Origin: Lachnospiraceae bacterium
Lineage (GTDB): Bacteria > Bacillota > Clostridia > Lachnospirales > Lachnospiraceae
NCBI GenBank assembly: GCA_015058015.1
Contig: SVDM01000007.1
Coordinates: 1 to 64,000 of the forward strand
DNA: 64,000 bases
Reading direction: 5' to 3'
A program made the position numbers and the translations under genes. Numbering within the stretch: the first letter of the stretch is position 1; each line of letters starts with the position of its first letter. The notes beneath the pieces were generated by a model that saw only the letters and a list, made by a program, of their open reading frames with translations, did not search any database and was not told the origin of the DNA. Below are positions 1 through 64,000 of the stretch, in pieces.

Positions 1-27
1 ACGGAGTTGTATAAATATAAAAACTTA

Positions 28-69
28 GTAACAAAACATATATTACGAGTAACAAAACATATATTACGA
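28..69. repeat. Two tandem copies of a 21-bp repeat
   Basis: The unit gtaacaaaacatatattacg plus one A occurs at 28-48 and again, identical, at 49-69, directly before the ribosome binding site of the VOC gene. Because 21 is a multiple of three the copies stay in frame with that gene, which creates an apparent N-terminal extension. I read it as a recent slippage duplication in the 5' untranslated region. Confidence 0.9.
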
Positions 70-81
70 GGGGGCTTTGAT

Positions 82-456
82 ATGAGAATTACTACTTTTA
101 ATCCCTTGATAGTATCCCGGGATGCGGAGGAGATTATTTCCCTATTTGAAGAACTGGGGTTTGAGAAGAAGCACACTCCCACGGTGGATCGAGGAGACAC
201 GAAAGTTGTGCGTACCCGAATGAAGGATGCCAATGGCTTTCATATTGATATTTCAAAGGTGGAATCAGCACCCCGTGATATGACTGCCATCAGAATGAAT
301 GTGGACAATTTCAAAGAGGCTTACGACCTGCTGACTGCCCATGGTTTCAAGAAAGCGCCGGGTATCGAAGAAGTGAATCTGGAGACAGCCAAAGCACTGC
401 TCATGGTTTCTCCTTCAGGTTTTGCTATTGAGATTATTGAACATATCAAGAAATGA
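82..456 (+). CDS. VOC-superfamily (glyoxalase/bleomycin-resistance fold) protein
   Basis: This encodes 124 residues if translation starts at ATG 82, which follows a GAGGGGG ribosome binding site. An in-frame ATG at 7 would add residues encoded by the 21-bp tandem repeat and is less likely. The N-terminus (FNPLIVSRDAEEIISLFEELGF) and the end (LLMVSPSGFAIEIIEHIKK) are typical of a single VOC domain with paired beta-alpha-beta-beta-beta modules. Substrate cannot be inferred: members range from lyases to antibiotic-binding proteins, and metal ligands are not obvious here. The next gene on the same strand starts 65 bp downstream and could be cotranscribed. The promoter probably lies outside the window. 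Confidence 0.75.
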   Translation: MRITTFNPLIVSRDAEEIISLFEELGFEKKHTPTVDRGDTKVVRTRMKDANGFHIDISKVESAPRDMTAIRMNVDNFKEAYDLLTAHGFKKAPGIEEVNLETAKALLMVSPSGFAIEIIEHIKK

Positions 457-521
457 CGGCACCGGGACCATTAACATAGGTAGCAAGGGCTAGAAGAGTG
501 TTCTTGGAGGAGAAGAGAGAA

Positions 522-1817
522 ATGAAATATGCATTAGTAAATGGAATAATCCTTGATGGTACCAAGGAGATGAAGCCGGTCAGTGGTAAAGCCGTGCTGA
601 CTGAGGGCGAACGAATTGTGGATATAGTGCCTGATACAGAGCCGGTCCCCGGCTACGAAGTAATAGATTTGAAGGGGGCTTATCTTCTTCCGGGGCTTAT
701 TGACCTTCACGTTCATCTTGCTTTGGATGGAAAACCGCCTAAGCCCAAGAAGAATAGTAAGCCGGTTGACTATGAAAAACTCTATAAGCTTCTTACCGGC
801 AATCCCGTAATCAGAGGGGTTGTCAAAAGGAGAGTTGCGTCATTTGCCAAAACAGAAGTTATGAGCGGAGTTACCACCATCAGAACTGTTGGAGGTGCCC
901 TTGATTTTGATGCACAGGTTCGTGACCTGATTAAGGAAGGGAAACTTGTGGGCCCGCGTATTATAGCATCCAACACAGGAATCTCGGTTCCCGGCGGACA
1001 TTTCGCCGGTTCTATTGCTACAGCCGTTAGCTCCCCTGAGGAAGCAAGGGAACTGGTCAGAAAGATATCCGGAACAAAGCCGGACCTCATTAAGCTTATG
1101 ATTACCGGAGGCGTTATGGATTCCGATGCCAAAGGAATGCCGGGCGTTCTGAAGATGTCTCCGGAGATTGTGAAGGCTGCCTGTGATGAGGCCCACAGTC
1201 TTGGATACAAAGTGGCTGCCCATGTTGAAAGTTCTGAGGGTGTTAAAGTCGCTTTGGAGAATGGGGTGGATAGCGTTGAACACGGTGCAATATTATCGGA
1301 CGAGATGATACAACTCTTCAAGGAGAGAAAAGCTGTTGATATATGCACTTTGTCCCCCGCAATCCCCTATGCCGAATTTCCTCTTGAAGAAAGTGGCGCT
1401 CCTCAGGTTGCCAAAGATAACGGCCGTGTAGTCTTGGACGGAATCATTTCCTGTGCAAAGACATGTATAGAAAACGATATCCCGGTAGGACTCGGTAGCG
1501 ACGTAAGCTGTCCCTTCGTAGTCCATTACAACTTCTGGAGAGAACTGTGCTACTTTAACACTTATATTGGCAGATCCACAAGCGAGACCCTTTACAGGGC
1601 TACCTTGGGAAATGCAGGTATAGCCGGAATAGCCGATGAAACCGGTAGCATTGAAGTAGGCAAAAGTGCTGATATGATTGTTGTAAAGAAGAATCCCCTT
1701 GAGGATCTTTCAGTCCTTAGAAATGTATCTATGGTTATAGCAAGGGGTAATCTGATTCGTAAGCCAAAGCACAAAACCATAATAGAAGTCGATGAAGTAT
1801 TAGACCGTCATATGTAA
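522..1817 (+). CDS. Metal-dependent amidohydrolase (imidazolonepropionase/prolidase-like)
   Basis: A 431-residue amidohydrolase-superfamily enzyme. The family hydrolyses amide or ring C-N bonds with a one- or two-metal centre in a TIM barrel. Visible ligands, numbered from ATG 522, are HVH (His63, His65), Lys191 in DLIKLMITGG (the usual carbamylated lysine), His234 in VAAHVES, His254 in SVEHGA and Asp327 in GLGSDVS. The C-terminus returns to the small beta-sandwich domain (IEVGKSADMIVV). ATG 522 is preferred over GTG 498 because GGAGG at 507-511 is correctly spaced for it. Relatives include Xaa-Pro dipeptidases and imidazolonepropionase-like proteins, but no hut genes are nearby, so the substrate is unknown. 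Cytoplasmic; no signal peptide. Confidence 0.85.
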   Translation: MKYALVNGIILDGTKEMKPVSGKAVLTEGERIVDIVPDTEPVPGYEVIDLKGAYLLPGLIDLHVHLALDGKPPKPKKNSKPVDYEKLYKLLTGNPVIRGVVKRRVASFAKTEVMSGVTTIRTVGGALDFDAQVRDLIKEGKLVGPRIIASNTGISVPGGHFAGSIATAVSSPEEARELVRKISGTKPDLIKLMITGGVMDSDAKGMPGVLKMSPEIVKAACDEAHSLGYKVAAHVESSEGVKVALENGVDSVEHGAILSDEMIQLFKERKAVDICTLSPAIPYAEFPLEESGAPQVAKDNGRVVLDGIISCAKTCIENDIPVGLGSDVSCPFVVHYNFWRELCYFNTYIGRSTSETLYRATLGNAGIAGIADETGSIEVGKSADMIVVKKNPLEDLSVLRNVSMVIARGNLIRKPKHKTIIEVDEVLDRHM

Positions 1818-1861
1818 TAAATATAACGCTTCCCTTTCTAAATAATTTTTTTCAAAAAAGT

Positions 1862-2034
1862 AAAACCAAAATAGAATCTTCTTCGACTTAATAGTTGTAA
1901 AGGAAAAAAACAATTTATAAAATACTAGTAAAAAGGAGATTTTTAATATGAAAAAGATAATAGTATCAATCGTTGCAGTAGCAGTTATGGCATTAGCCGC
2001 AGGTTGCGGAAACAGCGGCCAGACACAAAGCCAG
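1862..2034 (+). repeat. Duplicated upstream region plus signal-peptide DNA, copy 1 (copy 2 at 3246-3417)
   Basis: The untranslated region and first 87 coding bases of the first lipoprotein gene recur in front of the second. Within the coding part 85 of 87 bases match; the upstream part shares blocks such as cttcgacttaatag, tgtaa and actagtaaaa-ggaga with small indels. A possible promoter in this copy is TTGTAA, 17 bp, TAAAAT, but its -35 and spacing are not kept in copy 2. Confidence 0.85.
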
Positions 2035-2472
2035 TCCACCACGGCTAAATCAAGTGCAGCTCAAAGCCAAACCGCGGATGCAGCTAAGTCAAGTGCAGTT
2101 CAAAGCCAAACCACCAACGCAGCCAAAAGAACCAGTCCGGATAACGCAGAAGTGGCTACCTTTTCCGATTTCACAGCCGGAAGTTTTACATTTTCCAATA
2201 TATCTATAAAATACGGTGGTACGGTAATAAGCACATACACTTTTACCATGACTTATAACGGCCCCGGCGAGATATATGTTAACAGGGTTGAGTTTAATAA
2301 TTATACTCAGTCTGATGTTTCTACCGTTATGGGGGTAGACATAAAGAAGACATTAGTGTCCGGTAAGAGTGTAGAGGTTAGTTTTGATAGCAGCGGAGAT
2401 TACAGAATCACAAATAAAATTGAATTTAAGGGTGTAAATAGTGATCCCAAAAAAGAATGCGTTATTGTTTAG
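1948..2472 (+). CDS. Secreted lipoprotein with Ser/Thr/Gln-rich linker, paralogue 1
   Basis: 174 residues. The N-terminus is a lipoprotein signal peptide: MKK, a hydrophobic core, then the lipobox LAAGC with Cys21 as the lipidated residue. Residues 22-65 form a low-complexity linker with repeats of AKSSAxQSQT, typical of a tether crossing the cell wall. The remaining ~110 residues look like a compact beta-rich domain (FTAGSFTFSNISIKYGG). A paralogue with almost the same signal peptide lies at 3331-3888 and matches around FSNI.I.Y and MTYNG.GEI.V. I recognise no named family. An AAGGAG-type ribosome binding site precedes the ATG, and a clear intrinsic terminator follows. Confidence 0.8.
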   Translation: MKKIIVSIVAVAVMALAAGCGNSGQTQSQSTTAKSSAAQSQTADAAKSSAVQSQTTNAAKRTSPDNAEVATFSDFTAGSFTFSNISIKYGGTVISTYTFTMTYNGPGEIYVNRVEFNNYTQSDVSTVMGVDIKKTLVSGKSVEVSFDSSGDYRITNKIEFKGVNSDPKKECVIV

Positions 2473-2494
2473 TAAATAGGTTTATCCGTGCAAA

Positions 2495-2534
2495 ACAGGC
2501 AGTTATCTGTGTAGATGCTGCCTGTATTTTTTTT
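2495..2534 (+). terminator. Intrinsic terminator after lipoprotein paralogue 1
   Basis: An 8-bp perfect stem (acaggcag at 2495-2502, ctgcctgt at 2518-2525) is followed by A and eight T on the plus strand. This ends the first lipoprotein transcript and separates it from the membrane-protein gene. Confidence 0.9.
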
Positions 2535-2582
2535 AGGGATAATATATACGATAGAAAGTTTATGTGAAAGGAAGTAATATAT

Positions 2583-3239
2583 ATGATGGCTACAGCCAGA
2601 TTAGTATTAGGTATAATCGGAATCGTGGGAGGAGTTATGTGTGCCATTGCAGACCTGCTGCTTGATATAAAGGGGCCTGATAATGTCAAGCTGGGAAAGA
2701 TGGGTGTAATCGACAGTGCCTGGGCGCACATGTCCCATATGAGATTTGTGATGTCGGGAATACTGGCAATGTTTGCGGTTCCCATGTATTCATGCGGCTT
2801 TATTGCACTGATGCAACCCCAGGGGGATTATGCCGTCAGCGGCATGATACTTAGGATCATCTTCTTGTGCGGAGCCATGGGAGGATTTATGATTCATATT
2901 TTTCTATGCCTGCAACCAACAATCTACCAAAAGATAATTAAAAGACAAGACGAAGAGTTGGCGGAAGACGTGATAAATTCCATATTCAAGCAGATATACG
3001 TTCCCTTCTTCACCCTGTATTCCATGCTTGTTATCATTCCATCCATAGCAGTAATAGTCTTTATTATAAAGGGAGTGCTACCCCTGCCCCTGTGGTGTGT
3101 TCTTCTTAACCCGGCAGTATTTCAAATAATCGGCTTGCTTCTTAGAGCAACGAAACTTAAGATTTTTATAGATGCACCAAGCTGCTGCGCCGCAAGCCTG
3201 GGACTGGCAGCTTATGGAGTGTTGGCGCTGATGATATAA
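2583..3239 (+). CDS. Multi-pass membrane protein resembling DUF6796
   Basis: 218 residues with about six hydrophobic segments, near residues 5-27, 55-78, 88-112, 140-165, 168-188 and 195-217. The motif DLLLDIKGPDNVKLGKMG after the first helix, followed by DSAWAHMSHMRF, is what I associate with the DUF6796 family of Firmicutes membrane proteins; this is from memory and not checked. No catalytic motif is evident. The start ATG 2583 follows AAAGGAAG; a second ATG is the next codon. It sits between two paralogous lipoproteins with its own spacing, so it may have been caught up in their duplication. Confidence 0.65.
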   Translation: MMATARLVLGIIGIVGGVMCAIADLLLDIKGPDNVKLGKMGVIDSAWAHMSHMRFVMSGILAMFAVPMYSCGFIALMQPQGDYAVSGMILRIIFLCGAMGGFMIHIFLCLQPTIYQKIIKRQDEELAEDVINSIFKQIYVPFFTLYSMLVIIPSIAVIVFIIKGVLPLPLWCVLLNPAVFQIIGLLLRATKLKIFIDAPSCCAASLGLAAYGVLALMI

Positions 3240-3245
3240 AAAATC

Positions 3246-3417
3246 AAAACCAAAACGAAATATCCTTCGACTTAATAGATGTAATGGATAAAAACAAACT
3301 AAAATCTACTAGTAAAAGGAGATTATTAATATGAAAAAGATAATTATATCAATCGTTGCAGTAGCAGTTATGGCATTAGCCGCAGGTTGCGGAAACAGCG
3401 GCCAGACACAAAGCCAG
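3246..3417 (+). repeat. Duplicated upstream region plus signal-peptide DNA, copy 2
   Basis: Second copy of the block at 1862-2034. The coding portion is nearly identical (two differences in 87 bases), while the mature proteins have clearly diverged, so the shared part looks young or homogenised by recombination. Confidence 0.85.
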
Positions 3418-3888
3418 ACCACAGCTAAGTCAAGTACAGTTCAAAGTAAGAGTAGCACAGCTAAGTCAAGTGGGTCTCAAAGCAAAAGTAGTACGTCTAC
3501 GTCAAATGTGGCTCTAAGGCAGACTACTATGGCTAAGTCAAGTGGGTCTCAGGAATCAAGCGATCTCGAAGTGTATAGAAAATCCAGGGGTGAGTCCCCA
3601 ATGGTGTCCACCTATTCCGACTTCGCGAGCGGGGATTTTTCATTTTCCAATATAAAAATAGATTACGATTGGGAAAGCACTGTCACTATGACTATGACTT
3701 ATAACGGAACCGGCGAGATAAATGTTGAGAATGTTACGTTTAAATTTTCTGATGAGTATGGAACTATTTTCGACCAAGGAAGGGATATAAAAAAGACATT
3801 TGTCTCCGGTAAGGGTTTAGAGATTTCCTTTGAAGCCGACGTTAATCTTACCGGCGCGGAGAAAATAGAATTTGTACGTGTGAAATAA
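3331..3888 (+). CDS. Secreted lipoprotein with Ser-rich linker, paralogue 2
   Basis: 185 residues. It has the same lipoprotein signal peptide and LAAGC lipobox as the protein at 1948, then a linker of roughly 70 residues made of SKSS/AKSSGSQ-type repeats, longer than in paralogue 1. The C-terminal domain (FASGDFSFSNIKIDY, MTYNGTGEINVENVTF) aligns with paralogue 1 but is divergent. The linker difference suggests expansion of short repeats. Function is unknown; a surface-exposed, membrane-anchored role is inferred only from the signal and linker. The nearest terminator is the hairpin at 3980-4021, inside a larger inverted repeat. Confidence 0.8.
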   Translation: MKKIIISIVAVAVMALAAGCGNSGQTQSQTTAKSSTVQSKSSTAKSSGSQSKSSTSTSNVALRQTTMAKSSGSQESSDLEVYRKSRGESPMVSTYSDFASGDFSFSNIKIDYDWESTVTMTMTYNGTGEINVENVTFKFSDEYGTIFDQGRDIKKTFVSGKGLEISFEADVNLTGAEKIEFVRVK

Positions 3889-3900
3889 TAGATAAGTCAC

Positions 3901-4055
3901 GCTTCCGCGGTGGCAATGAGCCCCGCGTGATTCGCCGACCTTCGGTCTTGCTCATCGCGGGCTTCGCCCTATAAAATCATAAAAGGACAGAATTACAAGC
4001 AAGCTTGTATTCTGTCCTTTTCCGATTTTGCATGGCTCATTGCCATCGCGGAAGC
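3901..4055. repeat. 22-bp inverted repeat enclosing a loop element and a terminator
   Basis: The arm at 3901-3922 (gcttccgcggtggcaatgag and two more C) is matched in reverse complement at 4034-4055 with one mismatch. The right arm begins at the last two bases of tRNA-Thr. Between the arms lie a GC-rich hairpin (CCGCG...CGCGG, about 3923-3960, with internal GACC-TTC-GGTC) and the terminator at 3980-4021. The same layout occurs beside rpsI at 33476-33633. Confidence 0.85.
3980..4021. terminator. Bidirectional intrinsic terminator
   Basis: Near-perfect palindrome: aaaaggacagaat...attctgtcctttt with an inner tacaagc/gcttgta stem and one bulge. A runs on the left and T runs on the right let it serve both the plus-strand lipoprotein gene and the minus-strand tRNA-Thr transcript. 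Confidence 0.9.
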
Positions 4056-4125
4056 TGATGACGGGACTCGGACCCGTGACCTCCTCACTACCAATGAGGT
4101 GCGCTACCACCTGTGCCACATCAGC
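4053..4125 (-). tRNA. tRNA-Thr (anticodon GGT)
   Basis: A full cloverleaf reads on the minus strand: 7-bp acceptor GCTGATG/CATCAGC, anticodon stem CCTCA/TGAGG with loop TTGGTAG (anticodon GGT, reading ACC and ACT), and T stem ACGGG/CCCGT. The discriminator base is U and CCA is not encoded. Two oddities are visible: an A-C mismatch in the D stem (GCAC/GCGC), and a T loop TCCGAGT with C where U55 is normally found. It has its own consensus promoter and terminator. Confidence 0.93.
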
Positions 4126-4145
4126 ATACGTGTCATACGACCTAT

Positions 4146-4174
4146 AATATAACTTAATATAGTCACATTGTCAA
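4146..4174 (-). promoter_or_regulatory. Sigma-A promoter of tRNA-Thr
   Basis: Minus strand: TTGACA (4169-4174), 17-bp spacer, TATATT (4146-4151). The -35 box overlaps the stop codon of the upstream permease gene, so the tRNA has a dedicated promoter although it lies just downstream of that gene. Confidence 0.85.
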
Positions 4175-5559
4175 TCAGTTTTTCTTTTCCTGCCGCCGCC
4201 ACCCAGAAGATTTACAATTACACCGAATATCAGGGCAGTGGCAATCTCAGTTATAGTCACGGCGCCGAACTTTAGAGTCATGCCGCCGATTCCCACAACC
4301 AGGATTGTTGATATTACAAATATATTTCTGTTGTCTTCAAGGTCAATGTGCTGTATCATCCTAAGTCCCGACACGGCAATAAAACCGTAAAGCACTACGC
4401 ATAAGCCACCCATTACGCAATCGGGAATGGAATTAACAAATGCCACGAAGGGTGTTACAAAGGACAGGAGCATACACCCTATTGCTGCGTAGAATGTTGT
4501 AATTGTTGCAGCATTTCCTGTAAGGGCCACGCAGGCTATGGACTCTCCGTAAGTTGTATTGGGGCATCCTCCGAAGAAAGACCCCACAATGGAACCAAGT
4601 CCGTCTCCAAGCAATGTCTTCTCCAAGCCCGGATCAGTAATCAAATCCTTGTTTATAATGGATGAGAGATTCTTGTGGTCGGCAACATGCTCTGCGAATC
4701 CCACAAAAGCAACCGGTACGTAAGCTGTAAGTATTGTGACCACATAGGTGGGGGATATCTCACTTATACCCTGAAAGGCTTTTATGAAGATAAAATCAGG
4801 CACACTAATAAAAGACCGAAAACTGACAAGGCCATTCGGCAGTATGGCATCTGACAAGATACCAAAGTCAATAATCTTTATGGCATCAATCCCTGCAGCA
4901 TAGCCAATTCCCGTAATTATTGCTGAGAAGAGATATCCGCCCAGTATTCCCACAAGGAAGGGAATAAGCTTCAAAGTTCTGCTGCCATACACGGAACAAA
5001 GTATGGTAATTACCATGGTGACTACACCACAAAGAATTGCTATATTCTCACCGGCTAAGGGGACCAAATCTCCCGCCTCTGAAAGCCCCAGTACGCTACC
5101 GCTTCTCATCTTGGATACTGCATTTCCCGCCAGACAAAGTCCTATAACCGATACTGTGGGGCCGATAACCACCGGCGGCATTATCCTGTCTATCCAGTCT
5201 ACACCTATCTTTCTTACGACTACCGCGAGAACAACATACACAAGTCCGGCAAAGACTGCCCCAATTAGCACTCCTAAAAGTCCCAGCGTCATTGAGATTC
5301 CTCCGGAGAAGGCTGCGGTCATTGCCCCTAGGAATGAAAAGGACGAACCAAGGAACACCGGGCTCTTTCCCTTAGTCATAATCTGATATATGATTGTTCC
5401 TGCGCCGGCGCCGAACATTGCCGCAGCAGGAGTAAGTCCATGACCTACTATCATAGGTACGGCTATGGTTGCCGCAAGAATGGCAAGCATCTGTTGTAAT
5501 GCAAGTGTTATCCGGCTACTCATCCGGGGTTTATCTGTAATGTCATATTGTAATTTCAT
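4171..5559 (-). CDS. Uracil/xanthine-type nucleobase permease (NCS2 family)
   Basis: 462 residues with about 12-14 membrane segments. The family couples uptake of uracil or purine bases to protons at the cytoplasmic membrane. Characteristic stretches are LALQQMLAILAATIAVP near the N-terminus, FLGSSFSFLGAM, and PPVVIGPTVSVIGL; the QH/NTTYGES region (CPNTTYGESIACV) after the eighth helix is the NCS2 substrate signature. The UraA/PyrP-like N-terminus favours uracil. GGAG lies a suitable distance before ATG. It is 49 bp downstream of the chromate transporter pair on the same strand, so it may be read through from the glycogen operon. No pyrimidine biosynthesis gene is adjacent. Confidence 0.88.
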   Translation of the reverse strand: MKLQYDITDKPRMSSRITLALQQMLAILAATIAVPMIVGHGLTPAAAMFGAGAGTIIYQIMTKGKSPVFLGSSFSFLGAMTAAFSGGISMTLGLLGVLIGAVFAGLVYVVLAVVVRKIGVDWIDRIMPPVVIGPTVSVIGLCLAGNAVSKMRSGSVLGLSEAGDLVPLAGENIAILCGVVTMVITILCSVYGSRTLKLIPFLVGILGGYLFSAIITGIGYAAGIDAIKIIDFGILSDAILPNGLVSFRSFISVPDFIFIKAFQGISEISPTYVVTILTAYVPVAFVGFAEHVADHKNLSSIINKDLITDPGLEKTLLGDGLGSIVGSFFGGCPNTTYGESIACVALTGNAATITTFYAAIGCMLLSFVTPFVAFVNSIPDCVMGGLCVVLYGFIAVSGLRMIQHIDLEDNRNIFVISTILVVGIGGMTLKFGAVTITEIATALIFGVIVNLLGGGGRKRKTD

Positions 5560-5608
5560 GTTCTACTCCAAATTATCAAATCATTTTCTGCGGATTGTCC
5601 GCAGCTTT

Positions 5609-6175
5609 CTATATCCACCCTGCATAGCCGCACACTATTCCCAGCACGGCAGATACCACAATAATCGCAATGGGATGAACCTTCTTTAGTTCCAATCCCC
5701 CTGCAATCACGAATATCACCACAGAGCATATCAAAGCAGGGCTGAGAGTAACCGCCTCCCCGCCGAAGATACTGTTTATAATAGCCATTATGGATGTAAA
5801 TATGGCGGTACCGATAAGGCCTACCACTGCAGGCTTTATCCCCGACATTATCCCCTTTATAACAAAGCTTTCTTTAAACTTAGTAAAGACCTTAGCCACA
5901 ATAAGGATAACGATAAAGGAAGGCAGCACCACTCCAAGGGTGGCAACCACAGCTCCCGGGACTCCTCCCACCTTGGTGCCTACGAAGGTAGCCGCATTAA
6001 TTGCCAAAGGTCCCGGAGTGCTCTCACTGAGGGCCACATAGTTAATTACCTCCGTCTGGGCCGCCCAGCCCTTGGCCAGCACCTCTGACTGAATAAGGGC
6101 TATCATGGCGTAGCCTCCCCCGAAGGTAAAGGCTCCTATCTTAAAAAATGTCAGGAAGAGATCAAGATAAATCAT
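5609..6175 (-). CDS. Chromate transporter (CHR) half-protein, second of pair
   Basis: 188 residues from ATG 6175, which follows AGGAGGGG; an upstream in-frame start at 6196 lies before this site and is less likely. It is one CHR domain (FKIGAFTFGGGYAMI, then SESTPGPLAINAATFVG) with about six membrane segments. Full-length ChrA proteins carry two such domains; here they are two overlapping genes, the short-chain form common in Firmicutes. The pair probably works as a heterodimer in the cytoplasmic membrane. Chromate efflux is the named activity of the family, but the physiological substrate of anaerobe versions is uncertain. Confidence 0.88.
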   Translation of the reverse strand: MIYLDLFLTFFKIGAFTFGGGYAMIALIQSEVLAKGWAAQTEVINYVALSESTPGPLAINAATFVGTKVGGVPGAVVATLGVVLPSFIVILIVAKVFTKFKESFVIKGIMSGIKPAVVGLIGTAIFTSIMAIINSIFGGEAVTLSPALICSVVIFVIAGGLELKKVHPIAIIVVSAVLGIVCGYAGWI

Positions 6176-6725
6176 GCTTACCCCTCCTTGACACAAGGGC
6201 GGAATATATAAGCCCCAGAATAGCGCATCCTATAATGGTAAGGAAAACATTTACCTTACATACGACCACCACCACAAAGGCTCCTGCCATAAGCAGATAG
6301 GCAAATATCCCCTTGGGACTTTTCTTATACATCTTATAAAGAGCCTGAAAGAGAATGGCAATTACTCCGGCTCTTATTCCGAAGAAAGCGTAATTAATTA
6401 CCCTTAAATCGTAATTCATGCTAAGAAGAGCCGAGATAATGGAGATAATCACAAAGGAAGGCAAGACCACTCCAAAGGTGGCAGCCAGGGCTCCCCAAAA
6501 ACCCGATACTCTATAGCCAATAAAAGTAGCGGCATTCACAGCAATGGGCCCCGGAGTGGACTCGGAGATGGATACAATATCCGATATCTCATCCTCATCC
6601 ACCCAGCGGTGCTTTTCACATGCCTCTTTTTGAATAAGAGGTATCATTGCCAGTCCGCCGCCAAATGTAAATGCACCTATCTTGAAAAAAGACAGGAATA
6701 AAGTGCATAAATTACTCATCCTCAT
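6162..6725 (-). CDS. Chromate transporter (CHR) half-protein, first of pair
   Basis: 187 residues from ATG 6725 (185 from ATG 6719). A single CHR domain with the signature FKIGAFTFGGGLAMIPLIQ, then VSISESTPGPIAVNAATFIG, and about six helices. It overlaps the 3' end of the upstream amylase gene and its own end overlaps the next half-transporter by 14 bp, which points to coupled translation and a fixed 1:1 partner. Its place at the end of a glycogen operon is unexplained. Confidence 0.86.
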   Translation of the reverse strand: MRMSNLCTLFLSFFKIGAFTFGGGLAMIPLIQKEACEKHRWVDEDEISDIVSISESTPGPIAVNAATFIGYRVSGFWGALAATFGVVLPSFVIISIISALLSMNYDLRVINYAFFGIRAGVIAILFQALYKMYKKSPKGIFAYLLMAGAFVVVVVCKVNVFLTIIGCAILGLIYSALVSRRGKHDLS

Positions 6726-8715
6726 AACCTACTTCTATTACGGCATAGCTGCGGGACTTCAACTTAACACAGATTACGCCGTCTTCAGCTATGGATATGG
6801 TACTCTCGCCGCTTACAACAGCTGCGCCCTTAACCGCTATACCGTCTAATTTTTCCAGATCCTTCGGACTAAGGCCTTCCTTAATCTCGTGAATATCCAC
6901 GTTAAAGGTCAGGTCAAGGGCCGTAGGATTCACCCCGATAAGGTATACACCGTCTTCGGCTCTTTTACCGAAGGTGTCCTCCCCGTCAAGGATATATCTG
7001 AGAATAACCATAGCATTATTGCTCTTGAAAGTAAAGCCACAGGCTCCGGTTCTAAGAGCCGGGGTATTGGCGCGAAGCTGTCCCAAGCCTTCTATGAACC
7101 TCTTCATACGCAGGTCTTTTTCCACGAAGGGTTCTCTGTTGAAGGGATCTTTGAAGCCCTCCATTCCCTGTTCATCACCGTAGTATATACAAGGCATTCC
7201 CGGAAGGGAAAATGTAAGTGCATAGGCAAGCTTGGATAACTCGATGCCCTTCTTTTCCTCTCTGATAGTAAGTACCTTCCGTCCCTGCTCGTCACGGCTC
7301 ATACCGTCTCCTTCTTTGTCGGTACCCAAAACCGTCTTGATTCTCGCCACGTCATGACTGGACAAAAGATTCATCTGAGAGTAATACATCTCCTTGGGAT
7401 AGTTGTTTTGCTGGCTCTCTAAGAGAGTGGCAAACTCCGCCCCGTGAATATGCTGAAGAAGAAAATCAATAATGGATTTTCTTAAAGGATAGTTCATTAT
7501 ACAATCCAGACCGCGACCCATGCAGTACTCACGCTTCTTGCCGTAGCTTACCTTGGTGGTGGCGTCTTCCCACACTTCTCCCAGAAGGAGGTTGTCAGGG
7601 CTCTCCTCCTTTACGGAAGTTCTCATAAGGTCTATGACTTCATCCGGTAGCTCATCCGCCACATCAAGTCTGAAGCCGTTACCTCCGTTTCTAAGCCAGA
7701 ACTTCATAACACTGTCCTTGCCCGATACAACCGTATCCTGCCAATTCGGGTCGAACTCATTAACCTCCGGCAAAGACTTAAATCCCCACCAGCAATCATA
7801 CTCATCCCTTGAGGAACCGAATTTATACCAGGAAGCATACCTTGAGGAACCGTCCTGATATGCACCGCACTCATCGTATCTTCCGTCTTTGTTGAAATAT
7901 CTGCTGTCAGAACCCGTATGGGAATATACTCCATCTAAGATAATCTTTATTCCCGCATCACTTGCAGCCTTACAAAGCTTCTTAAAATCATCCATGGTTC
8001 CTAAGATAGGATCCACCATGTAGTAATCACCGGTATTGTACCTGTGATTGGAAGCTGCCTCCACGATTGGGTTTAGGTATATTACATTAACGCCCATACT
8101 CTGCAGGTATGGAATCCTGTCCATGATACCCTTTAGATTACCGCCGAAGTAGTCCACGGGATCGTAGTTTTCATAACCGCCCACCGCTTTGGATATAGGT
8201 CTTTCATTCCAGGATGAATGAACGATAACGCGGCGGCCCTTATTCCTGTGATACTCAACACCCCGTTTAAAGGTTTCCTCATCACCGCACCTGAATCTGT
8301 CCGGGAATATCTGATACATTATTCCGTTCTTGCTCCAATCAGGAGTGGAGAAGCTCTCGTCATATACCGTCAGCTGGAAGCCTTTTGGATAAGCATCCAC
8401 TCCTATGCCGCATCCGGTGCCGGTATAGGAATCGCAGCCGATGTAACTGATGCCATCTTCACTTTTTATCTCAAAGTAGTAATAATAAAGTTTAGGCTCC
8501 GTTGGCGCTTCCAACACACCCTCAAAGACTTCTCCGTGTTTTTCCATGGGGAATCTGCCTATTTCACCCTCACGGTCTAAGATAATACTGACATCCGCCT
8601 CTATGGAGGTAAGGGTTCCCGAGGGTTTAAGACGCAGAGTAACCCGGCTGCCACTTGGCACAGCGCCCAAAGGATTCCTGTAATATGAAACTGCCGAGTT
8701 GTGAATTGTATTCAT
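6712..8715 (-). CDS. GH13 alpha-amylase family glycosidase (neopullulanase/cyclomaltodextrinase-like)
   Basis: 667 residues, no signal peptide, so cytoplasmic. An N-terminal beta-sandwich domain (about 1-120) precedes the catalytic barrel. The four GH13 conserved regions are visible: region I DGVYSH (261-266), region II GFRLDVADE with nucleophile Asp351, region III LLGEVWE with acid/base Glu380, and region IV SSHD with Asp455. A C-terminal beta domain follows from about 575. Intracellular enzymes of this type cleave maltodextrins or branched glycogen fragments. It is last of the glg genes, 26 bp after glgP, with ribosome binding site GGGAGGGGG. Exact specificity (neopullulanase, debranching or maltogenic) cannot be fixed from motifs. 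Confidence 0.88.
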   Translation of the reverse strand: MNTIHNSAVSYYRNPLGAVPSGSRVTLRLKPSGTLTSIEADVSIILDREGEIGRFPMEKHGEVFEGVLEAPTEPKLYYYYFEIKSEDGISYIGCDSYTGTGCGIGVDAYPKGFQLTVYDESFSTPDWSKNGIMYQIFPDRFRCGDEETFKRGVEYHRNKGRRVIVHSSWNERPISKAVGGYENYDPVDYFGGNLKGIMDRIPYLQSMGVNVIYLNPIVEAASNHRYNTGDYYMVDPILGTMDDFKKLCKAASDAGIKIILDGVYSHTGSDSRYFNKDGRYDECGAYQDGSSRYASWYKFGSSRDEYDCWWGFKSLPEVNEFDPNWQDTVVSGKDSVMKFWLRNGGNGFRLDVADELPDEVIDLMRTSVKEESPDNLLLGEVWEDATTKVSYGKKREYCMGRGLDCIMNYPLRKSIIDFLLQHIHGAEFATLLESQQNNYPKEMYYSQMNLLSSHDVARIKTVLGTDKEGDGMSRDEQGRKVLTIREEKKGIELSKLAYALTFSLPGMPCIYYGDEQGMEGFKDPFNREPFVEKDLRMKRFIEGLGQLRANTPALRTGACGFTFKSNNAMVILRYILDGEDTFGKRAEDGVYLIGVNPTALDLTFNVDIHEIKEGLSPKDLEKLDGIAVKGAAVVSGESTISIAEDGVICVKLKSRSYAVIEVGYEDE

Positions 8716-8741
8716 ATCGTTACTCCCCCTCCCTCATGTAT

Positions 8742-11195
8742 TTATTGTTCACCGTATTTTTTCAGATGCCACATAATCTCGTTGTATTCTTCCACAGCCC
8801 TGTCAGAGCTAAAGAATCCGGCCTTGGCTACATTCATAATAGCCTTCCGCATCCAGGATTCGTTGTCAACGGCATAAAGGTTAATAGCCCTTGTATATAC
8901 TTCCGCGTAGGAAGGCAGGTCATACAATACGAAGTAGGGGTCAGCCACTTCGTATCCGTTACCGAAGAGTAATGACTGGTAAATGTCAGAGAAGGCATTC
9001 TCAGCCACTCCCGGAAGACTGCCGTCGATGATTCGATCCAAAGCATTACGTACGTATACATTCTTCTCGAATACGGAACCCGGATTATATGATTTAAATC
9101 TCTGATAATTTGCTATCTCCGTTGCAGTGGCACCGAATACAAAGATATTGTCGGGACCTAACTGCTCATGCATCTCTACATTGGCTCCGTCCATGGTTCC
9201 TATGGTAACGGCGCCATTTAACATAAACTTCATGTTACCGGTACCGGAAGCCTCATATCCGGCAGTTGAGAGCTGCTCGCTGATATCTGCTGCCGGAATA
9301 AGTATCTCGGCTGAAGATACATTGTAGTTTTCTAAGAACACAACCTGCATCAAATCCTTGGTTCTCGGGTCATTGTTAACCAAATCCGCGATTGCATTAA
9401 TCAGGCGAATAATGCTCTTGGCCCTGTGGTATCCCGGTGCCGCCTTGGCTGCAAAAATAAAGGTTACGGGATGGGTCAGCGCCTTATCATCCGCTAACAG
9501 GTGGTTGTATTTGTAGAGAATATGTATGCACTTTAAGAGCTGTCTCTTGTACTCGTGAAGACGCTTTGATTGAACGTCTATTATGGAATCCGTGTTAATG
9601 CTGATTCCCTGGGTATCCTGTAAGTATTCGGACAGTCTTTCTTTGTTTTTCTTCTTAACATCACGGAACTCCGCCCTGAAAGAGGGGTCATCCGCAAAGG
9701 GAATAAGCTGCTCATACAGCCTGTAATCCTTGATAAAGTCACCCTTTATGGTCTTTCTTAAAAGCTCTGTTAATTCCGGATTGGCCAGAGCCATCCACCT
9801 TCTCTGTGTGATACCGTTTGTAATGGCTGTAAACTTATTGGGAAATACCTGGTATTCGTAATTAAAGAGTCTTCTCTTTAATATCTCCCCGTGAAGCTGG
9901 GATACACCGTTTACATGGCCTGCAACGGCAATGCAAAGATTAGCCATACGAATCTGTCCGTAGGCTATAATGGCCATCTCTGATATTTTCTCCATATCAT
10001 CCGGGAAGTATTCCGCTAACTTGGCGCAGTATCTCTCGTTAATATTAACGATAATTGTATGAATACGGGGAAGAAGAACTCTAAAGAGTCTCTCGTCCCA
10101 ACACTCCAACGCCTCATTCATAATTGTATGGTTGGTGTAGTTAAATACCTTCTTTACTATCTCTACAGCATCCTCCCAGCTGTATCCCTCGTCATCCATA
10201 AGGATTCTCATAAGTTCCGGAATAGCAAGGGTGGGATGGGTATCGTTAATCTGGACAACCGTAGACTCCGGCAGTGTGTGCAGATCACCGAACATCATCT
10301 TGTGATACTTAACAATAAACTGCATCTGGGCTGATGCCAGGAAATAGAACTGTTTTAATCTAAGTTCCTTGCCCTGCTGATGATTGTCCGCCGGATAAAG
10401 TACCTTGGATATAATCTCAGCCAGTTGACGGTTCTCCATGGCCTTTAGATAGTCTCCCTTGTTAAAGGAACTAAGGTCGAATCCCGCCTCAGACTTGGCG
10501 CTCCAAAGTCGCAATACTCCCGGGTGCTTACAGCCGTATCCGATAATAGGCACGTCATAGGGCACCGCCTGTACCGTATTGTAATTCTTATAGTTTATGG
10601 TAAGACCTTTCTCAGTCCATTCTTCTTCAATCTCTCCGTTGAATTTGACCTCGAAGGACCACTCGGGGCGCTCCACCTCCCATACGAACTCATCGTGGAG
10701 CCAGTCGTCTTCCACCTCATACTGGGCTCCGTCAACAATCTTTTGCTTAAAGAGTCCGTACTCGTATCTGATTCCGCATCCCATTACAGGATAGTCCAAA
10801 GAAGTCAGGGATTCCAAGTAGCATGCAGCCAGTCTTCCCAAACCGCCGTTACCAAGTCCCGGGTCTGCTTCCATCGGGATAATATCTTTGATATTTACTC
10901 CAAGATGATCAAATACCTCCTTGTAAGAATCCCACAGGCCCATATTAATAATATTGCTGGCATAAGAGCGTCCAATCAGGAATTCCGCCGACATATAATA
11001 AAGCATCTTTTTCTTATCCCGGTATATTCCTCTTATGGTTTGGTTCCAGGTGCTCATAAATCTGTCTCGCACTGACAGGGCACTTGCCTTGTATAATTCT
11101 TTGTAGGAGGCATCATCTACGGTCTTCCCGTAGAGCTTTTCAAGTATCCCCTTAATATCCGCATAAATTTTACTTGCTTCTTTTGACATCCCCAT
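8742..11195 (-). CDS. glgP: Glycogen/starch phosphorylase
   Basis: 817 residues from ATG 11195, preceded by AGGAGG; an upstream in-frame start at 11270 would lie inside glgA and is rejected. It releases glucose-1-phosphate from the non-reducing ends of glycogen using pyridoxal phosphate. The PLP-lysine region EASGTGNMKFMLNGAV and the following GTMDGANVEM are intact, and the N-terminal YYMSAEFLIGRS and GLGNGGLGRLAACYLES motifs are classic GT35. The ribosome binding site overlaps the glgA stop, so the two are tightly coupled. Having the phosphorylase in the synthetic operon is common in clostridial glg operons. Confidence 0.96.
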   Translation of the reverse strand: MGMSKEASKIYADIKGILEKLYGKTVDDASYKELYKASALSVRDRFMSTWNQTIRGIYRDKKKMLYYMSAEFLIGRSYASNIINMGLWDSYKEVFDHLGVNIKDIIPMEADPGLGNGGLGRLAACYLESLTSLDYPVMGCGIRYEYGLFKQKIVDGAQYEVEDDWLHDEFVWEVERPEWSFEVKFNGEIEEEWTEKGLTINYKNYNTVQAVPYDVPIIGYGCKHPGVLRLWSAKSEAGFDLSSFNKGDYLKAMENRQLAEIISKVLYPADNHQQGKELRLKQFYFLASAQMQFIVKYHKMMFGDLHTLPESTVVQINDTHPTLAIPELMRILMDDEGYSWEDAVEIVKKVFNYTNHTIMNEALECWDERLFRVLLPRIHTIIVNINERYCAKLAEYFPDDMEKISEMAIIAYGQIRMANLCIAVAGHVNGVSQLHGEILKRRLFNYEYQVFPNKFTAITNGITQRRWMALANPELTELLRKTIKGDFIKDYRLYEQLIPFADDPSFRAEFRDVKKKNKERLSEYLQDTQGISINTDSIIDVQSKRLHEYKRQLLKCIHILYKYNHLLADDKALTHPVTFIFAAKAAPGYHRAKSIIRLINAIADLVNNDPRTKDLMQVVFLENYNVSSAEILIPAADISEQLSTAGYEASGTGNMKFMLNGAVTIGTMDGANVEMHEQLGPDNIFVFGATATEIANYQRFKSYNPGSVFEKNVYVRNALDRIIDGSLPGVAENAFSDIYQSLLFGNGYEVADPYFVLYDLPSYAEVYTRAINLYAVDNESWMRKAIMNVAKAGFFSSDRAVEEYNEIMWHLKKYGEQ

Positions 11196-11208
11196 AAACC
11201 ATGTCCTC

Positions 11209-12630
11209 CTATAATATGTCTTCGTACATCTCTTTATATTTAAGAGCTGATTTCTCAAATCCGTTATCAAGCTTCATACCGTTTTTTATTACCTGCTTCT
11301 TAAGATCCTTATCCTTTAGAATCTTAAGGGCTCCTTTAATGGCACGATACAAAGCCTCCGGTGAATAGTCGGTAAAACTAAATCCGTCTCCCTTGCCACT
11401 TTTAGCATCAAAGGCGGTTACAGTATCGCAAAGCCCCCCGGTTTTACGAACTATAGGCGGTGTTCCGTAAGCCTGTCCTATCATCTGGGATATGCCACAG
11501 GGTTCAAACCTGGAAGGCATAAAGAAGGCATCGCTTCCCGCATAGATTAAATGTGCGATTTCATTATCGTATTTGATAAGTGTTGCGATACGTCCCGGAT
11601 ATTCCGCTGCCAGGCGAAGAAGTCCCTGTTCTATATCCGGTTCACCTGTGCCTAAGAACACAAAGGCCACATCCTCTTTCATAATGCGGTGGGCTATCTC
11701 GAAGAAAAGCCCCAGTCCTTTTTGCTCCACCAGTCTGCTTACCATACCGATTACCGGTGTATTTGCTATATCTATATCAAGACCGCAGCGCCGTACAAGT
11801 TCTGCCTTATTGGCCTTCTTACCGCTGGTAAAGGTTTTTATATCGTAGGTTTTCTTAATAAGAGAATCCTTTGCCGGATCAAACTCTTCCTTGTTGATAC
11901 CGTTAACGATTCCACTAAGGTTTGAAGCTATTGCCTTAATGTCGCTTTCAAGGGAGCATCCGTACTCCTTGGTCATTATCTCTTTAGCATATGTGGGACT
12001 TACGGTATTGACCCAGTCAGAGTTATGGATAGCCGACTTGGTAAAGCTGTAGTTTGGTCTTCTATCCTTCTCATTTAAGTGAAGCCAGAACTTAATGGCA
12101 TCAAATCCGAAGTCACCCTGATACTGCATATTGTGGATAGTGTATACGGTTTTGCACTCGCCCTGTGGACGATATCCGAACTGGGTGTGCAAGAGTTCTG
12201 CAATCATTCCCGTCTGCCAGTCATTGGCATGGATAACATCCGGTACAAAGCCGATACGGTCAAGGCTTTCGCATACAGCCAAACAGAAATAGGCATATTG
12301 CTCTCCTTCCGCTCCGCCACCTTTGTACACAGGACCTCCGAACATATCCTCGCAGTCCACAAAGTAATAGCATATTCCGTCTTTTGTGAGAGTCTCTATG
12401 CCTACATAGAATGCATTATTACCCACCGGCACATAGAATTGTGTCAGGTGCTTTGTCATGGAATAATACTCATCTTTAATTGCTCTGTGAAATGGAATCA
12501 TTACCCTGGCATCAACGCCCAAATCCTGCAATTTTCCGGGTAACGTTCCCATTACGTCTGCAAGTCCTCCGATCTTAACAAATCCGGCGCACTCGGCTCC
12601 TACCAGCAATACCTTTATCTTCTCAGACAT
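11209..12630 (-). CDS. glgA: Glycogen synthase (ADP-glucose type)
   Basis: 473 residues, the normal length for bacterial GT5 synthases. It transfers glucose from ADP-glucose to a growing alpha-1,4 glucan in the cytoplasm. The N-terminal KIGGLADVMGTLPG motif binds ADP-glucose, and the C-terminal SRFEPCGISQMIGQAYGTPP contains the paired acidic/basic residues of the retaining GT-B active site followed by the conserved GGL. The ATG abuts the TAA of glgD, with GGGAGG inside glgD as ribosome binding site. Confidence 0.96.
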   Translation of the reverse strand: MSEKIKVLLVGAECAGFVKIGGLADVMGTLPGKLQDLGVDARVMIPFHRAIKDEYYSMTKHLTQFYVPVGNNAFYVGIETLTKDGICYYFVDCEDMFGGPVYKGGGAEGEQYAYFCLAVCESLDRIGFVPDVIHANDWQTGMIAELLHTQFGYRPQGECKTVYTIHNMQYQGDFGFDAIKFWLHLNEKDRRPNYSFTKSAIHNSDWVNTVSPTYAKEIMTKEYGCSLESDIKAIASNLSGIVNGINKEEFDPAKDSLIKKTYDIKTFTSGKKANKAELVRRCGLDIDIANTPVIGMVSRLVEQKGLGLFFEIAHRIMKEDVAFVFLGTGEPDIEQGLLRLAAEYPGRIATLIKYDNEIAHLIYAGSDAFFMPSRFEPCGISQMIGQAYGTPPIVRKTGGLCDTVTAFDAKSGKGDGFSFTDYSPEALYRAIKGALKILKDKDLKKQVIKNGMKLDNGFEKSALKYKEMYEDIL

Positions 12631-13761
12631 TTACACTATTCCTCCCTTTGGAATGACCACAGGGTATGCTATGGTTCCGATAAGCTGGGAATTGGGGCGG
12701 ATTACCGTATTCTTATCCAGAATAACCTTATCCAGTACCGAGTTGTCATATATTTGTGAGTTCTGCATTACTACAGAATCCTTAATTCTAACATTCTTAC
12801 CCACATGAACGCCACGGAAGATTACAGAGTTCTCCACCGTGCCTTCGATATTACAGCCGCTGGCTATCATACTGTTCTCTACACTGGCATGTTCACCGTA
12901 CTGTGTAGGCGGCTCGTCCTTGGTCTTGGTGTATACGTTGTTACCGGTATAGAAAAGGTCTGCTAATACCTTGGGCTTTAACATGTCCATGCTGGCCTTG
13001 TAATAATTGGCTACTGATGTAATACGGGCAGAATATCCCTCGTGCTTAAATCCGTATACCTTTAAGTTAGAGAGATTCTCCTTTATTACATCCACCAACT
13101 GGTTATGCTTATTGTATGAATATGCATTATCCATAAGATAACGAAGAAGCTCCTTATGAATCAGGAGGCACTCCATGGATCTGCAGCATTCTGTTTCATC
13201 CGTGGGAGAATACTGAATATCCAAGACCCTTCCATCTTCGTTCATCTTCAGAACGAATTGCTCCGTATTCTCAGTGGACCTGTCTGCAGATGGTTTTACG
13301 ATATCGTAGAGAATTGTGATATCCGCTCCTGTTTCAAGATGCTGTTCAAACATCTTGTCATAAGTATTGTTATACACCACTGAAGCCTTGCAGATGAGGC
13401 AATAGGGCTGGGGCTCCTTCTCAATAAATCTCTCTGCATTCTTAAGCTCATCCAACATCCCCTCCGGCTTAACATAGCCGTCAGCAGTATCAAATGGGGG
13501 CAGTATAAAGAGACCTCCGTTTTTTCTGTCAAGATCCCATTCCTTGCCTGCTCCAACGTGGTCCATTATAGATTGGCAATTTTTCTTTGTAAGAATTCCA
13601 ATATTGCTGATATTGGAGTTAACCATGTTACTAAGTAAAAAATCTATTATCCTGTATCTGCCTCCTATAGGCAGTGATGCTACATCTCTCCTACTGATAA
13701 GCGTCCTTAACTGCTCGCTTTCGCTTCCTGCGCAAATGATTCCAAAGACGTCTTTTGGCAT
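12631..13761 (-). CDS. glgD: Glucose-1-phosphate adenylyltransferase regulatory subunit GlgD
   Basis: 376 residues, homologous to GlgC but with a degraded nucleotide site: the usual LAGGxGTRL of GlgC is replaced by [12 protein letters not shown]. In Firmicutes GlgD is known as a non- or weakly catalytic partner that raises the activity of GlgC in a heterotetramer. The C-terminal left-handed beta-helix repeats ([22 protein letters not shown]) are present. ATG 13761 follows AAGGAGG and lies inside glgC, whose reading frame ends 55 bp later. Confidence 0.94.
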
Positions 13762-14963
13762 AATTTATCCTCCTTACTTGCCTCAACCAGATGATCAGGA
13801 TCAACCATCATTCCCTCTTTAACGGTTGCTCCTTTTTCTACAACAACAGAATCACCGATTACGGTAATCTCTCCGGGTCCGCCGATTCTTGCCTTGTCAT
13901 TGATATGGCATTCTTCATCAATGATACTTTTTTCTACCACGGCACCCTTTCCGATGGTGGTTCCATCCATAATGATACTGTTGTGTACCTTCGCTCCGGC
14001 GCACACACGAACACCCGAATGAATGATAGAGTTGACAACTTCACCCTCTATCATACATCCGTCTGCGATAATGCTCTTACTTACGCTTGCGCCCTTTGCA
14101 ATGTAATGCGGAGGATTGGAATAGTTTCTTGTATAAACCTTAAAGGAATCGCTCTCAAGATTAAGGGCTGTATTCCCATCAATAAGCTCCATATTAGCTT
14201 CCCAGAGACTCTGGATTGTTCCAACATCTCTCCAATATCCGTCAAAGCTGTAAGCATACATATTCTCATTGTTGGCAAGCATCCTGGGGATTACATTCTT
14301 TCCGAAATCCTTCTCGGAATCAGGATCTGCCTCATCATCAATGAGATACTGCTTAATCTTTTTCCACTTAAATATATAAATACCCATAGAAGCCTTGTTG
14401 CTCTTTGGGTTAGCCGGTTTCTCTTCGAATTCCGTTATCCTTCCCGATTCATCCGTATTCATAATTCCGAATCTTGAAGCCTCCTCCATAGGAACCTCAA
14501 TTACGGCAATGGTGGCATCTGCCTGATTCTTCTCATGAAAATGTAGCATCTTCTCGTAATCCATCTTGTAAATATGGTCTCCTGACAGAATAAGAATATG
14601 CTCAGGATTAAACCTGTTGATAAATTGGATGTTCTGATATACGGCATTGGCCGTACCCGCATACCATTCCCCTGTTTTTCCTCTTACGTACGGCGGCAGA
14701 ATATACGCGCCTCCGTTCATTACGTCAAGATCCCAAGGTGCTCCGTTACCGATGTAAGCATTAAGCTCCAACGGTTCATACTGTGTTAATACGCCAACCG
14801 TATCAATACCCGAATTAATACAGTTTGACAAGGGAAAATCGATTATCCTATACTTCCCGCCAAAAGGTACTGCCGGTTTTGCTCTCTTCTTGGTAAGAGA
14901 GTACAAACGGCTTCCCTGGCCGCCCGCCAGGAGCATGGCAACACATTTCTTCCTTGTTTGCAT
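13707..14963 (-). CDS. glgC: Glucose-1-phosphate adenylyltransferase, catalytic subunit
   Basis: 418 residues. It makes ADP-glucose from ATP and glucose-1-phosphate, the committed step of glycogen synthesis. The N-terminus carries [13 protein letters not shown] and [19 protein letters not shown]; the glucose-1-phosphate region FEEKP and the C-terminal hexapeptide helix ([20 protein letters not shown]) follow. It is the first gene of the operon, preceded by GGGAGG, a ~115-nt leader with a terminator-like hairpin, and a promoter. The last ~18 codons overlap glgD in another frame, so the C-terminal tail is somewhat longer than usual. Confidence 0.96.
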
Positions 14964-15010
14964 ACGCAGTTCCTCCCAATGTTTTAGCTATCGGCATCAT
15001 CTATACCCCT

Positions 15011-15058
15011 GAAAAAGCCGACAAAACTTACTCCTTCCTCTCGGAAGAACTAAGTCGG
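15011..15058 (-). promoter_or_regulatory. Terminator-like hairpin in the glgC leader (possible attenuator)
   Basis: In the minus-strand leader, CCG-ACTTA-...-CTTCC-GAGA-GGAAG-...-TAAGT-...-CGG folds into a long hairpin (15018-15058) followed by CTTTTT. It lies between promoter and start codon, so it could end transcription early. The 3' arm (TCGGC) could instead pair with GCCGA about 20 nt downstream. The tip TCTTCCGAGAGGAAGGAG (15031-15048) matches 15 of 18 bases in the malQ leader. No known riboswitch consensus was recognised. Confidence 0.6.
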
Positions 15059-15087
15059 AATTATTAAATAGACTAATACTCATTAAA

Positions 15088-15116
15088 ATTATAACACTTT
15101 TTTTCACTTTTGTACA
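15088..15116 (-). promoter_or_regulatory. Putative sigma-A promoter of the glgC operon
   Basis: Minus strand TGTACA (15111-15116, 4 of 6 to consensus), 17-bp spacer, TATAAT (15088-15093, perfect). The predicted start near 15080 gives a leader of about 115 nt before glgC. Confidence 0.65.
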
Positions 15117-15165
15117 TAAAACCGAAAAATTATCTGATTTTTCCTGCCAACCACAATATATTGAT

Positions 15166-15201
15166 TAAAATAAAAAATACCCCGCCTATTTGGCGAGGTA
15201 T
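15166..15201 (-). terminator. Intrinsic terminator of the DUF212 gene
   Basis: The minus strand reads ATACCTCGCC, AAATA, GGCGGGGTAT then TTTTTTATTTT: a 10-bp stem directly after the stop codon. Confidence 0.9.
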
Positions 15202-15205
15202 TGTA

Positions 15206-15670
15206 TCAAACTACATAGTAGTATGTTAATGCAATTGCAAGTCCTAACAACGCTCCCATCAGCACCTGGAGCGGCGAATGTCCTAAGAATTCCTTAAGCA
15301 TAACATCCGGCGTAGGATTCTCTTTATCTTGATTCTCCTTGTCCATATTCTCGTAGAGTTCGTTAAGAGCCTTAGCGTGACGTCCCGCTTCTCTTCTGAC
15401 TCCCATAGCATCATGCATAACGATTATGGCAAATATCAAGGCCACCGCAAACACGGCAGACTTAAATCCGTAAGTAAGTCCCGTATAAATCGCAAGGCTT
15501 GTAACCGTAGCCGAGTGAGCACTTGGCATACCGCCGTCTCCCACCAGTCGCTTCCAGTCGATTCCCTTATACATAATGGCATGGATAATGGTCTTGATTA
15601 TCTGTGCCACAGCCCAGCTGAATATAGACACTATTATGATTTCATTCTGAAAAATGTCCAGCAAATTCAA
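15206..15670 (-). CDS. Divergent PAP2-family (DUF212) membrane protein
   Basis: 154 residues with about four membrane segments. The signature KRLVGDGGMPSAHSATVTSL and the later MHDAMGVRREAGRHAK are those of the DUF212 branch of the PAP2 acid phosphatase/haloperoxidase superfamily (Bacillus YuiD-like). The SAH histidine and the arginine-rich motif could form a phosphatase site for a lipid phosphate, but no activity is established to my knowledge. It is monocistronic, with its own promoter and terminator. Confidence 0.9.
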   Translation of the reverse strand: MNLLDIFQNEIIIVSIFSWAVAQIIKTIIHAIMYKGIDWKRLVGDGGMPSAHSATVTSLAIYTGLTYGFKSAVFAVALIFAIIVMHDAMGVRREAGRHAKALNELYENMDKENQDKENPTPDVMLKEFLGHSPLQVLMGALLGLAIALTYYYVV

Positions 15671-15702
15671 CGTAAAAATGCCTCCTCTTTAGTGCATAAA
15701 TT

Positions 15703-15731
15703 ATTATACATTTATTGCACCGGTAAGACAA
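15703..15731 (-). promoter_or_regulatory. Promoter of the DUF212 gene with an overlapping inverted repeat
   Basis: Minus strand TTGTCT (15726-15731), 17-bp spacer, TATAAT (15703-15708). An imperfect palindrome (GTGCA-TAAAT...ATTTA-TTGCAC, about 15692-15720) covers the -10 region and could be an operator. Confidence 0.6.
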
Positions 15732-15737
15732 GTAAAT

Positions 15738-16922
15738 TTAACTTGGACAGGATGCTTTTTGGTTTTGTTTTCCCACAGGAATGACTACTCTTAGAATAAT
15801 GACTGCCGCCATATCCGGCAAGGTGCTTCCAAAGGGTATATCCACCTGCATCAACAGTCTGTAGAGCACAAAGCCCACAACCCAGACAATGATATTTACT
15901 ATATCAAAATTATGATCATTCTCAGTGCGTTTTAGGATGAAATAATCCGCAATCTGTACGGCAATCATAGGCGCAAAAACGGAACCTATAAGATACAGGA
16001 AGTCTGTAATATTATCCATGGGATAGATACATGCCCCGATACATCCAAGTACCGTAACACCGATAGCCACATACCTGCCGGGGATGCGCGCCACAATGGA
16101 TTCGCTTGAGATTCCCGCTGATAAGGCATCAAGGAATGTTGTGGTAACAGTTGAGAATACAATTATTACAAGGCCTGCCACTCCAAGTCCTGCCTTAACA
16201 AGAATTGCAGCAATATCGCTTTCTGCCGTAAAGATAGCCGCACCCATTCCGATGGCATACATCCAGCAGCTTACCAGACCATATACAATGGCGCTTACAG
16301 CACTGGCCTTCACGGGTTTTGCAGCTGTTCTGGTGTAGTCACTTATAAGTGGAAGCCAGGATAAGGGCATAGCTACCGCAAGTTCTAAAGCCGCTCCAAA
16401 AGACAGGCTGTCATCTGCTACCACGCCTGCACCGTTTCCACTGAATATTACCACACAAAGCACAATAGTAAGTACGAAAAGTGCTGTCATGGCTACGATA
16501 TTTACCTTGCCCAGATTCTTAAGACCGATAAGAATCCATACTACGATAAGCACTCCGATTACCACCGCCCAGATTCTCGGATCTGTTCCGAAGATTTCTG
16601 CGGATGATAAGGCGCCGTCGTAAATCATAATGGCAGTCCAACCAAGAAGCTGCAGTACGTTAAGCAAGGCAAAGAACACTCCGCCGTATCTTCCGAAGCT
16701 TAGTTTAACTGTTTCCATGGCGGAAAGTCCTGTTTTTCCGCCGATTACTCCTGCCAAAAACAACAGGACGCAACCTACTATGTGACCCAGCACTATGGCC
16801 AAAACCGCCTTCTCTACTCCAAGGGAAGCAAAATATGTTCCCGTAAGTATCTCCGCAATTGATACTCCTGCGCCGAACCAGATAAGTCCGTTATCCAGGA
16901 GAGTTGTCTTCTTTTCTTCCAT
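15738..16922 (-). CDS. cytX: NCS1-family permease, putative hydroxymethylpyrimidine transporter CytX
   Basis: 394 residues with about 11-12 membrane helices. The start (LIWFGAGVSIAEILTGTYFA) and overall shape match the NCS1 cytosine/thiamin-precursor transporters. The assignment to hydroxymethylpyrimidine comes from context: it is the last gene of a TPP-riboswitch operon, 5 bp downstream of thiD, whose product phosphorylates that precursor. The imported precursor would be used directly by ThiD and then ThiE. Confidence 0.85.
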   Translation of the reverse strand: MEEKKTTLLDNGLIWFGAGVSIAEILTGTYFASLGVEKAVLAIVLGHIVGCVLLFLAGVIGGKTGLSAMETVKLSFGRYGGVFFALLNVLQLLGWTAIMIYDGALSSAEIFGTDPRIWAVVIGVLIVVWILIGLKNLGKVNIVAMTALFVLTIVLCVVIFSGNGAGVVADDSLSFGAALELAVAMPLSWLPLISDYTRTAAKPVKASAVSAIVYGLVSCWMYAIGMGAAIFTAESDIAAILVKAGLGVAGLVIIVFSTVTTTFLDALSAGISSESIVARIPGRYVAIGVTVLGCIGACIYPMDNITDFLYLIGSVFAPMIAVQIADYFILKRTENDHNFDIVNIIVWVVGFVLYRLLMQVDIPFGSTLPDMAAVIILRVVIPVGKQNQKASCPS

Positions 16923-16927
16923 TCTCT

Positions 16928-17737
16928 TTAATCCTCCAAGCCCTTTGTATATTCATTATTTATGGCAAAGCCATGGTTCATGGGGCCTCTGCCTGCACCT
17001 AAGTTAAGCATCGCTCCCAGTGCCCCGGATATATAATCCTTGGCCCTTTTAACCGCCTCTGACAGCTCATAGCCCTTTGCCAGATTAGAAGCAATGGCGC
17101 TGCTTAAGGTACAGCCCGTACCATGGGTGTTGGGATTGTCTATCCGCTTGCCCTTAAACCATTCTGCCTTTCCATCCTTAACCAGCAGATCGTTGGCGTC
17201 ATTAATGTCATGTCCTCCCTTTAAGAGAACAGCGCAGCCGTACTTTGTATTAATCATTCTTGCCGCTTCTTCCATATCAGCAGGCCCCGCTATCTTTATT
17301 CCCGTTATTACTTCAGCCTCGGGAATATTGGGGGTGATAACGCAGGCTAAGGGAAAGAGCCTTTCCTTTAATACCTCTATGGCGTCATCACTGATAAGCT
17401 TTGCTCCGCTGGTGGCCACCATTACAGGATCCACCACTACATTTCCTGCCTTATACTCCTGCAACTTGTCTGCTATAACAGTGATTAAATCCTTGTCGGA
17501 TACCATACCGATTTTTACCGCATCAGGATAAATGTCGGTGAATACCGCGTCTAGCTCCGCAGCAAGAAACTGCTGTGTAGCATTCAAAATATCCGTTACT
17601 CCTAAGGTATTCTGCGCCGTCAAAGCCGTCACTGCGCTTGTGGCAAACACTCCGTTTGCCTGCATAGTCTTAATATCAGCTTGGATTCCGGCGCCTCCGC
17701 CGGAATCGCTTCCGGCGATCGTTAATGCTGTCTTCAT
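16928..17737 (-). CDS. thiD: Hydroxymethylpyrimidine/phosphomethylpyrimidine kinase
   Basis: 269 residues. It phosphorylates HMP twice to give HMP-PP for thiamin assembly. The N-terminal TIAGSDSGGGAGIQADIKTM is diagnostic, as are DPVMVATSG and the C-terminal anion hole and catalytic Asp in NTHGTGCTLSSAIASN. Third gene of the thi operon, separated from thiE by 71 bp that contain a CCGGCAGA/TCTGTCGG hairpin. Confidence 0.95.
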   Translation of the reverse strand: MKTALTIAGSDSGGGAGIQADIKTMQANGVFATSAVTALTAQNTLGVTDILNATQQFLAAELDAVFTDIYPDAVKIGMVSDKDLITVIADKLQEYKAGNVVVDPVMVATSGAKLISDDAIEVLKERLFPLACVITPNIPEAEVITGIKIAGPADMEEAARMINTKYGCAVLLKGGHDINDANDLLVKDGKAEWFKGKRIDNPNTHGTGCTLSSAIASNLAKGYELSEAVKRAKDYISGALGAMLNLGAGRGPMNHGFAINNEYTKGLED

Positions 17738-17808
17738 AAATCATCCTTCTTTCAACATTTCGTTTTGTATCCCGACAGAAGGTGGTGCCCCCAATCTGCC
17801 GGCGGTTT

Positions 17809-18447
17809 TTATTCTATATATTCTTTTACTTTTTCACGAAGCTTTTTAGCTGCGTCTTCCACATCCTCCGGTGCATAGATTGCACTGATTACGGATATAC
17901 CAGCGATACCGCTACCGGATAACTCTTCTATATTGTCTTTCGTGATTCCTCCTATAGCCACAACGGGAATAGATACCGCTTCACAGATAGCCTTCAAAGT
18001 CTCTTTGGTAACCCTATCCGCATCGTCCTTGGAACCTGTGGGGAATATCGCCCCTACTCCCAGGTAGTCGGCTCCCGCAGCTTCGGCTGCTCTGGCCTGT
18101 TCCACAGTCTGGGCGGAAACACCAAGAATCATATCCCGGCCAATCCTTTCCCTTACTGCTCCTGCTTCCATGTCCTTTTGACCTACGTGTATACCGTCGG
18201 CTCCTGCCTTAAGGGCTATATCCACGTTGTCATTTACAATAAAGGGAACTTTGTAATCCCTGCATAACCCGGCAAGTTCCTTCGCCTCCGAGAGAAAGGT
18301 GTCATAATCAAGGTCCTTCTCCCGAAGTTGAATTATGGTGGCGCCTCCTTTCAGGCTTTCTTCCACCATACAGGCCATGGACTTTCCTCTAAGCCACTTT
18401 CTGTCTGTTATGGCATATAGTCTTAAATCCGTCTTATCGCACTTCAT
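17809..18447 (-). CDS. thiE: Thiamin-phosphate synthase
   Basis: 212 residues from ATG 18447, chosen because GGAG lies 7 bases upstream; ATG 18462 is in frame but has no such site. It joins HMP-PP and thiazole phosphate to thiamin phosphate. Typical motifs are QLREKD, FIVNDNVDIALKAGADGIHVGQ and GVGAIFPTGSK, within a TIM barrel of usual length. The start overlaps the end of thiM by 14 bp, indicating translational coupling. Confidence 0.95.
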   Translation of the reverse strand: MKCDKTDLRLYAITDRKWLRGKSMACMVEESLKGGATIIQLREKDLDYDTFLSEAKELAGLCRDYKVPFIVNDNVDIALKAGADGIHVGQKDMEAGAVRERIGRDMILGVSAQTVEQARAAEAAGADYLGVGAIFPTGSKDDADRVTKETLKAICEAVSIPVVAIGGITKDNIEELSGSGIAGISVISAIYAPEDVEDAAKKLREKVKEYIE

Positions 18448-19264
18448 ATTTCGCTCCGTCATCTAACATCTTGCCGGTCATATTGAATATTGCATCGATA
18501 ATTCGATTCCTGTAGGTGGAGTTACCCTCTCCATCCTTAAGGTTTGCATATCCAATCTCTCCTGCAAGACCCATGGTACAAACAGCTGCTGCCACCGCTT
18601 CTAATTTGTTATCCGGATTGGCTACCGCAAATGCCGTAGTAAGGCCGGATAACTGACATCCGGTTCCCGTAATCCTTCCCATCTCGGGACGTCCGTTTCT
18701 TACGACATAGCACTTATCTCCGTCTGTTACCAGATCTATAGCTCCCGTAACTGCAACAATGGCTTTTACGTCTTTTGCAAAACGCTTTACAAAAGCTATG
18801 GCTTCCTCAAGGTTGTTCTCCGATACTGCATCAGCCACATCGGCATCCACACCTTTTGTGGTGCCGCTTCCAAGGGCTAATGTTTTGATCTCGGAGATGT
18901 TACCCCTTATTACATCGAATTCCACTTCTTTCATAAGACCAACCGCAGTCTCGGTACGAAGCTTTGAAGCTCCTGCTCCCACCGGGTCTAAGAGTCTTAC
19001 ATGACCAAGCTCCTTGGCCTTGCGTCCTGCAGCGTACATTCCCTCAATTGTTCTTTTGTTAAGGGTTCCGATGTTGATATTTAACCCGCCGCAGATGGAA
19101 GTAATATCTGCCACATCTTCAGGCTCATCGGACATAATGGGGCTTCCCCCGCAGGCTAACAGCACATTTGCCACATCGTTAACAGTTACATAGTTGGTGA
19201 TGTTGTGCACCAAGGGAGTCGTAAGTCTTACGTTCTCAAGACATTCTCCTAACATTTCCAACAC
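18434..19264 (-). CDS. thiM: Hydroxyethylthiazole kinase
   Basis: 276 residues. It phosphorylates the salvaged thiazole alcohol for ThiE. Motifs include PLVHNITNYVTVNDVANVLLA, GGSPIMSD, LLDPVGAG and RITGTGCQLSGL, with the conserved catalytic Cys. First gene after the TPP riboswitch and its terminator, with ribosome binding site AAGGAG. No thiC, thiG, thiF or thiH is nearby, so this operon supports salvage. Confidence 0.95.
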   Translation of the reverse strand: MLEMLGECLENVRLTTPLVHNITNYVTVNDVANVLLACGGSPIMSDEPEDVADITSICGGLNINIGTLNKRTIEGMYAAGRKAKELGHVRLLDPVGAGASKLRTETAVGLMKEVEFDVIRGNISEIKTLALGSGTTKGVDADVADAVSENNLEEAIAFVKRFAKDVKAIVAVTGAIDLVTDGDKCYVVRNGRPEMGRITGTGCQLSGLTTAFAVANPDNKLEAVAAAVCTMGLAGEIGYANLKDGEGNSTYRNRIIDAIFNMTGKMLDDGAKYEVR

Positions 19265-19280
19265 TCCTTATATTGTTCTA

Positions 19281-19319
19281 AAACAAGAAAGCAGATATGC
19301 CGCGTTGACATATCTGCTT
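19281..19319 (-). terminator. Expression-platform terminator of the TPP riboswitch
   Basis: Minus strand: an 11-bp perfect stem AAGCAGATATG/CATATCTGCTT with a 9-nt loop, then TCTTGTTTT. It lies between the aptamer and thiM, so ligand-bound RNA would terminate here. Confidence 0.88.
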
Positions 19320-19344
19320 AATAATCCAAAATCAGATAAAGTGA

Positions 19345-19432
19345 TATTCCTACGCCGGCATTATCCGTACAGGTTCAATGGGTCGAAGTTCGCTTACTTC
19401 CTCTCAGCCTGTCACTACAAGCTCCCCTGTTC
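19345..19432 (-). ncRNA. TPP riboswitch (THI element)
   Basis: Minus-strand RNA carries the TPP aptamer core in order: GGGGAGC, GGCTGAGAGGA, GACCC, GAACCTG, then ACGGATAATGCCGGCGTAGG. The match to the thi-box is almost complete. It senses thiamin pyrophosphate and, through the downstream terminator, represses thiM-thiE-thiD-cytX. Confidence 0.97.
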
Positions 19433-19438
19433 CCGTCT

Positions 19439-19467
19439 ATACTACTAGATTATTGCCGGTTTTGCAA
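19439..19467 (-). promoter_or_regulatory. Putative promoter of the thi operon
   Basis: Minus strand TTGCAA (19462-19467), 17-bp spacer, TAGTAT (19439-19444), immediately before the TPP aptamer. Both boxes match consensus at 4 of 6 positions. Confidence 0.5.
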
Positions 19468-19484
19468 TAGACCTTTTTTAATTT

Positions 19485-20879
19485 TTATTCTTCTTCCTCA
19501 CTTGGTTGCGCTGCTCTTCTGCTTTCAAGTTCGGCATTAATCTCACTCATCTTGGCATCCGTTAAGATAAACCTTTTGCCGAATACCGCTACCGCAATAA
19601 GCATTCCCACAATGGGAAGTACGGACATGGTGAATCGAAGAACCATTACATTGCCTGTGGTGGTAGCCGCTGCCGCCGCCTCGGAAGTATCGGAACTGAT
19701 ATTGGCAATCTGCAGGCAGATGGAAGCTGCAAAAGCTGCAAATCCGCTGGCAAGCTTTACAACAAAAGTCTGCATTGAAAAGATTACCGATTCGTCACGC
19801 CTGTTGTTCTTGTACTCACTGTAGTCAACCGTATTGGCTAAGAATACAGTGGTCAATATGGTAAGGAATCCGAAGGCACAGAAGATAAAGAATCCCGGAA
19901 TCATAAGGACATATACATTGGAAAGTCCGATAATCATAAATACAAAGAGAGTTCCATATCCTACAATGGCCATAATAAAGCTTAAATAGAACACCTTAAT
20001 ATTAGTCAAAAGCTGACGAATAAGAGGATAGAAAAGCATCATGGAAAGAACCTGAATTGCTCCTCCAAAAGTGTTAAAGAGCACGTATGCTTTGTTCCAG
20101 CCCACACCTCCAATATCATACTTGAAGAAGTAGATAAGGAGGTTTGAAGTAATGTAAAGGGATGTATTAATAAGAACGATGGCGATAACAACCGTCACGG
20201 CCTGATCGTTGCCAATTAAGGCCTTAAACATTTCCCTGACGGAAGTTGTCTTCATCTTCTCTGTTGATTTCTCTTTAATCTTCACACATGTAAGAGTGAT
20301 GGCTGCGATAAATAGAATTGCCACAATAAGGGCAAACCACTTAAAACCTTCTACCTCGTTGCCACCACCGAGAAGAGGAACCACCATCATAGTTACCACT
20401 GTGATAAGAGCGGAACCTATACCGGCAAAAGCTCTTGCCATGGTTGTAAGTGCCTCTCTGTCTTTTCCTGTTGTAAGGAACGGAATCATTGACCAGTAGG
20501 GGATATCCATCATGGTATATGTTATTCCCCAAAGGATGTAGAATGTTGCGGCATATGCTGCCATACCCTTGGCATCAAGTGTAGGCGGTGCCGAGAACAT
20601 AAGGAATAAGATAACCGCATTGGTTATTGTTCCTATCATAAGCCAGGGGCGGAACTTACCCCATTTTGTCTTTGTCTTTGCAACTATAACTCCCATGAGG
20701 GGGTCATTTAATGCATCAAATATTCTTGCTACCATAAGGATAGTTCCCATTACGATAGCGCTTACTCCCAGTAAGTCTTGATAGTAATACAGGACATAAC
20801 TGGCCGAAAGCATGTAAACCATATCTTTGCCCACTGCACCAAGACCGTAAGATATCTTTTGTGTCATTCCAAGTTTCAT
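19485..20879 (-). CDS. GPH-family (MelB-like) sugar:cation symporter
   Basis: 464 residues with 12 predicted helices. The N-terminus QKISYGLGAVGKDMVYMLSASYVLYYYQ and the loop motif DALNDPLMGVIVAKTKTKWGKFRPW are classic glycoside-pentoside-hexuronide transporters, which bring sugars or glycosides in with Na+ or H+. The substrate is unknown: no glycosidase gene is adjacent. It is 23 bp downstream of the GGDEF gene on the same strand, so it could be the last gene of the signalling transcript. The thi promoter follows within 20 bp of its stop. Confidence 0.87.
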   Translation of the reverse strand: MKLGMTQKISYGLGAVGKDMVYMLSASYVLYYYQDLLGVSAIVMGTILMVARIFDALNDPLMGVIVAKTKTKWGKFRPWLMIGTITNAVILFLMFSAPPTLDAKGMAAYAATFYILWGITYTMMDIPYWSMIPFLTTGKDREALTTMARAFAGIGSALITVVTMMVVPLLGGGNEVEGFKWFALIVAILFIAAITLTCVKIKEKSTEKMKTTSVREMFKALIGNDQAVTVVIAIVLINTSLYITSNLLIYFFKYDIGGVGWNKAYVLFNTFGGAIQVLSMMLFYPLIRQLLTNIKVFYLSFIMAIVGYGTLFVFMIIGLSNVYVLMIPGFFIFCAFGFLTILTTVFLANTVDYSEYKNNRRDESVIFSMQTFVVKLASGFAAFAASICLQIANISSDTSEAAAAATTTGNVMVLRFTMSVLPIVGMLIAVAVFGKRFILTDAKMSEINAELESRRAAQPSEEEE

Positions 20880-20902
20880 ATTTCTTCCCTTAAACCCTTT
20901 CT

Positions 20903-22360
20903 TTAATTTGACCCTTGAGTATTATAATAGAAATTATCCTTATAGGCTCCACGCCTAAGCTCCGGATTCTTCTCATAATATGCGTTCTTGTCTTCGTACA
21001 TCCTCTCATCCGCAACTCGAAGAGCTGTCCTAACATCTCTGCAATCCTTCTGCACACAGCCTCCTATTGCGAATATTACCTTGTCGTATTTTGATGACAC
21101 TTCCCGAAGTTTTTCTATCTTGCCGGCCATCTCTTCTTCCGTCGCACCGGAATATATAATGGAGAATTCGTCGCCGCCTGCTCTGAATATATGCTCGTCA
21201 TCAAAAACTTCCTGCAGGGCTTTTGCCGCATTCTTAAGAAGCTTATCCCCGGCAGCATGTCCGAACTCGTCATTTACCCTTTTAAGACCGTTTAGGTCCG
21301 CAAAGATAACACCTACAGACTCTCCGGCTCCCGCTATTCCTCTGCAGAATTTGTCTACAAGGTTATTCATCTCATTACGGTTTAATACTCCCGTAAGCAT
21401 GTCTCTCGAACTAAGGATTTTCAACCTGTCTACAAGAAGGAAACTGTCGATCTCCGAGGCAAGAATAAAAATCGTCACTTCCAAAGCCTGCTTAATCATC
21501 TCAGATTTGGCACCGTCAAAGTTCATGGCATACATATAACCAAGCAGGGTATCCCTGGTCTTAAGGGGATACAGGATAATATTCCTGATATTGGCCTCCT
21601 CTAAAGACTTATACCATGTGGGATGTCGTTCCTTAACGACTTCCATAGCCTGGGCATCCTTGGCTATAAGACAGTTGCTTCCGAAGATTACCGTCTCTTC
21701 CCAAGATCTGACCATATCGTACAAATCATCGCTGAAGAAATCTGTAATAGTCCCTACTTTGCTATCCTCTGCCATATCTTCACATAAAAGTGAGCAGCTC
21801 TTTTCGTAATCATCGATTAGAAGGATACTGCAACACTCAGCCTGACATATACGTCTTATGTCCTTTATTACATCCTGCATTACCTTGCGGAAATCCTTGG
21901 CTCCTCGAATCTTGATACAGGTTTCAAGAACCTCTGAAGCGATGCTGCCATCCACATTATTAACATTGGATGAATCCGGCTCAAAGTTAAATTCCATGGT
22001 GTATGTACAATAGGCCAGATTCTCATCTTCGTAGTTAATAGGCATAAATACCATGTTAAGCCATACATCAAATCTGTCCGGACGAACATAAGAATGTATC
22101 ACTTTTTTCTCGATAGCCGACGAATATACGGCATTCTCAAAGTTCAAATCCTTGGTAATGTATTTCGTGTACTCGGAATTAGGAACAAACTCTTCCCTTA
22201 TAACGTCTCCTCCCGCTTCCGTAAGATCATCAACGGAGTGGGTATACGCCTCGTTACCTGCTACTATTCGTATTGTTCCGTATCCGCCGTCCGGCTTTTT
22301 CTCTATCGATATTACACTGGACATGGCTCCCAGGCTGTCCGCTAATTTCTGAAAATCCAT
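20903..22360 (-). CDS. GAF-like and GGDEF domain diguanylate cyclase
   Basis: 485 residues, soluble. Residues 1-140 have no domain I can name; about 150-310 resemble a GAF sensor (FRKVMQDVIKDIRRICQAECCSILLIDD, then LYPLKTRDTLLGYMYAMNF). The GGDEF domain (about 318-460) has LTGVLNR, FADLNGLKRVNDEFGHAAGD and an intact active-site GGDEF at 395-399, so it should make cyclic-di-GMP from GTP. The inhibitory RxxD site usually just upstream is absent (FDDE occupies that place). It follows the two-receiver regulator by 24 bp and is the likely output of the kinase cassette. Confidence 0.88.
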   Translation of the reverse strand: MDFQKLADSLGAMSSVISIEKKPDGGYGTIRIVAGNEAYTHSVDDLTEAGGDVIREEFVPNSEYTKYITKDLNFENAVYSSAIEKKVIHSYVRPDRFDVWLNMVFMPINYEDENLAYCTYTMEFNFEPDSSNVNNVDGSIASEVLETCIKIRGAKDFRKVMQDVIKDIRRICQAECCSILLIDDYEKSCSLLCEDMAEDSKVGTITDFFSDDLYDMVRSWEETVIFGSNCLIAKDAQAMEVVKERHPTWYKSLEEANIRNIILYPLKTRDTLLGYMYAMNFDGAKSEMIKQALEVTIFILASEIDSFLLVDRLKILSSRDMLTGVLNRNEMNNLVDKFCRGIAGAGESVGVIFADLNGLKRVNDEFGHAAGDKLLKNAAKALQEVFDDEHIFRAGGDEFSIIYSGATEEEMAGKIEKLREVSSKYDKVIFAIGGCVQKDCRDVRTALRVADERMYEDKNAYYEKNPELRRGAYKDNFYYNTQGSN

Positions 22361-22384
22361 TGTTCTCCCCCAATTAATACTTTG

Positions 22385-23155
22385 TTACGACGCGAAAAAC
22401 TCCTTAAGCTTATTCCTAAGATCTTCCCTGGTAGTGGTCTTTAGTATATATCCGCTGGGCTTTAAGGCCATAACTCTTGTTACACTTTCTCTGGTTCCCA
22501 CTCCCGTGAGGAATATAACCGGTATATCCTTGGTAGCCGACTCTGACCGAAGCATCTCTAACACCTGTGGTCCGTCAACAATAGGCATCTCATAATCAAG
22601 AAGAATAAGATCCACCGGATTGTTAACCAGGTAGGTAATTGCCTGCATACCTGCCGTAACCATAACCACCTGATATCTGTCGGCTATCCACTCTCTTACT
22701 ACTTTGGCATATGTGGGGTCGTCATCGACAATAAGAATCTTTTTCCTGGCAGAATACTCTGCGTCAGCCTCAATTGCCGCATTCATCTTAGACACCAGCA
22801 TGTCCATGTTAAGGGGTCTTTCAAGCCATACGTAATTCTGAAGATCCGGGATCTCTCCCGCAAGAAAATCGTGGTATTCCTTCTCTCCGATAACTATCAT
22901 GTTCTTCTTCTTCTCGGATATAACATGAAGTATCTCGAATATCTTCCTGGATTCGTCCTTGTCTTCTTTTGTATTCTCAGAGAGATACATAAGGAACAAA
23001 TCCGCTCTGTCGGAATACATCATTATTCCGTCAAGGTCCCTTACCACCGCAATGATGGAAAAACCTTTATCTCCTAATTTTTTTTCAAGTCCCCTTACGA
23101 CCACGCTGTAACTAAAAGCGATAATTACAACGTTCCTACTGCCGGTGTTTCCCAT
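22385..23155 (-). CDS. Response regulator with degenerate plus intact receiver domain
   Basis: 256 residues and no DNA-binding domain. Residues 138-255 form a complete receiver: acidic pocket Asp144-Asp145, phospho-acceptor Asp187 in LILLDYEMP, Thr at FLTG and Lys239. Residues 8-130 fold similarly (VVIIAFSYSVVVRGLEKKL, NMIVIGEKEYHDFL) but lack the acidic residues and acceptor, so they look like a pseudo-receiver. With no output domain of its own it may pass phosphate or act by protein contact on the downstream GGDEF protein. 12 bp separates it from the DegV-kinase gene upstream. Confidence 0.86.
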   Translation of the reverse strand: MGNTGSRNVVIIAFSYSVVVRGLEKKLGDKGFSIIAVVRDLDGIMMYSDRADLFLMYLSENTKEDKDESRKIFEILHVISEKKKNMIVIGEKEYHDFLAGEIPDLQNYVWLERPLNMDMLVSKMNAAIEADAEYSARKKILIVDDDPTYAKVVREWIADRYQVVMVTAGMQAITYLVNNPVDLILLDYEMPIVDGPQVLEMLRSESATKDIPVIFLTGVGTRESVTRVMALKPSGYILKTTTREDLRNKLKEFFAS

Positions 23156-23167
23156 AGATTAATCCCC

Positions 23168-26100
23168 CTATACCTTTCCTTCCAACGCAGTAATAATACT
23201 CTTGTAATTCATTATATCAAAGTTCTCTTTGATTGTGTTATATAATTCAATCTCAGAATCAGGAATCCTATAGTCTTCCATCTCCTTATACATATCCTTC
23301 ATGCGCTCCGCGTCTTCCGCTTCGGCAGCCTCTTTGGCCATTTCGTAGAAGCTTTCCATAATAAAGTCTTCTGCTATGGGTTTAGACTCATCCTCGGCTT
23401 CCTCCTTGTGACATACAACGTCTAGCTCTTTAACAAGGCTTTGAAGCATTTCCATGACCCTGTCGTTGTTGGCTTTGATATATTCTGTGTCGGCGTTCTT
23501 GCCTGCCATTTCAAGCTTCTCAGCCTCATCCCCCAGTTCCATGGCTCCGATTAATCTGGAGGAACTCTTTAAGGCATGAACCTTTATTGTATAGTTCTCA
23601 AAGTCTTCTGCCTCATAGAACCTTCTTATCTCCTCTTCCTTTTCTTTTGCACTGTCATAGTATATCTGAAGCACTTCTCTGAAAAGGTCTTCTGAGCCGC
23701 TGTTTTTTATGGCATAGTCCACATCCAGGTTCTCTAAGGCATCATACCATTTGGGCTCCTCAGTCATCACTTCCTCGCTCTCACCAGTGTCTGCCTTACT
23801 TTTCTCGGCTTTATTGGCCTCTGCTTCTTTCCTCATGTTCTCTTCTATTATCTGTATGGCTCTGGCTTCCTCATAAGCATTCTCAGCTCTCTCAATCATC
23901 TTTCCGAGATGATATTCTTTCTCACCCTTTGCCATAAACAAAAGACCAAAGGTTCCGGGACCGCAATTAGCCGCTATACCCGCAGAAGCCTTCTGAATTA
24001 CCACATGATCAAAATGCACCCGCTTCTCAATCTCATCTGCTATCCACAAGAGATGTTCTTCCGCTATCTCTGCATAATTGATAAATATCAGGTCCGTATC
24101 CGGGTTGGCATTAATACTCAAAGCCCTCTTTATGTATCTTTCATAACATCTCTTTAAGTTCCCTCGCAGGAGCTTGCCCACATCGAAGCCGTCACTGTTT
24201 AACTTTAGGCAGGGGCGAAGCCATAAGGATTTCAGCATTCTGTCCATGCGTGAAGAAAGGATTCCTCTTCTGGTTAAGTAGCTTGTATCCGCCACAACAA
24301 AACTGCAACGAAGTCTGGACTTCGCTTCTTCCAGTTCTTCCACAATCTGTTCTTCTGTCTTGCCCTGCTTTGCCAGCTTAGCGGCAATAAGAGCCAGCAT
24401 TCCCGTAGCATTGGAAAGAGACCCTGAATCAACTATGGTTACATTGCCAAATGCCTTGGCAGCCGCAGAAGCCCTTTCATACTCTTTGCTTATTCCGTTG
24501 GTAATTGTAATATGAATAATATGATGGGCTCTTTGCAGATGCTCCGCAAAGAATATCATAAACTCTTCCTCTGTGGGAGCAGCGGATTCTGCTATCACGC
24601 CTCCATCATCCAAGTACCTTATCATCTCATCGGACACAGCTTCAACACCATCGTAGAACAAGCCGCTGTCGGTTCTGATGGTGAAGGGTATTCTTTCTAT
24701 CTGAAGGTCTCTTACTACGCTCTCCGGAAGATCGGCCAGGCTATTGGTTGTAATGATAACAGGTTTCTTTCGTATATAACCGGAAGCCGTATTCTTTCTG
24801 CCTCCCGTAAGCTCTACGTTTTCATTTAGAACCAGTTTTTCCTTGGGCAATAATCCGAGAATTGTCTCTTCTAACTGTCTGCCGGACACAGGCTTAACCA
24901 CATATCTGTCAAAACCTGTTTCACTGTAGAGCAGTATATTCTCTGCGTCTGCATTTGCCGTAAGTACCACAATGGGAACATCTCGGTTTAGTCCCCCCAC
25001 CTGATTACGGATTTCTTTGAAGGCGTCTATACCGTCCATTACCGGCATAAGGTGATCCATGAATATCAAATCATACTTGTTCTTCAAGGTCATCTCCAAG
25101 GCTTCCTGGCCATTGGTAGCCTCATCTATTGTCATCTCGGTTCCTTCAAGTAGTTTAGTCTCTACCTCCAGGTTCATCTCATTATCATCAACAATAAGAA
25201 TTCTGGCATCCGGAGCAAAGAAACTGTGCTCATATTTTTCAAATGTGGTAACTGCGCTACCCGCGGATAACTCTATGTTTCCAAGTTTCTTATCTGTTGC
25301 AATCTTTTGCTTTAAGGAGACGGTAAAGGTTGAACCCTGGGCATAGATTGAACTTGCGGTAACAGTACCTCCCATAAGGTCCACCAGGTTTTTAACTATG
25401 GACATTCCAAGACCGGTTCCCTCTATTTTACGGTTCTTCTTTTCTTCAACCCTCTGGAAAGAATCAAAGATGTGGGGAAGGGCTTCCTGGGGAATACCCG
25501 TTCCGGAATCGGATATTATGGCACGGAAGATTATATTGTCATCGTCCAAAGGTTCATATTCCATCTGGAGTTTGACGAATCCCTCGTGGGTATATTTAAC
25601 CGCATTATTAAGAATATTAATAAGAATCTGCTTAATCCTTATCTCATCCCCGTACAGTGTGGCAGGAAGAGTGGGATCAATGTTTACCTTAAACTCCAGT
25701 CCCTTTTGCTCTGCCTTAAGCCATACCATATTAACCAGCTCCGATACCATATTACCCACGCTGTAATCAACGGGAATAATCTCCATCTTTCCCGCTTCAA
25801 TCTTACTTATATCAAGAACATCATTAATTAGGGCCAGCAGCATACGTCCTGCACCCTGAATATTTCTGGCATCTTTTAGTATCTCCGGGGTGGCATCTTC
25901 CTGACGAAGAATGATTTCGTTAAGTCCGAGAACCGTATTAATGGGAGTCCTTATCTCATGGCTCACGCTTGAGAAAAATCTGTTCTGTTTGCGGTTTAAT
26001 TCCTCTACTTCTCTGGTCTTTTCCTTGGCAACGTCATTTTCAAGCTTATAGATTTCCTTCTGGAAAGCCAGCAGGATAAATATTACCCCTCCAACGATAA

Positions 26101-26605
26101 TCATAGCCGCCAATGTATCGAAGTAGTTGCCAAATCTTGAATAGGTAACAATAAAGTTCGGGAAATGATAACCTATTATCCAACAGGCTATATTGACCAC
26201 TGCATTAAGGATTATCATTACAATCTGCATTATTCCGTCAATTATCAATACCACATATATGCTTCCCAGCAAAAGCCAGATGGGCGCTCCTCCATATACT
26301 CCGCCGTTGGTAAAAAACATTACGGGCTGGAAGATAAATATCAATACAATGCTAATGACTATTCTTGCAGACCTTATCCTATTGGTCTTGTAGCTGAATA
26401 TGACATATAATGAGAAGAGTATTGCTCCCACCAAAGTGGATATTGTGGCAGCTATAGGCTCTCCCATAGCCAGTCCTGAAGGCACAGCGACAAAAAGTGC
26501 TATCAATACCGTAATCGAAAACACTACAAAAGACCTGTCTTTATAGTCTATATCAGAGTTGTACAGATATGTACGCAGTCGCTTAAAGGGTCCGTTTATA
26601 ATCAT
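23168..26605 (-). CDS. Hybrid histidine kinase with embedded DegV domain and C-terminal HPt
   Basis: 1145 residues. Order: about 5-6 membrane segments (25-185); HisKA with His216 in SVSHEIRTP; HATPase with Asn333-334 and glycine boxes DSGTG and GTGLG; receiver 468-585 with Asp473-474, acceptor Asp517 and Lys571; a DegV-like region about 613-895; and HPt with His1010 in VHALKSSSRL. The DegV stretch shows the family landmarks: TNSLADLP (usually TDSxxDLP), SAAPT (usually TSxPS), ITNGISKEYERA, VDSGSLSNATGML, DTSYLTRRGILS, LRPCLKLNSDG and GPGTFGLLF. DegV proteins bind fatty acids, for example FakB delivering them to the kinase FakA. ATG overlaps the previous gene by 4 bp. The protein could both sense a lipid and relay phosphate. 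Confidence 0.9.
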   Translation of the reverse strand: MIINGPFKRLRTYLYNSDIDYKDRSFVVFSITVLIALFVAVPSGLAMGEPIAATISTLVGAILFSLYVIFSYKTNRIRSARIVISIVLIFIFQPVMFFTNGGVYGGAPIWLLLGSIYVVLIIDGIMQIVMIILNAVVNIACWIIGYHFPNFIVTYSRFGNYFDTLAAMIIVGGVIFILLAFQKEIYKLENDVAKEKTREVEELNRKQNRFFSSVSHEIRTPINTVLGLNEIILRQEDATPEILKDARNIQGAGRMLLALINDVLDISKIEAGKMEIIPVDYSVGNMVSELVNMVWLKAEQKGLEFKVNIDPTLPATLYGDEIRIKQILINILNNAVKYTHEGFVKLQMEYEPLDDDNIIFRAIISDSGTGIPQEALPHIFDSFQRVEEKKNRKIEGTGLGMSIVKNLVDLMGGTVTASSIYAQGSTFTVSLKQKIATDKKLGNIELSAGSAVTTFEKYEHSFFAPDARILIVDDNEMNLEVETKLLEGTEMTIDEATNGQEALEMTLKNKYDLIFMDHLMPVMDGIDAFKEIRNQVGGLNRDVPIVVLTANADAENILLYSETGFDRYVVKPVSGRQLEETILGLLPKEKLVLNENVELTGGRKNTASGYIRKKPVIITTNSLADLPESVVRDLQIERIPFTIRTDSGLFYDGVEAVSDEMIRYLDDGGVIAESAAPTEEEFMIFFAEHLQRAHHIIHITITNGISKEYERASAAAKAFGNVTIVDSGSLSNATGMLALIAAKLAKQGKTEEQIVEELEEAKSRLRCSFVVADTSYLTRRGILSSRMDRMLKSLWLRPCLKLNSDGFDVGKLLRGNLKRCYERYIKRALSINANPDTDLIFINYAEIAEEHLLWIADEIEKRVHFDHVVIQKASAGIAANCGPGTFGLLFMAKGEKEYHLGKMIERAENAYEEARAIQIIEENMRKEAEANKAEKSKADTGESEEVMTEEPKWYDALENLDVDYAIKNSGSEDLFREVLQIYYDSAKEKEEEIRRFYEAEDFENYTIKVHALKSSSRLIGAMELGDEAEKLEMAGKNADTEYIKANNDRVMEMLQSLVKELDVVCHKEEAEDESKPIAEDFIMESFYEMAKEAAEAEDAERMKDMYKEMEDYRIPDSEIELYNTIKENFDIMNYKSIITALEGKV

Positions 26606-28662
26606 TTATCTTCCCTCCCTTCATAACAAATCATGTTATCGGGAAGGACTCTCTTCATAACCCTCTCGAAGTCTGCTATATCTATGGGCTTAGCGATGAA
26701 GCCGTCAAAGCCCTCTCTTATGAACATCTCCTTTGCCCCACTAAGGGCATTGGCGGTAAGGGCAATAATAATCGGATGTCTGCCGTGGTCTGATGCCACA
26801 TTACGCAGCCTGTGCATGGTTTCCACGCCATCCATCTCAGGCATCATGTGATCCATAAATATCAAATCGTAATCAAACTCGCTGATAATATACTTGTTCA
26901 ATGCATCGATACCGCTTTCCGCCGTGTCGGTATCCAGCTTATATTCTTTAAACAATCCTGTGGCTACCACCAGGTTCATGGGCTCGTCATCTACTATAAG
27001 AGTCTTAATTCCCGGGAATGTCACATTGCCGATTTCTTCAATATCATCCAATCCTTTATAACCGGTTTTCTGATTAAGAGCTTTAACAATCGGCAAGCCG
27101 TAAAGAGGCGGAGTAAGCTTGTTTACCCTGCTGCCGGGCGGCAGTCTTAAGCCCGTCTCATCCGATACGGATACAACGATTCCCTGTTCTGCAATCTTTT
27201 CTACATAAGTCCAGTCATCTTCGTATTCATCCTGACCCATAAATACATGAGAAACATCAAGAGCATCCACCAGGGTCTTTAACTCCCTTATGTCCCCGGC
27301 TGAGAACAGATGCACTCTAAGACCAAGCGCCAGCGTAATGGCCATGGTGTTATAGAACTCCCGCAATTTGGGATATACGTACTTGGTGGGGTTGTCGTAG
27401 AATACCACGCTGCCGGAGAAGTCCGGATCCACCGTAAGGCAGGGAGCAGGATCTATCACTTCCTGCGGAATGGAGAGCCTTACTGTTGTGCCTTCTCCCT
27501 TCCTGCTTTCAATTAGAACGAAGCCACCCATCTTATGTACAAAACCGTATACTATGGGCAGGCCGATACCTATTCCGCCTGTGCTTCTGTTTCGCTTCTT
27601 GTTAGCCTGGTACATTCCTTTGGAGACATTTGCAATCTCATCTCTGGTCATACCAATGCCCATATCCGATACTTCTATGGTAAGGTTTACACCGTATTCT
27701 CTCTTTTTGGTGGACACACCCACATAGATTCCGCCTTCCTTGGTGAACTTAATTGCGTTATCAAGGAGATGCCTGAAGAGCTTGTGGAGCTTTCTGATAT
27801 CTCCCTTCATCATAGCGGGAACCATGGGATCTATATCCACTACAAGTTCCAATTCATCTTTCCTGTCATTTTGATTAAAAAGAGCTACCACATCATTAAT
27901 AAGAGAAGTACTCATGTAGTTCTCTTCTTCAAGGGCCAGCTCGCCTCTTTTTATTTCCGTATAATCCTGGATATCTTCAATCTGATAGGACAGACGTATA
28001 CCCGCCTGCCTGATAGATAAGACCTCGTGGGTCTCCTTGTCTTTTAACATGATGGTGGTCATTCCGTTTACTACGTTGACCGGTGTACGAAGTTCGTGAG
28101 AAATGTTGGATAAGAAATCCTCCATGTCAGTATCGTACTTTTCTATTTCTCTTTCTCTTCTCTCTATTCTGTCTCTGTCTGCGATTCTATGGGTAACACT
28201 TAGTCGACAGAACACGTACATACATACTACAATTCCGCAATGCAGTAGTAATCTAGATACTGCCAGAGAGTCTGTAATATCTATGTCCGAGCCGTACTGA
28301 AGGTATATCTGAATCCCCACAAGTCCAAAGAACTCCAAAAGTATTATGTTCAATATGACTTTCTTATCAATGAGGGCGAAAACCGCCATAAAAAGCATGG
28401 AGATTACAGCTATATCAAAATAGCTTGTTCTATGAATACCATGGAAGAATATGATAAGCATTCCGCAGATAAAATAGAGAACAAGACGATATGCGGCATC
28501 AAACCGCTGGGTAATATGGACAAACCACAAAGCTATAATGGCAACACCCACCAAGGGCGGAAGATAAAACTCCCAACCCAGAATAAAGCTTTCTACTATG
28601 AAGGCCACTGCCGCCAATGACTCGACGATCAGTATCATCCGGTCAATCTTGATTCTTTCCAC
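26602..28662 (-). CDS. Hybrid sensor histidine kinase with internal pseudo-receiver
   Basis: 686 residues starting at GTG 28662 after GGGGGGAAG. About five to six membrane segments (10-152) with little extracellular sequence precede a coiled region, HisKA (His189 in NISHELRTP), HATPase (Asn302, DMGIGM, GGIGIGLP), a degenerate receiver-like region (about 415-525, SGSVVFYDNP...) without acceptor, and a true receiver 552-675 (Asp558-559, acceptor Asp604 in LIFMDHMMPEMDG, Lys658). Without an HPt of its own it may use the HPt at the end of the next protein, with which it overlaps by ATGA. First gene of the signalling cassette. Confidence 0.9.
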   Translation of the reverse strand: MERIKIDRMILIVESLAAVAFIVESFILGWEFYLPPLVGVAIIALWFVHITQRFDAAYRLVLYFICGMLIIFFHGIHRTSYFDIAVISMLFMAVFALIDKKVILNIILLEFFGLVGIQIYLQYGSDIDITDSLAVSRLLLHCGIVVCMYVFCRLSVTHRIADRDRIERREREIEKYDTDMEDFLSNISHELRTPVNVVNGMTTIMLKDKETHEVLSIRQAGIRLSYQIEDIQDYTEIKRGELALEEENYMSTSLINDVVALFNQNDRKDELELVVDIDPMVPAMMKGDIRKLHKLFRHLLDNAIKFTKEGGIYVGVSTKKREYGVNLTIEVSDMGIGMTRDEIANVSKGMYQANKKRNRSTGGIGIGLPIVYGFVHKMGGFVLIESRKGEGTTVRLSIPQEVIDPAPCLTVDPDFSGSVVFYDNPTKYVYPKLREFYNTMAITLALGLRVHLFSAGDIRELKTLVDALDVSHVFMGQDEYEDDWTYVEKIAEQGIVVSVSDETGLRLPPGSRVNKLTPPLYGLPIVKALNQKTGYKGLDDIEEIGNVTFPGIKTLIVDDEPMNLVVATGLFKEYKLDTDTAESGIDALNKYIISEFDYDLIFMDHMMPEMDGVETMHRLRNVASDHGRHPIIIALTANALSGAKEMFIREGFDGFIAKPIDIADFERVMKRVLPDNMICYEGREDK

Positions 28663-28739
28663 GTTATACTTCCCCCCGACGGTTTTGTGTTACATGCCAT
28701 CCCCTAAGACCCACGTATCACTAGTAACGCTTTGAAGTC

Positions 28740-28769
28740 AGTATAACAGTATTTATAAGGCCTCGTCAA
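28740..28769 (-). promoter_or_regulatory. Promoter of the signalling cassette
   Basis: Minus strand TTGACG (28764-28769), 18-bp spacer, TATACT (28740-28745), about 75 nt upstream of the GTG start. No second strong promoter was seen inside the cassette, so the four genes are probably one transcript. Confidence 0.72.
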
Positions 28770-28821
28770 TATTGTGTACACATTTTGACGAAATTTTGTA
28801 AAAAATATTCACAATTATTAT

Positions 28822-30093
28822 CTATGCTTTGGAAATTTGGGATTGTACAGGGATATCTTCACCTTCTTCATGGGTTTCAAGGGCCTTAATGCTCTTTATT
28901 GACAGCATGCTTAATGCTATCAAAGCCAGGCAGATTCCGGCAATAAGCATTACTATTCCTGCGCCTCTGCCTACGCCGCCACCGCTTACATTTCCAAGGA
29001 GGTCTGCTGCAATTCCGGATATACCATATGCTATAACATATCCCAGTTGAGACAGAAAGCCTATCATTCCCCATACTCTTCCCTGAAGCTCGGTGGGAAT
29101 ATTGGTCCTGGTAAGGTAATCAAGACAGTTGTTGGCAAAGGGAAGTGATGCGAAGAAGAGGAAGCCGAAAATACACGGAATAAAAGCATCCTGCTTCAGA
29201 CCGAAAAGCGCCATATTAACTCCCGCAAATGCCAGGGATATACTAAGGATTCTAACGTAATGCTTCTTTATTCCCTTTATACCCAGGAAAACTCCCGATA
29301 CCAGCATTCCGCAAGCTGATACGGATTCTGCTATGCCTAGGGTTCCCGCATCCGTAAAGGAAAGGAAGAAGGGCTCGGCCAAGACCTGGAACATACCCAT
29401 AAAAAGGCAGATTGCAGAAGTTACGAGGACCAGAAGCAGTACACCTTTTTTGGCTCTTAATACTCTCCATCCCTCTTTCATACTCTCCATAAATGAATCG
29501 GTTTTTTCTACGGTTTTGGCTTCTATATTCTTTCTTACTACCGCTGTGGATAACAGGGTAATGAAAAACGTGCATATATCTATAATAAGTAACAGTTTTA
29601 CGTCGCTTAAGCTAAGGAGCAGTCCTGCAAGTACCGGAGAGAACAGGTACCTGGCACTTCCTGCCAGAGATACAAGACCGCTGGCTTTGGAGAATTCTTC
29701 TTTTGTAAGCATATCTGAAATAGTTGCCCTGTACGAAGGCTCAAGTAAGGCCGAGAAGGCGGCGCTTACAAATACACCGAGACAAATCTGCCATAAGGAT
29801 GCCTCTCCTGTCATCATGCAAATCAGTATATATATGATACCCAGTCCGGAGCATCCGTCTCCAATCATCATAAGTATCCTTCTATCATATCGATCAGCCA
29901 ATACTCCTGCAGGAACACTTAAGATAAGGGTGGGCAGAAAGCCAAGAAGGGTTACTATTGCCATACCGGCTGCACTTCCTGTTTGATTAAATACGTATAC
30001 CCCCAGGCCAAAGCTTGTTAATCCCCCTCCTATTGAAGAAATAAGCTCTCCGGCCCACAGTAACATAAACTTGCCAAAATTAGAATTCTTCAT
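28822..30093 (-). CDS. MFS transporter, probable drug or siderophore exporter type
   Basis: 423 residues with 12 helices. The N-terminus (FGKFMLLWAGELISSIGGGLTSFGLGVYVFNQTGSA) and the loop AGVLADRYDRRILMMIGD are those of the EntS/MFS_3 efflux group (tetracycline- or macrolide-efflux-like). The C-terminal tail is acidic and cytoplasmic. Divergent from the GntR-ABC operon, with about 170 bp between start codons. A possible -10 (TATACT at about 30130) lacks a good -35. No terminator is evident downstream, so some transcript may enter the signalling cassette. Confidence 0.85.
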   Translation of the reverse strand: MKNSNFGKFMLLWAGELISSIGGGLTSFGLGVYVFNQTGSAAGMAIVTLLGFLPTLILSVPAGVLADRYDRRILMMIGDGCSGLGIIYILICMMTGEASLWQICLGVFVSAAFSALLEPSYRATISDMLTKEEFSKASGLVSLAGSARYLFSPVLAGLLLSLSDVKLLLIIDICTFFITLLSTAVVRKNIEAKTVEKTDSFMESMKEGWRVLRAKKGVLLLVLVTSAICLFMGMFQVLAEPFFLSFTDAGTLGIAESVSACGMLVSGVFLGIKGIKKHYVRILSISLAFAGVNMALFGLKQDAFIPCIFGFLFFASLPFANNCLDYLTRTNIPTELQGRVWGMIGFLSQLGYVIAYGISGIAADLLGNVSGGGVGRGAGIVMLIAGICLALIALSMLSIKSIKALETHEEGEDIPVQSQISKA

Positions 30094-30201
30094 TGTTGCA
30101 TTTCTTTCCTTTCCTTATGTATGTAAGCTTAGTATAGAGGGTAATTTATTAAACAATCATTAAAACACTTAAAATCACCTTATTTACACTTTTTGAGAGA
30201 A

Positions 30202-30248
30202 AACAGTGTATAACAGTTGACAACAGTTAAACACTGTTATATACTGTT
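30202..30248 (+). promoter_or_regulatory. GntR-operon promoter overlapped by a 16-bp inverted-repeat operator
   Basis: TTGACA (30217-30222), 17 bp, TATACT (30240-30245) is a near-consensus promoter. The half-sites aacagtgtataacagt (30202-30217) and actgttatatactgtt (30233-30248) are inverted repeats with one mismatch and overlap both boxes. This is a strong candidate operator for autorepression by the adjacent GntR protein. Confidence 0.82.
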
Positions 30249-30264
30249 TGTCGGAGGGACAAAT

Positions 30265-30639
30265 ATGCATATAATAATAAACAATTCCTCAATGGTACCG
30301 ATTTACGAACAGCTTATGAACCAGGTTAAGAACAAAATCATAAGCGGTGAACTGGGTGAGAACGAAGCACTCCCTTCCGTAAGAGCTCTATCAGGAGAAC
30401 TTCGTATCAGCTCTCTTACAGTAAAGAAAGCCTATGACAAGCTGGAAGAAGAGGGTTTCGTCATTACAGTACACGGCAAGGGCACATATGTGGCAGAAAC
30501 AGACAAAGAGATGGCTATGGAAGCCAGAAGGAAACTGGTGGAAGATGACCTGTCTCTTGCCATCAGCAAGGCCAAGTCCGTTGGACTTAGTAAGGACGAT
30601 ATCTCCCAAATGGTTGAAATCATACTGGAGGACTACTAA
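30265..30639 (+). CDS. GntR-family regulator (YtrA subfamily)
   Basis: 124 residues from ATG 30265, which follows CGGAGGGAC; an in-frame ATG at 30217 lies in the promoter and is rejected. Winged-helix N-terminus: PIYEQLMNQVKNKIISGEL, LPSVRALSGELRISSLTVKKAYDKLEEEGF, HGKGTYV. The C-terminal ~45 residues are short, as in the YtrA subfamily, which typically represses a linked ABC exporter operon. The ABC ATPase ATG overlaps its TAA, so they are coupled. The palindrome in the promoter is the expected binding site. Confidence 0.92.
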   Translation: MHIIINNSSMVPIYEQLMNQVKNKIISGELGENEALPSVRALSGELRISSLTVKKAYDKLEEEGFVITVHGKGTYVAETDKEMAMEARRKLVEDDLSLAISKAKSVGLSKDDISQMVEIILEDY

Positions 30640-31484
30640 TGGTTAAGATTAATAATTTAGTTAAGAATTACGGCAATTTTAAACTGGATGTATCACTAGA
30701 GATACAAAGGGGTGCCGTTACCGGACTGGTGGGCAAAAACGGTGCCGGTAAGAGTACCACAATCAAGGCAATCTTAGGCCTTATTAAGGCTGATGGCGGA
30801 AGTGTGGAAATAGACGGCACTGATGTACGTGACCTTACCCTTAAGGATAAAGAGGCAATAGGAGTAGCCATGTCCGATTCGGGATTTAGCAACTACATCA
30901 CCTTAAAAGATGTTATGGCTATTATGCGCAAGCTTTATCCCTCATTTGACGAGGCTTTCTTTAGGGATCAGTGCGCAAGAGCGGGCCTTCCCTTCGATAA
31001 GAAGATTAAAGATTTCTCAACGGGTATGAAGGCCAAGCTTCGTGTCTTGGCAGCCCTCAGTCACAGGGCTAAGCTTCTTATTATGGACGAGCCCACAGCG
31101 GGACTGGATGTGGAAGCCCGGGTTGAGACCTTAGACCTTATCAGAGATTACTTATCCTGCAACGATGAGTGTTCAATTCTCCTTACATCCCATATTTCTT
31201 CGGACCTTGAAGGGCTGTGCGATGACATTTACCTGATTAATGATGGTAAAGTTGTACTTCATGAAGATACGGATGCCATCCTTGGCAAGTACGGAATCCT
31301 GAAGGTAGATGAAGAAGAATATACGAAGCTTGATAAAAGCTATCTTCTTCGCTCCAAGAAGACTCCTTTCGGCTATTCCTGCTTTACCAATGAGAAACAG
31401 TTCTATATGGAGAATTATCCGGATATAGTCATTGAGAAAGGCTCTATCGATGATTTGATTCTTATGATGACGGGAGGTAACTAA
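30639..31484 (+). CDS. ABC transporter ATP-binding protein (YtrB/BcrA-like)
   Basis: 281 residues. Walker A GKNGAGKST, the Q-loop region replaced by AMSDSGFSNYITLKD, the C-loop FSTGMKAKL and Walker B LLIMDEPTAGLD are present. The ~60 residues after the nucleotide domain are poorly conserved. With the next gene (a membrane subunit) it forms a GntR-controlled exporter like those responding to cell-envelope-active compounds in Bacillus; substrate unknown. The ATG overlaps the stop of the regulator. Confidence 0.92.
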   Translation: MVKINNLVKNYGNFKLDVSLEIQRGAVTGLVGKNGAGKSTTIKAILGLIKADGGSVEIDGTDVRDLTLKDKEAIGVAMSDSGFSNYITLKDVMAIMRKLYPSFDEAFFRDQCARAGLPFDKKIKDFSTGMKAKLRVLAALSHRAKLLIMDEPTAGLDVEARVETLDLIRDYLSCNDECSILLTSHISSDLEGLCDDIYLINDGKVVLHEDTDAILGKYGILKVDEEEYTKLDKSYLLRSKKTPFGYSCFTNEKQFYMENYPDIVIEKGSIDDLILMMTGGN

Positions 31485-31485
31485 T

Positions 31486-32139
31486 ATGAGTGGATTATTG
31501 ACTAAAGATTTTCGATTGATAACACAGCGAAAAGAATCATTTCTTATGTTCATTATAATAGCTGCTGTTATGGGATATGCCATGGACGGGTCCTTCGTTG
31601 TGGGATATATGACTCTCCTTGGGACAACCTTAGGCATAGGAACTTTAAGTTACGATGAAATGGACAATGGTATGCCCTTTATTATGACTTGGCCTATTAG
31701 CAGAAAGACCTACTGTTTAGAAAAATACATCTTTTGTTCTATCACGGCTGTGGCTTCCTGGGCATTTGGTTTGATAGCTTACTTTGCGGTGAATACAGCA
31801 AAGAATGCGCCCTTTAATTTTCTTGACGAGTTTCCCGGCATGGTGGCATTCTTACCTGTAATGATTATTATTTTATCGATTATGCTTCCTGTTGAAGTAA
31901 AGTTCGGAATGGAGAAATCCAGAGTAATAATGCTTATTGTATTCGGCGCCCTGGGCGCAAGTATAGTGTTCTTATCCGGAATAGTAGGGGGTTCTGAGAA
32001 CCGATTTTTGATGCTTGCAGCCAAGCTTTCTGAGTTTAATCCTGTAGTGGTAATAGGTGTCATGGTAGTTGGTGCCCTTATAATTTGCTTAGTTTCCTAT
32101 TTACTTACCTGCAAAATAATGAATAAAAAAGAGTTTTAA
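31486..32139 (+). CDS. ABC-2 type membrane permease
   Basis: 217 residues with about six hydrophobic helices. It begins MSGLLTKDFRLITQRKESFLMF, the usual amphipathic start of ABC-2 permeases in GntR-ABC operons, and has the motif SYDEMDNGMPFIMTWPISRKTYCLEKYIF between helices two and three. It is one base downstream of the ATPase stop and is its membrane partner, probably working as a dimer. A bidirectional terminator follows immediately. Confidence 0.88.
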   Translation: MSGLLTKDFRLITQRKESFLMFIIIAAVMGYAMDGSFVVGYMTLLGTTLGIGTLSYDEMDNGMPFIMTWPISRKTYCLEKYIFCSITAVASWAFGLIAYFAVNTAKNAPFNFLDEFPGMVAFLPVMIIILSIMLPVEVKFGMEKSRVIMLIVFGALGASIVFLSGIVGGSENRFLMLAAKLSEFNPVVVIGVMVVGALIICLVSYLLTCKIMNKKEF

Positions 32140-32175
32140 AAAAAGCGGCTGCCGCATGTGTTATATGCGGCAGCC
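32140..32175. terminator. Bidirectional intrinsic terminator
   Basis: The perfect 11-bp stem ggctgccgcat/atgcggcagcc (32147-32157, 32165-32175) is flanked by seven A on the left and CTTTAATT on the right. It is stronger for the minus-strand gene (T7 tract) but also ends the plus-strand ABC operon. Confidence 0.88.
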
Positions 32176-32195
32176 TTTAATTAATCAATACTCTC

Positions 32196-32519
32196 TTAAG
32201 CTGTAAGCGTGAACTTTCCATCAAGGAAGTCACGTAATAATCCGTTTGCTTTAATCTTTTTACCATTTACGAAAATAACGAATGGTTTCTCTTTGTTTCT
32301 GTTAAGAGCCTCTCTCTTAGAAGCTAAAATCTTGGCATACTCTACAGCCTTAAAATAATTATCGAAGTATGCGCATCTGTTACCCATGGTGTGATCTGAT
32401 GTAATCCAATATTCTTCAACCATGGCAAGGTTAGCGTCAATCTCATTGACCTTGAGAAACTTCTCTACGTTCTCTTGTCTAACTAAATTATACTCTTTAT
32501 TTAATGTTGAAAGTTCCAT
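32196..32519 (-). CDS. Hypothetical 107-residue protein
   Basis: I recognise no family. The protein is charged and soluble, begins MELSTLNKEYNLVRQENVEKFL, has an aromatic segment MVEEYWITSDH...CAYFDNYFKAVEYAKILASKREAL, and ends with a short basic stretch (FVNGKKIKANGLLRDFLDGKF). It is a real gene by its good promoter (TTGACT-17-TACAAT), ribosome binding site region AAGGGTGAC, and terminator. Monocistronic. Confidence 0.75.
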   Translation of the reverse strand: MELSTLNKEYNLVRQENVEKFLKVNEIDANLAMVEEYWITSDHTMGNRCAYFDNYFKAVEYAKILASKREALNRNKEKPFVIFVNGKKIKANGLLRDFLDGKFTLTA

Positions 32520-32561
32520 CTGTCACCCTTCTCTATGTAAACAGTTTTCAGTTCCAAGGCT

Positions 32562-32590
32562 ATTGTAGTACCTTTTTCCCAATTAGTCAA
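32562..32590 (-). promoter_or_regulatory. Sigma-A promoter of the 107-residue hypothetical protein
   Basis: Minus strand TTGACT (32585-32590), 17-bp spacer, TACAAT (32562-32567), about 40 nt upstream of the ATG. Confidence 0.8.
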
Positions 32591-32685
32591 TCATTTTTTG
32601 CAATTTATGCAAAAAAATCTACCAAATATGTCATAGAGGCGGGACCGGGAGACCATTTTTGTAAGCTCTTGTATGAGTTTTTTAT

Positions 32686-33192
32686 TTACTTGCTATTGTC
32701 TTCAATCTCCTTAATAATATAATCAAGGACCTGATCTTTAGTAATATCAAGAACTACTCCAAGCTCCTGATATAGCATGTCTTCTGCAAGACGCATGTAC
32801 TTATCGTCCGCTGCAGTAACCTTCTTTCCTTCATCAAGTCTTTGCTTCCTTCTAAAGTAAATGCATTTTATCAGCTTAAAAAGATCTATACAATCATACT
32901 TTTGCAAGGCTTCCTTATACTCGGCGTCAGGTTTTTTCTCATCCTTTAGTTTCAAAGGCTCTATTTCTCTTATTCTTGAAATCAGATTCTTTGCCTCTTC
33001 TTTAGATATGAGCTTTCTCATCCTTGATAAGTCCCCATCTACGCCAACGTATATCGTACACTTGCTGCTTCTTGCGCTCAAAATATAATAAAGCCGATTC
33101 TTATCAATTCCGGGAATATCAATTGTTGTTACATCTGTAATATCGCAAAGTCCATTAGTCCCATATAAAACCAAGTCTCCCTTTTTAAACAT
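32686..33192 (-). CDS. CarD-family transcriptional regulator
   Basis: 168 residues from ATG 33192; AGGAG is correctly spaced for it and too close to ATG 33201. The N-terminal CarD/TRCF RNA-polymerase-interacting domain is clear (FKKGDLVLYGTNGLCDITDV...YYILSARSSKCTIYVGVD), and the C-terminal helical domain (EAKNLISRIREIE..., LFKLIKCIYFRRKQRLDEGKKVTAADDKYMRLAEDMLYQELGVVL) matches the DNA-binding part. CarD proteins bind the beta subunit and stabilise open promoter complexes. The leader begins with a hairpin. No terminator was seen after its stop. Confidence 0.9.
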   Translation of the reverse strand: MFKKGDLVLYGTNGLCDITDVTTIDIPGIDKNRLYYILSARSSKCTIYVGVDGDLSRMRKLISKEEAKNLISRIREIEPLKLKDEKKPDAEYKEALQKYDCIDLFKLIKCIYFRRKQRLDEGKKVTAADDKYMRLAEDMLYQELGVVLDITKDQVLDYIIKEIEDNSK

Positions 33193-33244
33193 ATAATGCA
33201 TCTCCTATCCTAAAAAACATTAAGGCTCCATCTTAAATTGATAA

Positions 33245-33283
33245 GAGTAGCAGAAAACCGGTCTTACGCAGAATCTGCTACTC
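33245..33283 (-). promoter_or_regulatory. Hairpin at the start of the carD-like leader
   Basis: A perfect 10-bp stem (gagtagcaga at 33245-33254, tctgctactc at 33274-33283) with a 19-nt loop. It lies between the putative promoter and the CarD-family gene. It lacks a strong T run, so it may stabilise the transcript's 5' end. Confidence 0.6.
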
Positions 33284-33294
33284 GTTACTATGGT

Positions 33295-33324
33295 ATGATA
33301 TCACAAATACTTTTCTTGATTCAA
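33295..33324 (-). promoter_or_regulatory. Possible promoter of the CarD-family gene
   Basis: Minus strand TTGAAT (33319-33324), 18-bp spacer, TATCAT (33295-33300). Moderate matches only. Confidence 0.45.
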
Positions 33325-33415
33325 AGGACATCTTTTACAAATTTTCGTAAAACAATGTTAGAAAAAATACCACGGGACAGGTAGGAAGGTGCGCGGGCTA
33401 CGGATTCAAGCGAAT

Positions 33416-33465
33416 CCAAGAGATGAATTCGCATTTCGCTTCGCTACATGCTCACCATCTCTTGG
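33416..33465. repeat. Intergenic hairpin with conserved loop, copy A
   Basis: A perfect 10-bp stem (ccaagagatg/catctcttgg) encloses AATTCGC...TTTCGCTTCGCTACATGCTCAC. The loop shares ATTCGC, GC-TTC-GC and TAC with the hairpin at 33489-33546, and ATTCGC...TTCG...TGCTCA with the element at 3923-3960, while the stems are unrelated. Confidence 0.75.
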
Positions 33466-33488
33466 CAATGGCTACGGAATATCTGCGG

Positions 33489-33546
33489 GATTACAATAGT
33501 TAACCTCGAATTCGCTTCGCTACTTCTCGGTCAACTATTGCAATCC
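33489..33546. repeat. Intergenic hairpin with conserved loop, copy B
   Basis: An 18-bp stem with two mismatches (ggattacaatagttaacc/ggtcaactattgcaatcc) encloses TCGAATTCGCTTCGCTACTTCTC. The loop is close to copy A's, the stem is not. Confidence 0.75.
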
Positions 33547-33564
33547 AATGGAATTCCAGATATT

Positions 33565-33601
33565 AAAAAATCCTCGAAAGCAAGTAAACTTGCTTCGAGG
33601 A
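33565..33601 (-). terminator. Intrinsic terminator of the rplM-rpsI operon
   Basis: Minus strand: TCCTCGAAGCAAGT, TT, ACTTGCTTTCGAGGA then TTTTTT. One bulge in a stem of about 14 bp, starting 33 nt after the rpsI stop. Confidence 0.92.
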
Positions 33602-33633
33602 CTTTGTAACATCTGTAATCCCGCAGATATTCC

Positions 33634-34026
33634 TTATCTCTTTGAAAACTGTGGTGCTCTTCTTGCGGCCTTGAGACCGTATTTCTTACGCTCTTTCATA
33701 CGAGGATCTCTTGTAAGGAATCCTGCTTTCTTAAGTACCGGACGGAACTCGTCATCTACTTTAAGCAAAGCTCTTGAGATGCCGTGTCTGATTGCACCGG
33801 CCTGTCCTGTATATCCGCCACCGCGAACATTTACAACGATGTCATACTTATCAGCTGTCTCTGTTGCTACGAGAGGCTGACGGCAAACAACCTTAAGTGT
33901 CTCTAATCCGAAGTACTCATCGATGTCTCTTTTATTAATTGTAATCTTTCCGGTTCCGGGAGCCATGTAAACTCTGGCTACAGAGCTTTTTCTTCTTCCT
34001 GTACCGTAGTATCTTGAATCTGCCAC
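33634..34026 (-). CDS. rpsI: 30S ribosomal protein S9
   Basis: 130 residues, normal length. The N-terminal [16 protein letters not shown], the middle [21 protein letters not shown] and the basic tail ending QFSKR are standard uS9; the tail reaches toward the P-site tRNA. Cotranscribed with rplM, 22 bp upstream. Ends at a terminator set in a large inverted repeat. Confidence 0.97.
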
Positions 34027-34048
34027 TTTCTATACCTCCTTAATGTCC

Positions 34049-34477
34049 TTAAAATGTTAATGTCTCCGGCTTCTGTGCTGCATGCTTATGCTCAGGTCCT
34101 GCATACACAAAAAGCTTCTTGTACATTTCTCTTCCTAAAGGTCCTTTCGGAAGCATACCCTTAACTGCTAATTCGATTACTCTCTCAGGCTTCTTAGCAA
34201 GCATCTCTTTTAATGTAGTCTCTTTCATACCGCCTACATAATCTGAGTGATGATAATAAATCTTCTGCTCAAGCTTCTTGCCTGTTACCTTAATCTTCTC
34301 AGCGTTAACAACTATTACATAATCACCGGTATCAATATGCGGTGTGAATGTTGGCTTATTCTTACCTCTTAAAACCTTAGCTACCTCTGATGAGAGACGT
34401 CCAAGTGTCATGCCATCAGCATCAACAACATACCACTTTCTCTCGATTGTAGCAGGGCTTGCCATAAATGTATTCAT
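34049..34477 (-). CDS. rplM: 50S ribosomal protein L13
   Basis: 142 residues, standard uL13: [38 protein letters not shown] at the N-terminus (after a short MNTF start) and [30 protein letters not shown] near the end. First gene of the L13-S9 operon, with an AGGAGG ribosome binding site and a leader of about 145 nt. Confidence 0.97.
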
Positions 34478-34622
34478 GGTCTTACCTCCTAATTAATCTG
34501 TTCTCCCTTATATCTTCTAAAATGTCCGAAAAAGAAGACCTACAGGATTCATTAAAGTTATAATCAATGCCTTCGTCGGGGCTGTGACTTGGGCACTACT
34601 AACGTATAGCATATCGTCATAC
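34478..34622 (-). promoter_or_regulatory. 5' leader of rplM-rpsI (possible L13-binding leader)
   Basis: About 145 nt lie between the predicted start of transcription and rplM. In other Firmicutes such leaders bind L13 for autoregulation. I can see local complementarity (for example GGTATGACGATATGC with GCTATACG) but cannot confirm the known L13-leader fold by eye. Confidence 0.45.
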
Positions 34623-34628
34623 CGAGAT

Positions 34629-34657
34629 ATTATATTACACAAATTCTCTGCTGTCAA
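34629..34657 (-). promoter_or_regulatory. Sigma-A promoter of the rplM-rpsI operon
   Basis: Minus strand TTGACA (34652-34657), 17-bp spacer, TATAAT (34629-34634): perfect consensus, as expected for a ribosomal protein operon. Confidence 0.95.
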
Positions 34658-34768
34658 TCATCAATTAATACTTGACCTTTTCAACCATTTCGTTCAAAAT
34701 ATACTGAGTGGGTTTTCCCCCATATTATATATGGAAGAATTAATCCACGATAATAAGGAGGAGATACT

Positions 34769-36556
34769 ATGAAAAAAAAGGTACTATCACTACTACTTAC
34801 GGTAGCTATGCTGGTTACCGCTCTGCCCATGGCGGTTTTTGCTGCGGATTCACCCGAAGCACATCTTGCAAAAGTCAAGGCTGAGATGGAGCAGACTGCA
34901 GACGCTGCAGCCGGTTATTTTCTTGAGAATACTCCTGATATTACAGGTTATGTCTCATCTGACGAGGCTTATGAACGCCTTGAAGATTACATTACAGATT
35001 ATGCTGTACCCTTGTATTTCATTAACAAATCAGGCTATACATCCGACAAGGTTACTGAATCAAACAACAAATACATGGCGTGGTTAAAGCTTTACCTACA
35101 AAAAAGGGAAAGCAAAGATTCTCACCCCCTAATATGCTCACTTGATTTTCATTGCCAGATAATTATGGCAGTTCTATCAATGGGCCAGGATCCCACACAT
35201 ATAACATGCACCGAAAAAACTTACGACTTGGTCGGCATGATGGTTACCGCTATAGAGTCCGGGACATATTCCGTTTCTCACTCTTCTAGAAGTCATTTTT
35301 ATTTGTCATACGTAGAGGCAGTGTATAGACTATACAAAGGTAAATATCCCTCTATAGCTGCTGATTATAAAAACTTAACCTCAGCTGTTATGAGTAAATT
35401 TATAAAAAACTCCGCATTATCCAGTAGCGTTGTTGACTTGACTGAAATAAATGACCCTACTATCCGAGAGATTTTAGGACATTATCCAGAAACAGATTGT
35501 AAGATTCTAAACAGTGGTAAAGTTTGCATAAACCAAAACACGGATGCCATTCTTGCTGAGCTTAATGCTTCTCAGTCAAAATATGCGGGCAAGTTTGCAG
35601 TATCCAATAAACGTTTGGTAATCAATGATACAATAAAGTATACCGGATTTATCGGATTCGGAGAACAGCCTGTAGCATTTACCGAGTCCATGGCTATTTT
35701 GCCCCTGGTCAATGCCAATGTGCAAACAGCCTATCCCACCGGCGAATTCGAAGCTGTCCCCAATACTGTTACTCCTAAGGAAGCAATAGATAATGCTTTT
35801 AATATTATACATAAAGGCATGGACAATAATGGTCTTGTAAAAGACTTTTATCCTGACGACGGAGTTATTCTCACTTCAACGGCTAATTCTCTTGTAGCAG
35901 CCTCTGTGTTTAACAGACCGGGGGATGCAAAGAAGCTTTACGAGGGAATGAACACTTTTCGTCAGGACGGCGGAAGATACCTTGCAAAATCAGAACAGTT
36001 TACTGCAGATGAACAAACGATGCAATGCAATGTAGCCCTGGTTTCTTACTACTATTCCTTAAGCGGTCTTGGCAATGTCTTCGACCTGACAATTAAGGAT
36101 ACCACTGTAGATCCGAACAGAAAACTGGAGATGAAATCTGCAACCACTCACAATGTTGTTATGGGAAGCGGCGAAAGCATCTCTTTCAGATCTCCTGCCA
36201 ATTATGCCAGCTTCCAAATGGTATATATTGACGGAAAAGCGGCCATAGCACCCAACCCAACTTCTGTTGATTCAAACGGAGCAAGTACATTCGCCGGAAT
36301 AGGTGGCGGTTCATTACGTGTGGAGACAGGCTCAACCATTGTTACCTTAAGCCCCGAGTACTTAGCTACTCTCTCCCCGGGATCTCATACCATTAGAATC
36401 CAGTCCGCTAACGGATATGCAGAGGATACCTTTGTTATGACCACTGCTTCCAAGGTTCCCATATCAGGTGATGGCGCACAGATTCTTCTATACGTGCTAC
36501 TTCTTATGGCAGGATTTGCGGCAATGGTAATCATGAGAAAACGTGCAATTAAATAA
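34769..36556 (+). CDS. Secreted cell-surface protein with C-terminal anchor
   Basis: 595 residues. It has a classical signal peptide (MKKKVLSLLLTVAMLVTALP, cleavage probably after VFA). At the C-terminus VPISGD, a hydrophobic segment and MRKRAIK make a wall-anchor-like tail: the PxSGD motif resembles, but is not, canonical LPxTG. The middle (about 40-440) is rich in conserved-looking helices (SLVAASVFNRPGDAKKLYEGMNTFRQDGG, DEQTMQCNVALVSYYYSLSG) reminiscent of terpenoid-cyclase-like alpha/alpha repeats in bacterial surface proteins, but I cannot name a family. A region at about 460-560 looks beta-rich. RBS AAGGAGG. Divergent from rplM with its own terminator. Confidence 0.8.
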   Translation: MKKKVLSLLLTVAMLVTALPMAVFAADSPEAHLAKVKAEMEQTADAAAGYFLENTPDITGYVSSDEAYERLEDYITDYAVPLYFINKSGYTSDKVTESNNKYMAWLKLYLQKRESKDSHPLICSLDFHCQIIMAVLSMGQDPTHITCTEKTYDLVGMMVTAIESGTYSVSHSSRSHFYLSYVEAVYRLYKGKYPSIAADYKNLTSAVMSKFIKNSALSSSVVDLTEINDPTIREILGHYPETDCKILNSGKVCINQNTDAILAELNASQSKYAGKFAVSNKRLVINDTIKYTGFIGFGEQPVAFTESMAILPLVNANVQTAYPTGEFEAVPNTVTPKEAIDNAFNIIHKGMDNNGLVKDFYPDDGVILTSTANSLVAASVFNRPGDAKKLYEGMNTFRQDGGRYLAKSEQFTADEQTMQCNVALVSYYYSLSGLGNVFDLTIKDTTVDPNRKLEMKSATTHNVVMGSGESISFRSPANYASFQMVYIDGKAAIAPNPTSVDSNGASTFAGIGGGSLRVETGSTIVTLSPEYLATLSPGSHTIRIQSANGYAEDTFVMTTASKVPISGDGAQILLYVLLLMAGFAAMVIMRKRAIK

Positions 36557-36571
36557 GTTGACTATACTTTA

Positions 36572-36611
36572 AAAGGCGGAGCCCGGATTGATTGGGCGCC
36601 GCCTTTATTTT
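36572..36611. terminator. Terminator between the surface protein and acyltransferase genes
   Basis: Stem aaaggcgg-agccc/gggc-gccgccttt with a loop of about nine bases, then TATTTT on the plus strand and CCTTTT on the minus strand. The right arm coincides with the deoC-like sequence at 36598-36634. Confidence 0.8.
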
Positions 36612-36634
36612 GACCTTATCGGCTACATTTGCAT
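36598..36634. repeat. 37-bp near-copy of an internal deoC segment
   Basis: The sequence matches 37790-37826 inside deoC at 34 of 37 positions, same orientation, and includes the exact run ttatcggctacatttgcat. It spans the stop codon of the acyltransferase gene: ATG CAA ATG TAG is read from the deoC-like bases in a different frame. Confidence 0.9.
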
Positions 36635-37675
36635 AGTATTTTTCCTTTTATGTATAACGGCCATAGACGTACAAGTCATTATTATACTTAGCAACAGTGT
36701 ACCAACAAAAGTACCTGCAAATACGGTCACATCTGCGAAGTTCACACCTACTTTTGCGTCAAGAACAAAGAATACCATAATTACAGGATAATGCCATATA
36801 TAAAAATAATAGGATGCCTTACTGATATTCTTTGTAAATACATTTTCGGGAACATTGTCAAACATAAACCCGCCAAAGAAAACTGCCAATGCCGGGAAAA
36901 GAATCAGCAATAATTTATAGTACTCTCCGACCTCCGCAAAACCCGGATAGACAATAAATACCGTTATTGTTGCTACTCCAATTAATCCCGCAACAATCGT
37001 GGCTTCCTTTCTTTCTCGAAGTCCAAATCTCTCTACTACGCTCCATAACAGGATTCCCTCAAAGAAGCCAATTAATCCTCTTCCTATGCTAACCCCCAAG
37101 AAGGGTCCGCTAATATATCCTTTTCCTGCCATAAAGCGAAGGACATTTCCCGCAACAAATAATACTACGTATACTATCACAGGATTAATTCCGGCTTTCT
37201 TTGACAATTTAGTCGCTGCAAAAAAAACAACATATACCAGTAACAAAACCGAGATGTACCACACCGGATTATTTAGCATATAGTCTTCGCTAAACCATCT
37301 GCTTACACCAAACAGGCTAAAGACTACGGTTTGCGTGCTGTATCCCCAAACTCTTCCGTTCAATGTCACATCATAAATGTAATCCAGTATTCCACATACT
37401 ATTCCGCCTGATAAAAGCATAGGCAGAAATCGCAGATATTTGCGAATCAGAATCCTGCCTATAGGAGTATCCTGCTCAATGCCATTAACATATTTGTATG
37501 ATAGTATACCTGAGATAATAAAAAACATCTCCACAATGTATCCCAGGTGAATATTGGACCCCGGCCAGTCGACTCCTGTATCATCTACGTAATGATGAAA
37601 TAGAATTAGAAAACAACCGACGGCTTTTAGAAAATCAAAACCATAATAATGCCTGGTTTTATAGTTATCAATCAT
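36623..37675 (-). CDS. Acyltransferase-3 family membrane protein
   Basis: 350 residues with about ten helices. The start YYGFDFLKAVGCFLILFHHY (acyltransferase-3 motif, His in FHH) and EMFFIISG fit the OafA/O-acetyltransferase family, which acylates sugars of surface polysaccharides or peptidoglycan at the membrane. It starts 8 bp after deoC. Its last codons lie within a 37-bp deoC-like sequence, suggesting the gene was inserted or duplicated next to deoC. Confidence 0.87.
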   Translation of the reverse strand: MIDNYKTRHYYGFDFLKAVGCFLILFHHYVDDTGVDWPGSNIHLGYIVEMFFIISGILSYKYVNGIEQDTPIGRILIRKYLRFLPMLLSGGIVCGILDYIYDVTLNGRVWGYSTQTVVFSLFGVSRWFSEDYMLNNPVWYISVLLLVYVVFFAATKLSKKAGINPVIVYVVLFVAGNVLRFMAGKGYISGPFLGVSIGRGLIGFFEGILLWSVVERFGLRERKEATIVAGLIGVATITVFIVYPGFAEVGEYYKLLLILFPALAVFFGGFMFDNVPENVFTKNISKASYYFYIWHYPVIMVFFVLDAKVGVNFADVTVFAGTFVGTLLLSIIMTCTSMAVIHKRKNTMQM

Positions 37676-37683
37676 TATTTCTG

Positions 37684-38346
37684 TTACTCTCCCAAGTCTT
37701 TAACCATTTTTATGATTCTGCTGGTGCCAAGTCTTTCGGCTCCCAGTTCCATGAACATCTCTGCATCCTCCAGGGAGGAAATGCCACCGGCCGCCTTGAT
37801 TTTAACGTTATCGGCTACATTTGCATGGAAAAGTCTTATATCATCGAATGTAGCTCCACCCGCCGAGAACCCGGTGGATGTCTTAATATAGTCCGCACCG
37901 GCCTTGGAGACTATCTTACACATCTTGGCTTTTTGATCATTGGTAAGAAGGCAGGTTTCAATGATAACTTTAAGGATATGGTCTCCGCAGGCTTCCTTAA
38001 TAGCCCGGATTTCATTCTCCACATACTCATATTCTCCCGCTTTTAACATGCCGATATTGATTACCATGTCAATCTCCGAGGCACCTTTATTCAAAGCGTC
38101 CATGGTCTCAAGGACCTTGGTCTTAGTGGTCTGGTTACCGTTTGGGAAACCGATTACGGTGCAAATATTCAGACCCGGCATATAGCTGTGTGCCATCTCC
38201 ACATAGCAGGGCGGAATACATACTGAAGCCGTCTTATACTTGGCTCCGTCGTCGCATATTTGCTTTATCTCATCCCACGTTGCATCCGCTCTAAGCAGCG
38301 TGTGGTCAGTTGCAGAAATTATTTTTTTTATGGTTTCTTCATTCAT
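37684..38346 (-). CDS. deoC: Deoxyribose-phosphate aldolase
   Basis: 220 residues, the normal length for the short DeoC class. It splits 2-deoxyribose-5-phosphate into glyceraldehyde-3-phosphate and acetaldehyde, ending deoxynucleoside catabolism. Visible are DHTLLRADATWDEI, VCIPPCYV, CTVIGFPNG, DMVINIGMLKAGE, KVIIETCLL and the Schiff-base lysine in YIKTSTGFS. Uridine phosphorylase is about 400 bp away, oriented the same way but separated by a plus-strand gene. Confidence 0.96.
   Translation of the reverse strand: MNEETIKKIISATDHTLLRADATWDEIKQICDDGAKYKTASVCIPPCYVEMAHSYMPGLNICTVIGFPNGNQTTKTKVLETMDALNKGASEIDMVINIGMLKAGEYEYVENEIRAIKEACGDHILKVIIETCLLTNDQKAKMCKIVSKAGADYIKTSTGFSAGGATFDDIRLFHANVADNVKIKAAGGISSLEDAEMFMELGAERLGTSRIIKMVKDLGE
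37790..37826. repeat. deoC segment matched at 36598-36634
   Basis: This segment encodes the ADNVKIKAA region of deoC and is the probable source of the partial copy at the end of the acyltransferase gene. Confidence 0.9.
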
Positions 38347-38395
38347 AAATTACATCTCCTGTCAGTTTTTATGTAAATTTAACACCCCGGACGGG

Positions 38396-38424
38396 TAGAT
38401 ATTTTAGGAAAAAAGTATTATAAT
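38396..38424 (+). promoter_or_regulatory. Promoter of the YjfB-like gene
   Basis: TAGATA (38396-38401), 17-bp spacer, TATAAT (38419-38424). A flagellar sigma-type reading (TAAA at 38374, GTAGATAT at 38395) has a 17-bp spacer, longer than usual, and is less likely. Confidence 0.6.
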
Positions 38425-38479
38425 AATATCGTAAATAGTGAATGAGATTTATTAGGGTTACAGAAAGGAGTTTGTGCCA

Positions 38480-38677
38480 ATGGATATTTCGGGAGTTTCA
38501 GGAATCAATACCGCCGCTACTATGACCAATGCGTCATCAGGCATTCAGCGTGATGTGGCTGTTCAGGTTACTTCCATGGGTCTTGACCAGATGGAACAGA
38601 ACGGCGAAGCCCTTAAGAAGATGATGGAGATGTCAGTTAATCCTCAAGTTGGAAGTAACTTTGATGTTTCTGTATAA
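38480..38677 (+). CDS. YjfB-like putative motility protein
   Basis: 65 residues from ATG 38480, nine bases after AAAGGAG; GTG 38474 is too close to that site. The pattern MDISGVSG..., a middle helix DVAVQVTSMGLDQMEQNGEALKKMMEMS and the end NPQVGSNFDVSV match small YjfB-family proteins, which in clostridia are often coregulated with flagellar genes. No flagellar genes are in the window, so it is an orphan here. It has its own promoter and strong terminator. Confidence 0.78.
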   Translation: MDISGVSGINTAATMTNASSGIQRDVAVQVTSMGLDQMEQNGEALKKMMEMSVNPQVGSNFDVSV

Positions 38678-38693
38678 CCTATTATGAATTAAG

Positions 38694-38720
38694 CGAGTAG
38701 GCAGTGCCTACTCGTTTTTT
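38694..38720 (+). terminator. Terminator of the YjfB-like gene
   Basis: The palindrome cgagtaggca/gtgcctactcg (38694-38714) is followed by six T. Confidence 0.92.
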
Positions 38721-38732
38721 GGTATTCAAAAA

Positions 38733-39512
38733 TCATTTTACACTATCTAATCGAATTAGCTCTCTTATGGCATTAACCGCTGTCTCTATAGCCAGTTCAG
38801 TATCATGAGCCTGTTCATTGGGCATTCCCTTCTTTGCTCTTTCCTGATTTGCAACAACCAGAAAACATGCTCCCACTCTTACACGAAGGAAGCTTCCCGC
38901 AATAAACAAAGCTGCCGACTCCATCTCAGATGCCAGACATCCCATGCGAAGCCACGCCTCCCATTTATTCTGCAGTTCGTAGCTTACCGGCATAACCTCC
39001 GGTTCATGCTGTCCGAAGAAGGAATCCTTGCTCTGTACCACTCCCACGTGATATCTGGCATTGGCCTTCTTAGCCCCGCAAACCAAGGCATTGGTCACGT
39101 CAAAATTCGGTACAGCCGGATACTCGATGGGAGCATACTCTCTCGTGGTTCCTTCCATTCTGATGGAGCCGCTTGCTATAACGATATCTCCGCCGCATAC
39201 ATCAAGCTGCATACCGCCACAGGTACCCACGCGGATAAATGTATCCGCCCCGGACTTGGACAATTCCTCAATGGCTATAGCCGCCGAGGGGCCGCCGATT
39301 CCCGTTGAGGTAACGGACACCTTGACGCCGTCTAAGGTCCCCGTATATGTTACATATTCTCTTACATCTGCAATAAGCTTGGGATTTTCAAAATGAGATG
39401 CAATCTTCTCACAGCGCTTAGGATCTCCCGGCATAATGACGTAACGTCCTATATCCTCCGGGCCTATGCCTGTGTGATATTGCTTTCCTGAACCTTCTGT
39501 ATAATCTACCAT
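38733..39512 (-). CDS. udp: Uridine phosphorylase
   Basis: 259 residues. It converts uridine and phosphate to uracil and ribose-1-phosphate. Motifs are those of the trimeric/hexameric NP-I family: [41 protein letters not shown] and the substrate-binding SEMESAALF. The RxGTCG and GDPxR elements are intact. Seventeen bp after truA ends its own ribosome binding site region begins (GGGG before the ATG), so it may be the last gene of the malQ-ecf-truA operon. Confidence 0.94.
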
Positions 39513-39529
39513 AATTATCCCCCCATTAT

Positions 39530-40267
39530 TTAAATTAATTCAATATTCATTAGAGTCAGTCCCCGCGCAGGAGCTGTTGGTCCCGCCTTGGTTCTGTCCT
39601 TTGCCTCAAGGATTGCTTTAACCCCTGCAGGCTCTATCATCCCCCGGCCTACCTCAATCAGTGTTCCCGCTATTATTCTTACCATATTGTATAAGAATCC
39701 ATTGCCCTTTATACGAATGACAATCTCCTCTTCTTCCTTGAAGATGTCAATGGCAATGATATTTCTCACAAAAGAGTTAACCTGAGTCTTCGGAGCGCAA
39801 AAACTGCTGAAATCATGCTCTCCCACCAGGTAAGATGCCCCTTCTCTCATAAGGCTTACATCCAGTGGCACATAATAAAAATGTGTGAAGTTCCGTCTTA
39901 TAGGATCGTTAAAAGTAGTGTTTAGAATACGATACTCATAAGTCTTCTCGCTTTCGCAGTGCCTTGGATGAAAATCCGCTGCCACTTCTCTTGATCCCTG
40001 TATTACTATATCATCCGGTAGCCTTTGATTAAGGGCAAAGCTAATCTTGTCTCCGGGAATAGAGGCTTCTGTATCGAATACTGCTATGTTGCCCCGGGCA
40101 TGGACCCCTGCATCGGTTCTGCTGGCCCCAATCACCTTGATATCCTCCCCCAAAAGTTCGGATAATGCCGTATTAAGCACTTCCTCGACACTAAGGCCAT
40201 TGGGCTGTACCTGCCATCCACAGTAAGCCGTACCCTCATATGCTACTTTCATCATTACACGTTTCAT
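39530..40267 (-). CDS. truA: tRNA pseudouridine(38-40) synthase TruA
   Basis: 245 residues from ATG 40267, the start that matches the family's N-terminus ([19 protein letters not shown]). It isomerises uridines 38-40 in the anticodon arm. The catalytic Asp is in [14 protein letters not shown], followed by [16 protein letters not shown]. The ribosome binding site is weak and the frame is open upstream into ecfT, so the start is uncertain; ATG 40279 is the alternative. Confidence 0.93.
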
Positions 40268-40286
40268 TGCAATACCCATCTTTTCG

Positions 40287-41108
40287 TTAGAAATTCTCAA
40301 AGGGCAGGGTTCCGTAAATTGCCACAAATATAGTAATGGCCATAAACACCGCCATAAGAATATAGCCCGCATAGTCTCGGCCGGTGTACTTTAGCGGCTT
40401 CATCTTGGTTCTTCCCTTACCGCCCCGGTAGCACCTTGCCTCCATGGCCATAGCCAGGTCGTTAGCCCTTCTAAAGGCCGATACGAACAAGGGCACTAAT
40501 ATAGGTACCATACTCTTTGCTCTCTTTATTATTCCTCCCGACTCAAAGTCTGCGCATCTGGCAGCCTGAGCCTTCATTATCTTATCCGTCTCTTCAAGAA
40601 GAATGGGAATAAATCGAAGGGCAATTGACATCATCATGGCTATCTCATGTACCGGTATGCGGAATACTTCCAGGAACTTCAATCCCTTTTCCAAACCGTC
40701 CGTTAAGTGATTGGGGGTTGTGGTAAGGGTCATAACGGAACATCCCATAATAAGAAGTACCAGACGAATAGCCATATATGCGGAAGCCTTGATACCCTCC
40801 ATGGTTATGGTAAATATCCAGAAATGCACCACCTGAATACCCGGTGTCAAAAAGAGGTTAAGGGATACGGTAAGGAGTAATACAATCATTACCGCCTTTA
40901 ATCCTCTCACCATAAACTTAATGGGAACCTTGGACAATCCGATTACCGTACCAAGGGTAATGGCAACCACCAGATATCCCAGGGCGTTGTTAACAACAAA
41001 CAGCCCAATAACATATATAAGAGTTCCCATCAGCTTAACTCTCGGATCTAATTTATGAATTACGGAGTCAGCATGATAATACTGACCAATCGTTATCTCT
41101 CTAACCAT
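40287..41108 (-). CDS. ecfT: Energy-coupling factor transporter transmembrane protein EcfT
   Basis: 273 residues with about five to six membrane helices. N-terminus DITIGQ-like motif REITIGQYYHADSVIHKLDPRVKL is typical EcfT, and the coupling helix contains AQAARCADFESGG, with two short Ala-Arg-containing motifs used to grip the ATPases. It is the scaffold of vitamin ECF transporters; substrate-binding S components are encoded elsewhere. Confidence 0.94.
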   Translation of the reverse strand: MVREITIGQYYHADSVIHKLDPRVKLMGTLIYVIGLFVVNNALGYLVVAITLGTVIGLSKVPIKFMVRGLKAVMIVLLLTVSLNLFLTPGIQVVHFWIFTITMEGIKASAYMAIRLVLLIMGCSVMTLTTTPNHLTDGLEKGLKFLEVFRIPVHEIAMMMSIALRFIPILLEETDKIMKAQAARCADFESGGIIKRAKSMVPILVPLFVSAFRRANDLAMAMEARCYRGGKGRTKMKPLKYTGRDYAGYILMAVFMAITIFVAIYGTLPFENF

Positions 41109-41117
41109 TTTTAATCC

Positions 41118-41981
41118 TTATCTGATTTTATTAGCGGCTCTAAGGGCTCTTGTAATCTCTTTTGCCGCCTCATCCACGGTGATTGCCGTGGTATCAATAT
41201 CTATTCCCGACTTCTTCAGGTCATTTAGTATATACGTAACCTCAGGTGCTGCAAGGCCCATCTCCTCAAGCTCGGTATAATGCTTGAATACTTCTCTCGG
41301 GACATCGTCAAACATAACCTTACCGCCATTCATAACGATAAGACGCTCCACGTACTTAGCCACATCTTCCATACTGTGTGACACCAGAATAGTGGTCATA
41401 TTGTACTCTTTATGAAGTCTGGCAATCTGGTCTAGTATCTCGTCACGACCTTTGGGGTCTAGTCCCGCCGTAGGCTCATCAAGGATCATAACCTCCGGCC
41501 TCATGGCCAATACGCCGGCGATAGCCACACGACGCTTCTGTCCTCCCGACAGATCAAAAGGAGACCTGTAATACATCTCCTCCGGAAAGCCTACCATTCG
41601 AAGGGCATGAAAGGCTCTAAGCTCAGCGTCCTTCTGGCTGTATCCCTGATTAAGGGGACCAAAACATACATCCTTAAACACCGTCACTTCAAAAAGCTGA
41701 TGCTCCGGATATTGGAACACAAGTCCCACCTTGCTTCGAAGGTCCTTTAATTTGTAATCCTTATCGTAAATATCTTTGCCGTTGTAATAGATCTCTCCAC
41801 TAGTGGCCTTCATGAGTCCGTTCAAATGCTGAATAAGGGTTGATTTACCGGATCCCGTATGACCGATAAGACCTATAAACTGGCCGTCTTTTATCTCAAA
41901 GCTTACATCATCCAATGCCTTAACCGGCTGTGATGTATCTGCGCCGTATACATGACACAGGTGGTTTACTATAATTGACAT
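41118..41981 (-). CDS. ecfA2: Energy-coupling factor ATPase EcfA2
   Basis: 287 residues. Walker A GHTGSGKST, Q-loop VFQYPEHQLFE, signature LSGGQKRRVAIAG and Walker B VMILDEPTAGLDPKG are intact; the PEHQLF sequence after the Q-loop is the EcfA2 form. It overlaps the end of ecfA1 by 13 bp, and its product forms the A1-A2 heterodimer that powers ECF uptake of vitamins. Confidence 0.95.
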   Translation of the reverse strand: MSIIVNHLCHVYGADTSQPVKALDDVSFEIKDGQFIGLIGHTGSGKSTLIQHLNGLMKATSGEIYYNGKDIYDKDYKLKDLRSKVGLVFQYPEHQLFEVTVFKDVCFGPLNQGYSQKDAELRAFHALRMVGFPEEMYYRSPFDLSGGQKRRVAIAGVLAMRPEVMILDEPTAGLDPKGRDEILDQIARLHKEYNMTTILVSHSMEDVAKYVERLIVMNGGKVMFDDVPREVFKHYTELEEMGLAAPEVTYILNDLKKSGIDIDTTAITVDEAAKEITRALRAANKIR

Positions 41982-42823
41982 AATTCTTTCACCAATTCTT
42001 CTTTCGTAAGGATACCTCTGCTGAGGGGTACACCTTCCTTCCGAAGCTCCTCCGCCAATAATGTTGCCTGGGGAACATCAAGTCTGTGTTCTTTTAACTC
42101 TTCTACCCTGGAAAATATCTCCTTCGGTGTCCCCTGCATTACAATCTTGCCCTTATCCATAACTATAACCTTGTCGGCATAGATAACCTCTTCCATGTAA
42201 TGGGTAATAAGAATAATGGTTATCTTCTCCACCTGATTCAAGGCTCTTGCTGTCCTTATGACATCCTTACGGCCGTTGGGATCAAGCATGGCTGTAGGCT
42301 CATCTAAAACTATGCATTGAGGATGCATAGCCACAACACCGGCTATTGCCACACGCTGCTTCTGGCCACCTGATAGTTTGTTGGGAGAATGGGTCCGAAA
42401 CTTCTGCATCTTAACCGCAGTAAGACTTTCGTCAACCCGCTCCCATATCTCTTCGGTGGGAACGCCCATATTCTCAGGGCCGAATCCCACGTCTTCTTCT
42501 ACAACGGATCCGATAATCTGGTTGTCCGGATTCTGGAATACCATACCGGCAGTTTGCCTTATATCCCACAGATAGGAAGGGTCCTTGGTATCCTTACCAT
42601 CTATCCAAACCGTCCCTTCAGAGGGGGTAAGAATGGCATTTAAATGCTTGGCAAAAGTGGACTTGCCGGAGCCGTTATGCCCCAGAATAGCCACAAACTC
42701 TCCGGGATTAATATCAACGTCAACCCCGTCTAATGCCTTCTTTATTGATTCTACATTGCCCTCTTCGTCTCTGGTAATGTACTCACACACCAGTCCTTCG
42801 GACTTAACTATCTTCGTATCCAT
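41969..42823 (-). CDS. ecfA1: Energy-coupling factor ATPase EcfA1
   Basis: 284 residues from ATG 42823, preceded by GTGAGGAT; the frame is open to GTG 42835, which is part of that ribosome binding site. Walker A GHNGSGKST, Q-loop VFQNPDNQIIGS, signature LSGGQKQRVAIAG and Walker B CIVLDEPTAMLDPNG identify EcfA1. Located 22 bp downstream of malQ, so this housekeeping set is probably transcribed from the malQ promoter. Confidence 0.95.
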   Translation of the reverse strand: MDTKIVKSEGLVCEYITRDEEGNVESIKKALDGVDVDINPGEFVAILGHNGSGKSTFAKHLNAILTPSEGTVWIDGKDTKDPSYLWDIRQTAGMVFQNPDNQIIGSVVEEDVGFGPENMGVPTEEIWERVDESLTAVKMQKFRTHSPNKLSGGQKQRVAIAGVVAMHPQCIVLDEPTAMLDPNGRKDVIRTARALNQVEKITIILITHYMEEVIYADKVIVMDKGKIVMQGTPKEIFSRVEELKEHRLDVPQATLLAEELRKEGVPLSRGILTKEELVKELCQL

Positions 42824-42845
42824 TGTTATCCTCACAAATTACGGC

Positions 42846-44303
42846 TTATCTTCCGTATAATTTTGTCATCTTCTTGATACTGTTTTCTTCCATGGCATCA
42901 AGCTGATCTGACGTAACACGCCAAGCCCAGTTGCCACCCACAGTACCCGGAATATTGGTTCTGCAGTTCTTATCAAGACACAGATAATCCTGCAAGGGAA
43001 TAATAACCGTATCCGCCGTGGTAGCCAAAGCCGTCCTAACCAGCTTATGGCACACATCCACCGGATCATTAATATCCCCGTCTACATAATCTGCCACGTA
43101 CTGTGCCATGGCAGCATCCAGTTCTTGAAACCAACCCACAGTCGTATTGTTATCGTGGGTTCCCGTATATACGATACAGTTCTTATCGCACAGATGGGGC
43201 AGATAAGCACTGTCATGTTCTTCATTAAAGGCAAAGTGCAGGATTCTCATTCCCGGGAATCCCGTATTCTTTACAAGCGTTCTTACGGAATCTGTCAGGA
43301 TTCCTAAATCTTCCGCAATAATATCAATTCCGCCAAACCACTGTTTAAGCATCTCAAAGAAGGGCAATCCCGGCCCCTTCTCCCAGTGTCCTCTCTCAGC
43401 GGTTTCATCACCGTAGGGAATGGAGTAATACTCGTCAAAGCCTCTGAAATGATCGATTCTTGTAATATCGAACATCTCCCTGCAACGGTCAATCCTTCTA
43501 ATCCACCAGCCATAGCCTGTTTTCTTGTGATAATCCCAATCATATAAGGGGTTACCCCATAATTGTCCCGTAGGTGAGAATACATCCGGCGGACAACCTG
43601 CCACAGCTTTGGGTCTGTTATTCTCATCTAATTGGAAGAGCTTCTTATCTCCCCAACAATCAGCGCTGTCATAAGCCACATAAATAGGCAAGTCACCTAT
43701 GATGGCGACACCTTTCCCATTGGCATAGGCCTTAAGCTTCTTCCACTGTTTATCAAACAGGTACTGCACATACTTATGGAAGCATATCCTATCCCTTAGT
43801 TCGTACCTTATCCTGTCGCACTCGCTCTCATCCCATTCATACCAGGGCTTATCATTGAAATATTCTTTAAATGCGCAGTAGGTCGCATATTCTTCAAGCC
43901 AGGATGTATTGTTGCAAAAGGCTGCGAACTCCTCATCCTTAACTATATCAGCCCTCTCATAGGCCTTATATAAAAGCTCGGGTTTCTTACTCCTAAGTAG
44001 GTCGTAATCTACCTTAACGCCATTCTTGTCCAGCAGCTTCTTACACTCGCTCTTGGTAAGAAGTCCTTCCTCTATGAGACTTTCAAGGTCAATGTACATA
44101 TAGTTGCCGGCAAATGTTGACGGTGACTGATATGGTGAGTCTCCATAAGTTATTGGCCCTAAAGGCAGTATCTGCCAGCACGTCTGACCCATACGTTCTA
44201 ACATTTCTACAAAATCATATGCTTCCTTGGAAAAACATCCGATACCGTACTTTGACGGTAAGGAGTATACAGGAAGCAAAACACCCGCTCTTCTCATATT
44301 CAT
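42846..44303 (-). CDS. malQ: 4-alpha-glucanotransferase (amylomaltase)
   Basis: 485 residues, the short GH77 type. It disproportionates maltodextrins and so feeds phosphorylase with longer chains. Motifs: RRAGVLLPVYSLPSKYGIG, FSPTGQLWGNPLYDW, RIDHFRGF with the nucleophile Asp, IIAEDLG with the acid/base Glu, and THDNNTTVGW. It has its own promoter and a leader hairpin like that of glgC, linking it functionally to the glg operon 28 kb away. Confidence 0.95.
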   Translation of the reverse strand: MNMRRAGVLLPVYSLPSKYGIGCFSKEAYDFVEMLERMGQTCWQILPLGPITYGDSPYQSPSTFAGNYMYIDLESLIEEGLLTKSECKKLLDKNGVKVDYDLLRSKKPELLYKAYERADIVKDEEFAAFCNNTSWLEEYATYCAFKEYFNDKPWYEWDESECDRIRYELRDRICFHKYVQYLFDKQWKKLKAYANGKGVAIIGDLPIYVAYDSADCWGDKKLFQLDENNRPKAVAGCPPDVFSPTGQLWGNPLYDWDYHKKTGYGWWIRRIDRCREMFDITRIDHFRGFDEYYSIPYGDETAERGHWEKGPGLPFFEMLKQWFGGIDIIAEDLGILTDSVRTLVKNTGFPGMRILHFAFNEEHDSAYLPHLCDKNCIVYTGTHDNNTTVGWFQELDAAMAQYVADYVDGDINDPVDVCHKLVRTALATTADTVIIPLQDYLCLDKNCRTNIPGTVGGNWAWRVTSDQLDAMEENSIKKMTKLYGR

Positions 44304-44316
44304 TACCCCCTAAACA

Positions 44317-44365
44317 CACAAAACCAAGAAGGTGTCCTCATTCCCCCCGGAAGATTAGCCTTCTG
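44317..44365 (-). promoter_or_regulatory. Terminator-like hairpin in the malQ leader (possible attenuator)
   Basis: Minus strand: CAGAAGG...CTTCC-GGGG-GGAAT-GAGGACA-CCTTCTTG followed by GTTTTG. The tip TCTTCCGGGGGGAATGAG (44337-44354) agrees with the glgC leader at 15 of 18 positions. In both, a run of T and then YAGGGG follows. Outer stems differ. Confidence 0.55.
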
Positions 44366-44398
44366 AATATGAAAACAATATTAATATGACTAACTAGG

Positions 44399-44427
44399 AT
44401 GATATATCAAAAGCCCGCCAATGTCAA
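44399..44427 (-). promoter_or_regulatory. Sigma-A promoter of malQ-ecfA1-ecfA2-ecfT-truA
   Basis: Minus strand TTGACA (44422-44427), 17-bp spacer, TATCAT (44399-44404), giving a leader of about 90 nt. Confidence 0.85.
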
Positions 44428-44502
44428 CGTTCGTATGGCTACAAGCGGTGCGCTACATATAAATAATCATTTGATGGGAGCCTACTCATAATCATCTGAA
44501 TT

Positions 44503-44536
44503 AAAAAAAGGTACCCTTCGTAAAAAGGATACCTTT
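44503..44536 (-). terminator. Terminator of the S10-spc-alpha operon
   Basis: Minus strand: AAAGGTATCC, TTTTTACGAA, GGGTACCTTT followed by TTTT, 13 nt after rplQ. One bulged base in the stem. Confidence 0.88.
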
Positions 44537-44548
44537 AAGTTTTGCTTA

Positions 44549-45085
44549 TTAAACAAGCTCAAGAAGTACTTCGAGAGCACCGTCACCTTTACGCTGACCA
44601 ATCTTAACGATACGAGTGAAACCACCGTTTCTGTTAGTATACTTAGGTGCTACCTCTGTGAATAATTTCTCTACAAGGTCTACTTCTTTTGTATTCTTCT
44701 TTCTTCCTGAGTTATCTTCGGGAAGCTCAGTTACAGGATAAAGTACCTGTAACATCTTTCTTCTGGCATGAAGTCTGGATGGTAAATCTTTCTTAATCTC
44801 TTTCTCAACTTCATCGTATACAGTAACTTTCTTACCGTCTACAACTTCCTTGACTCTCTTACCATCTTTGTCTTTACGGGCAACCTTAGCTGTAACCTTA
44901 ACAGTCTCAAAGTTATCCTTCTCTTTAACTGCTAATGCGATTAAGCTCTCAGCGATCTTAGCTGTCTCTTTTGCTCTAGCCTCAGTTGTTACAATCTTAC
45001 CGTTGTTAATAAGAGCTGTAACCTGGCTTCTAAGAATTGCCTTTCTCTGGCTTGAAGTTCTTCCAAGCTTTCTGTACTTTGCCAT
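44549..45085 (-). CDS. rplQ: 50S ribosomal protein L17, enlarged form
   Basis: 178 residues, compared with about 115-130 in most bacteria. The core is present: MAKYRKLGRTSSQRKAILRSQVTALI, then RRKMLQVLY and the C-terminal GGFTRIVKIGQRKGDGALEVLLELV. The extra ~55 residues (about 66-125) are Lys/Glu/Asp/Val-rich: KDKDGKRVKEVVDGKKVTV and a charged segment. I have seen longer L17 in Lachnospiraceae, so this is likely lineage-specific rather than an artefact. Last gene of the operon. Confidence 0.95.
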   Translation of the reverse strand: MAKYRKLGRTSSQRKAILRSQVTALINNGKIVTTEARAKETAKIAESLIALAVKEKDNFETVKVTAKVARKDKDGKRVKEVVDGKKVTVYDEVEKEIKKDLPSRLHARRKMLQVLYPVTELPEDNSGRKKNTKEVDLVEKLFTEVAPKYTNRNGGFTRIVKIGQRKGDGALEVLLELV

Positions 45086-45146
45086 GATTATCCTCCAATC
45101 TTTACAATCTATATGCGCTCTTCGGGCTTACCATATAGACCAACAA

Positions 45147-46106
45147 TTAGTCCTCGCTCTGATTAAGTGCTAATCCGAGCTCTTTCAACTTCGCAAGTAC
45201 TTCCTCTAATGACTTACGTCCGAGGTTGCGTACTTTCATCATATCTTCCGGAGTCTTGTTAGTTAACTCTTCAACCGTATTAATTCCGGCTCTCTTAAGA
45301 CAATTGTATGAACGAACTGATAACTCAAGTTCATCAATGTTCATCTCGAGAACTTTCTCTTTCTCATTGTTCTCTTTCTCAATCATAATCTCTGCAGTTC
45401 TTGCATTCTCAGAGAGATCGATAAAGAGATTCAAATGCTCGCTTAATACTTTGGCTGCAAGACTTACTGCCTCATCCGGAGCAAGTGTTCCATTGGTATA
45501 TACATCCAATGTAAGCTTGTCATAATCGGTAATCTGACCAACACGAGTGTTGTCAACCGTCAAATTAACACGCTCAACAGGTGTGTAAATTGAATCTACT
45601 GCAATCACACCGATGGGTACATCTTCACCCTTATTCTTATCAGCTCCTACATAACCGCGTCCGCCTGTGATAGTAAGCTCCATGTAGAGCTTGCTGTCGG
45701 TTCCACCGTTAAGAGTTGCAATAACCTGATCTTTGTTGAGGATCTCAACATCCGGATCAGTCTGAATGTTAGCTGCAGTTACTACACCTTCACCCTCAAA
45801 ATCAATGTAAGCAACCTTTACTTCTGAAGGATCGCCTGAATTCTTGATTGAAAGGGCCTTAATATTCATAATAATTTCTGTAACATCTTCTTTAACCCCG
45901 GGAATGGAGCTGAATTCGTGAAGAACACCATCAATCTTCACCTGGCTTACTGCGAAGCCCGGTAATGATGAAAGCATAATTCTTCTGAGTGAATTACCAA
46001 GGGTTGTACCATATCCTCTTTCAAGAGGTTCAACGATAAATCTACCGTATTTGTTATCTTCTGAAATCTCTGCAATCTCAATCTTTGGTTTTTCGAAATC
46101 GAACAC
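45147..46106 (-). CDS. rpoA: RNA polymerase alpha subunit
   Basis: 319 residues from GTG 46106, which follows AAGGAGGG; the frame is open 18 codons further upstream but lacks a better site. It has the N-terminal dimerisation/assembly domain ([24 protein letters not shown]), an acidic linker and the alpha-CTD ([37 protein letters not shown]) that contacts UP elements and activators. Position between rpsD and rplQ is standard. Confidence 0.97.
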
Positions 46107-46181
46107 GTAAAGTCCCTCCTTATGGGTTGTTATGTATTCATTATAATACAACATGAACACTATGTATTCATTATTTTCTGA

Positions 46182-46775
46182 TTATTTTGAATACAACTCG
46201 ACGATAAGCATCTCATCAACAGGAATGTCAATAGCGCTTCTTGCCGGAGTCTCCTTAACTGTTCCTTTGAGATTCTCCGGATCAGCCTCAAGCCACTCCG
46301 GTACAAGTCTTCCGTCGGTTACCTCGAGAATATCTTTGTATCTCTGGATTCCTTTGAACTTCTCTTTGATTTCGATTGTATCCCCTGCTTTTACAATGTA
46401 TGAAGGGATCTGAACCGGCTTGCCGTTAACAAGTACGTGCTTATGGTCAACAATCTGACGTGCCTCCATACGTGTTCTGGCAAAACCTAAGCGGAATAAT
46501 ACGTTGTCAAGTCTGCACTCAAGTAAAATAATGAGGTTGGGACCTGTCATACCGCTCATCTTTTTAGCTTTCTTATAATAATTTCTGAAAGGTTTCTCTA
46601 ATACACCATAGATGAATTTTGCTTTCTGCTTCTCTCTAAGCTGTAAAGCGTACTCACTCATCTTCTTATTTGCTCGTTTTAATTCTCTGTTAGACTTTTT
46701 ATCTATTCCTAAATAAACTGGATCCAATCCAAGTGATCTGCATCTTTTAAGAACAGGAACTCTATTAACTGCCAT
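46182..46775 (-). CDS. rpsD: 30S ribosomal protein S4
   Basis: 197 residues, primary rRNA binder. MAVNRVPVLKRCRSLGLDP at the N-terminus without zinc cysteines (the C- form), then the S4 RNA-binding domain RLDNVLFRLGFARTRMEARQIVDHKHVLVNGK. In the alpha operon upstream of rpoA. Confidence 0.97.
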   Translation of the reverse strand: MAVNRVPVLKRCRSLGLDPVYLGIDKKSNRELKRANKKMSEYALQLREKQKAKFIYGVLEKPFRNYYKKAKKMSGMTGPNLIILLECRLDNVLFRLGFARTRMEARQIVDHKHVLVNGKPVQIPSYIVKAGDTIEIKEKFKGIQRYKDILEVTDGRLVPEWLEADPENLKGTVKETPARSAIDIPVDEMLIVELYSK

Positions 46776-46793
46776 TCTAATCTACACCTCCTA

Positions 46794-47189
46794 TTAGACT
46801 CTTCTGCGTTTTGGCGGACGACATCCGTTATGTGGTACCGGAGTAACGTCTCTAATGCTTGTAACTTCAAGACCGCAAGCCTGAAGTGCACGAATCGCAG
46901 CTTCTCTTCCTGATCCTGGTCCTTTAACCATAACTTCAACTGTTTTTAAACCATGAACTAATGCTGCCTTTGCAGCTGTCTCTGCTGCCATCTGAGCAGC
47001 ATATGGAGTAGATTTCCTTGAACCTCTAAATCCAAGACCACCGGCACTTGCCCATGAAAGTGCATTACCTTCAGTATCTGTTAAAGTAACAATTGTGTTG
47101 TTAAAAGATGACTGAATATGTGCCTGTCCGCGTTCAACGTTTTTCTTTACACGCTTTTTTGTCACTTTTTTTGCAACTTTTTTAGCCAT
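46794..47189 (-). CDS. rpsK: 30S ribosomal protein S11
   Basis: 131 residues, standard uS11: [46 protein letters not shown] and the C-terminus [19 protein letters not shown] Lys/Val-rich N-terminus ([16 protein letters not shown]) is typical. Nineteen bp before rpsD. Confidence 0.97.
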
Positions 47190-47225
47190 TTAAACTAACC
47201 TACTTTCTTCCTTTTTCCGAATATC

Positions 47226-47594
47226 TTACTTCTTCTTACCTGCAACAGTTCTCTTGGGTCCCTTACGGGTTCTTGCATTGGTCTTAGTCTTCTGACCACG
47301 AACCGGGAGACCTTTTCTGTGACGGATACCTCTGTAGCATCCAATCTCCTGCAATCTCTTGATGTTCATAGCAACTTCTCTTCTTAAGTCACCTTCTACC
47401 ATGTACTGGTCACCAATGATTGCGGCAATTCTCTTTACCTCTTCATCTGTTAATTCTCTTACACGTGTGTCGGGATTAACTTTAGCTTCTGCAAGAATCT
47501 TGTTAGCGCTAACTCTTCCGATTCCGTAGATATATGTCAAACCAATCTCAACACGCTTTTCTCTTGGTAAGTCTACACCAGCAATACGAGCCAT
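47226..47594 (-). CDS. rpsM: 30S ribosomal protein S13
   Basis: 122 residues, normal length. [43 protein letters not shown] and the basic tail [18 protein letters not shown] are diagnostic; the tail touches P-site tRNA. Alpha-operon order rpmJ-rpsM-rpsK-rpsD is kept. Confidence 0.97.
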
Positions 47595-47665
47595 GTATTA
47601 ATTACACCTCCAAATTTAAAATATTTTAATATAGTAACAACGCACAAAAGATAAGACTACTATAA

Positions 47666-47779
47666 TTAGCCTTGTCTCTGTTTGTGCTTAGGGTTCTCAC
47701 AAATTACTCTGATACTTCCTTTTCTTTTAATAATTTTACATTTTTCACAGATAGGCTTAACTGATGATCTAACCTTCAT
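47666..47779 (-). CDS. rpmJ: 50S ribosomal protein L36
   Basis: 37 residues beginning [20 protein letters not shown] and ending HKQRQG. It has the zinc ligands CEKC, a third Cys and His32 (C+ form), so it is zinc-binding. Too short for most ORF calls. A GGAGG-rich site lies before the ATG, and infA starts 86 bp upstream in the transcript. Confidence 0.96.
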
Positions 47780-47865
47780 CAAAATTCCTCCTTCCTCAAA
47801 AAACATTCGCATGATATTATATCACGTTATTAACGGTTAAGCAAGAAAAACATTGCTGTCCTTCT

Positions 47866-48084
47866 TTATTTATCTCTCCATATGATTCTGCCCTTTGACA
47901 GGTCATAGGGTGATAATTCAATAGTAACTTTGTCACCCGGAAGAATTCTAATGAAATTCATTCTGAGTTTGCCGCTGATGTGAGCCAATACCACATGTCC
48001 GTTGTCAAGTTCAACCTGAAACATGGCATTGGGCAGCTTCTCTATAACAGTGCCTTCAACTTCGATAACATCTGCTTTTGACAT
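47866..48084 (-). CDS. infA: Translation initiation factor IF-1
   Basis: 72 residues, one OB fold: [41 protein letters not shown] and the end GRIIWRDK. It blocks the ribosomal A site during initiation. Placed between the KOW protein and rpmJ, as in many clostridia. Confidence 0.97.
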
Positions 48085-48093
48085 ATAAACCTC

Positions 48094-48366
48094 CTATACG
48101 AATCTGTCACTGAAAGCTTTAACTGCTTTCTTAATCTCGGTGTCTGTCGGCTTTGCATTTCCTTCAAAGTAGCGAAGCCATTCCGTAGGAACATTCTTTA
48201 CTATCTGAATATGTTTATACTTTTTCTTCTTGGGACGATCCGCCTTGCGAAGCACTCCATCGCAAAGGTATACATATTCGTCATCGAAATCAACAATCAT
48301 GTACACTTTCTTAAAATCATGTCCTGCCTTTGATATGGCAAGCATCCCTTTTTTTATATCATCCAT
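48094..48366 (-). CDS. KOW-domain (L14e-like) RNA-binding protein
   Basis: 90 residues from ATG 48366 (92 from ATG 48372, which is too close to the GGGAG site). DIKKGMLAISKAGHDFKKVYMIVDFDDEYVYLCDG is a KOW-like SH3 barrel similar to archaeal/eukaryotic ribosomal L14e, followed by RKADRPKKKKYKHIQIV. This gene sits between map and infA in many Clostridia. A ribosome or RNA role is inferred from fold and position; no experimental role is known to me. Its end (SDRFV) is 9 bp before infA. Confidence 0.82.
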   Translation of the reverse strand: MDDIKKGMLAISKAGHDFKKVYMIVDFDDEYVYLCDGVLRKADRPKKKKYKHIQIVKNVPTEWLRYFEGNAKPTDTEIKKAVKAFSDRFV

Positions 48367-48413
48367 ATTCATATGCTCCCTAAGGCCTCGAAACATTCAG
48401 TGAAGAAAATCAT

Positions 48414-49172
48414 TTATTTTGTCGGCAAGGTTAATATCACCGGATCTCCGTCCGTAATCAACACCGTGTTCTCATAATGTGCTGAAAGGGAACCGTCATC
48501 CGTACTTACCGTCCAATCATCATCTTCCCACACAACATCTGCTCTTCCCATATTAATCATGGGTTCAATGGCAAGTGTCATTCCCGGCTGAAGCTTTACG
48601 CCGCGGCGCTTCTGCTTAAAGTTGGGAATCTGCGGGTCTTCGTGAAGATTCCTTCCGATTCCGTGTCCTACAAGATCTCTTACTATTCCGTATCCGAACT
48701 GTGATATGTAATCATCAATTGCTGCGGAAATCTCATACAGATGGCAGCCTGCTCTTGCGAATTTGATTCCTTCGAAAAAGCTTTGCTTTGTTCTGTCTAT
48801 AAGAAGTCTTGCTTCCTCGGATATCTCTCCTACCGCTACGGTTCTGGCTGCATCTGAATGGTAGCCCTTGTGTATTACTCCGGCGTCAAGACTTACTATG
48901 TCGCCTTCCTGTAATATACGTTCCGCAGTGGGGATTCCGTGAACAACCTGATCGTTAACAGATACGCATATTGATGCGGGATATCCGTTATAGTCTAAAA
49001 ATGAGGGGATTGTGTTATAGCTTCTCATAATCCTCTCGCCCTCTCTATCAATATCCAAAGTGGATATGCCGGGCTTAATAAACTCTTCAAGTCTTTCAAG
49101 TACCTCTGCCAAGATCTTGCCTGACTCCATCATCAGCTCAATCTCTTTTGCAGATTTAATTGTTATTGCCAT
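48414..49172 (-). CDS. map: Methionine aminopeptidase, type I
   Basis: 252 residues, type Ia. It removes N-terminal Met from nascent proteins. Metal ligands lie in VSLDAGVIHKGYHSDAART (two Asp), GHGIGRNLHEDPQIPNF (His), IEPMINMG (Glu) and the last Glu in SAHYENTVLIT. No N-terminal zinc or SH3 extension. Starts 4 bp after adk in the operon. Confidence 0.97.
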   Translation of the reverse strand: MAITIKSAKEIELMMESGKILAEVLERLEEFIKPGISTLDIDREGERIMRSYNTIPSFLDYNGYPASICVSVNDQVVHGIPTAERILQEGDIVSLDAGVIHKGYHSDAARTVAVGEISEEARLLIDRTKQSFFEGIKFARAGCHLYEISAAIDDYISQFGYGIVRDLVGHGIGRNLHEDPQIPNFKQKRRGVKLQPGMTLAIEPMINMGRADVVWEDDDWTVSTDDGSLSAHYENTVLITDGDPVILTLPTK

Positions 49173-49176
49173 AATC

Positions 49177-49821
49177 CTACGCTCCTAAGATATCAACAAT
49201 GGCGTTAAACACGTCATCCATTTCCATTGTTCCATCCACATCTTTGATTATTCCCTTCTTTGTATAGTAGTCAATCAAAGGCTGTGTCTGTTCATGATAT
49301 ACATCAAGACGCTTCTTAACGGTCTCCGGCTTATCGTCATCTCTAAGGATAAGCTCTCCTCCGCATCTGTCACAGATGCCTTCCTTCTTGGGGGGAATGT
49401 TTACTACATGATATGTTGCACCGCAACCTACACATGCTCTTCTTCCGCCCATACGGGAGATAATGTTTTCATCGGGAACATCGATGTTGATTGCATAGTC
49501 CATGGAATCATTCATCTCTTCAAGAGCCTTATCAAGGCATTCAGCCTGAGGAATGGTTCTTGGGAAACCGTCTAATACATAGCCGTTTTTGCAATCTTCA
49601 TTCTTAACACGGTCAACTACCAGGTCAACAACCAATTCATCCGGTACAAGAAGTCCCTTGTCCATATATGTCTTAGCCTTGTTACCAAGCTCTGTACCTT
49701 CTTTGATATTTGCACGGAAAATATCTCCGGTGGAAATATGAGGTACTCCGTATTTGTCTGCAATCTTCTTAGCCTGTGTTCCTTTTCCCGCTCCGGGAGC
49801 GCCTAACATAATAATCTTCAT
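49177..49821 (-). CDS. adk: Adenylate kinase
   Basis: 214 residues from ATG 49821 after GGAGGGG; the frame is open ten codons further upstream but without a site. P-loop [12 protein letters not shown]-bind [12 protein letters not shown] and the LID with four Cys (CVGCGAT...CDRCG), so it is a zinc-containing long-form enzyme. Normal secY-adk-map order. Confidence 0.97.
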
Positions 49822-49921
49822 GATATCCCCTCCAATCTGTTGATCATGCATTGCATGACAACTCTGTTAAAAGCAATTATGGGCACCACCTCCCGAATAG
49901 TCGGGAGATGTTGCCTGCTGA

Positions 49922-51238
49922 TTAATCGTCTAAGAAACCTTTATAGTAACGAACGAGCATCTGTGACTCGATCTGCTTCAATGTTTCAATGATAACACCA
50001 ACGATAATGATGATTGATGTTCCTGCAAATGAAACGCTTGCTCCGAATACTCCGTTAAATATAATGGGTACTACTGCAACTATAATAAGTCCTACAGCTC
50101 CGATAAAAATAATATGACTTAATATGGAGCTTAAATAATCACTGGTGGGTTTACCCGGTCTGATTCCCGGAATAAATCCGCCTTGCTTTTTCATATTGTC
50201 TGCAACTTCAAGCGGATTGAAAGTGATTGAAGTGTAGAAATATGCAAATGCAATTACAAGAACAATATAAAGTATAAGTCCCCAGGAATAAGATAAATTA
50301 TCTTTATTACACCAATTACCCTGGTTTAATCCCTTAAGGATTGTTGCTCCAATACCTGTTCCTTCTGTCTTTCCCATAAATGTTGCAATAATTACGGGAA
50401 GCTGCATTAAGGACTGAGCAAAGATAATGGGGATAACACCTGCTGTGTTAACCTTCAAAGGAATATTTGTGCTCTGTCCTCCAACGGTCTTGTTACCCTG
50501 TATCTTCTTAGCATACTGTACCGGAATTCTTCTCTCTGCATTAGAAAGAATAACTACGAATACAACTACAGCAATCACGATTGCAAGAATGATTACGCCT
50601 GCAAGAGCAGCCTTGGGAATAGTCTTGCCATTCATGAACTGATTGTATAAAGATACGAAATCTTGCGGAATACGTGAAAGGATGTTGATAAGAAGGATAA
50701 TGGATATACCGTTTCCTTCGCCCTTCTCGGTAATACGTTCACCAATCCACATAAGAATTGCAGAACCTGCAACCAATGTAAGAATTGCTGTAGCGCAGTT
50801 TACGAAATTGTATTCCTGTAACAATCCCTGACGACCAAATCCGATTGTCATTGCTGTTGACTGAATAATAGCAAGTACAATGGTGATGTATCTGGTCATC
50901 TTAGTAAGTTTCTTTCTACCGTCCTCGCCGTCTTTCTGCCACTCCTCCAGCTTAGGAATAGCAATTGTAAGAAGCTGAACGATAATAGAACTTGTAATAT
51001 AAGGTGTTATGCTTAATGCAAAAATTGAGAGTTCAGCAAATGAGCCTCCTGTGATGGCATTAAAGAAGTTAAATGCATCACCGCCCTGATTTGCGAACCA
51101 GTTGGCGAAATATGTGCGGTCCACACCCGGAATAGGTAACTGTGAACCAAGTCTCACTACTATTAACATGAGAAACGTAAAGAATAACCTCTTTCGAATT
51201 TCCTCTATTTTCAATGCATTTCGTAGTGTTTTGAACAT
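49922..51238 (-). CDS. secY: Protein translocase subunit SecY
   Basis: 438 residues with ten helices. The family start FRNALKIEEIRKRLFFTFLMLIVVRLGSQLPIPGVD, the plug and cytoplasmic loop (NVRIPVQYAKKIQGNKTVGGQSTNIPLKVN), and GIRPGKPTSDYL are all present. It is the membrane pore for secreted proteins. The start overlaps the rplO stop region (adjacent bases). The 100 bp before adk include a GGCA...CTCCCGA/TCGGGAG...TGCC hairpin. Confidence 0.97.
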   Translation of the reverse strand: MFKTLRNALKIEEIRKRLFFTFLMLIVVRLGSQLPIPGVDRTYFANWFANQGGDAFNFFNAITGGSFAELSIFALSITPYITSSIIVQLLTIAIPKLEEWQKDGEDGRKKLTKMTRYITIVLAIIQSTAMTIGFGRQGLLQEYNFVNCATAILTLVAGSAILMWIGERITEKGEGNGISIILLINILSRIPQDFVSLYNQFMNGKTIPKAALAGVIILAIVIAVVVFVVILSNAERRIPVQYAKKIQGNKTVGGQSTNIPLKVNTAGVIPIIFAQSLMQLPVIIATFMGKTEGTGIGATILKGLNQGNWCNKDNLSYSWGLILYIVLVIAFAYFYTSITFNPLEVADNMKKQGGFIPGIRPGKPTSDYLSSILSHIIFIGAVGLIIVAVVPIIFNGVFGASVSFAGTSIIIIVGVIIETLKQIESQMLVRYYKGFLDD

Positions 51239-51676
51239 TTAGATCACCTCGGCTTTTCCGCCAAGGGCCTCAATCTTTTCCTTTGCCCCTGCACTGAATG
51301 CGTTAGCCTGAACAGTAAGCTTCTTGGTTAATGTACCATTTCCGAGAATCTTTACTCCGTCCTGAGGATTCTTAACGATACCCTCTTCAATTAATGTCTT
51401 AACGCTTACTACAGTGTCATTATCAAAACGCTCCAAAGCACTGATGTTGATGCCAACGATATTCTTAGAGTTGATGCATGTGAATCCTCTCTTTGGAATA
51501 CGTCTGTACAGCGGCATCTGACCACCTTCGAATCCCGGTCTCGGTGCTCCTGAACGAGCTTTCTGTCCTTTGTGTCCTTTACCTGCTGTCTTGCCGTTTC
51601 CTGAACCATGTCCACGACCTTTTCTATAGCTGTCCTGGTTAGAACCTGCTGCAGGCTTTAAATTAGATAACTCCAT
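51239..51676 (-). CDS. rplO: 50S ribosomal protein L15
   Basis: 145 residues. [43 protein letters not shown] is the Gly/Lys-rich N-terminal tail that winds through 23S rRNA; the C-terminus has the globular fold ([36 protein letters not shown]). Its stop directly precedes secY. Confidence 0.97.
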
Positions 51677-51698
51677 CTTGACACCTCCTGTCTAAATT

Positions 51699-51881
51699 TT
51701 ATATTTCTTCAACTTTTACTAAGTGTCTAATCTGCTGAATCATGCCCTGTGTTGCCTTGTTGTTAGGCTGCTCAACAGAAGAGTTTAATTTGTGCAATCC
51801 CAAAGCTTCAACAGTCTTTTTGTGTTTGGGAACTGCACCAATGGTAGATTTAACTAAAGTGATTCTTAATTTATCAGCCAT
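51699..51881 (-). CDS. rpmD: 50S ribosomal protein L30
   Basis: 60 residues from ATG 51881, correctly spaced from AAGGAGG. MADKLRITLVKSTIGAVPKHKKTVEALGL is the standard short uL30. It lies 13 bp after rpsE. Confidence 0.96.
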   Translation of the reverse strand: MADKLRITLVKSTIGAVPKHKKTVEALGLHKLNSSVEQPNNKATQGMIQQIRHLVKVEEI

Positions 51882-51894
51882 TATCAATTCCTCC

Positions 51895-52404
51895 TTAACC
51901 TAAGATCTCTTGAAGAGATTTGCCACGGTTCTTAGCTACTTCTTCAGGGGACTTAAGCTGCTTAAGACCTTCGATTGTAGCAAGAACAACGTTCTGCTTA
52001 TTATTGGAACCAAGTGACTTGGTACGGATATTTCTGATTCCTGCAAGCTCACATACGATACGTGCGGGACCACCTGCGATGATACCGGTACCTTCGGGAG
52101 CACGCTTAAGTAATACGGAAGCTCCTGTGTGCTTTCCAATAATGTCATGTGTAATACTGTTATTATCATCTAATTTAACAGAAACAAGTTTCTTCATAGC
52201 GTCTTCTTTACCCTTACGGATAGCTTCAGGGATTTCAGCTGCTTTACCCAGTCCTGCTCCTACATGACCGTTCTCGTCTCCGACAACAACCAACGCAGTA
52301 AATCTGAAGTTACGTCCACCCTTAACAACCTTAGTAACACGCTTAATTGATACTACTTTTTCTGTTAATTCCAATTGACTAGCATCAATGATTGTACGTT
52401 TCAT
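51895..52404 (-). CDS. rpsE: 30S ribosomal protein S5
   Basis: 169 residues. The N-terminal double-stranded RNA-binding domain [40 protein letters not shown] and the C-terminal domain with [19 protein letters not shown] are typical uS5; this protein affects decoding accuracy. Confidence 0.97.
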
Positions 52405-52424
52405 GTGTTTTCCTCCTATATTTC

Positions 52425-52793
52425 CTAGAATTCCAAACCGGCTTCTCTTGCTGCGTCAGCTAAGGCCTGAACTTTTCCGTGATAAATGTATCCTCCTCTG
52501 TCGAATACAACTGTCTTAATACCCTTATCTAAAGCTTTCTTAGCAATAGCTGTTCCAACTTTTGCTGCTGCTTCTTTATTATTGGTCTTGTCAAGCTCAG
52601 CTTTCACTTCTTTGTCAAGTGTGGATGCTGCAACCAAGGTATTACCTACTGTATCATCAATAATCTGAGCATACATATGGTTATTACTTCTGAAAACAGC
52701 AAGACGAGGTCTTTCGGCTGTTCCGGAAATATGATTACGCATTCTGTTGTGCTTCTTAACTCGAACATCAGCTCTTGATTTCTTATTAATCAT
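52425..52793 (-). CDS. rplR: 50S ribosomal protein L18
   Basis: 122 residues: [35 protein letters not shown] and the end [23 protein letters not shown]. It binds 5S rRNA. Order rplF-rplR-rpsE is standard. Confidence 0.97.
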
Positions 52794-52804
52794 CTTTCTA
52801 CCTC

Positions 52805-53344
52805 CTACTTCTTACCTGTCTTACCAACTTTACGTCTGATATGTTCATCAGCATATTTGATTCCCTTACCCTTGTATGGCTCAGGTCTTCTCTTATCTCT
52901 GATCTCAGCGGCATATTGGCCAACTTTTTCTTTATCGATACCTTTAACGGTAATCTTGTTTCCATCTACTACTGATTCAAGTCCTTCAGGGTCTTCCATC
53001 TCAATCGGATGTGAGTATCCGAGGTTCAATGTAAGCTTCTTGCCGGACTTGGCAGCTCTGTAACCTACACCGTTTACTTCAAGAACTTTCTCGTAACCGT
53101 CGGTTACACCGATAATCATATTGTTGATTAAAGTTCTTGTAAGACCGTGAAGTGATTTCATCTTCTTTAAATCGCTGGGTCTTGAAACTTCAACCTGATC
53201 ACCGTTAAGTTTGATTTCCATCTCCTGAGGAAGCACTCTCTCAAGTGTTCCCTTGGGACCTTTAACAGTCACTTTGTTATTTTCTGCAATACTAACAGTT
53301 ACTCCTGCCGGTACCGCGATTGGCATTTTTCCTATACGTGACAT
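52805..53344 (-). CDS. rplF: 50S ribosomal protein L6
   Basis: 179 residues: [31 protein letters not shown], and the C-terminal [31 protein letters not shown]. Standard uL6. Unusually, 186 bp of hairpin-rich DNA separates it from rpsH. Confidence 0.97.
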
Positions 53345-53390
53345 GCCCGTACCTCCTTAAAAAATCTGTATGTATAACTGTTGTTAAAAC

Positions 53391-53520
53391 CGATTGCTGC
53401 GTCGCCTTGCGACTTCCGCAATCGCCGCCATTCACAACTTTCGTGCTCCGCACTACGTTGTTCATGGAGGACATTCGTCGAATACGATTAATATTGCGCA
53501 AGCGCATTAATCGATATTCG
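53391..53520. repeat. Three consecutive hairpins between rpsH and rplF
   Basis: Hairpin 1: cgattgc...gcaatcg (53391-53424) with inner GTCGC-CTT-GCGAC. Hairpin 2: acaac...gttgt (53434-53461) with inner GTGC-TCC-GCAC then TAC. Hairpin 3: gaatacgattaat/attaatcgatattc (53480-53519) with tip TGCGCAAGCGCA. None has a T run on the minus strand, so they are not terminators. The TTTCG...GC-triloop-GC...TAC arrangement of hairpin 2 resembles the loops at 33416-33546. Confidence 0.7.
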
Positions 53521-53530
53521 TCTCATTGTT

Positions 53531-53932
53531 TTACCACACGAATGCTAATACTTCGCCGCCAACCTTAAGCTCACGAGCCTGCTTGTCTGTTACAACACCC
53601 TGGTTAGTGGAAATAATAGCTACTCCAAGTCCTCCGAGAACCTTTGGTAATTCATCCTTGCCGGCATATACACGAAGACCGGGTTTGGAGATTCTCTTAA
53701 GTCCTGTAATAATCTTCTCATTCTTATCCTGACCGTACTTCAATGTGATACGAATTACGTTGAAGTTACCATCTTTAACGATTTCCTGCTTCTTGATATA
53801 TCCTTCTTTTTCAAGAATCTCGGCAATAGCAATTTTAATCCTTGATGCAGGAACATCAACTGTATCATGTTTAGCAGTATTTGCATTACGAATTCTTGTA
53901 AGCATATCTGCGATTGGATCACTCATTGTCAT
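53531..53932 (-). CDS. rpsH: 30S ribosomal protein S8
   Basis: 133 residues: [37 protein letters not shown] at the N-terminus and [32 protein letters not shown] at the end. Binds 16S helix 21; in E. coli it also represses the spc operon. In this organism its mRNA continues into an unusual 186-nt spacer. Confidence 0.97.
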
Positions 53933-53967
53933 CTTTGGATTTCCTCCTTACTTAATAATATCTGCTC

Positions 53968-54153
53968 TTACCAGCTTGCCTTCTTAACGCCCGGAATCTG
54001 TCCCTTGTATGCTAACTCTCTGAAGCATACTCTACAGATGCCGTATTTTCTCAGATATGCATGTGGACGTCCGCAGATTCTACAACGGCTATATTCTCTT
54101 GAAGAGAATTTCTGTTTGCGCTGCTGTTTTACTTTCATTGCTGTCTTAGCCAT
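53968..54153 (-). CDS. rpsN: 30S ribosomal protein S14, zinc type
   Basis: 61 residues with the zinc-ribbon [20 protein letters not shown]: this is the short type Z form of uS14. Twelve bp after rplE. Confidence 0.97.
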
Positions 54154-54164
54154 TATATTCCCTC

Positions 54165-54707
54165 CTATCTTGCAAACGGCATATTAAATAATCTTAATAA
54201 TTCACGTGCTTCTTCGTCTGTCTTGGCTGTGGTAACAAAGATAATATCCATACCTCTGATCTTATCAACCTTGTCATACTCTATTTCAGGGAAAATAAGC
54301 TGTTCCTTAATACCAAGTGCATAATTGCCTCTGCCGTCAAATGCATCAGGGTTAACACCTCTGAAGTCACGTACACGGGGAAGTGCAAGATTGATAAGAC
54401 GATCAACGAACTCGTACATCTTGTCTCCACGTAATGTAACTTTACATCCGATGGGCATACCCTCTCTGATCTTGAAGTTAGCAACTGATTTCTTAGCCTT
54501 TGTCTGAATCGGCTTCTGTCCAGAAATGATCTCAAGATCTTTCATGGCTGCTTCAAGAATCTTAACGTTTTCTTTTGCTTCACCGATACCCATGTTGATT
54601 ACAACTTTCTCGAGCTTGGGTACCTGCATAACATTTTTATATTCAAATTTCTTGACCATAGCATCTACGATCTCATTTGTATATGTTTCTTTAAGTCTAC
54701 TGCTCAA
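54165..54707 (-). CDS. rplE: 50S ribosomal protein L5
   Basis: 180 residues: [30 protein letters not shown]-type sequence near the start, [31 protein letters not shown], and [16 protein letters not shown]. It binds 5S rRNA and tRNA at the central protuberance. Confidence 0.97.
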
Positions 54708-54729
54708 CTTTCTTGACCTCCTCTCCTAA

Positions 54730-55041
54730 TTAATCGATTACTTCACCTGTTGATTTCGCGTAACGTACTTTCTTACCGTTCTCAAACTTGAATCCTACTC
54801 TGGTAGGCTTTCCCTTGTGAACATACATTACATTTGAAATATCGATAGGAGATTCCTGATTCACAATTCCACCGTTTGGATTTGCCACGTTAGGCTTTAC
54901 ATGCTTTGTAACCATGTTAGCTCCCTCAACGATGATTCTTTTTGTCTTTCTGTTAATGGAAATTACTTTTCCTTCTTTGTCTTTATCTTTACCGGCGATA
55001 ATCTTAACTGTATCGCCCATCTTAATCTTTAACATTGACAT
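54730..55041 (-). CDS. rplX: 50S ribosomal protein L24
   Basis: 103 residues from ATG 55041 after GGGAGGTG (ATG 55035 is the alternative). KOW domain KMGDTVKIIAGKDKDKEGKVISINRKTKRIIVEGANMVTKHVKP. An early 23S assembly factor. Confidence 0.96.
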   Translation of the reverse strand: MSMLKIKMGDTVKIIAGKDKDKEGKVISINRKTKRIIVEGANMVTKHVKPNVANPNGGIVNQESPIDISNVMYVHKGKPTRVGFKFENGKKVRYAKSTGEVID

Positions 55042-55054
55042 ACTTGGCACCTCC

Positions 55055-55423
55055 CTATAATACTTCCGGAGCCAATGAAACAATTTTCATAAATTGTTTT
55101 TCACGAAGCTCTCTGGCTACCGGTCCAAAGATACGAGTTCCTCTGGGAGTCTTGTCTTCTTTGATGATTACGGCAGCATTTTCATCGAACTTTATATATG
55201 ATCCGTCTTTACGACGTACACCTTTTTTTGTTCTGACAACAACAGCTTTAACAACGTCACCTTTTTTTACAACTCCACCTGGTGTTGCATCTTTGACAGT
55301 AGCTGTGATGATGTCACCAATATTAGCATATCTTCTTGTAGAACCGCCCATTACTCTAATACAAAGTATCTCTTTAGCACCTGTATTATCAGCAACTTTG
55401 AGTCTGGTTTCCTGTTGTACCAT
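55055..55423 (-). CDS. rplN: 50S ribosomal protein L14
   Basis: 122 residues: [28 protein letters not shown] at the start and [29 protein letters not shown] at the end; canonical uL14. Confidence 0.97.
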
Positions 55424-55441
55424 GCCAATATACCTCCTTTA

Positions 55442-55696
55442 TTATTTTGCTTTTTCGATAATTTCCACAAGTCTCCATCTCTTGTCCTTAGACAGGGGTC
55501 TTGTTTCCATAACTTTTACTGTATCTCCGATATTGCAGTCATTGTTCTCGTCGTGAGCTTTAAGCTTATATGTTCTCTTTACAATCTTGTTGTACAAAGG
55601 ATGCTTAACATGGTCTTCTACAGCAACAACAACAGTCTTCTGCATTTTATTACTTACAACTTTTCCTGTACGTGTTTTTCTAAGATTTCTTTCCAC
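55442..55696 (-). CDS. rpsQ: 30S ribosomal protein S17
   Basis: 84 residues: [25 protein letters not shown] and [22 protein letters not shown]. Canonical uS17. Confidence 0.97.
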
Positions 55697-55739
55697 GAGG
55701 AATCCTCCTTTCGTAATCTAAATCCATTCCTTGTTGCTA

Positions 55740-55949
55740 TTACTCAGCTGCGTTAGCCTTCTGGGCAATGATTGTCTGGATTCTTGCAATATTCTTTCTT
55801 ACGTCTTTGATTCTGCTTGTATTATCTAACTGATTGGTTGCATTCTGGAATCTTAAGTTGAAGAGTTCCTTCTTAGCAGCTACCAATTTCTCGTTTAATT
55901 CGTCTGTTGAATTAGTTCTTAATTCTTCTAAATAAGTCTTAGTTTTCAT
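55740..55949 (-). CDS. rpmC: 50S ribosomal protein L29
   Basis: 69 residues from ATG 55949. [41 protein letters not shown] and the [16 protein letters not shown] end are a normal uL29 coiled hairpin; it lies at the polypeptide exit. The start overlaps the end of rplP by 11 bp. Confidence 0.96.
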
Positions 55950-56376
55950 TAGAATCACCGCCTTCTAAATCTTCGCGAGAAACAACCTTACATTTACAGG
56001 GTAATTTGTGCGTAGCAAGACGTAATGCTTCTCTGGCAACTTCTTCTGAAACTCCTGAGATTTCAAACATTACACGGCCTGGTTTAACTACTGCTACCCA
56101 GTACTCAAGTGTTCCTTTACCGGAACCCATACGTGTTTCTGCCGGTTTTGTGGTTACAGGCTTATCCGGGAATATCTTAATCCAAACTTTACCGCCACGC
56201 TTGATATAACGTGTCATAGCAATACGTGCTGCCTCAATCTGGTTTGATCTTATCCATGCTGGTTCTAAAGCAACTATACCAAAGTCACCGTTAGTGATCT
56301 TATTGCCTCTTGTAGCTTTGCCGGCCATAGATCCACGGAACTGTTTACGATGCTTTACTCTTTTAGGCATTAACAT
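55939..56376 (-). CDS. rplP: 50S ribosomal protein L16
   Basis: 145 residues: [25 protein letters not shown]-type start, then [33 protein letters not shown] and [23 protein letters not shown]. The ATG overlaps the rpsC stop (TAATG). The C-terminal tail extends past [13 protein letters not shown]. Confidence 0.97.
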
Positions 56377-57032
56377 TATTTATCGCTCCCTTCCTTTGTG
56401 TCTTTAGTTGGAAGTATTTCGCCTTTGTAGATCCATACTTTAACACCTAACTTACCGTAGGTTGTATCTGCTTCTGCGAAACCGTAATCAATATCTGCTC
56501 TTAATGTCTGAAGAGGAATTGTTCCTTCGCTGTAGAACTCTGTACGAGCCATATCAGCTCCACCGAGACGTCCTGATACAGCAGTCTTGATTCCCTTAGC
56601 TCCGGACTTCATGCTTCTTGACATAACAGACTTCATAGCTCTTCTGAAAGAAACACGGTTCTCAAGCTGTAAAGCAATGTTCTCAGCTACAAGCTGTGCA
56701 TCTCTATCCGGTTTCTTGATCTCTTTGATGTCTACGATAAGCTTCTTGTCTGTGTACTTAGCAAGCTCAACTTTGAGTTTCTCAATTTCAGCGCCACCCT
56801 TACCGATTACAACACCGGGCTTAGCTGTGTAAATAATAATTTTAACTTTCTCAGATGCTCTCTCAATCTCAATCTTTGAGATTCCTGCGCTATATAATCT
56901 ATCCTTAAGGAAATTTCTGATATTATAATCTTCTACCAAACAATCTGCGAAGTCAGCTTCTGCATACCATTTGGAATCCCAATCCTTAATAACGCCTACT
57001 CTTAAGCCATGAGGATTTACTTTCTGTCCCAT
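56376..57032 (-). CDS. rpsC: 30S ribosomal protein S3
   Basis: 218 residues: [23 protein letters not shown], the KH motif [17 protein letters not shown], and [40 protein letters not shown]. Lines the mRNA entry channel. Confidence 0.97.
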
Positions 57033-57043
57033 CTTGTTCCTCC

Positions 57044-57433
57044 TTATCTTTCGTTAAGCACGATGGTAATGTGGCTCATTCTCTTCTCGATACGATAAGC
57101 TCTTCCCTGTGCTCTGGGTTTAACTCTCTTCATCGTGGGTCCTTTGTTTGCGTAGCACTCCTCGATATAAAGGTTATCCGCATTCATTCCGTTATTATTC
57201 TCAGCATTGGCAATTGCTGACTTTAATAATTTCTCTATTACGCTTGATGCATATCTTGGATTGTAAGCAAGGATTCCAAGTGCAGTCTGCACATCTTTTC
57301 CTCTGATGGCATCCAATACGAAACAAGCTTTCTGAACTGACACTCTGGCATAAGATAACTTAGCTGAAGGTCTTGTATCTTTTGTATTTTCGTTTCTTTC
57401 TCTCTTGATCTGGCTTCTATGTCCCTTTGCCAT
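57044..57433 (-). CDS. rplV: 50S ribosomal protein L22
   Basis: 129 residues with a slightly extended N-terminus ([46 protein letters not shown]) and the loop/terminus [39 protein letters not shown]. The beta-hairpin reaches into the exit tunnel. Confidence 0.97.
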
Positions 57434-57461
57434 GAATGAAACCTCCTTTCAATATTGTGGA

Positions 57462-57743
57462 CTAACGTACTTTAGACTTCTTCTCGTCTTTTCCGTGTCC
57501 TCTGTATGTTCTTGTGGCAACAAACTCACCGAGCTTGTGTCCTACCATATCTTCCGTAACATATACGGGTACATGCTTTCTTCCGTCATGAACCGCAATA
57601 GTATGTCCTACCATCTGCGGGAAGATTGTTGAACGACGTGACCATGTCTTAATAACACTCTTGTCACCTGCTGTGTTCATAGCTTCCACTTTCTTAAGTA
57701 AGCTTGTATCCGCAAAAGGTCCTTTTTTAAGTGAACGTCCCAT
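57462..57743 (-). CDS. rpsS: 30S ribosomal protein S19
   Basis: 93 residues: [23 protein letters not shown] and [38 protein letters not shown]. Canonical uS19. Confidence 0.97.
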
Positions 57744-57755
57744 GGTTAAACCTCC

Positions 57756-58598
57756 TTATTTGATTGCTCTACCGTCTCTTCTTCTTACGATGAGCTTGTT
57801 AGATTTCTTGTTCTTCTTTCTGGTCTTCAAGCCAAGTGCAGGCTTACCCCAAGGTGTAGACGGACCGGGACGACCGATACCTGTCTTACCTTCACCACCA
57901 CCATGTGGATGGTCATTCGGGTTCATAACAGAACCACGAACTGTAGGTCTGATGCCCATGTGACGCTTACGTCCGGCTTTACCAATGTTAATAAGGTTGT
58001 GATCACCATTGCCTACAACACCAACTGTTGCACGGCACTCTACGGGAACCATTCTCATTTCGCCTGAGGGAAGTCTGAGTGTTGCATAAGCTCCCTCTTT
58101 AGCCATTAACTGAGCTGAGTTTCCTGCTGAACGAACCATCTGTCCGCCCTTGCCCGGGAAAAGCTCAATGTTATGTACAAGTGTACCAACGGGGATAGCT
58201 GATAACGGGAGGCAGTTACCGATTCTTACTTCGGCATCTACACCGTTCATAACTGTCATTCCGTCTTTTAATCCTTCCGGAGCAATGATGTATGCCTTCT
58301 GTCCGTCAGCATATGCGATTAATGCAATGTTTGCTGTTCTGTTAGGATCATACTCAATACCGATAACTGTTGCCGGTACTCCGTCTTTGTTTCTCTTGAA
58401 ATCAATAATTCTGTATTTTCTTCTTGATCCGCCACCGCGGTGTCTTACTGTTATCTTACCCTGATTATTACGACCGGAGCGCTTCTGTAATGAAACAAGA
58501 AGTGACTTCTCAGGAGTAGCCTTGGTTATCTCAGAAAAATCTGAACCGGTCATATGTCTTCTGGAAGGTGTATATGGGTTATAAGATTTAATTCCCAT
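57756..58598 (-). CDS. rplB: 50S ribosomal protein L2
   Basis: 280 residues. [24 protein letters not shown] at the start, [28 protein letters not shown], and the C-terminal [35 protein letters not shown] whose His is needed for peptidyl transferase assembly. Confidence 0.97.
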
Positions 58599-58633
58599 TT
58601 TGTTTCTCCTTTCAATTTCGATTAATTGTTACT

Positions 58634-58685
58634 GTCCCATATCTAATCATCTTTTCGGGACAAGCGCCTTGCCTTTGCGGCGCTT
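58634..58685. repeat. Two small hairpins between rplW and rplB
   Basis: gtccc/gggac (58634-58638, 58657-58661) is followed by a perfect 7-bp stem aagcgcc/ggcgctt (58662-58668, 58679-58685) with loop TTGCCTTTGC. In the 95-bp gap within the operon; no T run on the minus strand. Possibly a further, simpler member of the intergenic hairpin family. Confidence 0.6.
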
Positions 58686-58693
58686 ATTAATTC

Positions 58694-58993
58694 TTACAGA
58701 CCTGCGAAGATCTCAATATCTGCACTGTCTTCTGTCAGTGTTACAATTGCCTTCTTGGTCTTAGCTGTCTTTCCGTAGATCATTCCACGTCTCTTCTTCT
58801 TACCATCATTGTTCATTGTATGAACTGATAATACTTTAGCTCCGGAGAACATCTTCTCAACAGCTTCTTTAATCATAGTTTTGTTTGCTTCCGGATGTAC
58901 AAGGAATGTATACTTCTTCTCACCCATAAGGTTCATGCTCTTTTCTGTAACAACCGGTTTGAGGATTACGTCATAGTACTGAATACTTGCCAT
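58694..58993 (-). CDS. rplW: 50S ribosomal protein L23
   Basis: 99 residues: YYDVILKPVVTEKSMNLMGEKKYTFLVHPEANKTMIKEAVEKMF, then the extended loop VLSVHTMNNDGKKKRRGMIYGK. It docks trigger factor and SRP at the tunnel exit. Stop and start overlap with rplD by one base. Confidence 0.97.
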   Translation of the reverse strand: MASIQYYDVILKPVVTEKSMNLMGEKKYTFLVHPEANKTMIKEAVEKMFSGAKVLSVHTMNNDGKKKRRGMIYGKTAKTKKAIVTLTEDSADIEIFAGL

Positions 58994-59613
58994 TATGCAT
59001 ACACCTCCTCGATTTTAGCAACAACATCCTTGGATAATACAAGAGTGTTGTATTTCATAATGTCATATACATTAATTGTGTTAGCTCCTGCTGTCTTAAC
59101 TCCCGGAATGTTTCTTGCTGAAAGCATTACGTTAGTGTTTCCTTCTTCAAGAACAACAAGTGCCTTGTCAACTTTGAGGTTGTTTAATACCTCTGCAAAT
59201 TTCTTTGTCTTGATCTCATCCATCTTAAGGTCTTCAACAACAAAGATCTTGTTGTCTGCAACTCTTGATGATAATGCTGAAAGAAGAGCAGCCCTCTTCT
59301 CTTTTTTGTTCATCTTCTGAGAATAATCTCTCGGTGTTGGAGCAAATACAACTCCGCCGCCTTTCCACTGTGGAGCTCTGATAGAACCCTGTCTAGCATG
59401 TCCTGTTCCTTTCTGTCTCCAAGGCTTTCTTCCACCTCCGCTTACTTCGGAACGGGTTCTGGCCTTCTGTGTTCCCTGGCGTTTATTAGCAAGCTGTGCA
59501 ACTACTGCCTTATGAACGAGGTGCTCATTGATCTCTACACCGAACACAGCGTCATTAAGCTCGATTTTGCCAACTTCTTTTCCTTCCATATTATATACAG
59601 ATACATTAGCCAT
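58993..59613 (-). CDS. rplD: 50S ribosomal protein L4
   Basis: 206 residues from ATG 59613, correctly spaced from AAAGGAGG; ATG 59622 overlaps that site. The tunnel loop is clear (RQGTQKARTRSEVSGGGRKPWRQKGTGHARQGSIRAPQWKGGG). In other bacteria L4 represses its own operon through the leader; a structured leader is present here. Confidence 0.97.
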   Translation of the reverse strand: MANVSVYNMEGKEVGKIELNDAVFGVEINEHLVHKAVVAQLANKRQGTQKARTRSEVSGGGRKPWRQKGTGHARQGSIRAPQWKGGGVVFAPTPRDYSQKMNKKEKRAALLSALSSRVADNKIFVVEDLKMDEIKTKKFAEVLNNLKVDKALVVLEEGNTNVMLSARNIPGVKTAGANTINVYDIMKYNTLVLSKDVVAKIEEVYA

Positions 59614-59640
59614 CTGTGTCATCCTCCTTTCCTACGTCAA

Positions 59641-60321
59641 TTATTTCTTCTTAACTGTCTCTTTTACCGTAATAAGTGCTTTCTTCGGTCCCGGTACGGC
59701 ACCCTTAACTAAAAGCAGGTTGTTTTCTATATCAACTCTTACTACTTCCAGGTTCTGAACAGTAACTTTCTTGCTTCCCATGTGTCCCGGCATCTTCTTT
59801 CCTTTGAATACCTTACTTGGGCTTGAACAAGCACCGTTGGATCCTGCATGACGATGGAACTTAGAACCATGAGCCATAGGTCCTCTGGACTGTCCGTGTC
59901 TCTTGATAGCACCCTGGAATCCTTTACCTTTTGAGATTGCAGTCACGTCTACTTTATCATTAGCCTCAAAAATGTCAGCCTTAATCTCGTCTCCGAGTTT
60001 GTAATCGGCAACATTCTCAAATAAAAATTCCTTTACATATCTCTTTCCTGATACTCCGGCCTTATCGAAATGTCCTTTTTCAGCCTTGGTAACACCATGT
60101 CTGTGGGCAATTTCTTTCTTTCCTGATGCATCCTTGTTGATAACTTTTTCTTTCTTGTCAACGAAGCCTACCTGTACCGCTTCATATCCGTCGTTCTCAA
60201 GTGTCTTAATCTGGGTAACGAATACAGGACCTGCCTGAAGTACAGTTACGGGAGTTAACTCTCCGTCTTCGCTGAATACCTGTGTCATTCCGACCTTAGT
60301 AGCTAAAATTGCTTTCTTCAT
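59641..60321 (-). CDS. rplC: 50S ribosomal protein L3
   Basis: 226 residues: [76 protein letters not shown] and [18 protein letters not shown]. Its long loop reaches the peptidyl transferase centre. Confidence 0.97.
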
Positions 60322-60344
60322 AAAAAATTTCCTCCTGTTTTTGA

Positions 60345-60382
60345 GAGCCTCGCATTTAAGTTTACGCTGCGCGTAAAAGCTC
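60345..60382. repeat. Hairpin in the rpsJ-rplC spacer
   Basis: Stem GAGC/GCTC closes TCGCATTTAAG plus a perfect inner stem tttacgc-TGC-gcgtaaa (60361-60377). TCGCATTT and the GC-triloop-GC core recall hairpin copy A at 33416. The 161-bp spacer is long for this operon. Confidence 0.6.
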
Positions 60383-60482
60383 GGCCTACGTAGTACAATT
60401 TTTCTGCGAAAACTTGCACCACCTTATCTACAGCGGATTACCCTTTACGAGCAATCATCCTAGAAATAGGAGCTGTGATTAA

Positions 60483-60800
60483 TTATTTCTGCTTCATCTT
60501 GATATCAATGTATACACCTGCAGGCATCTCCAGTCTGGATAATGCATCAACTGTCTTCTGGGTAGGTGTGATGATATCAATCAGTCTCTTATGAGTTCTC
60601 TGCTCAAACTGCTCACGTGAATCCTTGTACTTATGAACAGCTCTAAGGATGGTTACAACTTCCTTCTTAGTAGGAAGGGGTACCGGTCCGCTTACCTGAG
60701 ATCCGTTCTTCTTAACAGTTTCAATGATTTTCTTGGCAGATGCGTCGATCAGCTGATGATCGTAAGCTTTTAATGTGATTCTCATAACCTGATTTGCCAT
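60483..60800 (-). CDS. rpsJ: 30S ribosomal protein S10
   Basis: 105 residues: [76 protein letters not shown]-type sequence, complete uS10. First gene of the S10-spc-alpha operon, with AAAAGGAGG 15 bases upstream. S10 also acts as NusE in antitermination. Confidence 0.97.
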
Positions 60801-61036
60801 AAAAAAAAGTCGCCTCCTTTTCGCACTAATTAAATTCAGTACGACAAGCGGTGACTGTACACTCTTCCGTGTGTATCACATGCTACAACGCAGTAATCAC
60901 ACGTTGTTTCTGCCCTTGGCAGACTGTATTTGTACAGTGACTTGTCGCCAGTTTCCTAACTTGACATTCGCTCCACGGAAAACCTGCCACTTAAAGGGCA
61001 GCAACCTCGCGCTTCATAGCTATCAATGTCACAGCA
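60801..61036 (-). promoter_or_regulatory. Structured 5' leader of the S10 operon
   Basis: About 235 nt between promoter and rpsJ. Long-range stem GACAAG...ACTGTAC (60932-60946) with GTACAGT...CTTGTC (60843-60860) closes a region holding CTGCC-CTT-GGCAG (60910-60922) and CAACG/CGTTG (60886-60906). Upstream lie GCGAGGTTGCTGCCC and further complementarity. L4 regulates S10 leaders in other bacteria; the same is possible here but the fold is not matched to a named family. Confidence 0.6.
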
Positions 61037-61042
61037 AACATC

Positions 61043-61071
61043 ATTATAAACTAATATTTCACAAAAATCAA
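61043..61071 (-). promoter_or_regulatory. Sigma-A promoter of the S10-spc-alpha operon
   Basis: Minus strand TTGATT (61066-61071), 17-bp spacer, TATAAT (61043-61048). It starts the ~16.5-kb operon ending at the terminator after rplQ. Confidence 0.88.
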
Positions 61072-61102
61072 GCATTATTTTTGTTGATTTTTTTGTTCGG
61101 AT

Positions 61103-61675
61103 TTATGCCTGTCCTTTATACAATAATCCGGCAGCAACCAGGGATGCCATCTTCTCTCCCTTTAATATCTCCAGAAGCTCTAACGCAAATTCCATAGCTG
61201 TGGCAGGCCCCATGCTGGTGGTAATATTGCCGTCCGTTATGGTTCTTCTGTCTGATGAAGGAGCTATGCGTCCCTTTAACTCCGCCTCTAGACCGGGATC
61301 CGGATAGCATACACTTACAATTCCCTTTAATAATCCTATTCTTCCGAGAACGGTGGGTGCAGCGCAGATTGCAGCTATCTTTACGCCCCTTTCATTCGCC
61401 TGAATAAGAGCATCTAAAAGTGGCTTGCAAGCCGCCATATTATCGCGTCCTTTGCCTCCTCCCGGTAGAATTATCATTTCTGTTTCTTCTATATTAAGAC
61501 TACTGCTTATAACCTCGTCGGCTTCAACACATATACCATGAGCTCCGCAAACTTTTTTATCCTTCATGACAGATAATGTGGTGACATCCACACCGCCGCG
61601 TCGAAGTATATCAACTACCGTTAAAGCCTCAACTTCTTCAAATCCGTCTGCCAAGATTACATATACTTTTCCCAT
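61103..61675 (-). CDS. DJ-1/PfpI-family protein (YajL/ThiJ-like)
   Basis: 190 residues from ATG 61675 after GGAGG; the frame is open 18 codons further upstream without a site. It has VILADGFEEVEALTVVDILRRGGVDV with the conserved Glu, and the nucleophile-elbow Cys in AAICAAPTVLGRIGLLKG. The family includes protein/nucleotide deglycases, chaperones and oxidative-stress sensors; specific function unknown. Promoter is in the divergent region shared with the CYTH gene. Confidence 0.9.
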   Translation of the reverse strand: MGKVYVILADGFEEVEALTVVDILRRGGVDVTTLSVMKDKKVCGAHGICVEADEVISSSLNIEETEMIILPGGGKGRDNMAACKPLLDALIQANERGVKIAAICAAPTVLGRIGLLKGIVSVCYPDPGLEAELKGRIAPSSDRRTITDGNITTSMGPATAMEFALELLEILKGEKMASLVAAGLLYKGQA

Positions 61676-61730
61676 TTGAATACCTCCAATTCCTTGTCTC
61701 TTACATTCTTTATGCGACGCTTCAACCACA

Positions 61731-61778
61731 ATTATAACAAGATTTTACTTTTGCCGCAACATTTGCCTGTGTTATACT
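61731..61778. promoter_or_regulatory. Divergent promoters sharing a -35 element
   Basis: Minus strand: TTGCGG (61754-61759), 17 bp, TATAAT (61731-61736), for the DJ-1 gene. Plus strand: TTGCCG (61751-61756), 16 bp, TATACT (61773-61778), for the CYTH gene. The two -35 boxes overlap in ttgccgcaa, so polymerases would compete. Confidence 0.7.
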
Positions 61779-61815
61779 ACTGTTAAATTCATAATTTTTT
61801 GAGAGGACTGATAAT

Positions 61816-62277
61816 ATGGAAATCGAGCGCAAATTCCTGGTGGGGGAGATACCCTACGAGTTAAACAGATTGAGCTTTCACGAGATAGAACAAGCTTACC
61901 TTAACATTGACCCGGTGGTAAGGGTGCGTAAACAGGATGAGGAATTCTATATGACTTACAAAGGAAGAGGAATGATGGAAAGGGAAGAATACAATCTTCC
62001 TCTTAATAAGGAAGCTTATCTTCATCTAAAAGAGAAAGCCGACGGTCATGTGATTACCAAGAAGAGGTATCTTATCCCCATCGAGAACAACCTGACAATC
62101 GAACTGGATGTGTTCGAGGGCGAACTGTCTCCCCTTATTATTGCAGAAGTGGAATTCTCCTCAAAAGAAGAAGCCGAAAGCTTTACGCCTCCGGCTTGGT
62201 TTAAACGTGATGTTACATTTGATAAAGAGTTTCATAACGCTCGCCTAAGCAGACTGGGCTTGCCGCCTCTGCCATAA
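61816..62277 (+). CDS. CYTH-domain protein (triphosphate tunnel metalloenzyme)
   Basis: 153 residues. The N-terminal EIERKFLV is the ExExK signature, followed by barrel strands with paired charged residues (VVRVRKQDEEFYMTYKG, REEYNLPL, KKRYLIP, TIELDVFEGEL, IAEVEF). Such proteins hydrolyse inorganic triphosphate or related phosphates; class IV adenylate cyclase is a less likely alternative. No partner domain. It is convergent with the next gene, 2 bp apart. Confidence 0.9.
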   Translation: MEIERKFLVGEIPYELNRLSFHEIEQAYLNIDPVVRVRKQDEEFYMTYKGRGMMEREEYNLPLNKEAYLHLKEKADGHVITKKRYLIPIENNLTIELDVFEGELSPLIIAEVEFSSKEEAESFTPPAWFKRDVTFDKEFHNARLSRLGLPPLP

Positions 62278-62279
62278 GA

Positions 62280-62525
62280 CTATCGTCTGAATCTGTCGCT
62301 GCAATCAAATCTGTCGTATGTGGCAAGACAGTTCTTAAGTTCGCGAATCCTATCGCTAAGTTCACCGTCTTTAATTACCACATCGATGGATGCAGCCATA
62401 TCATCTACAAGCTTGTCAGTCATGTCAAGCTCCATTCGTCTTAATATCTGAAGCTTCTCATCATATGATCTTGTATCTAAGAATTCCAAGAGCATGGGAT
62501 TTACTTCATTTAAATTCTCTTCCAT
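62280..62525 (-). CDS. Hypothetical 81-residue protein
   Basis: I recognise no family. Acidic, probably helical: MEENLNEVNPMLLEFLDTRSYDEKL, ILRRMELDMTDKLVDDMAASIDVVI, and an Arg/Asp-rich end. An Asp-rich helical shape and position directly upstream of... its own ribosome binding site (AAGGAAGG) and 25-bp gap to the kinase-like gene suggest it is cotranscribed with the latter. Confidence 0.75.
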   Translation of the reverse strand: MEENLNEVNPMLLEFLDTRSYDEKLQILRRMELDMTDKLVDDMAASIDVVIKDGELSDRIRELKNCLATYDRFDCSDRFRR

Positions 62526-62550
62526 AATAATGCCTTCCTTAGTTCCCCAA

Positions 62551-63189
62551 TTACTGTGACTTCTTTAAGTCAGCCCTGCATATGTCAAGATATGACTTAA
62601 CCATGGCAATACAGGTTTCATAACTCATTGACTCAGTATTAAGACACATGTCGTAATTGGAAGCATCGTTCCACTTACGTCCCGTGTAATACTCGTAATA
62701 CGAAGCACGTTCTTTGTCGGTTTTCTGAATCTTCTTTATAATCTCTGACTCGCTCATACCATACAACTCTTTGGTTCTCTGGATGCAGCAATCCATAGGA
62801 GCATAAAAGAACAGTTTAATTACGTTATCATAGTCCTTCAGAATATAGTCCGCACATCTTCCTATAATAATGCAAGATGTGGTCTCTGCCAGTTGTTTAA
62901 TCACCTTGGCCTGATAATTAAACAGATTCTCCGGCGAAGTAAAATCAGACTTGTTGGGAGATATAATCTTACCGCTGTATACTCCCTTAACAATACGAAA
63001 GATGCTGTGACCCGGAAGCTTCTCGTCCGACTCCCCGAATAAAGATTCGCTGATTCCGCTTTCTTCAGAAGCCTTCTTTAATAATTCCATGTCATAACAA
63101 TCAATCCCCAATTCTTCCGCCAGCAGCTTGCCCATTGTTCTGCCGCCGCTTCCGTAGCTTCTTCCGATAGTAATAACATAATTATCCAT
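62551..63189 (-). CDS. Cytidylate kinase-like family protein
   Basis: 212 residues. P-loop GRSYGSGGRTMGKLLAEELGIDCYDMELL is the AAA_26/cytidylate-kinase-like form (GxSxGSGG). Later IIGRCADYIL and RIQKTDKERASYYEYYTGRKWNDASNYDMCLNT give the conserved LID-like region. The true substrate is unknown; clostridia often carry several such paralogues. Follows livF by 10 bp. Confidence 0.88.
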   Translation of the reverse strand: MDNYVITIGRSYGSGGRTMGKLLAEELGIDCYDMELLKKASEESGISESLFGESDEKLPGHSIFRIVKGVYSGKIISPNKSDFTSPENLFNYQAKVIKQLAETTSCIIIGRCADYILKDYDNVIKLFFYAPMDCCIQRTKELYGMSESEIIKKIQKTDKERASYYEYYTGRKWNDASNYDMCLNTESMSYETCIAMVKSYLDICRADLKKSQ

Positions 63190-63199
63190 TCAGACTCAC

Positions 63200-63910
63200 C
63201 TACTCTCCCAAATATGCCTTCTTGACCGTCTCGTTATTCATCAGTTCTTTGGCATCGCCCTCAAGGACGATATTGCCTGTCTCAAGAACATAAGCTCTGT
63301 CGGCTATGCTTAAAGCTTTCTTAGCGTTCTGTTCAACAAGAAGAACCGTTGTTCCGCTTGAAGATATCTCTTCGATAATCTTAAAGATCTCTTCAACAAA
63401 TATCGGAGAAAGTCCCATAGAAGGCTCATCCATAAGTACAATCTTCGGTCTGGACATTAAAGCACGTCCCATGGCAAGCATCTGCTGCTCACCTCCGGAT
63501 AATGTACCGGCTAACTGTGTCTTTCTCTCTTCAAGACGTGGGAACTTGCTATACACCATTGCCAGAGATTCTTCTATCTCATCCTTATCGGTTCTTGTGT
63601 ATGCTCCCATCTTTAGATTATCATAAACTGACAATTGTGAAAAGACTCGTCTTCCTTCCGGAACATGAGCCATACCCATAGATACAATCTTGTGGGCAGG
63701 AATCTTGGTAATATCTTTTCCATCAAAGGTAATGCTACCGGCCTTTGCCGAAAGAAGGCCCGTAATAGTATGAAGGGTCGTGGTCTTACCTGCACCATTG
63801 GCGCCGATAAGGGCAATTACTTCTCCTTCATTTACATCGAATGATATACCTTTAATGGCCTTAATAACACCGTAGTAAACTTCTATATCTCTAATTTCAA
63901 GTAAAGCCAT
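63200..63910 (-). CDS. livF: Branched-chain amino acid ABC transporter ATP-binding protein LivF
   Basis: 236 residues: ALLEIRDIEVYYGVIKAIKGISFDV, Walker A GANGAGKTT, MGMAHVPEGRRVFSQLSVYDNL, signature LSGGEQQMLAMGRAL, Walker B IVLMDEPSMGLSP. The VPEGR motif after the Q-loop is typical for LivF. Pairs with LivG, whose stop is 10 bp upstream. Confidence 0.95.
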   Translation of the reverse strand: MALLEIRDIEVYYGVIKAIKGISFDVNEGEVIALIGANGAGKTTTLHTITGLLSAKAGSITFDGKDITKIPAHKIVSMGMAHVPEGRRVFSQLSVYDNLKMGAYTRTDKDEIEESLAMVYSKFPRLEERKTQLAGTLSGGEQQMLAMGRALMSRPKIVLMDEPSMGLSPIFVEEIFKIIEEISSSGTTVLLVEQNAKKALSIADRAYVLETGNIVLEGDAKELMNNETVKKAYLGE

Positions 63911-63920
63911 TATTATCCTC

Positions 63921-64000
63921 CTAATCTCCCAAGTATGCCTTGATAACTTCCGGATTGTTCAGCACCTCATTGGTACCGCCTTGGCAAAGTACCTGACCGA
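63921..64000 (-). CDS. livG: Branched-chain amino acid ABC transporter ATP-binding protein LivG (partial)
   Basis: Only the last 26 codons are in the window: the frame ends ...GQVLCQGGTNEVLNNPEV, IKAYLGD and TAG. This PEVIKAYLG ending and its place directly before livF identify LivG. The gene continues beyond the window edge. Confidence 0.85.
   Translation of the reverse strand, partial: GQVLCQGGTNEVLNNPEVIKAYLGD

Follow-up and report, generated by a model that had tools for sequence, protein, structure and literature searches.

A hybrid histidine kinase with a DegV/FakB-type domain forms part of a probable two-kinase phosphorelay in Lachnospiraceae

On the minus strand of the window, the 64,000-nucleotide stretch of Lachnospiraceae DNA analysed here, a hybrid histidine kinase (HK2) is encoded which carries a complete DegV domain between its receiver and its HPt domain. 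The linkage of this type of domain to a phosphorelay is strongly supported by sequence comparisons: the fused DegV domains form a single clade, they are obligately associated with a second hybrid kinase (HK1), and they have been shuffled among the proteins of the locus. On balance, it is considered somewhat more probable than not that a single capture event brought a DegV/FakB-type lipid-binding domain into a membrane-anchored two-kinase phosphorelay, where it would serve as a cytoplasmic, membrane-proximal lipid sensor.

HK2 is encoded at positions 23168–26605 in a single reading frame of 1145 residues, which starts with ATG and contains no internal stop, and stops are present throughout the opposite strand. 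The N-terminal membrane region (residues 21–180, positions 26066–26545) was delimited by hydropathy and the full-length model, giving five hydrophobic segments with the former and six helices with the latter. It is followed by HisKA (residues 207–272, 25790–25987; Pfam, 3.5e-15) with His216 in the motif SHEIRTP, HATPase_c (residues 319–433, 25307–25651; Pfam, 6.8e-27), the receiver (Response_reg, residues 469–582, 24860–25201; Pfam, 2e-24) with Asp517, the DegV domain (residues 617–892, 23930–24757) and HPt (residues 977–1041, 23483–23677; Pfam, 3.1e-7) with His1010, all on the minus strand. Each of the five Pfam domains exceeded its own curated cut-off. The reading frame, the membrane helices, the HATPase domain and the positions of His216, Asp517 and His1010 had all been proposed in an initial annotation made from the sequence only, and they were recovered here without change. 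The phospho-acceptor His, Asp and His are all present in HK2 and are invariant in 34 full-length homologues. From its domains and catalytic residues, HK2 can be classed as a hybrid histidine kinase with HPt. The protein ends in a helical extension (residues 1066–1145, 23171–23410, minus strand) that was recognized from the secondary structure of the full-length model; no family match was obtained for it, and it is also present in at least 57 long-form homologues. The full-length model displays a long helix leading into the kinase and two flexible links (residues 596–611 and 933–950) flanking the DegV domain, but with a pTM of 0.37 the relative placement of the domains is unreadable.

The identity of the DegV domain was established by profile search and by structure. 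Where a DegV-like region had been proposed at about residues 613–895, a full-length match to PF02645 was obtained at residues 617–892 (137.8 bits for a cut-off of 27, E=5.9e-40, profile positions 3–279 of 280), and the domain also passed NCBIfam TIGR00762 (146.1, cut-off 99.7). A model of the domain built from 53 related domains reached a mean pLDDT of 92.9 and a pTM of 0.90. Comparison of this model using Foldseek and VIA-align ranked solved DegV/FakB structures first, with model residues 13–298 covered. The matches included 2dt8 (Z 33.3, 275 residues), 1pzx (Z 33.2), FakB2 (4x9x, Z 32.5) and palmitate-loaded FakB1 (5uto, Z 31.8); they spanned both subdomains, with Z of 31–33 and 264–281 residues aligned. 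The profile search and the structure prediction, both suggested along with the initial annotation, have thus yielded a significant DegV match and a two-subdomain fold.

The survey of Lachnospiraceae that had likewise been suggested revealed that the fusion is common in the family. A DegV-domain match at 1e-30 or better was found in 113 of 397 genomes of this family, and many of the matches fall in frames of about 890–930 or 1115–1170 residues. Most long-form records that carry a name belong to Lachnospiraceae, among them rumen and gut Butyrivibrio, Pseudobutyrivibrio and Eubacterium, while some are metagenome bins labelled Oscillospiraceae or Ruminococcaceae. Among the fetched loci the main architecture is TM-HisKA-HATPase-REC-DegV, with HPt present or absent. 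In a sample of the order (295 genomes) one fused copy was detected in another family (f17), and in a sample of the class three were detected in family f200; the phylum sample searched at 1e-70 gave no fused copies beyond the family of the window. The fused DegV kinases L203, L204 and L205 of family f200 lie outside the window's family, and two of them have a GGDEF-REC gene immediately before HK1. In plasmid records, the DegV matches did not exceed about 31% identity and carried either a DegV family annotation or none. With more than 100 loci sharing the architecture, and with partner and catalytic residues conserved, a chance fusion or an assembly artefact is scarcely credible, in spite of one copy from the same genus that is split by a frameshift; an artefact or an error in gene prediction was ruled out by the genome survey. 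In this split copy (L058:4719-6461 and the upstream ORF), the DegV kinase is broken where the receiver begins, giving two ORFs that overlap, through decay, sequencing error or programmed frameshift.

Directly upstream of HK2 and on the same strand lies the gene of HK1 (26602–28662, minus strand), with Pfam matches to HisKA, HATPase and REC and a 4-base overlap with HK2 (ATGA). Both this partner kinase and the rule of one HPt per pair described below were overlooked in the initial annotation. Of the 127 fused loci with room for it, 118 have an HK1 homologue as the preceding gene on the same strand, and in 96 of these the two genes overlap or abut. As these loci are kinase pairs, kinase neighbours recur in any case, and since histidine kinases are all alike, only a test with a segment specific to HK1 addresses this point. 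The segment between HATPase and REC (27013–27456, minus strand) was therefore used as a probe and partner marker. No Pfam match was found for it; its position is receiver-like, and it may be a degenerate receiver. Among the 397 genomes, 51 contained the segment, at a total of 68 places; at 60 of these places a same-strand DegV of the fused kind was found within 6 kb. At one further place (contig 4 of genome G330) the DegV had been found in the domain survey at 1e-30, and the remaining seven run into contig ends, two of them past the start of the DegV kinase. All 61 testable copies in the 397-genome sample thus stand beside a DegV domain.

One HPt was found in 110 of 114 HK1–HK2 pairs and never on both proteins. 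HK1 carries it in 30 pairs and the DegV kinase in the other 80, where DegV is C-terminal in 77 and N-terminal in 3. Three of the four pairs with no visible HPt are located at a contig edge, and the fourth belongs to a tandem of two DegV kinases. With a single HPt per pair, HK1–HK2 looks like one phosphorelay.

In a maximum-likelihood tree, all the fused DegVs and two unfused neighbours of kinases formed one clade (support 100/99), separate from the other stand-alone DegVs. The place of the domain in the locus was found to vary. In L077, L084 and L085 it precedes the kinase as an N-terminal domain. The last of these (L085:308-5044, minus strand) encodes a protein of 1578 residues with N-terminal DegV, double Cache, kinase, receiver and HPt. 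In two HK1-type proteins (L087:4451-7063 and L098:3290-5878) DegV stands in the place of the receiver and HisKA was not detected; these proteins look catalytically dead. They precede different downstream genes. L097 encodes a DegV-HPt protein without kinase, L086 has DegV as a gene of its own, nine bases downstream of a hybrid kinase, and in L196 the neighbouring DegV is either separate or frameshifted. That the domain was captured once and then rearranged while its partners stayed the same represents strong evidence for joint function. The constant company of HK1 and the ability of DegV to replace a receiver (L087, L098) would also suit a structural or protein-interaction module, ligand-free and contributing for example a dimer or partner-kinase contact, with the signal entering via the membrane region. 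The five different positions occupied by DegV, however, are more easily reconciled with a ligand module than with a fixed interface.

The binding site was analysed in an alignment of 142 fused DegV domains with the 22 nearest stand-alone ones, using the numbering of FakB1 (sequence as in PDB 6alw). In FakB1, the carboxylate of the ligand is bound through a Ser171-His270-Thr62-ligand-Ser95 network; the Fak reaction depends on Arg173, and docking to FakA and the membrane on Arg205 (PMC8892158, PMC9136124). According to the alignment, the two ligand-network hydroxyls of Thr62 and Ser95 are kept in HK2 as Ser674 (24584–24586) and Ser706 (24488–24490), and His270 is replaced by Asn880 (23966–23968; all minus strand). 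This pattern is general: Ser or Thr is found at position 62 in 136 and at position 95 in 130 of the 142 fused domains. At position 270, Asn occurs in 138 of 142 fused domains compared with His in 20 of the 22 stand-alone ones, and the two stand-alone domains with Asn are the unfused DegVs neighbouring kinases inside the fused clade. A TNS motif in place of TDS (Asn621), pointed out in the initial annotation, was confirmed; the alteration of the pocket Ser/Thr reported with it did not hold, as the hydroxyls are retained.

Arg173 corresponds to Ile782 in HK2 and is kept in 46 of the 142 fused domains, with 20 of 36 in the short form and 22 of 100 in the long form. At position 205, Arg is found in a single fused domain out of 142, that of HK2 itself (Arg814), and a hydrophobic residue in 126. 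HK2 combines the FakB hydroxyls at 62 and 95 with the absence of His270 and Arg173, and on these last two residues an annotation as FakB was ruled out. Sensing of acyl-phosphate status and presentation to FakA, as put forward initially, have become less likely, since Arg205, Arg173 and His270, with the roles described above (PMC8892158, PMC9136124), are mostly gone across the clade. The host genome encodes four other, stand-alone DegVs, as well as one FakA-type protein with Dak2, and PlsX, and on visual inspection the FakB motifs are intact in three of the four DegVs; with this set the fused protein is not needed as FakB. It is very improbable that HK2 contains an ordinary FakB which still feeds FakA, the kinase being a mere membrane anchor. 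The presence of FakA and PlsX in the host and the docking Arg814, unique to HK2 among 142 domains, would fit such a role, but an Arg essential to phosphoryl transfer is replaced by Ile782, His by Asn880, most relatives have neither of the two Arg residues, and four stand-alone DegVs are at hand.

The same substitutions bear on the interaction module. His270, Arg173 and Arg205 are all central to FakB function (PMC8892158, PMC9136124), and their loss would agree with a domain that has given up its ligand. A scaffold, on the other hand, would not be expected to retain the hydroxyls at both network positions in nearly the whole set (136 and 130 of 142), nor a fixed Asn at the position of His270, and a role as a purely structural module is considered improbable. 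The mutant FakB1(R173A) was described as retaining fatty-acid exchange while being inactive with FakA in the Fak assay (PMC9136124), which indicates that loss of the Arg alone does not abolish binding. The stability of S. aureus FakB was reported to depend on the residues of the ligand network (PMC8892158), and the Asn-type DegV could for this reason have lost fatty-acid binding.

In order to see where fused and stand-alone domains differ consistently, a post hoc check was made of columns more than 80% conserved in both sets yet different. Only three were obtained: from stand-alone to fused domains, Thr62 becomes Ser, Leu165 becomes Thr and His270 becomes Asn. Positions 62 and 270 belong to the carboxylate network, and 165 to a mobile region that exchanges in FakB1 (PMC8892158). 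The contrast is conservative, as most stand-alone rows were picked for their closeness to the fused clade. The fused proteins are themselves very divergent (27–50% identity), and an Asn fixed across them implies selection for a specific new property. These three switches, all at the head-group or mobile site and leaving the overall fold unchanged, together with the missing Arg latch, are the basis for a different-ligand reading, in which the same pocket with an altered head-group site would fit a non-carboxylate, a bulkier amphiphile or another small molecule. The domain nevertheless retains two of the three network hydroxyls, and Asn and Ser would still be able to bind a carboxylate; a changed ligand class is regarded as unlikely, though less so than the structural role. 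Fatty-acid sensing by the fused DegV is plausible as a hypothesis.

The output of the relay was sought among neighbouring genes. A response regulator of 256 residues (22385–23155, minus strand) with one REC at residues 140–250 (Pfam) and no domain assigned to its N-terminal half follows HK2, and in 27 long-form loci a homologue comes directly after the DegV kinase; the protein in the window is the candidate output and likely the regulator that would receive phosphate from HK2. A GAF-GGDEF protein (20903–22360, minus strand; Pfam) is a possible output with a weak link. An output through c-di-GMP was rejected as a conserved part of the system, GGDEF genes being near only 21 of 114 fused loci. 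A lipid-gene neighbourhood was discarded too: the downstream genes are an alanine symporter, DUF6976, fumarase-Uma2 or FtsZ, without any lipid theme, and as they vary among loci no link of the output to lipid metabolism was seen. A role as anti-phage defence kinase was dismissed, no PADLOC match being found. DUF6976 (PF22396) and the alanine symporter recur downstream in many loci, as judged from ORF size and two Pfam scans (L166:7951-8913, L046:9551-10510). Directly downstream of another DegV kinase, an ORF of 391 residues (L056:3420-4592, minus strand) shows an odd pairing of Fumerase_C (PF05683) and a Uma2 domain of the restriction-endonuclease-like type (PF05685).

In the lipid-sensor reading favoured here, the fused DegV would still bind a single-chain lipid, a fatty acid or some other, drawn from the membrane or the cytosol, and would no longer pass it to FakA. 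Occupancy by lipid would shift the kinase/phosphatase balance of the HK1–HK2 pair, and phosphate would travel from His216 to Asp517 (and the HK1 receiver), then to His1010 and on to a response regulator encoded by another gene, for instance that at 22385–23155. The Asn and Ser/Thr changes may tune head-group recognition or the rate of exchange, making the domain a sensor rather than a carrier; the His-to-Asn change in particular might alter the choice of head group or quicken exchange. A precedent is found in the inhibition of SaeRS signalling by intracellular fatty acids (PMC5539427). As a counterpoint, the membrane region and not DegV could be the sensor. The more specific proposal, that the Asn-type DegV subfamily, derived from FakB and free of FakA, is the shared sensor of a two-kinase/one-HPt unit reading the pool of free fatty acids or related lipids, and hence a class of lipid-sensing phosphorelay not previously described, is put forward tentatively.

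The DegV kinase appears to be undescribed, both for the new type of sensor-like domain that it adds to a hybrid kinase and for the new DegV subfamily that it represents. No description of the fusion was found in the open-access literature, and an earlier mention elsewhere is possible; automatic annotation surely lists such proteins singly. The fixed His-to-Asn change delimits the subfamily, for whose members an annotation as FakB is inappropriate, and the altered binding site suggests a lipid-responsive signalling switch. DegV kinases are common in gut and rumen Lachnospiraceae, bacteria living among dietary and host lipids. How the free fatty-acid pool of bacteria is sensed by kinases is an open question, and a FakB-like receptor inside a kinase makes its testing feasible with one protein.

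Compared with known systems, the DegV domain of HK2 shares the full-length fold and two network hydroxyls with the DegV/FakB proteins (PF02645, TIGR00762; FakB1/FakB2, Thermus 2dt8, Geobacillus 1pzx), but it is placed inside a kinase, has Asn for His270, and belongs to a group in which Arg173 is mostly lost and Arg205 is lost in the relatives. With hybrid kinases of the TorS/BarA/ArcB type HK2 has HisKA-HATPase-REC-HPt and the catalytic residues in common. Kinases of that type usually have a linker between REC and HPt, whereas HK2 has DegV at this place and is preceded by a second, obligate hybrid kinase. In S. aureus, the two-component system SaeRS likewise reacts to the pool of fatty acids inside the cell (PMC5539427); the mechanism there is not known, while in HK2 the DegV domain is covalently joined to the kinase. 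FakB4 of S. pyogenes, also a DegV protein, acts in lipid homeostasis as a regulator and not in uptake (PMC10138225), but it stands alone, whereas the DegV domain of HK2 is joined to a kinase.
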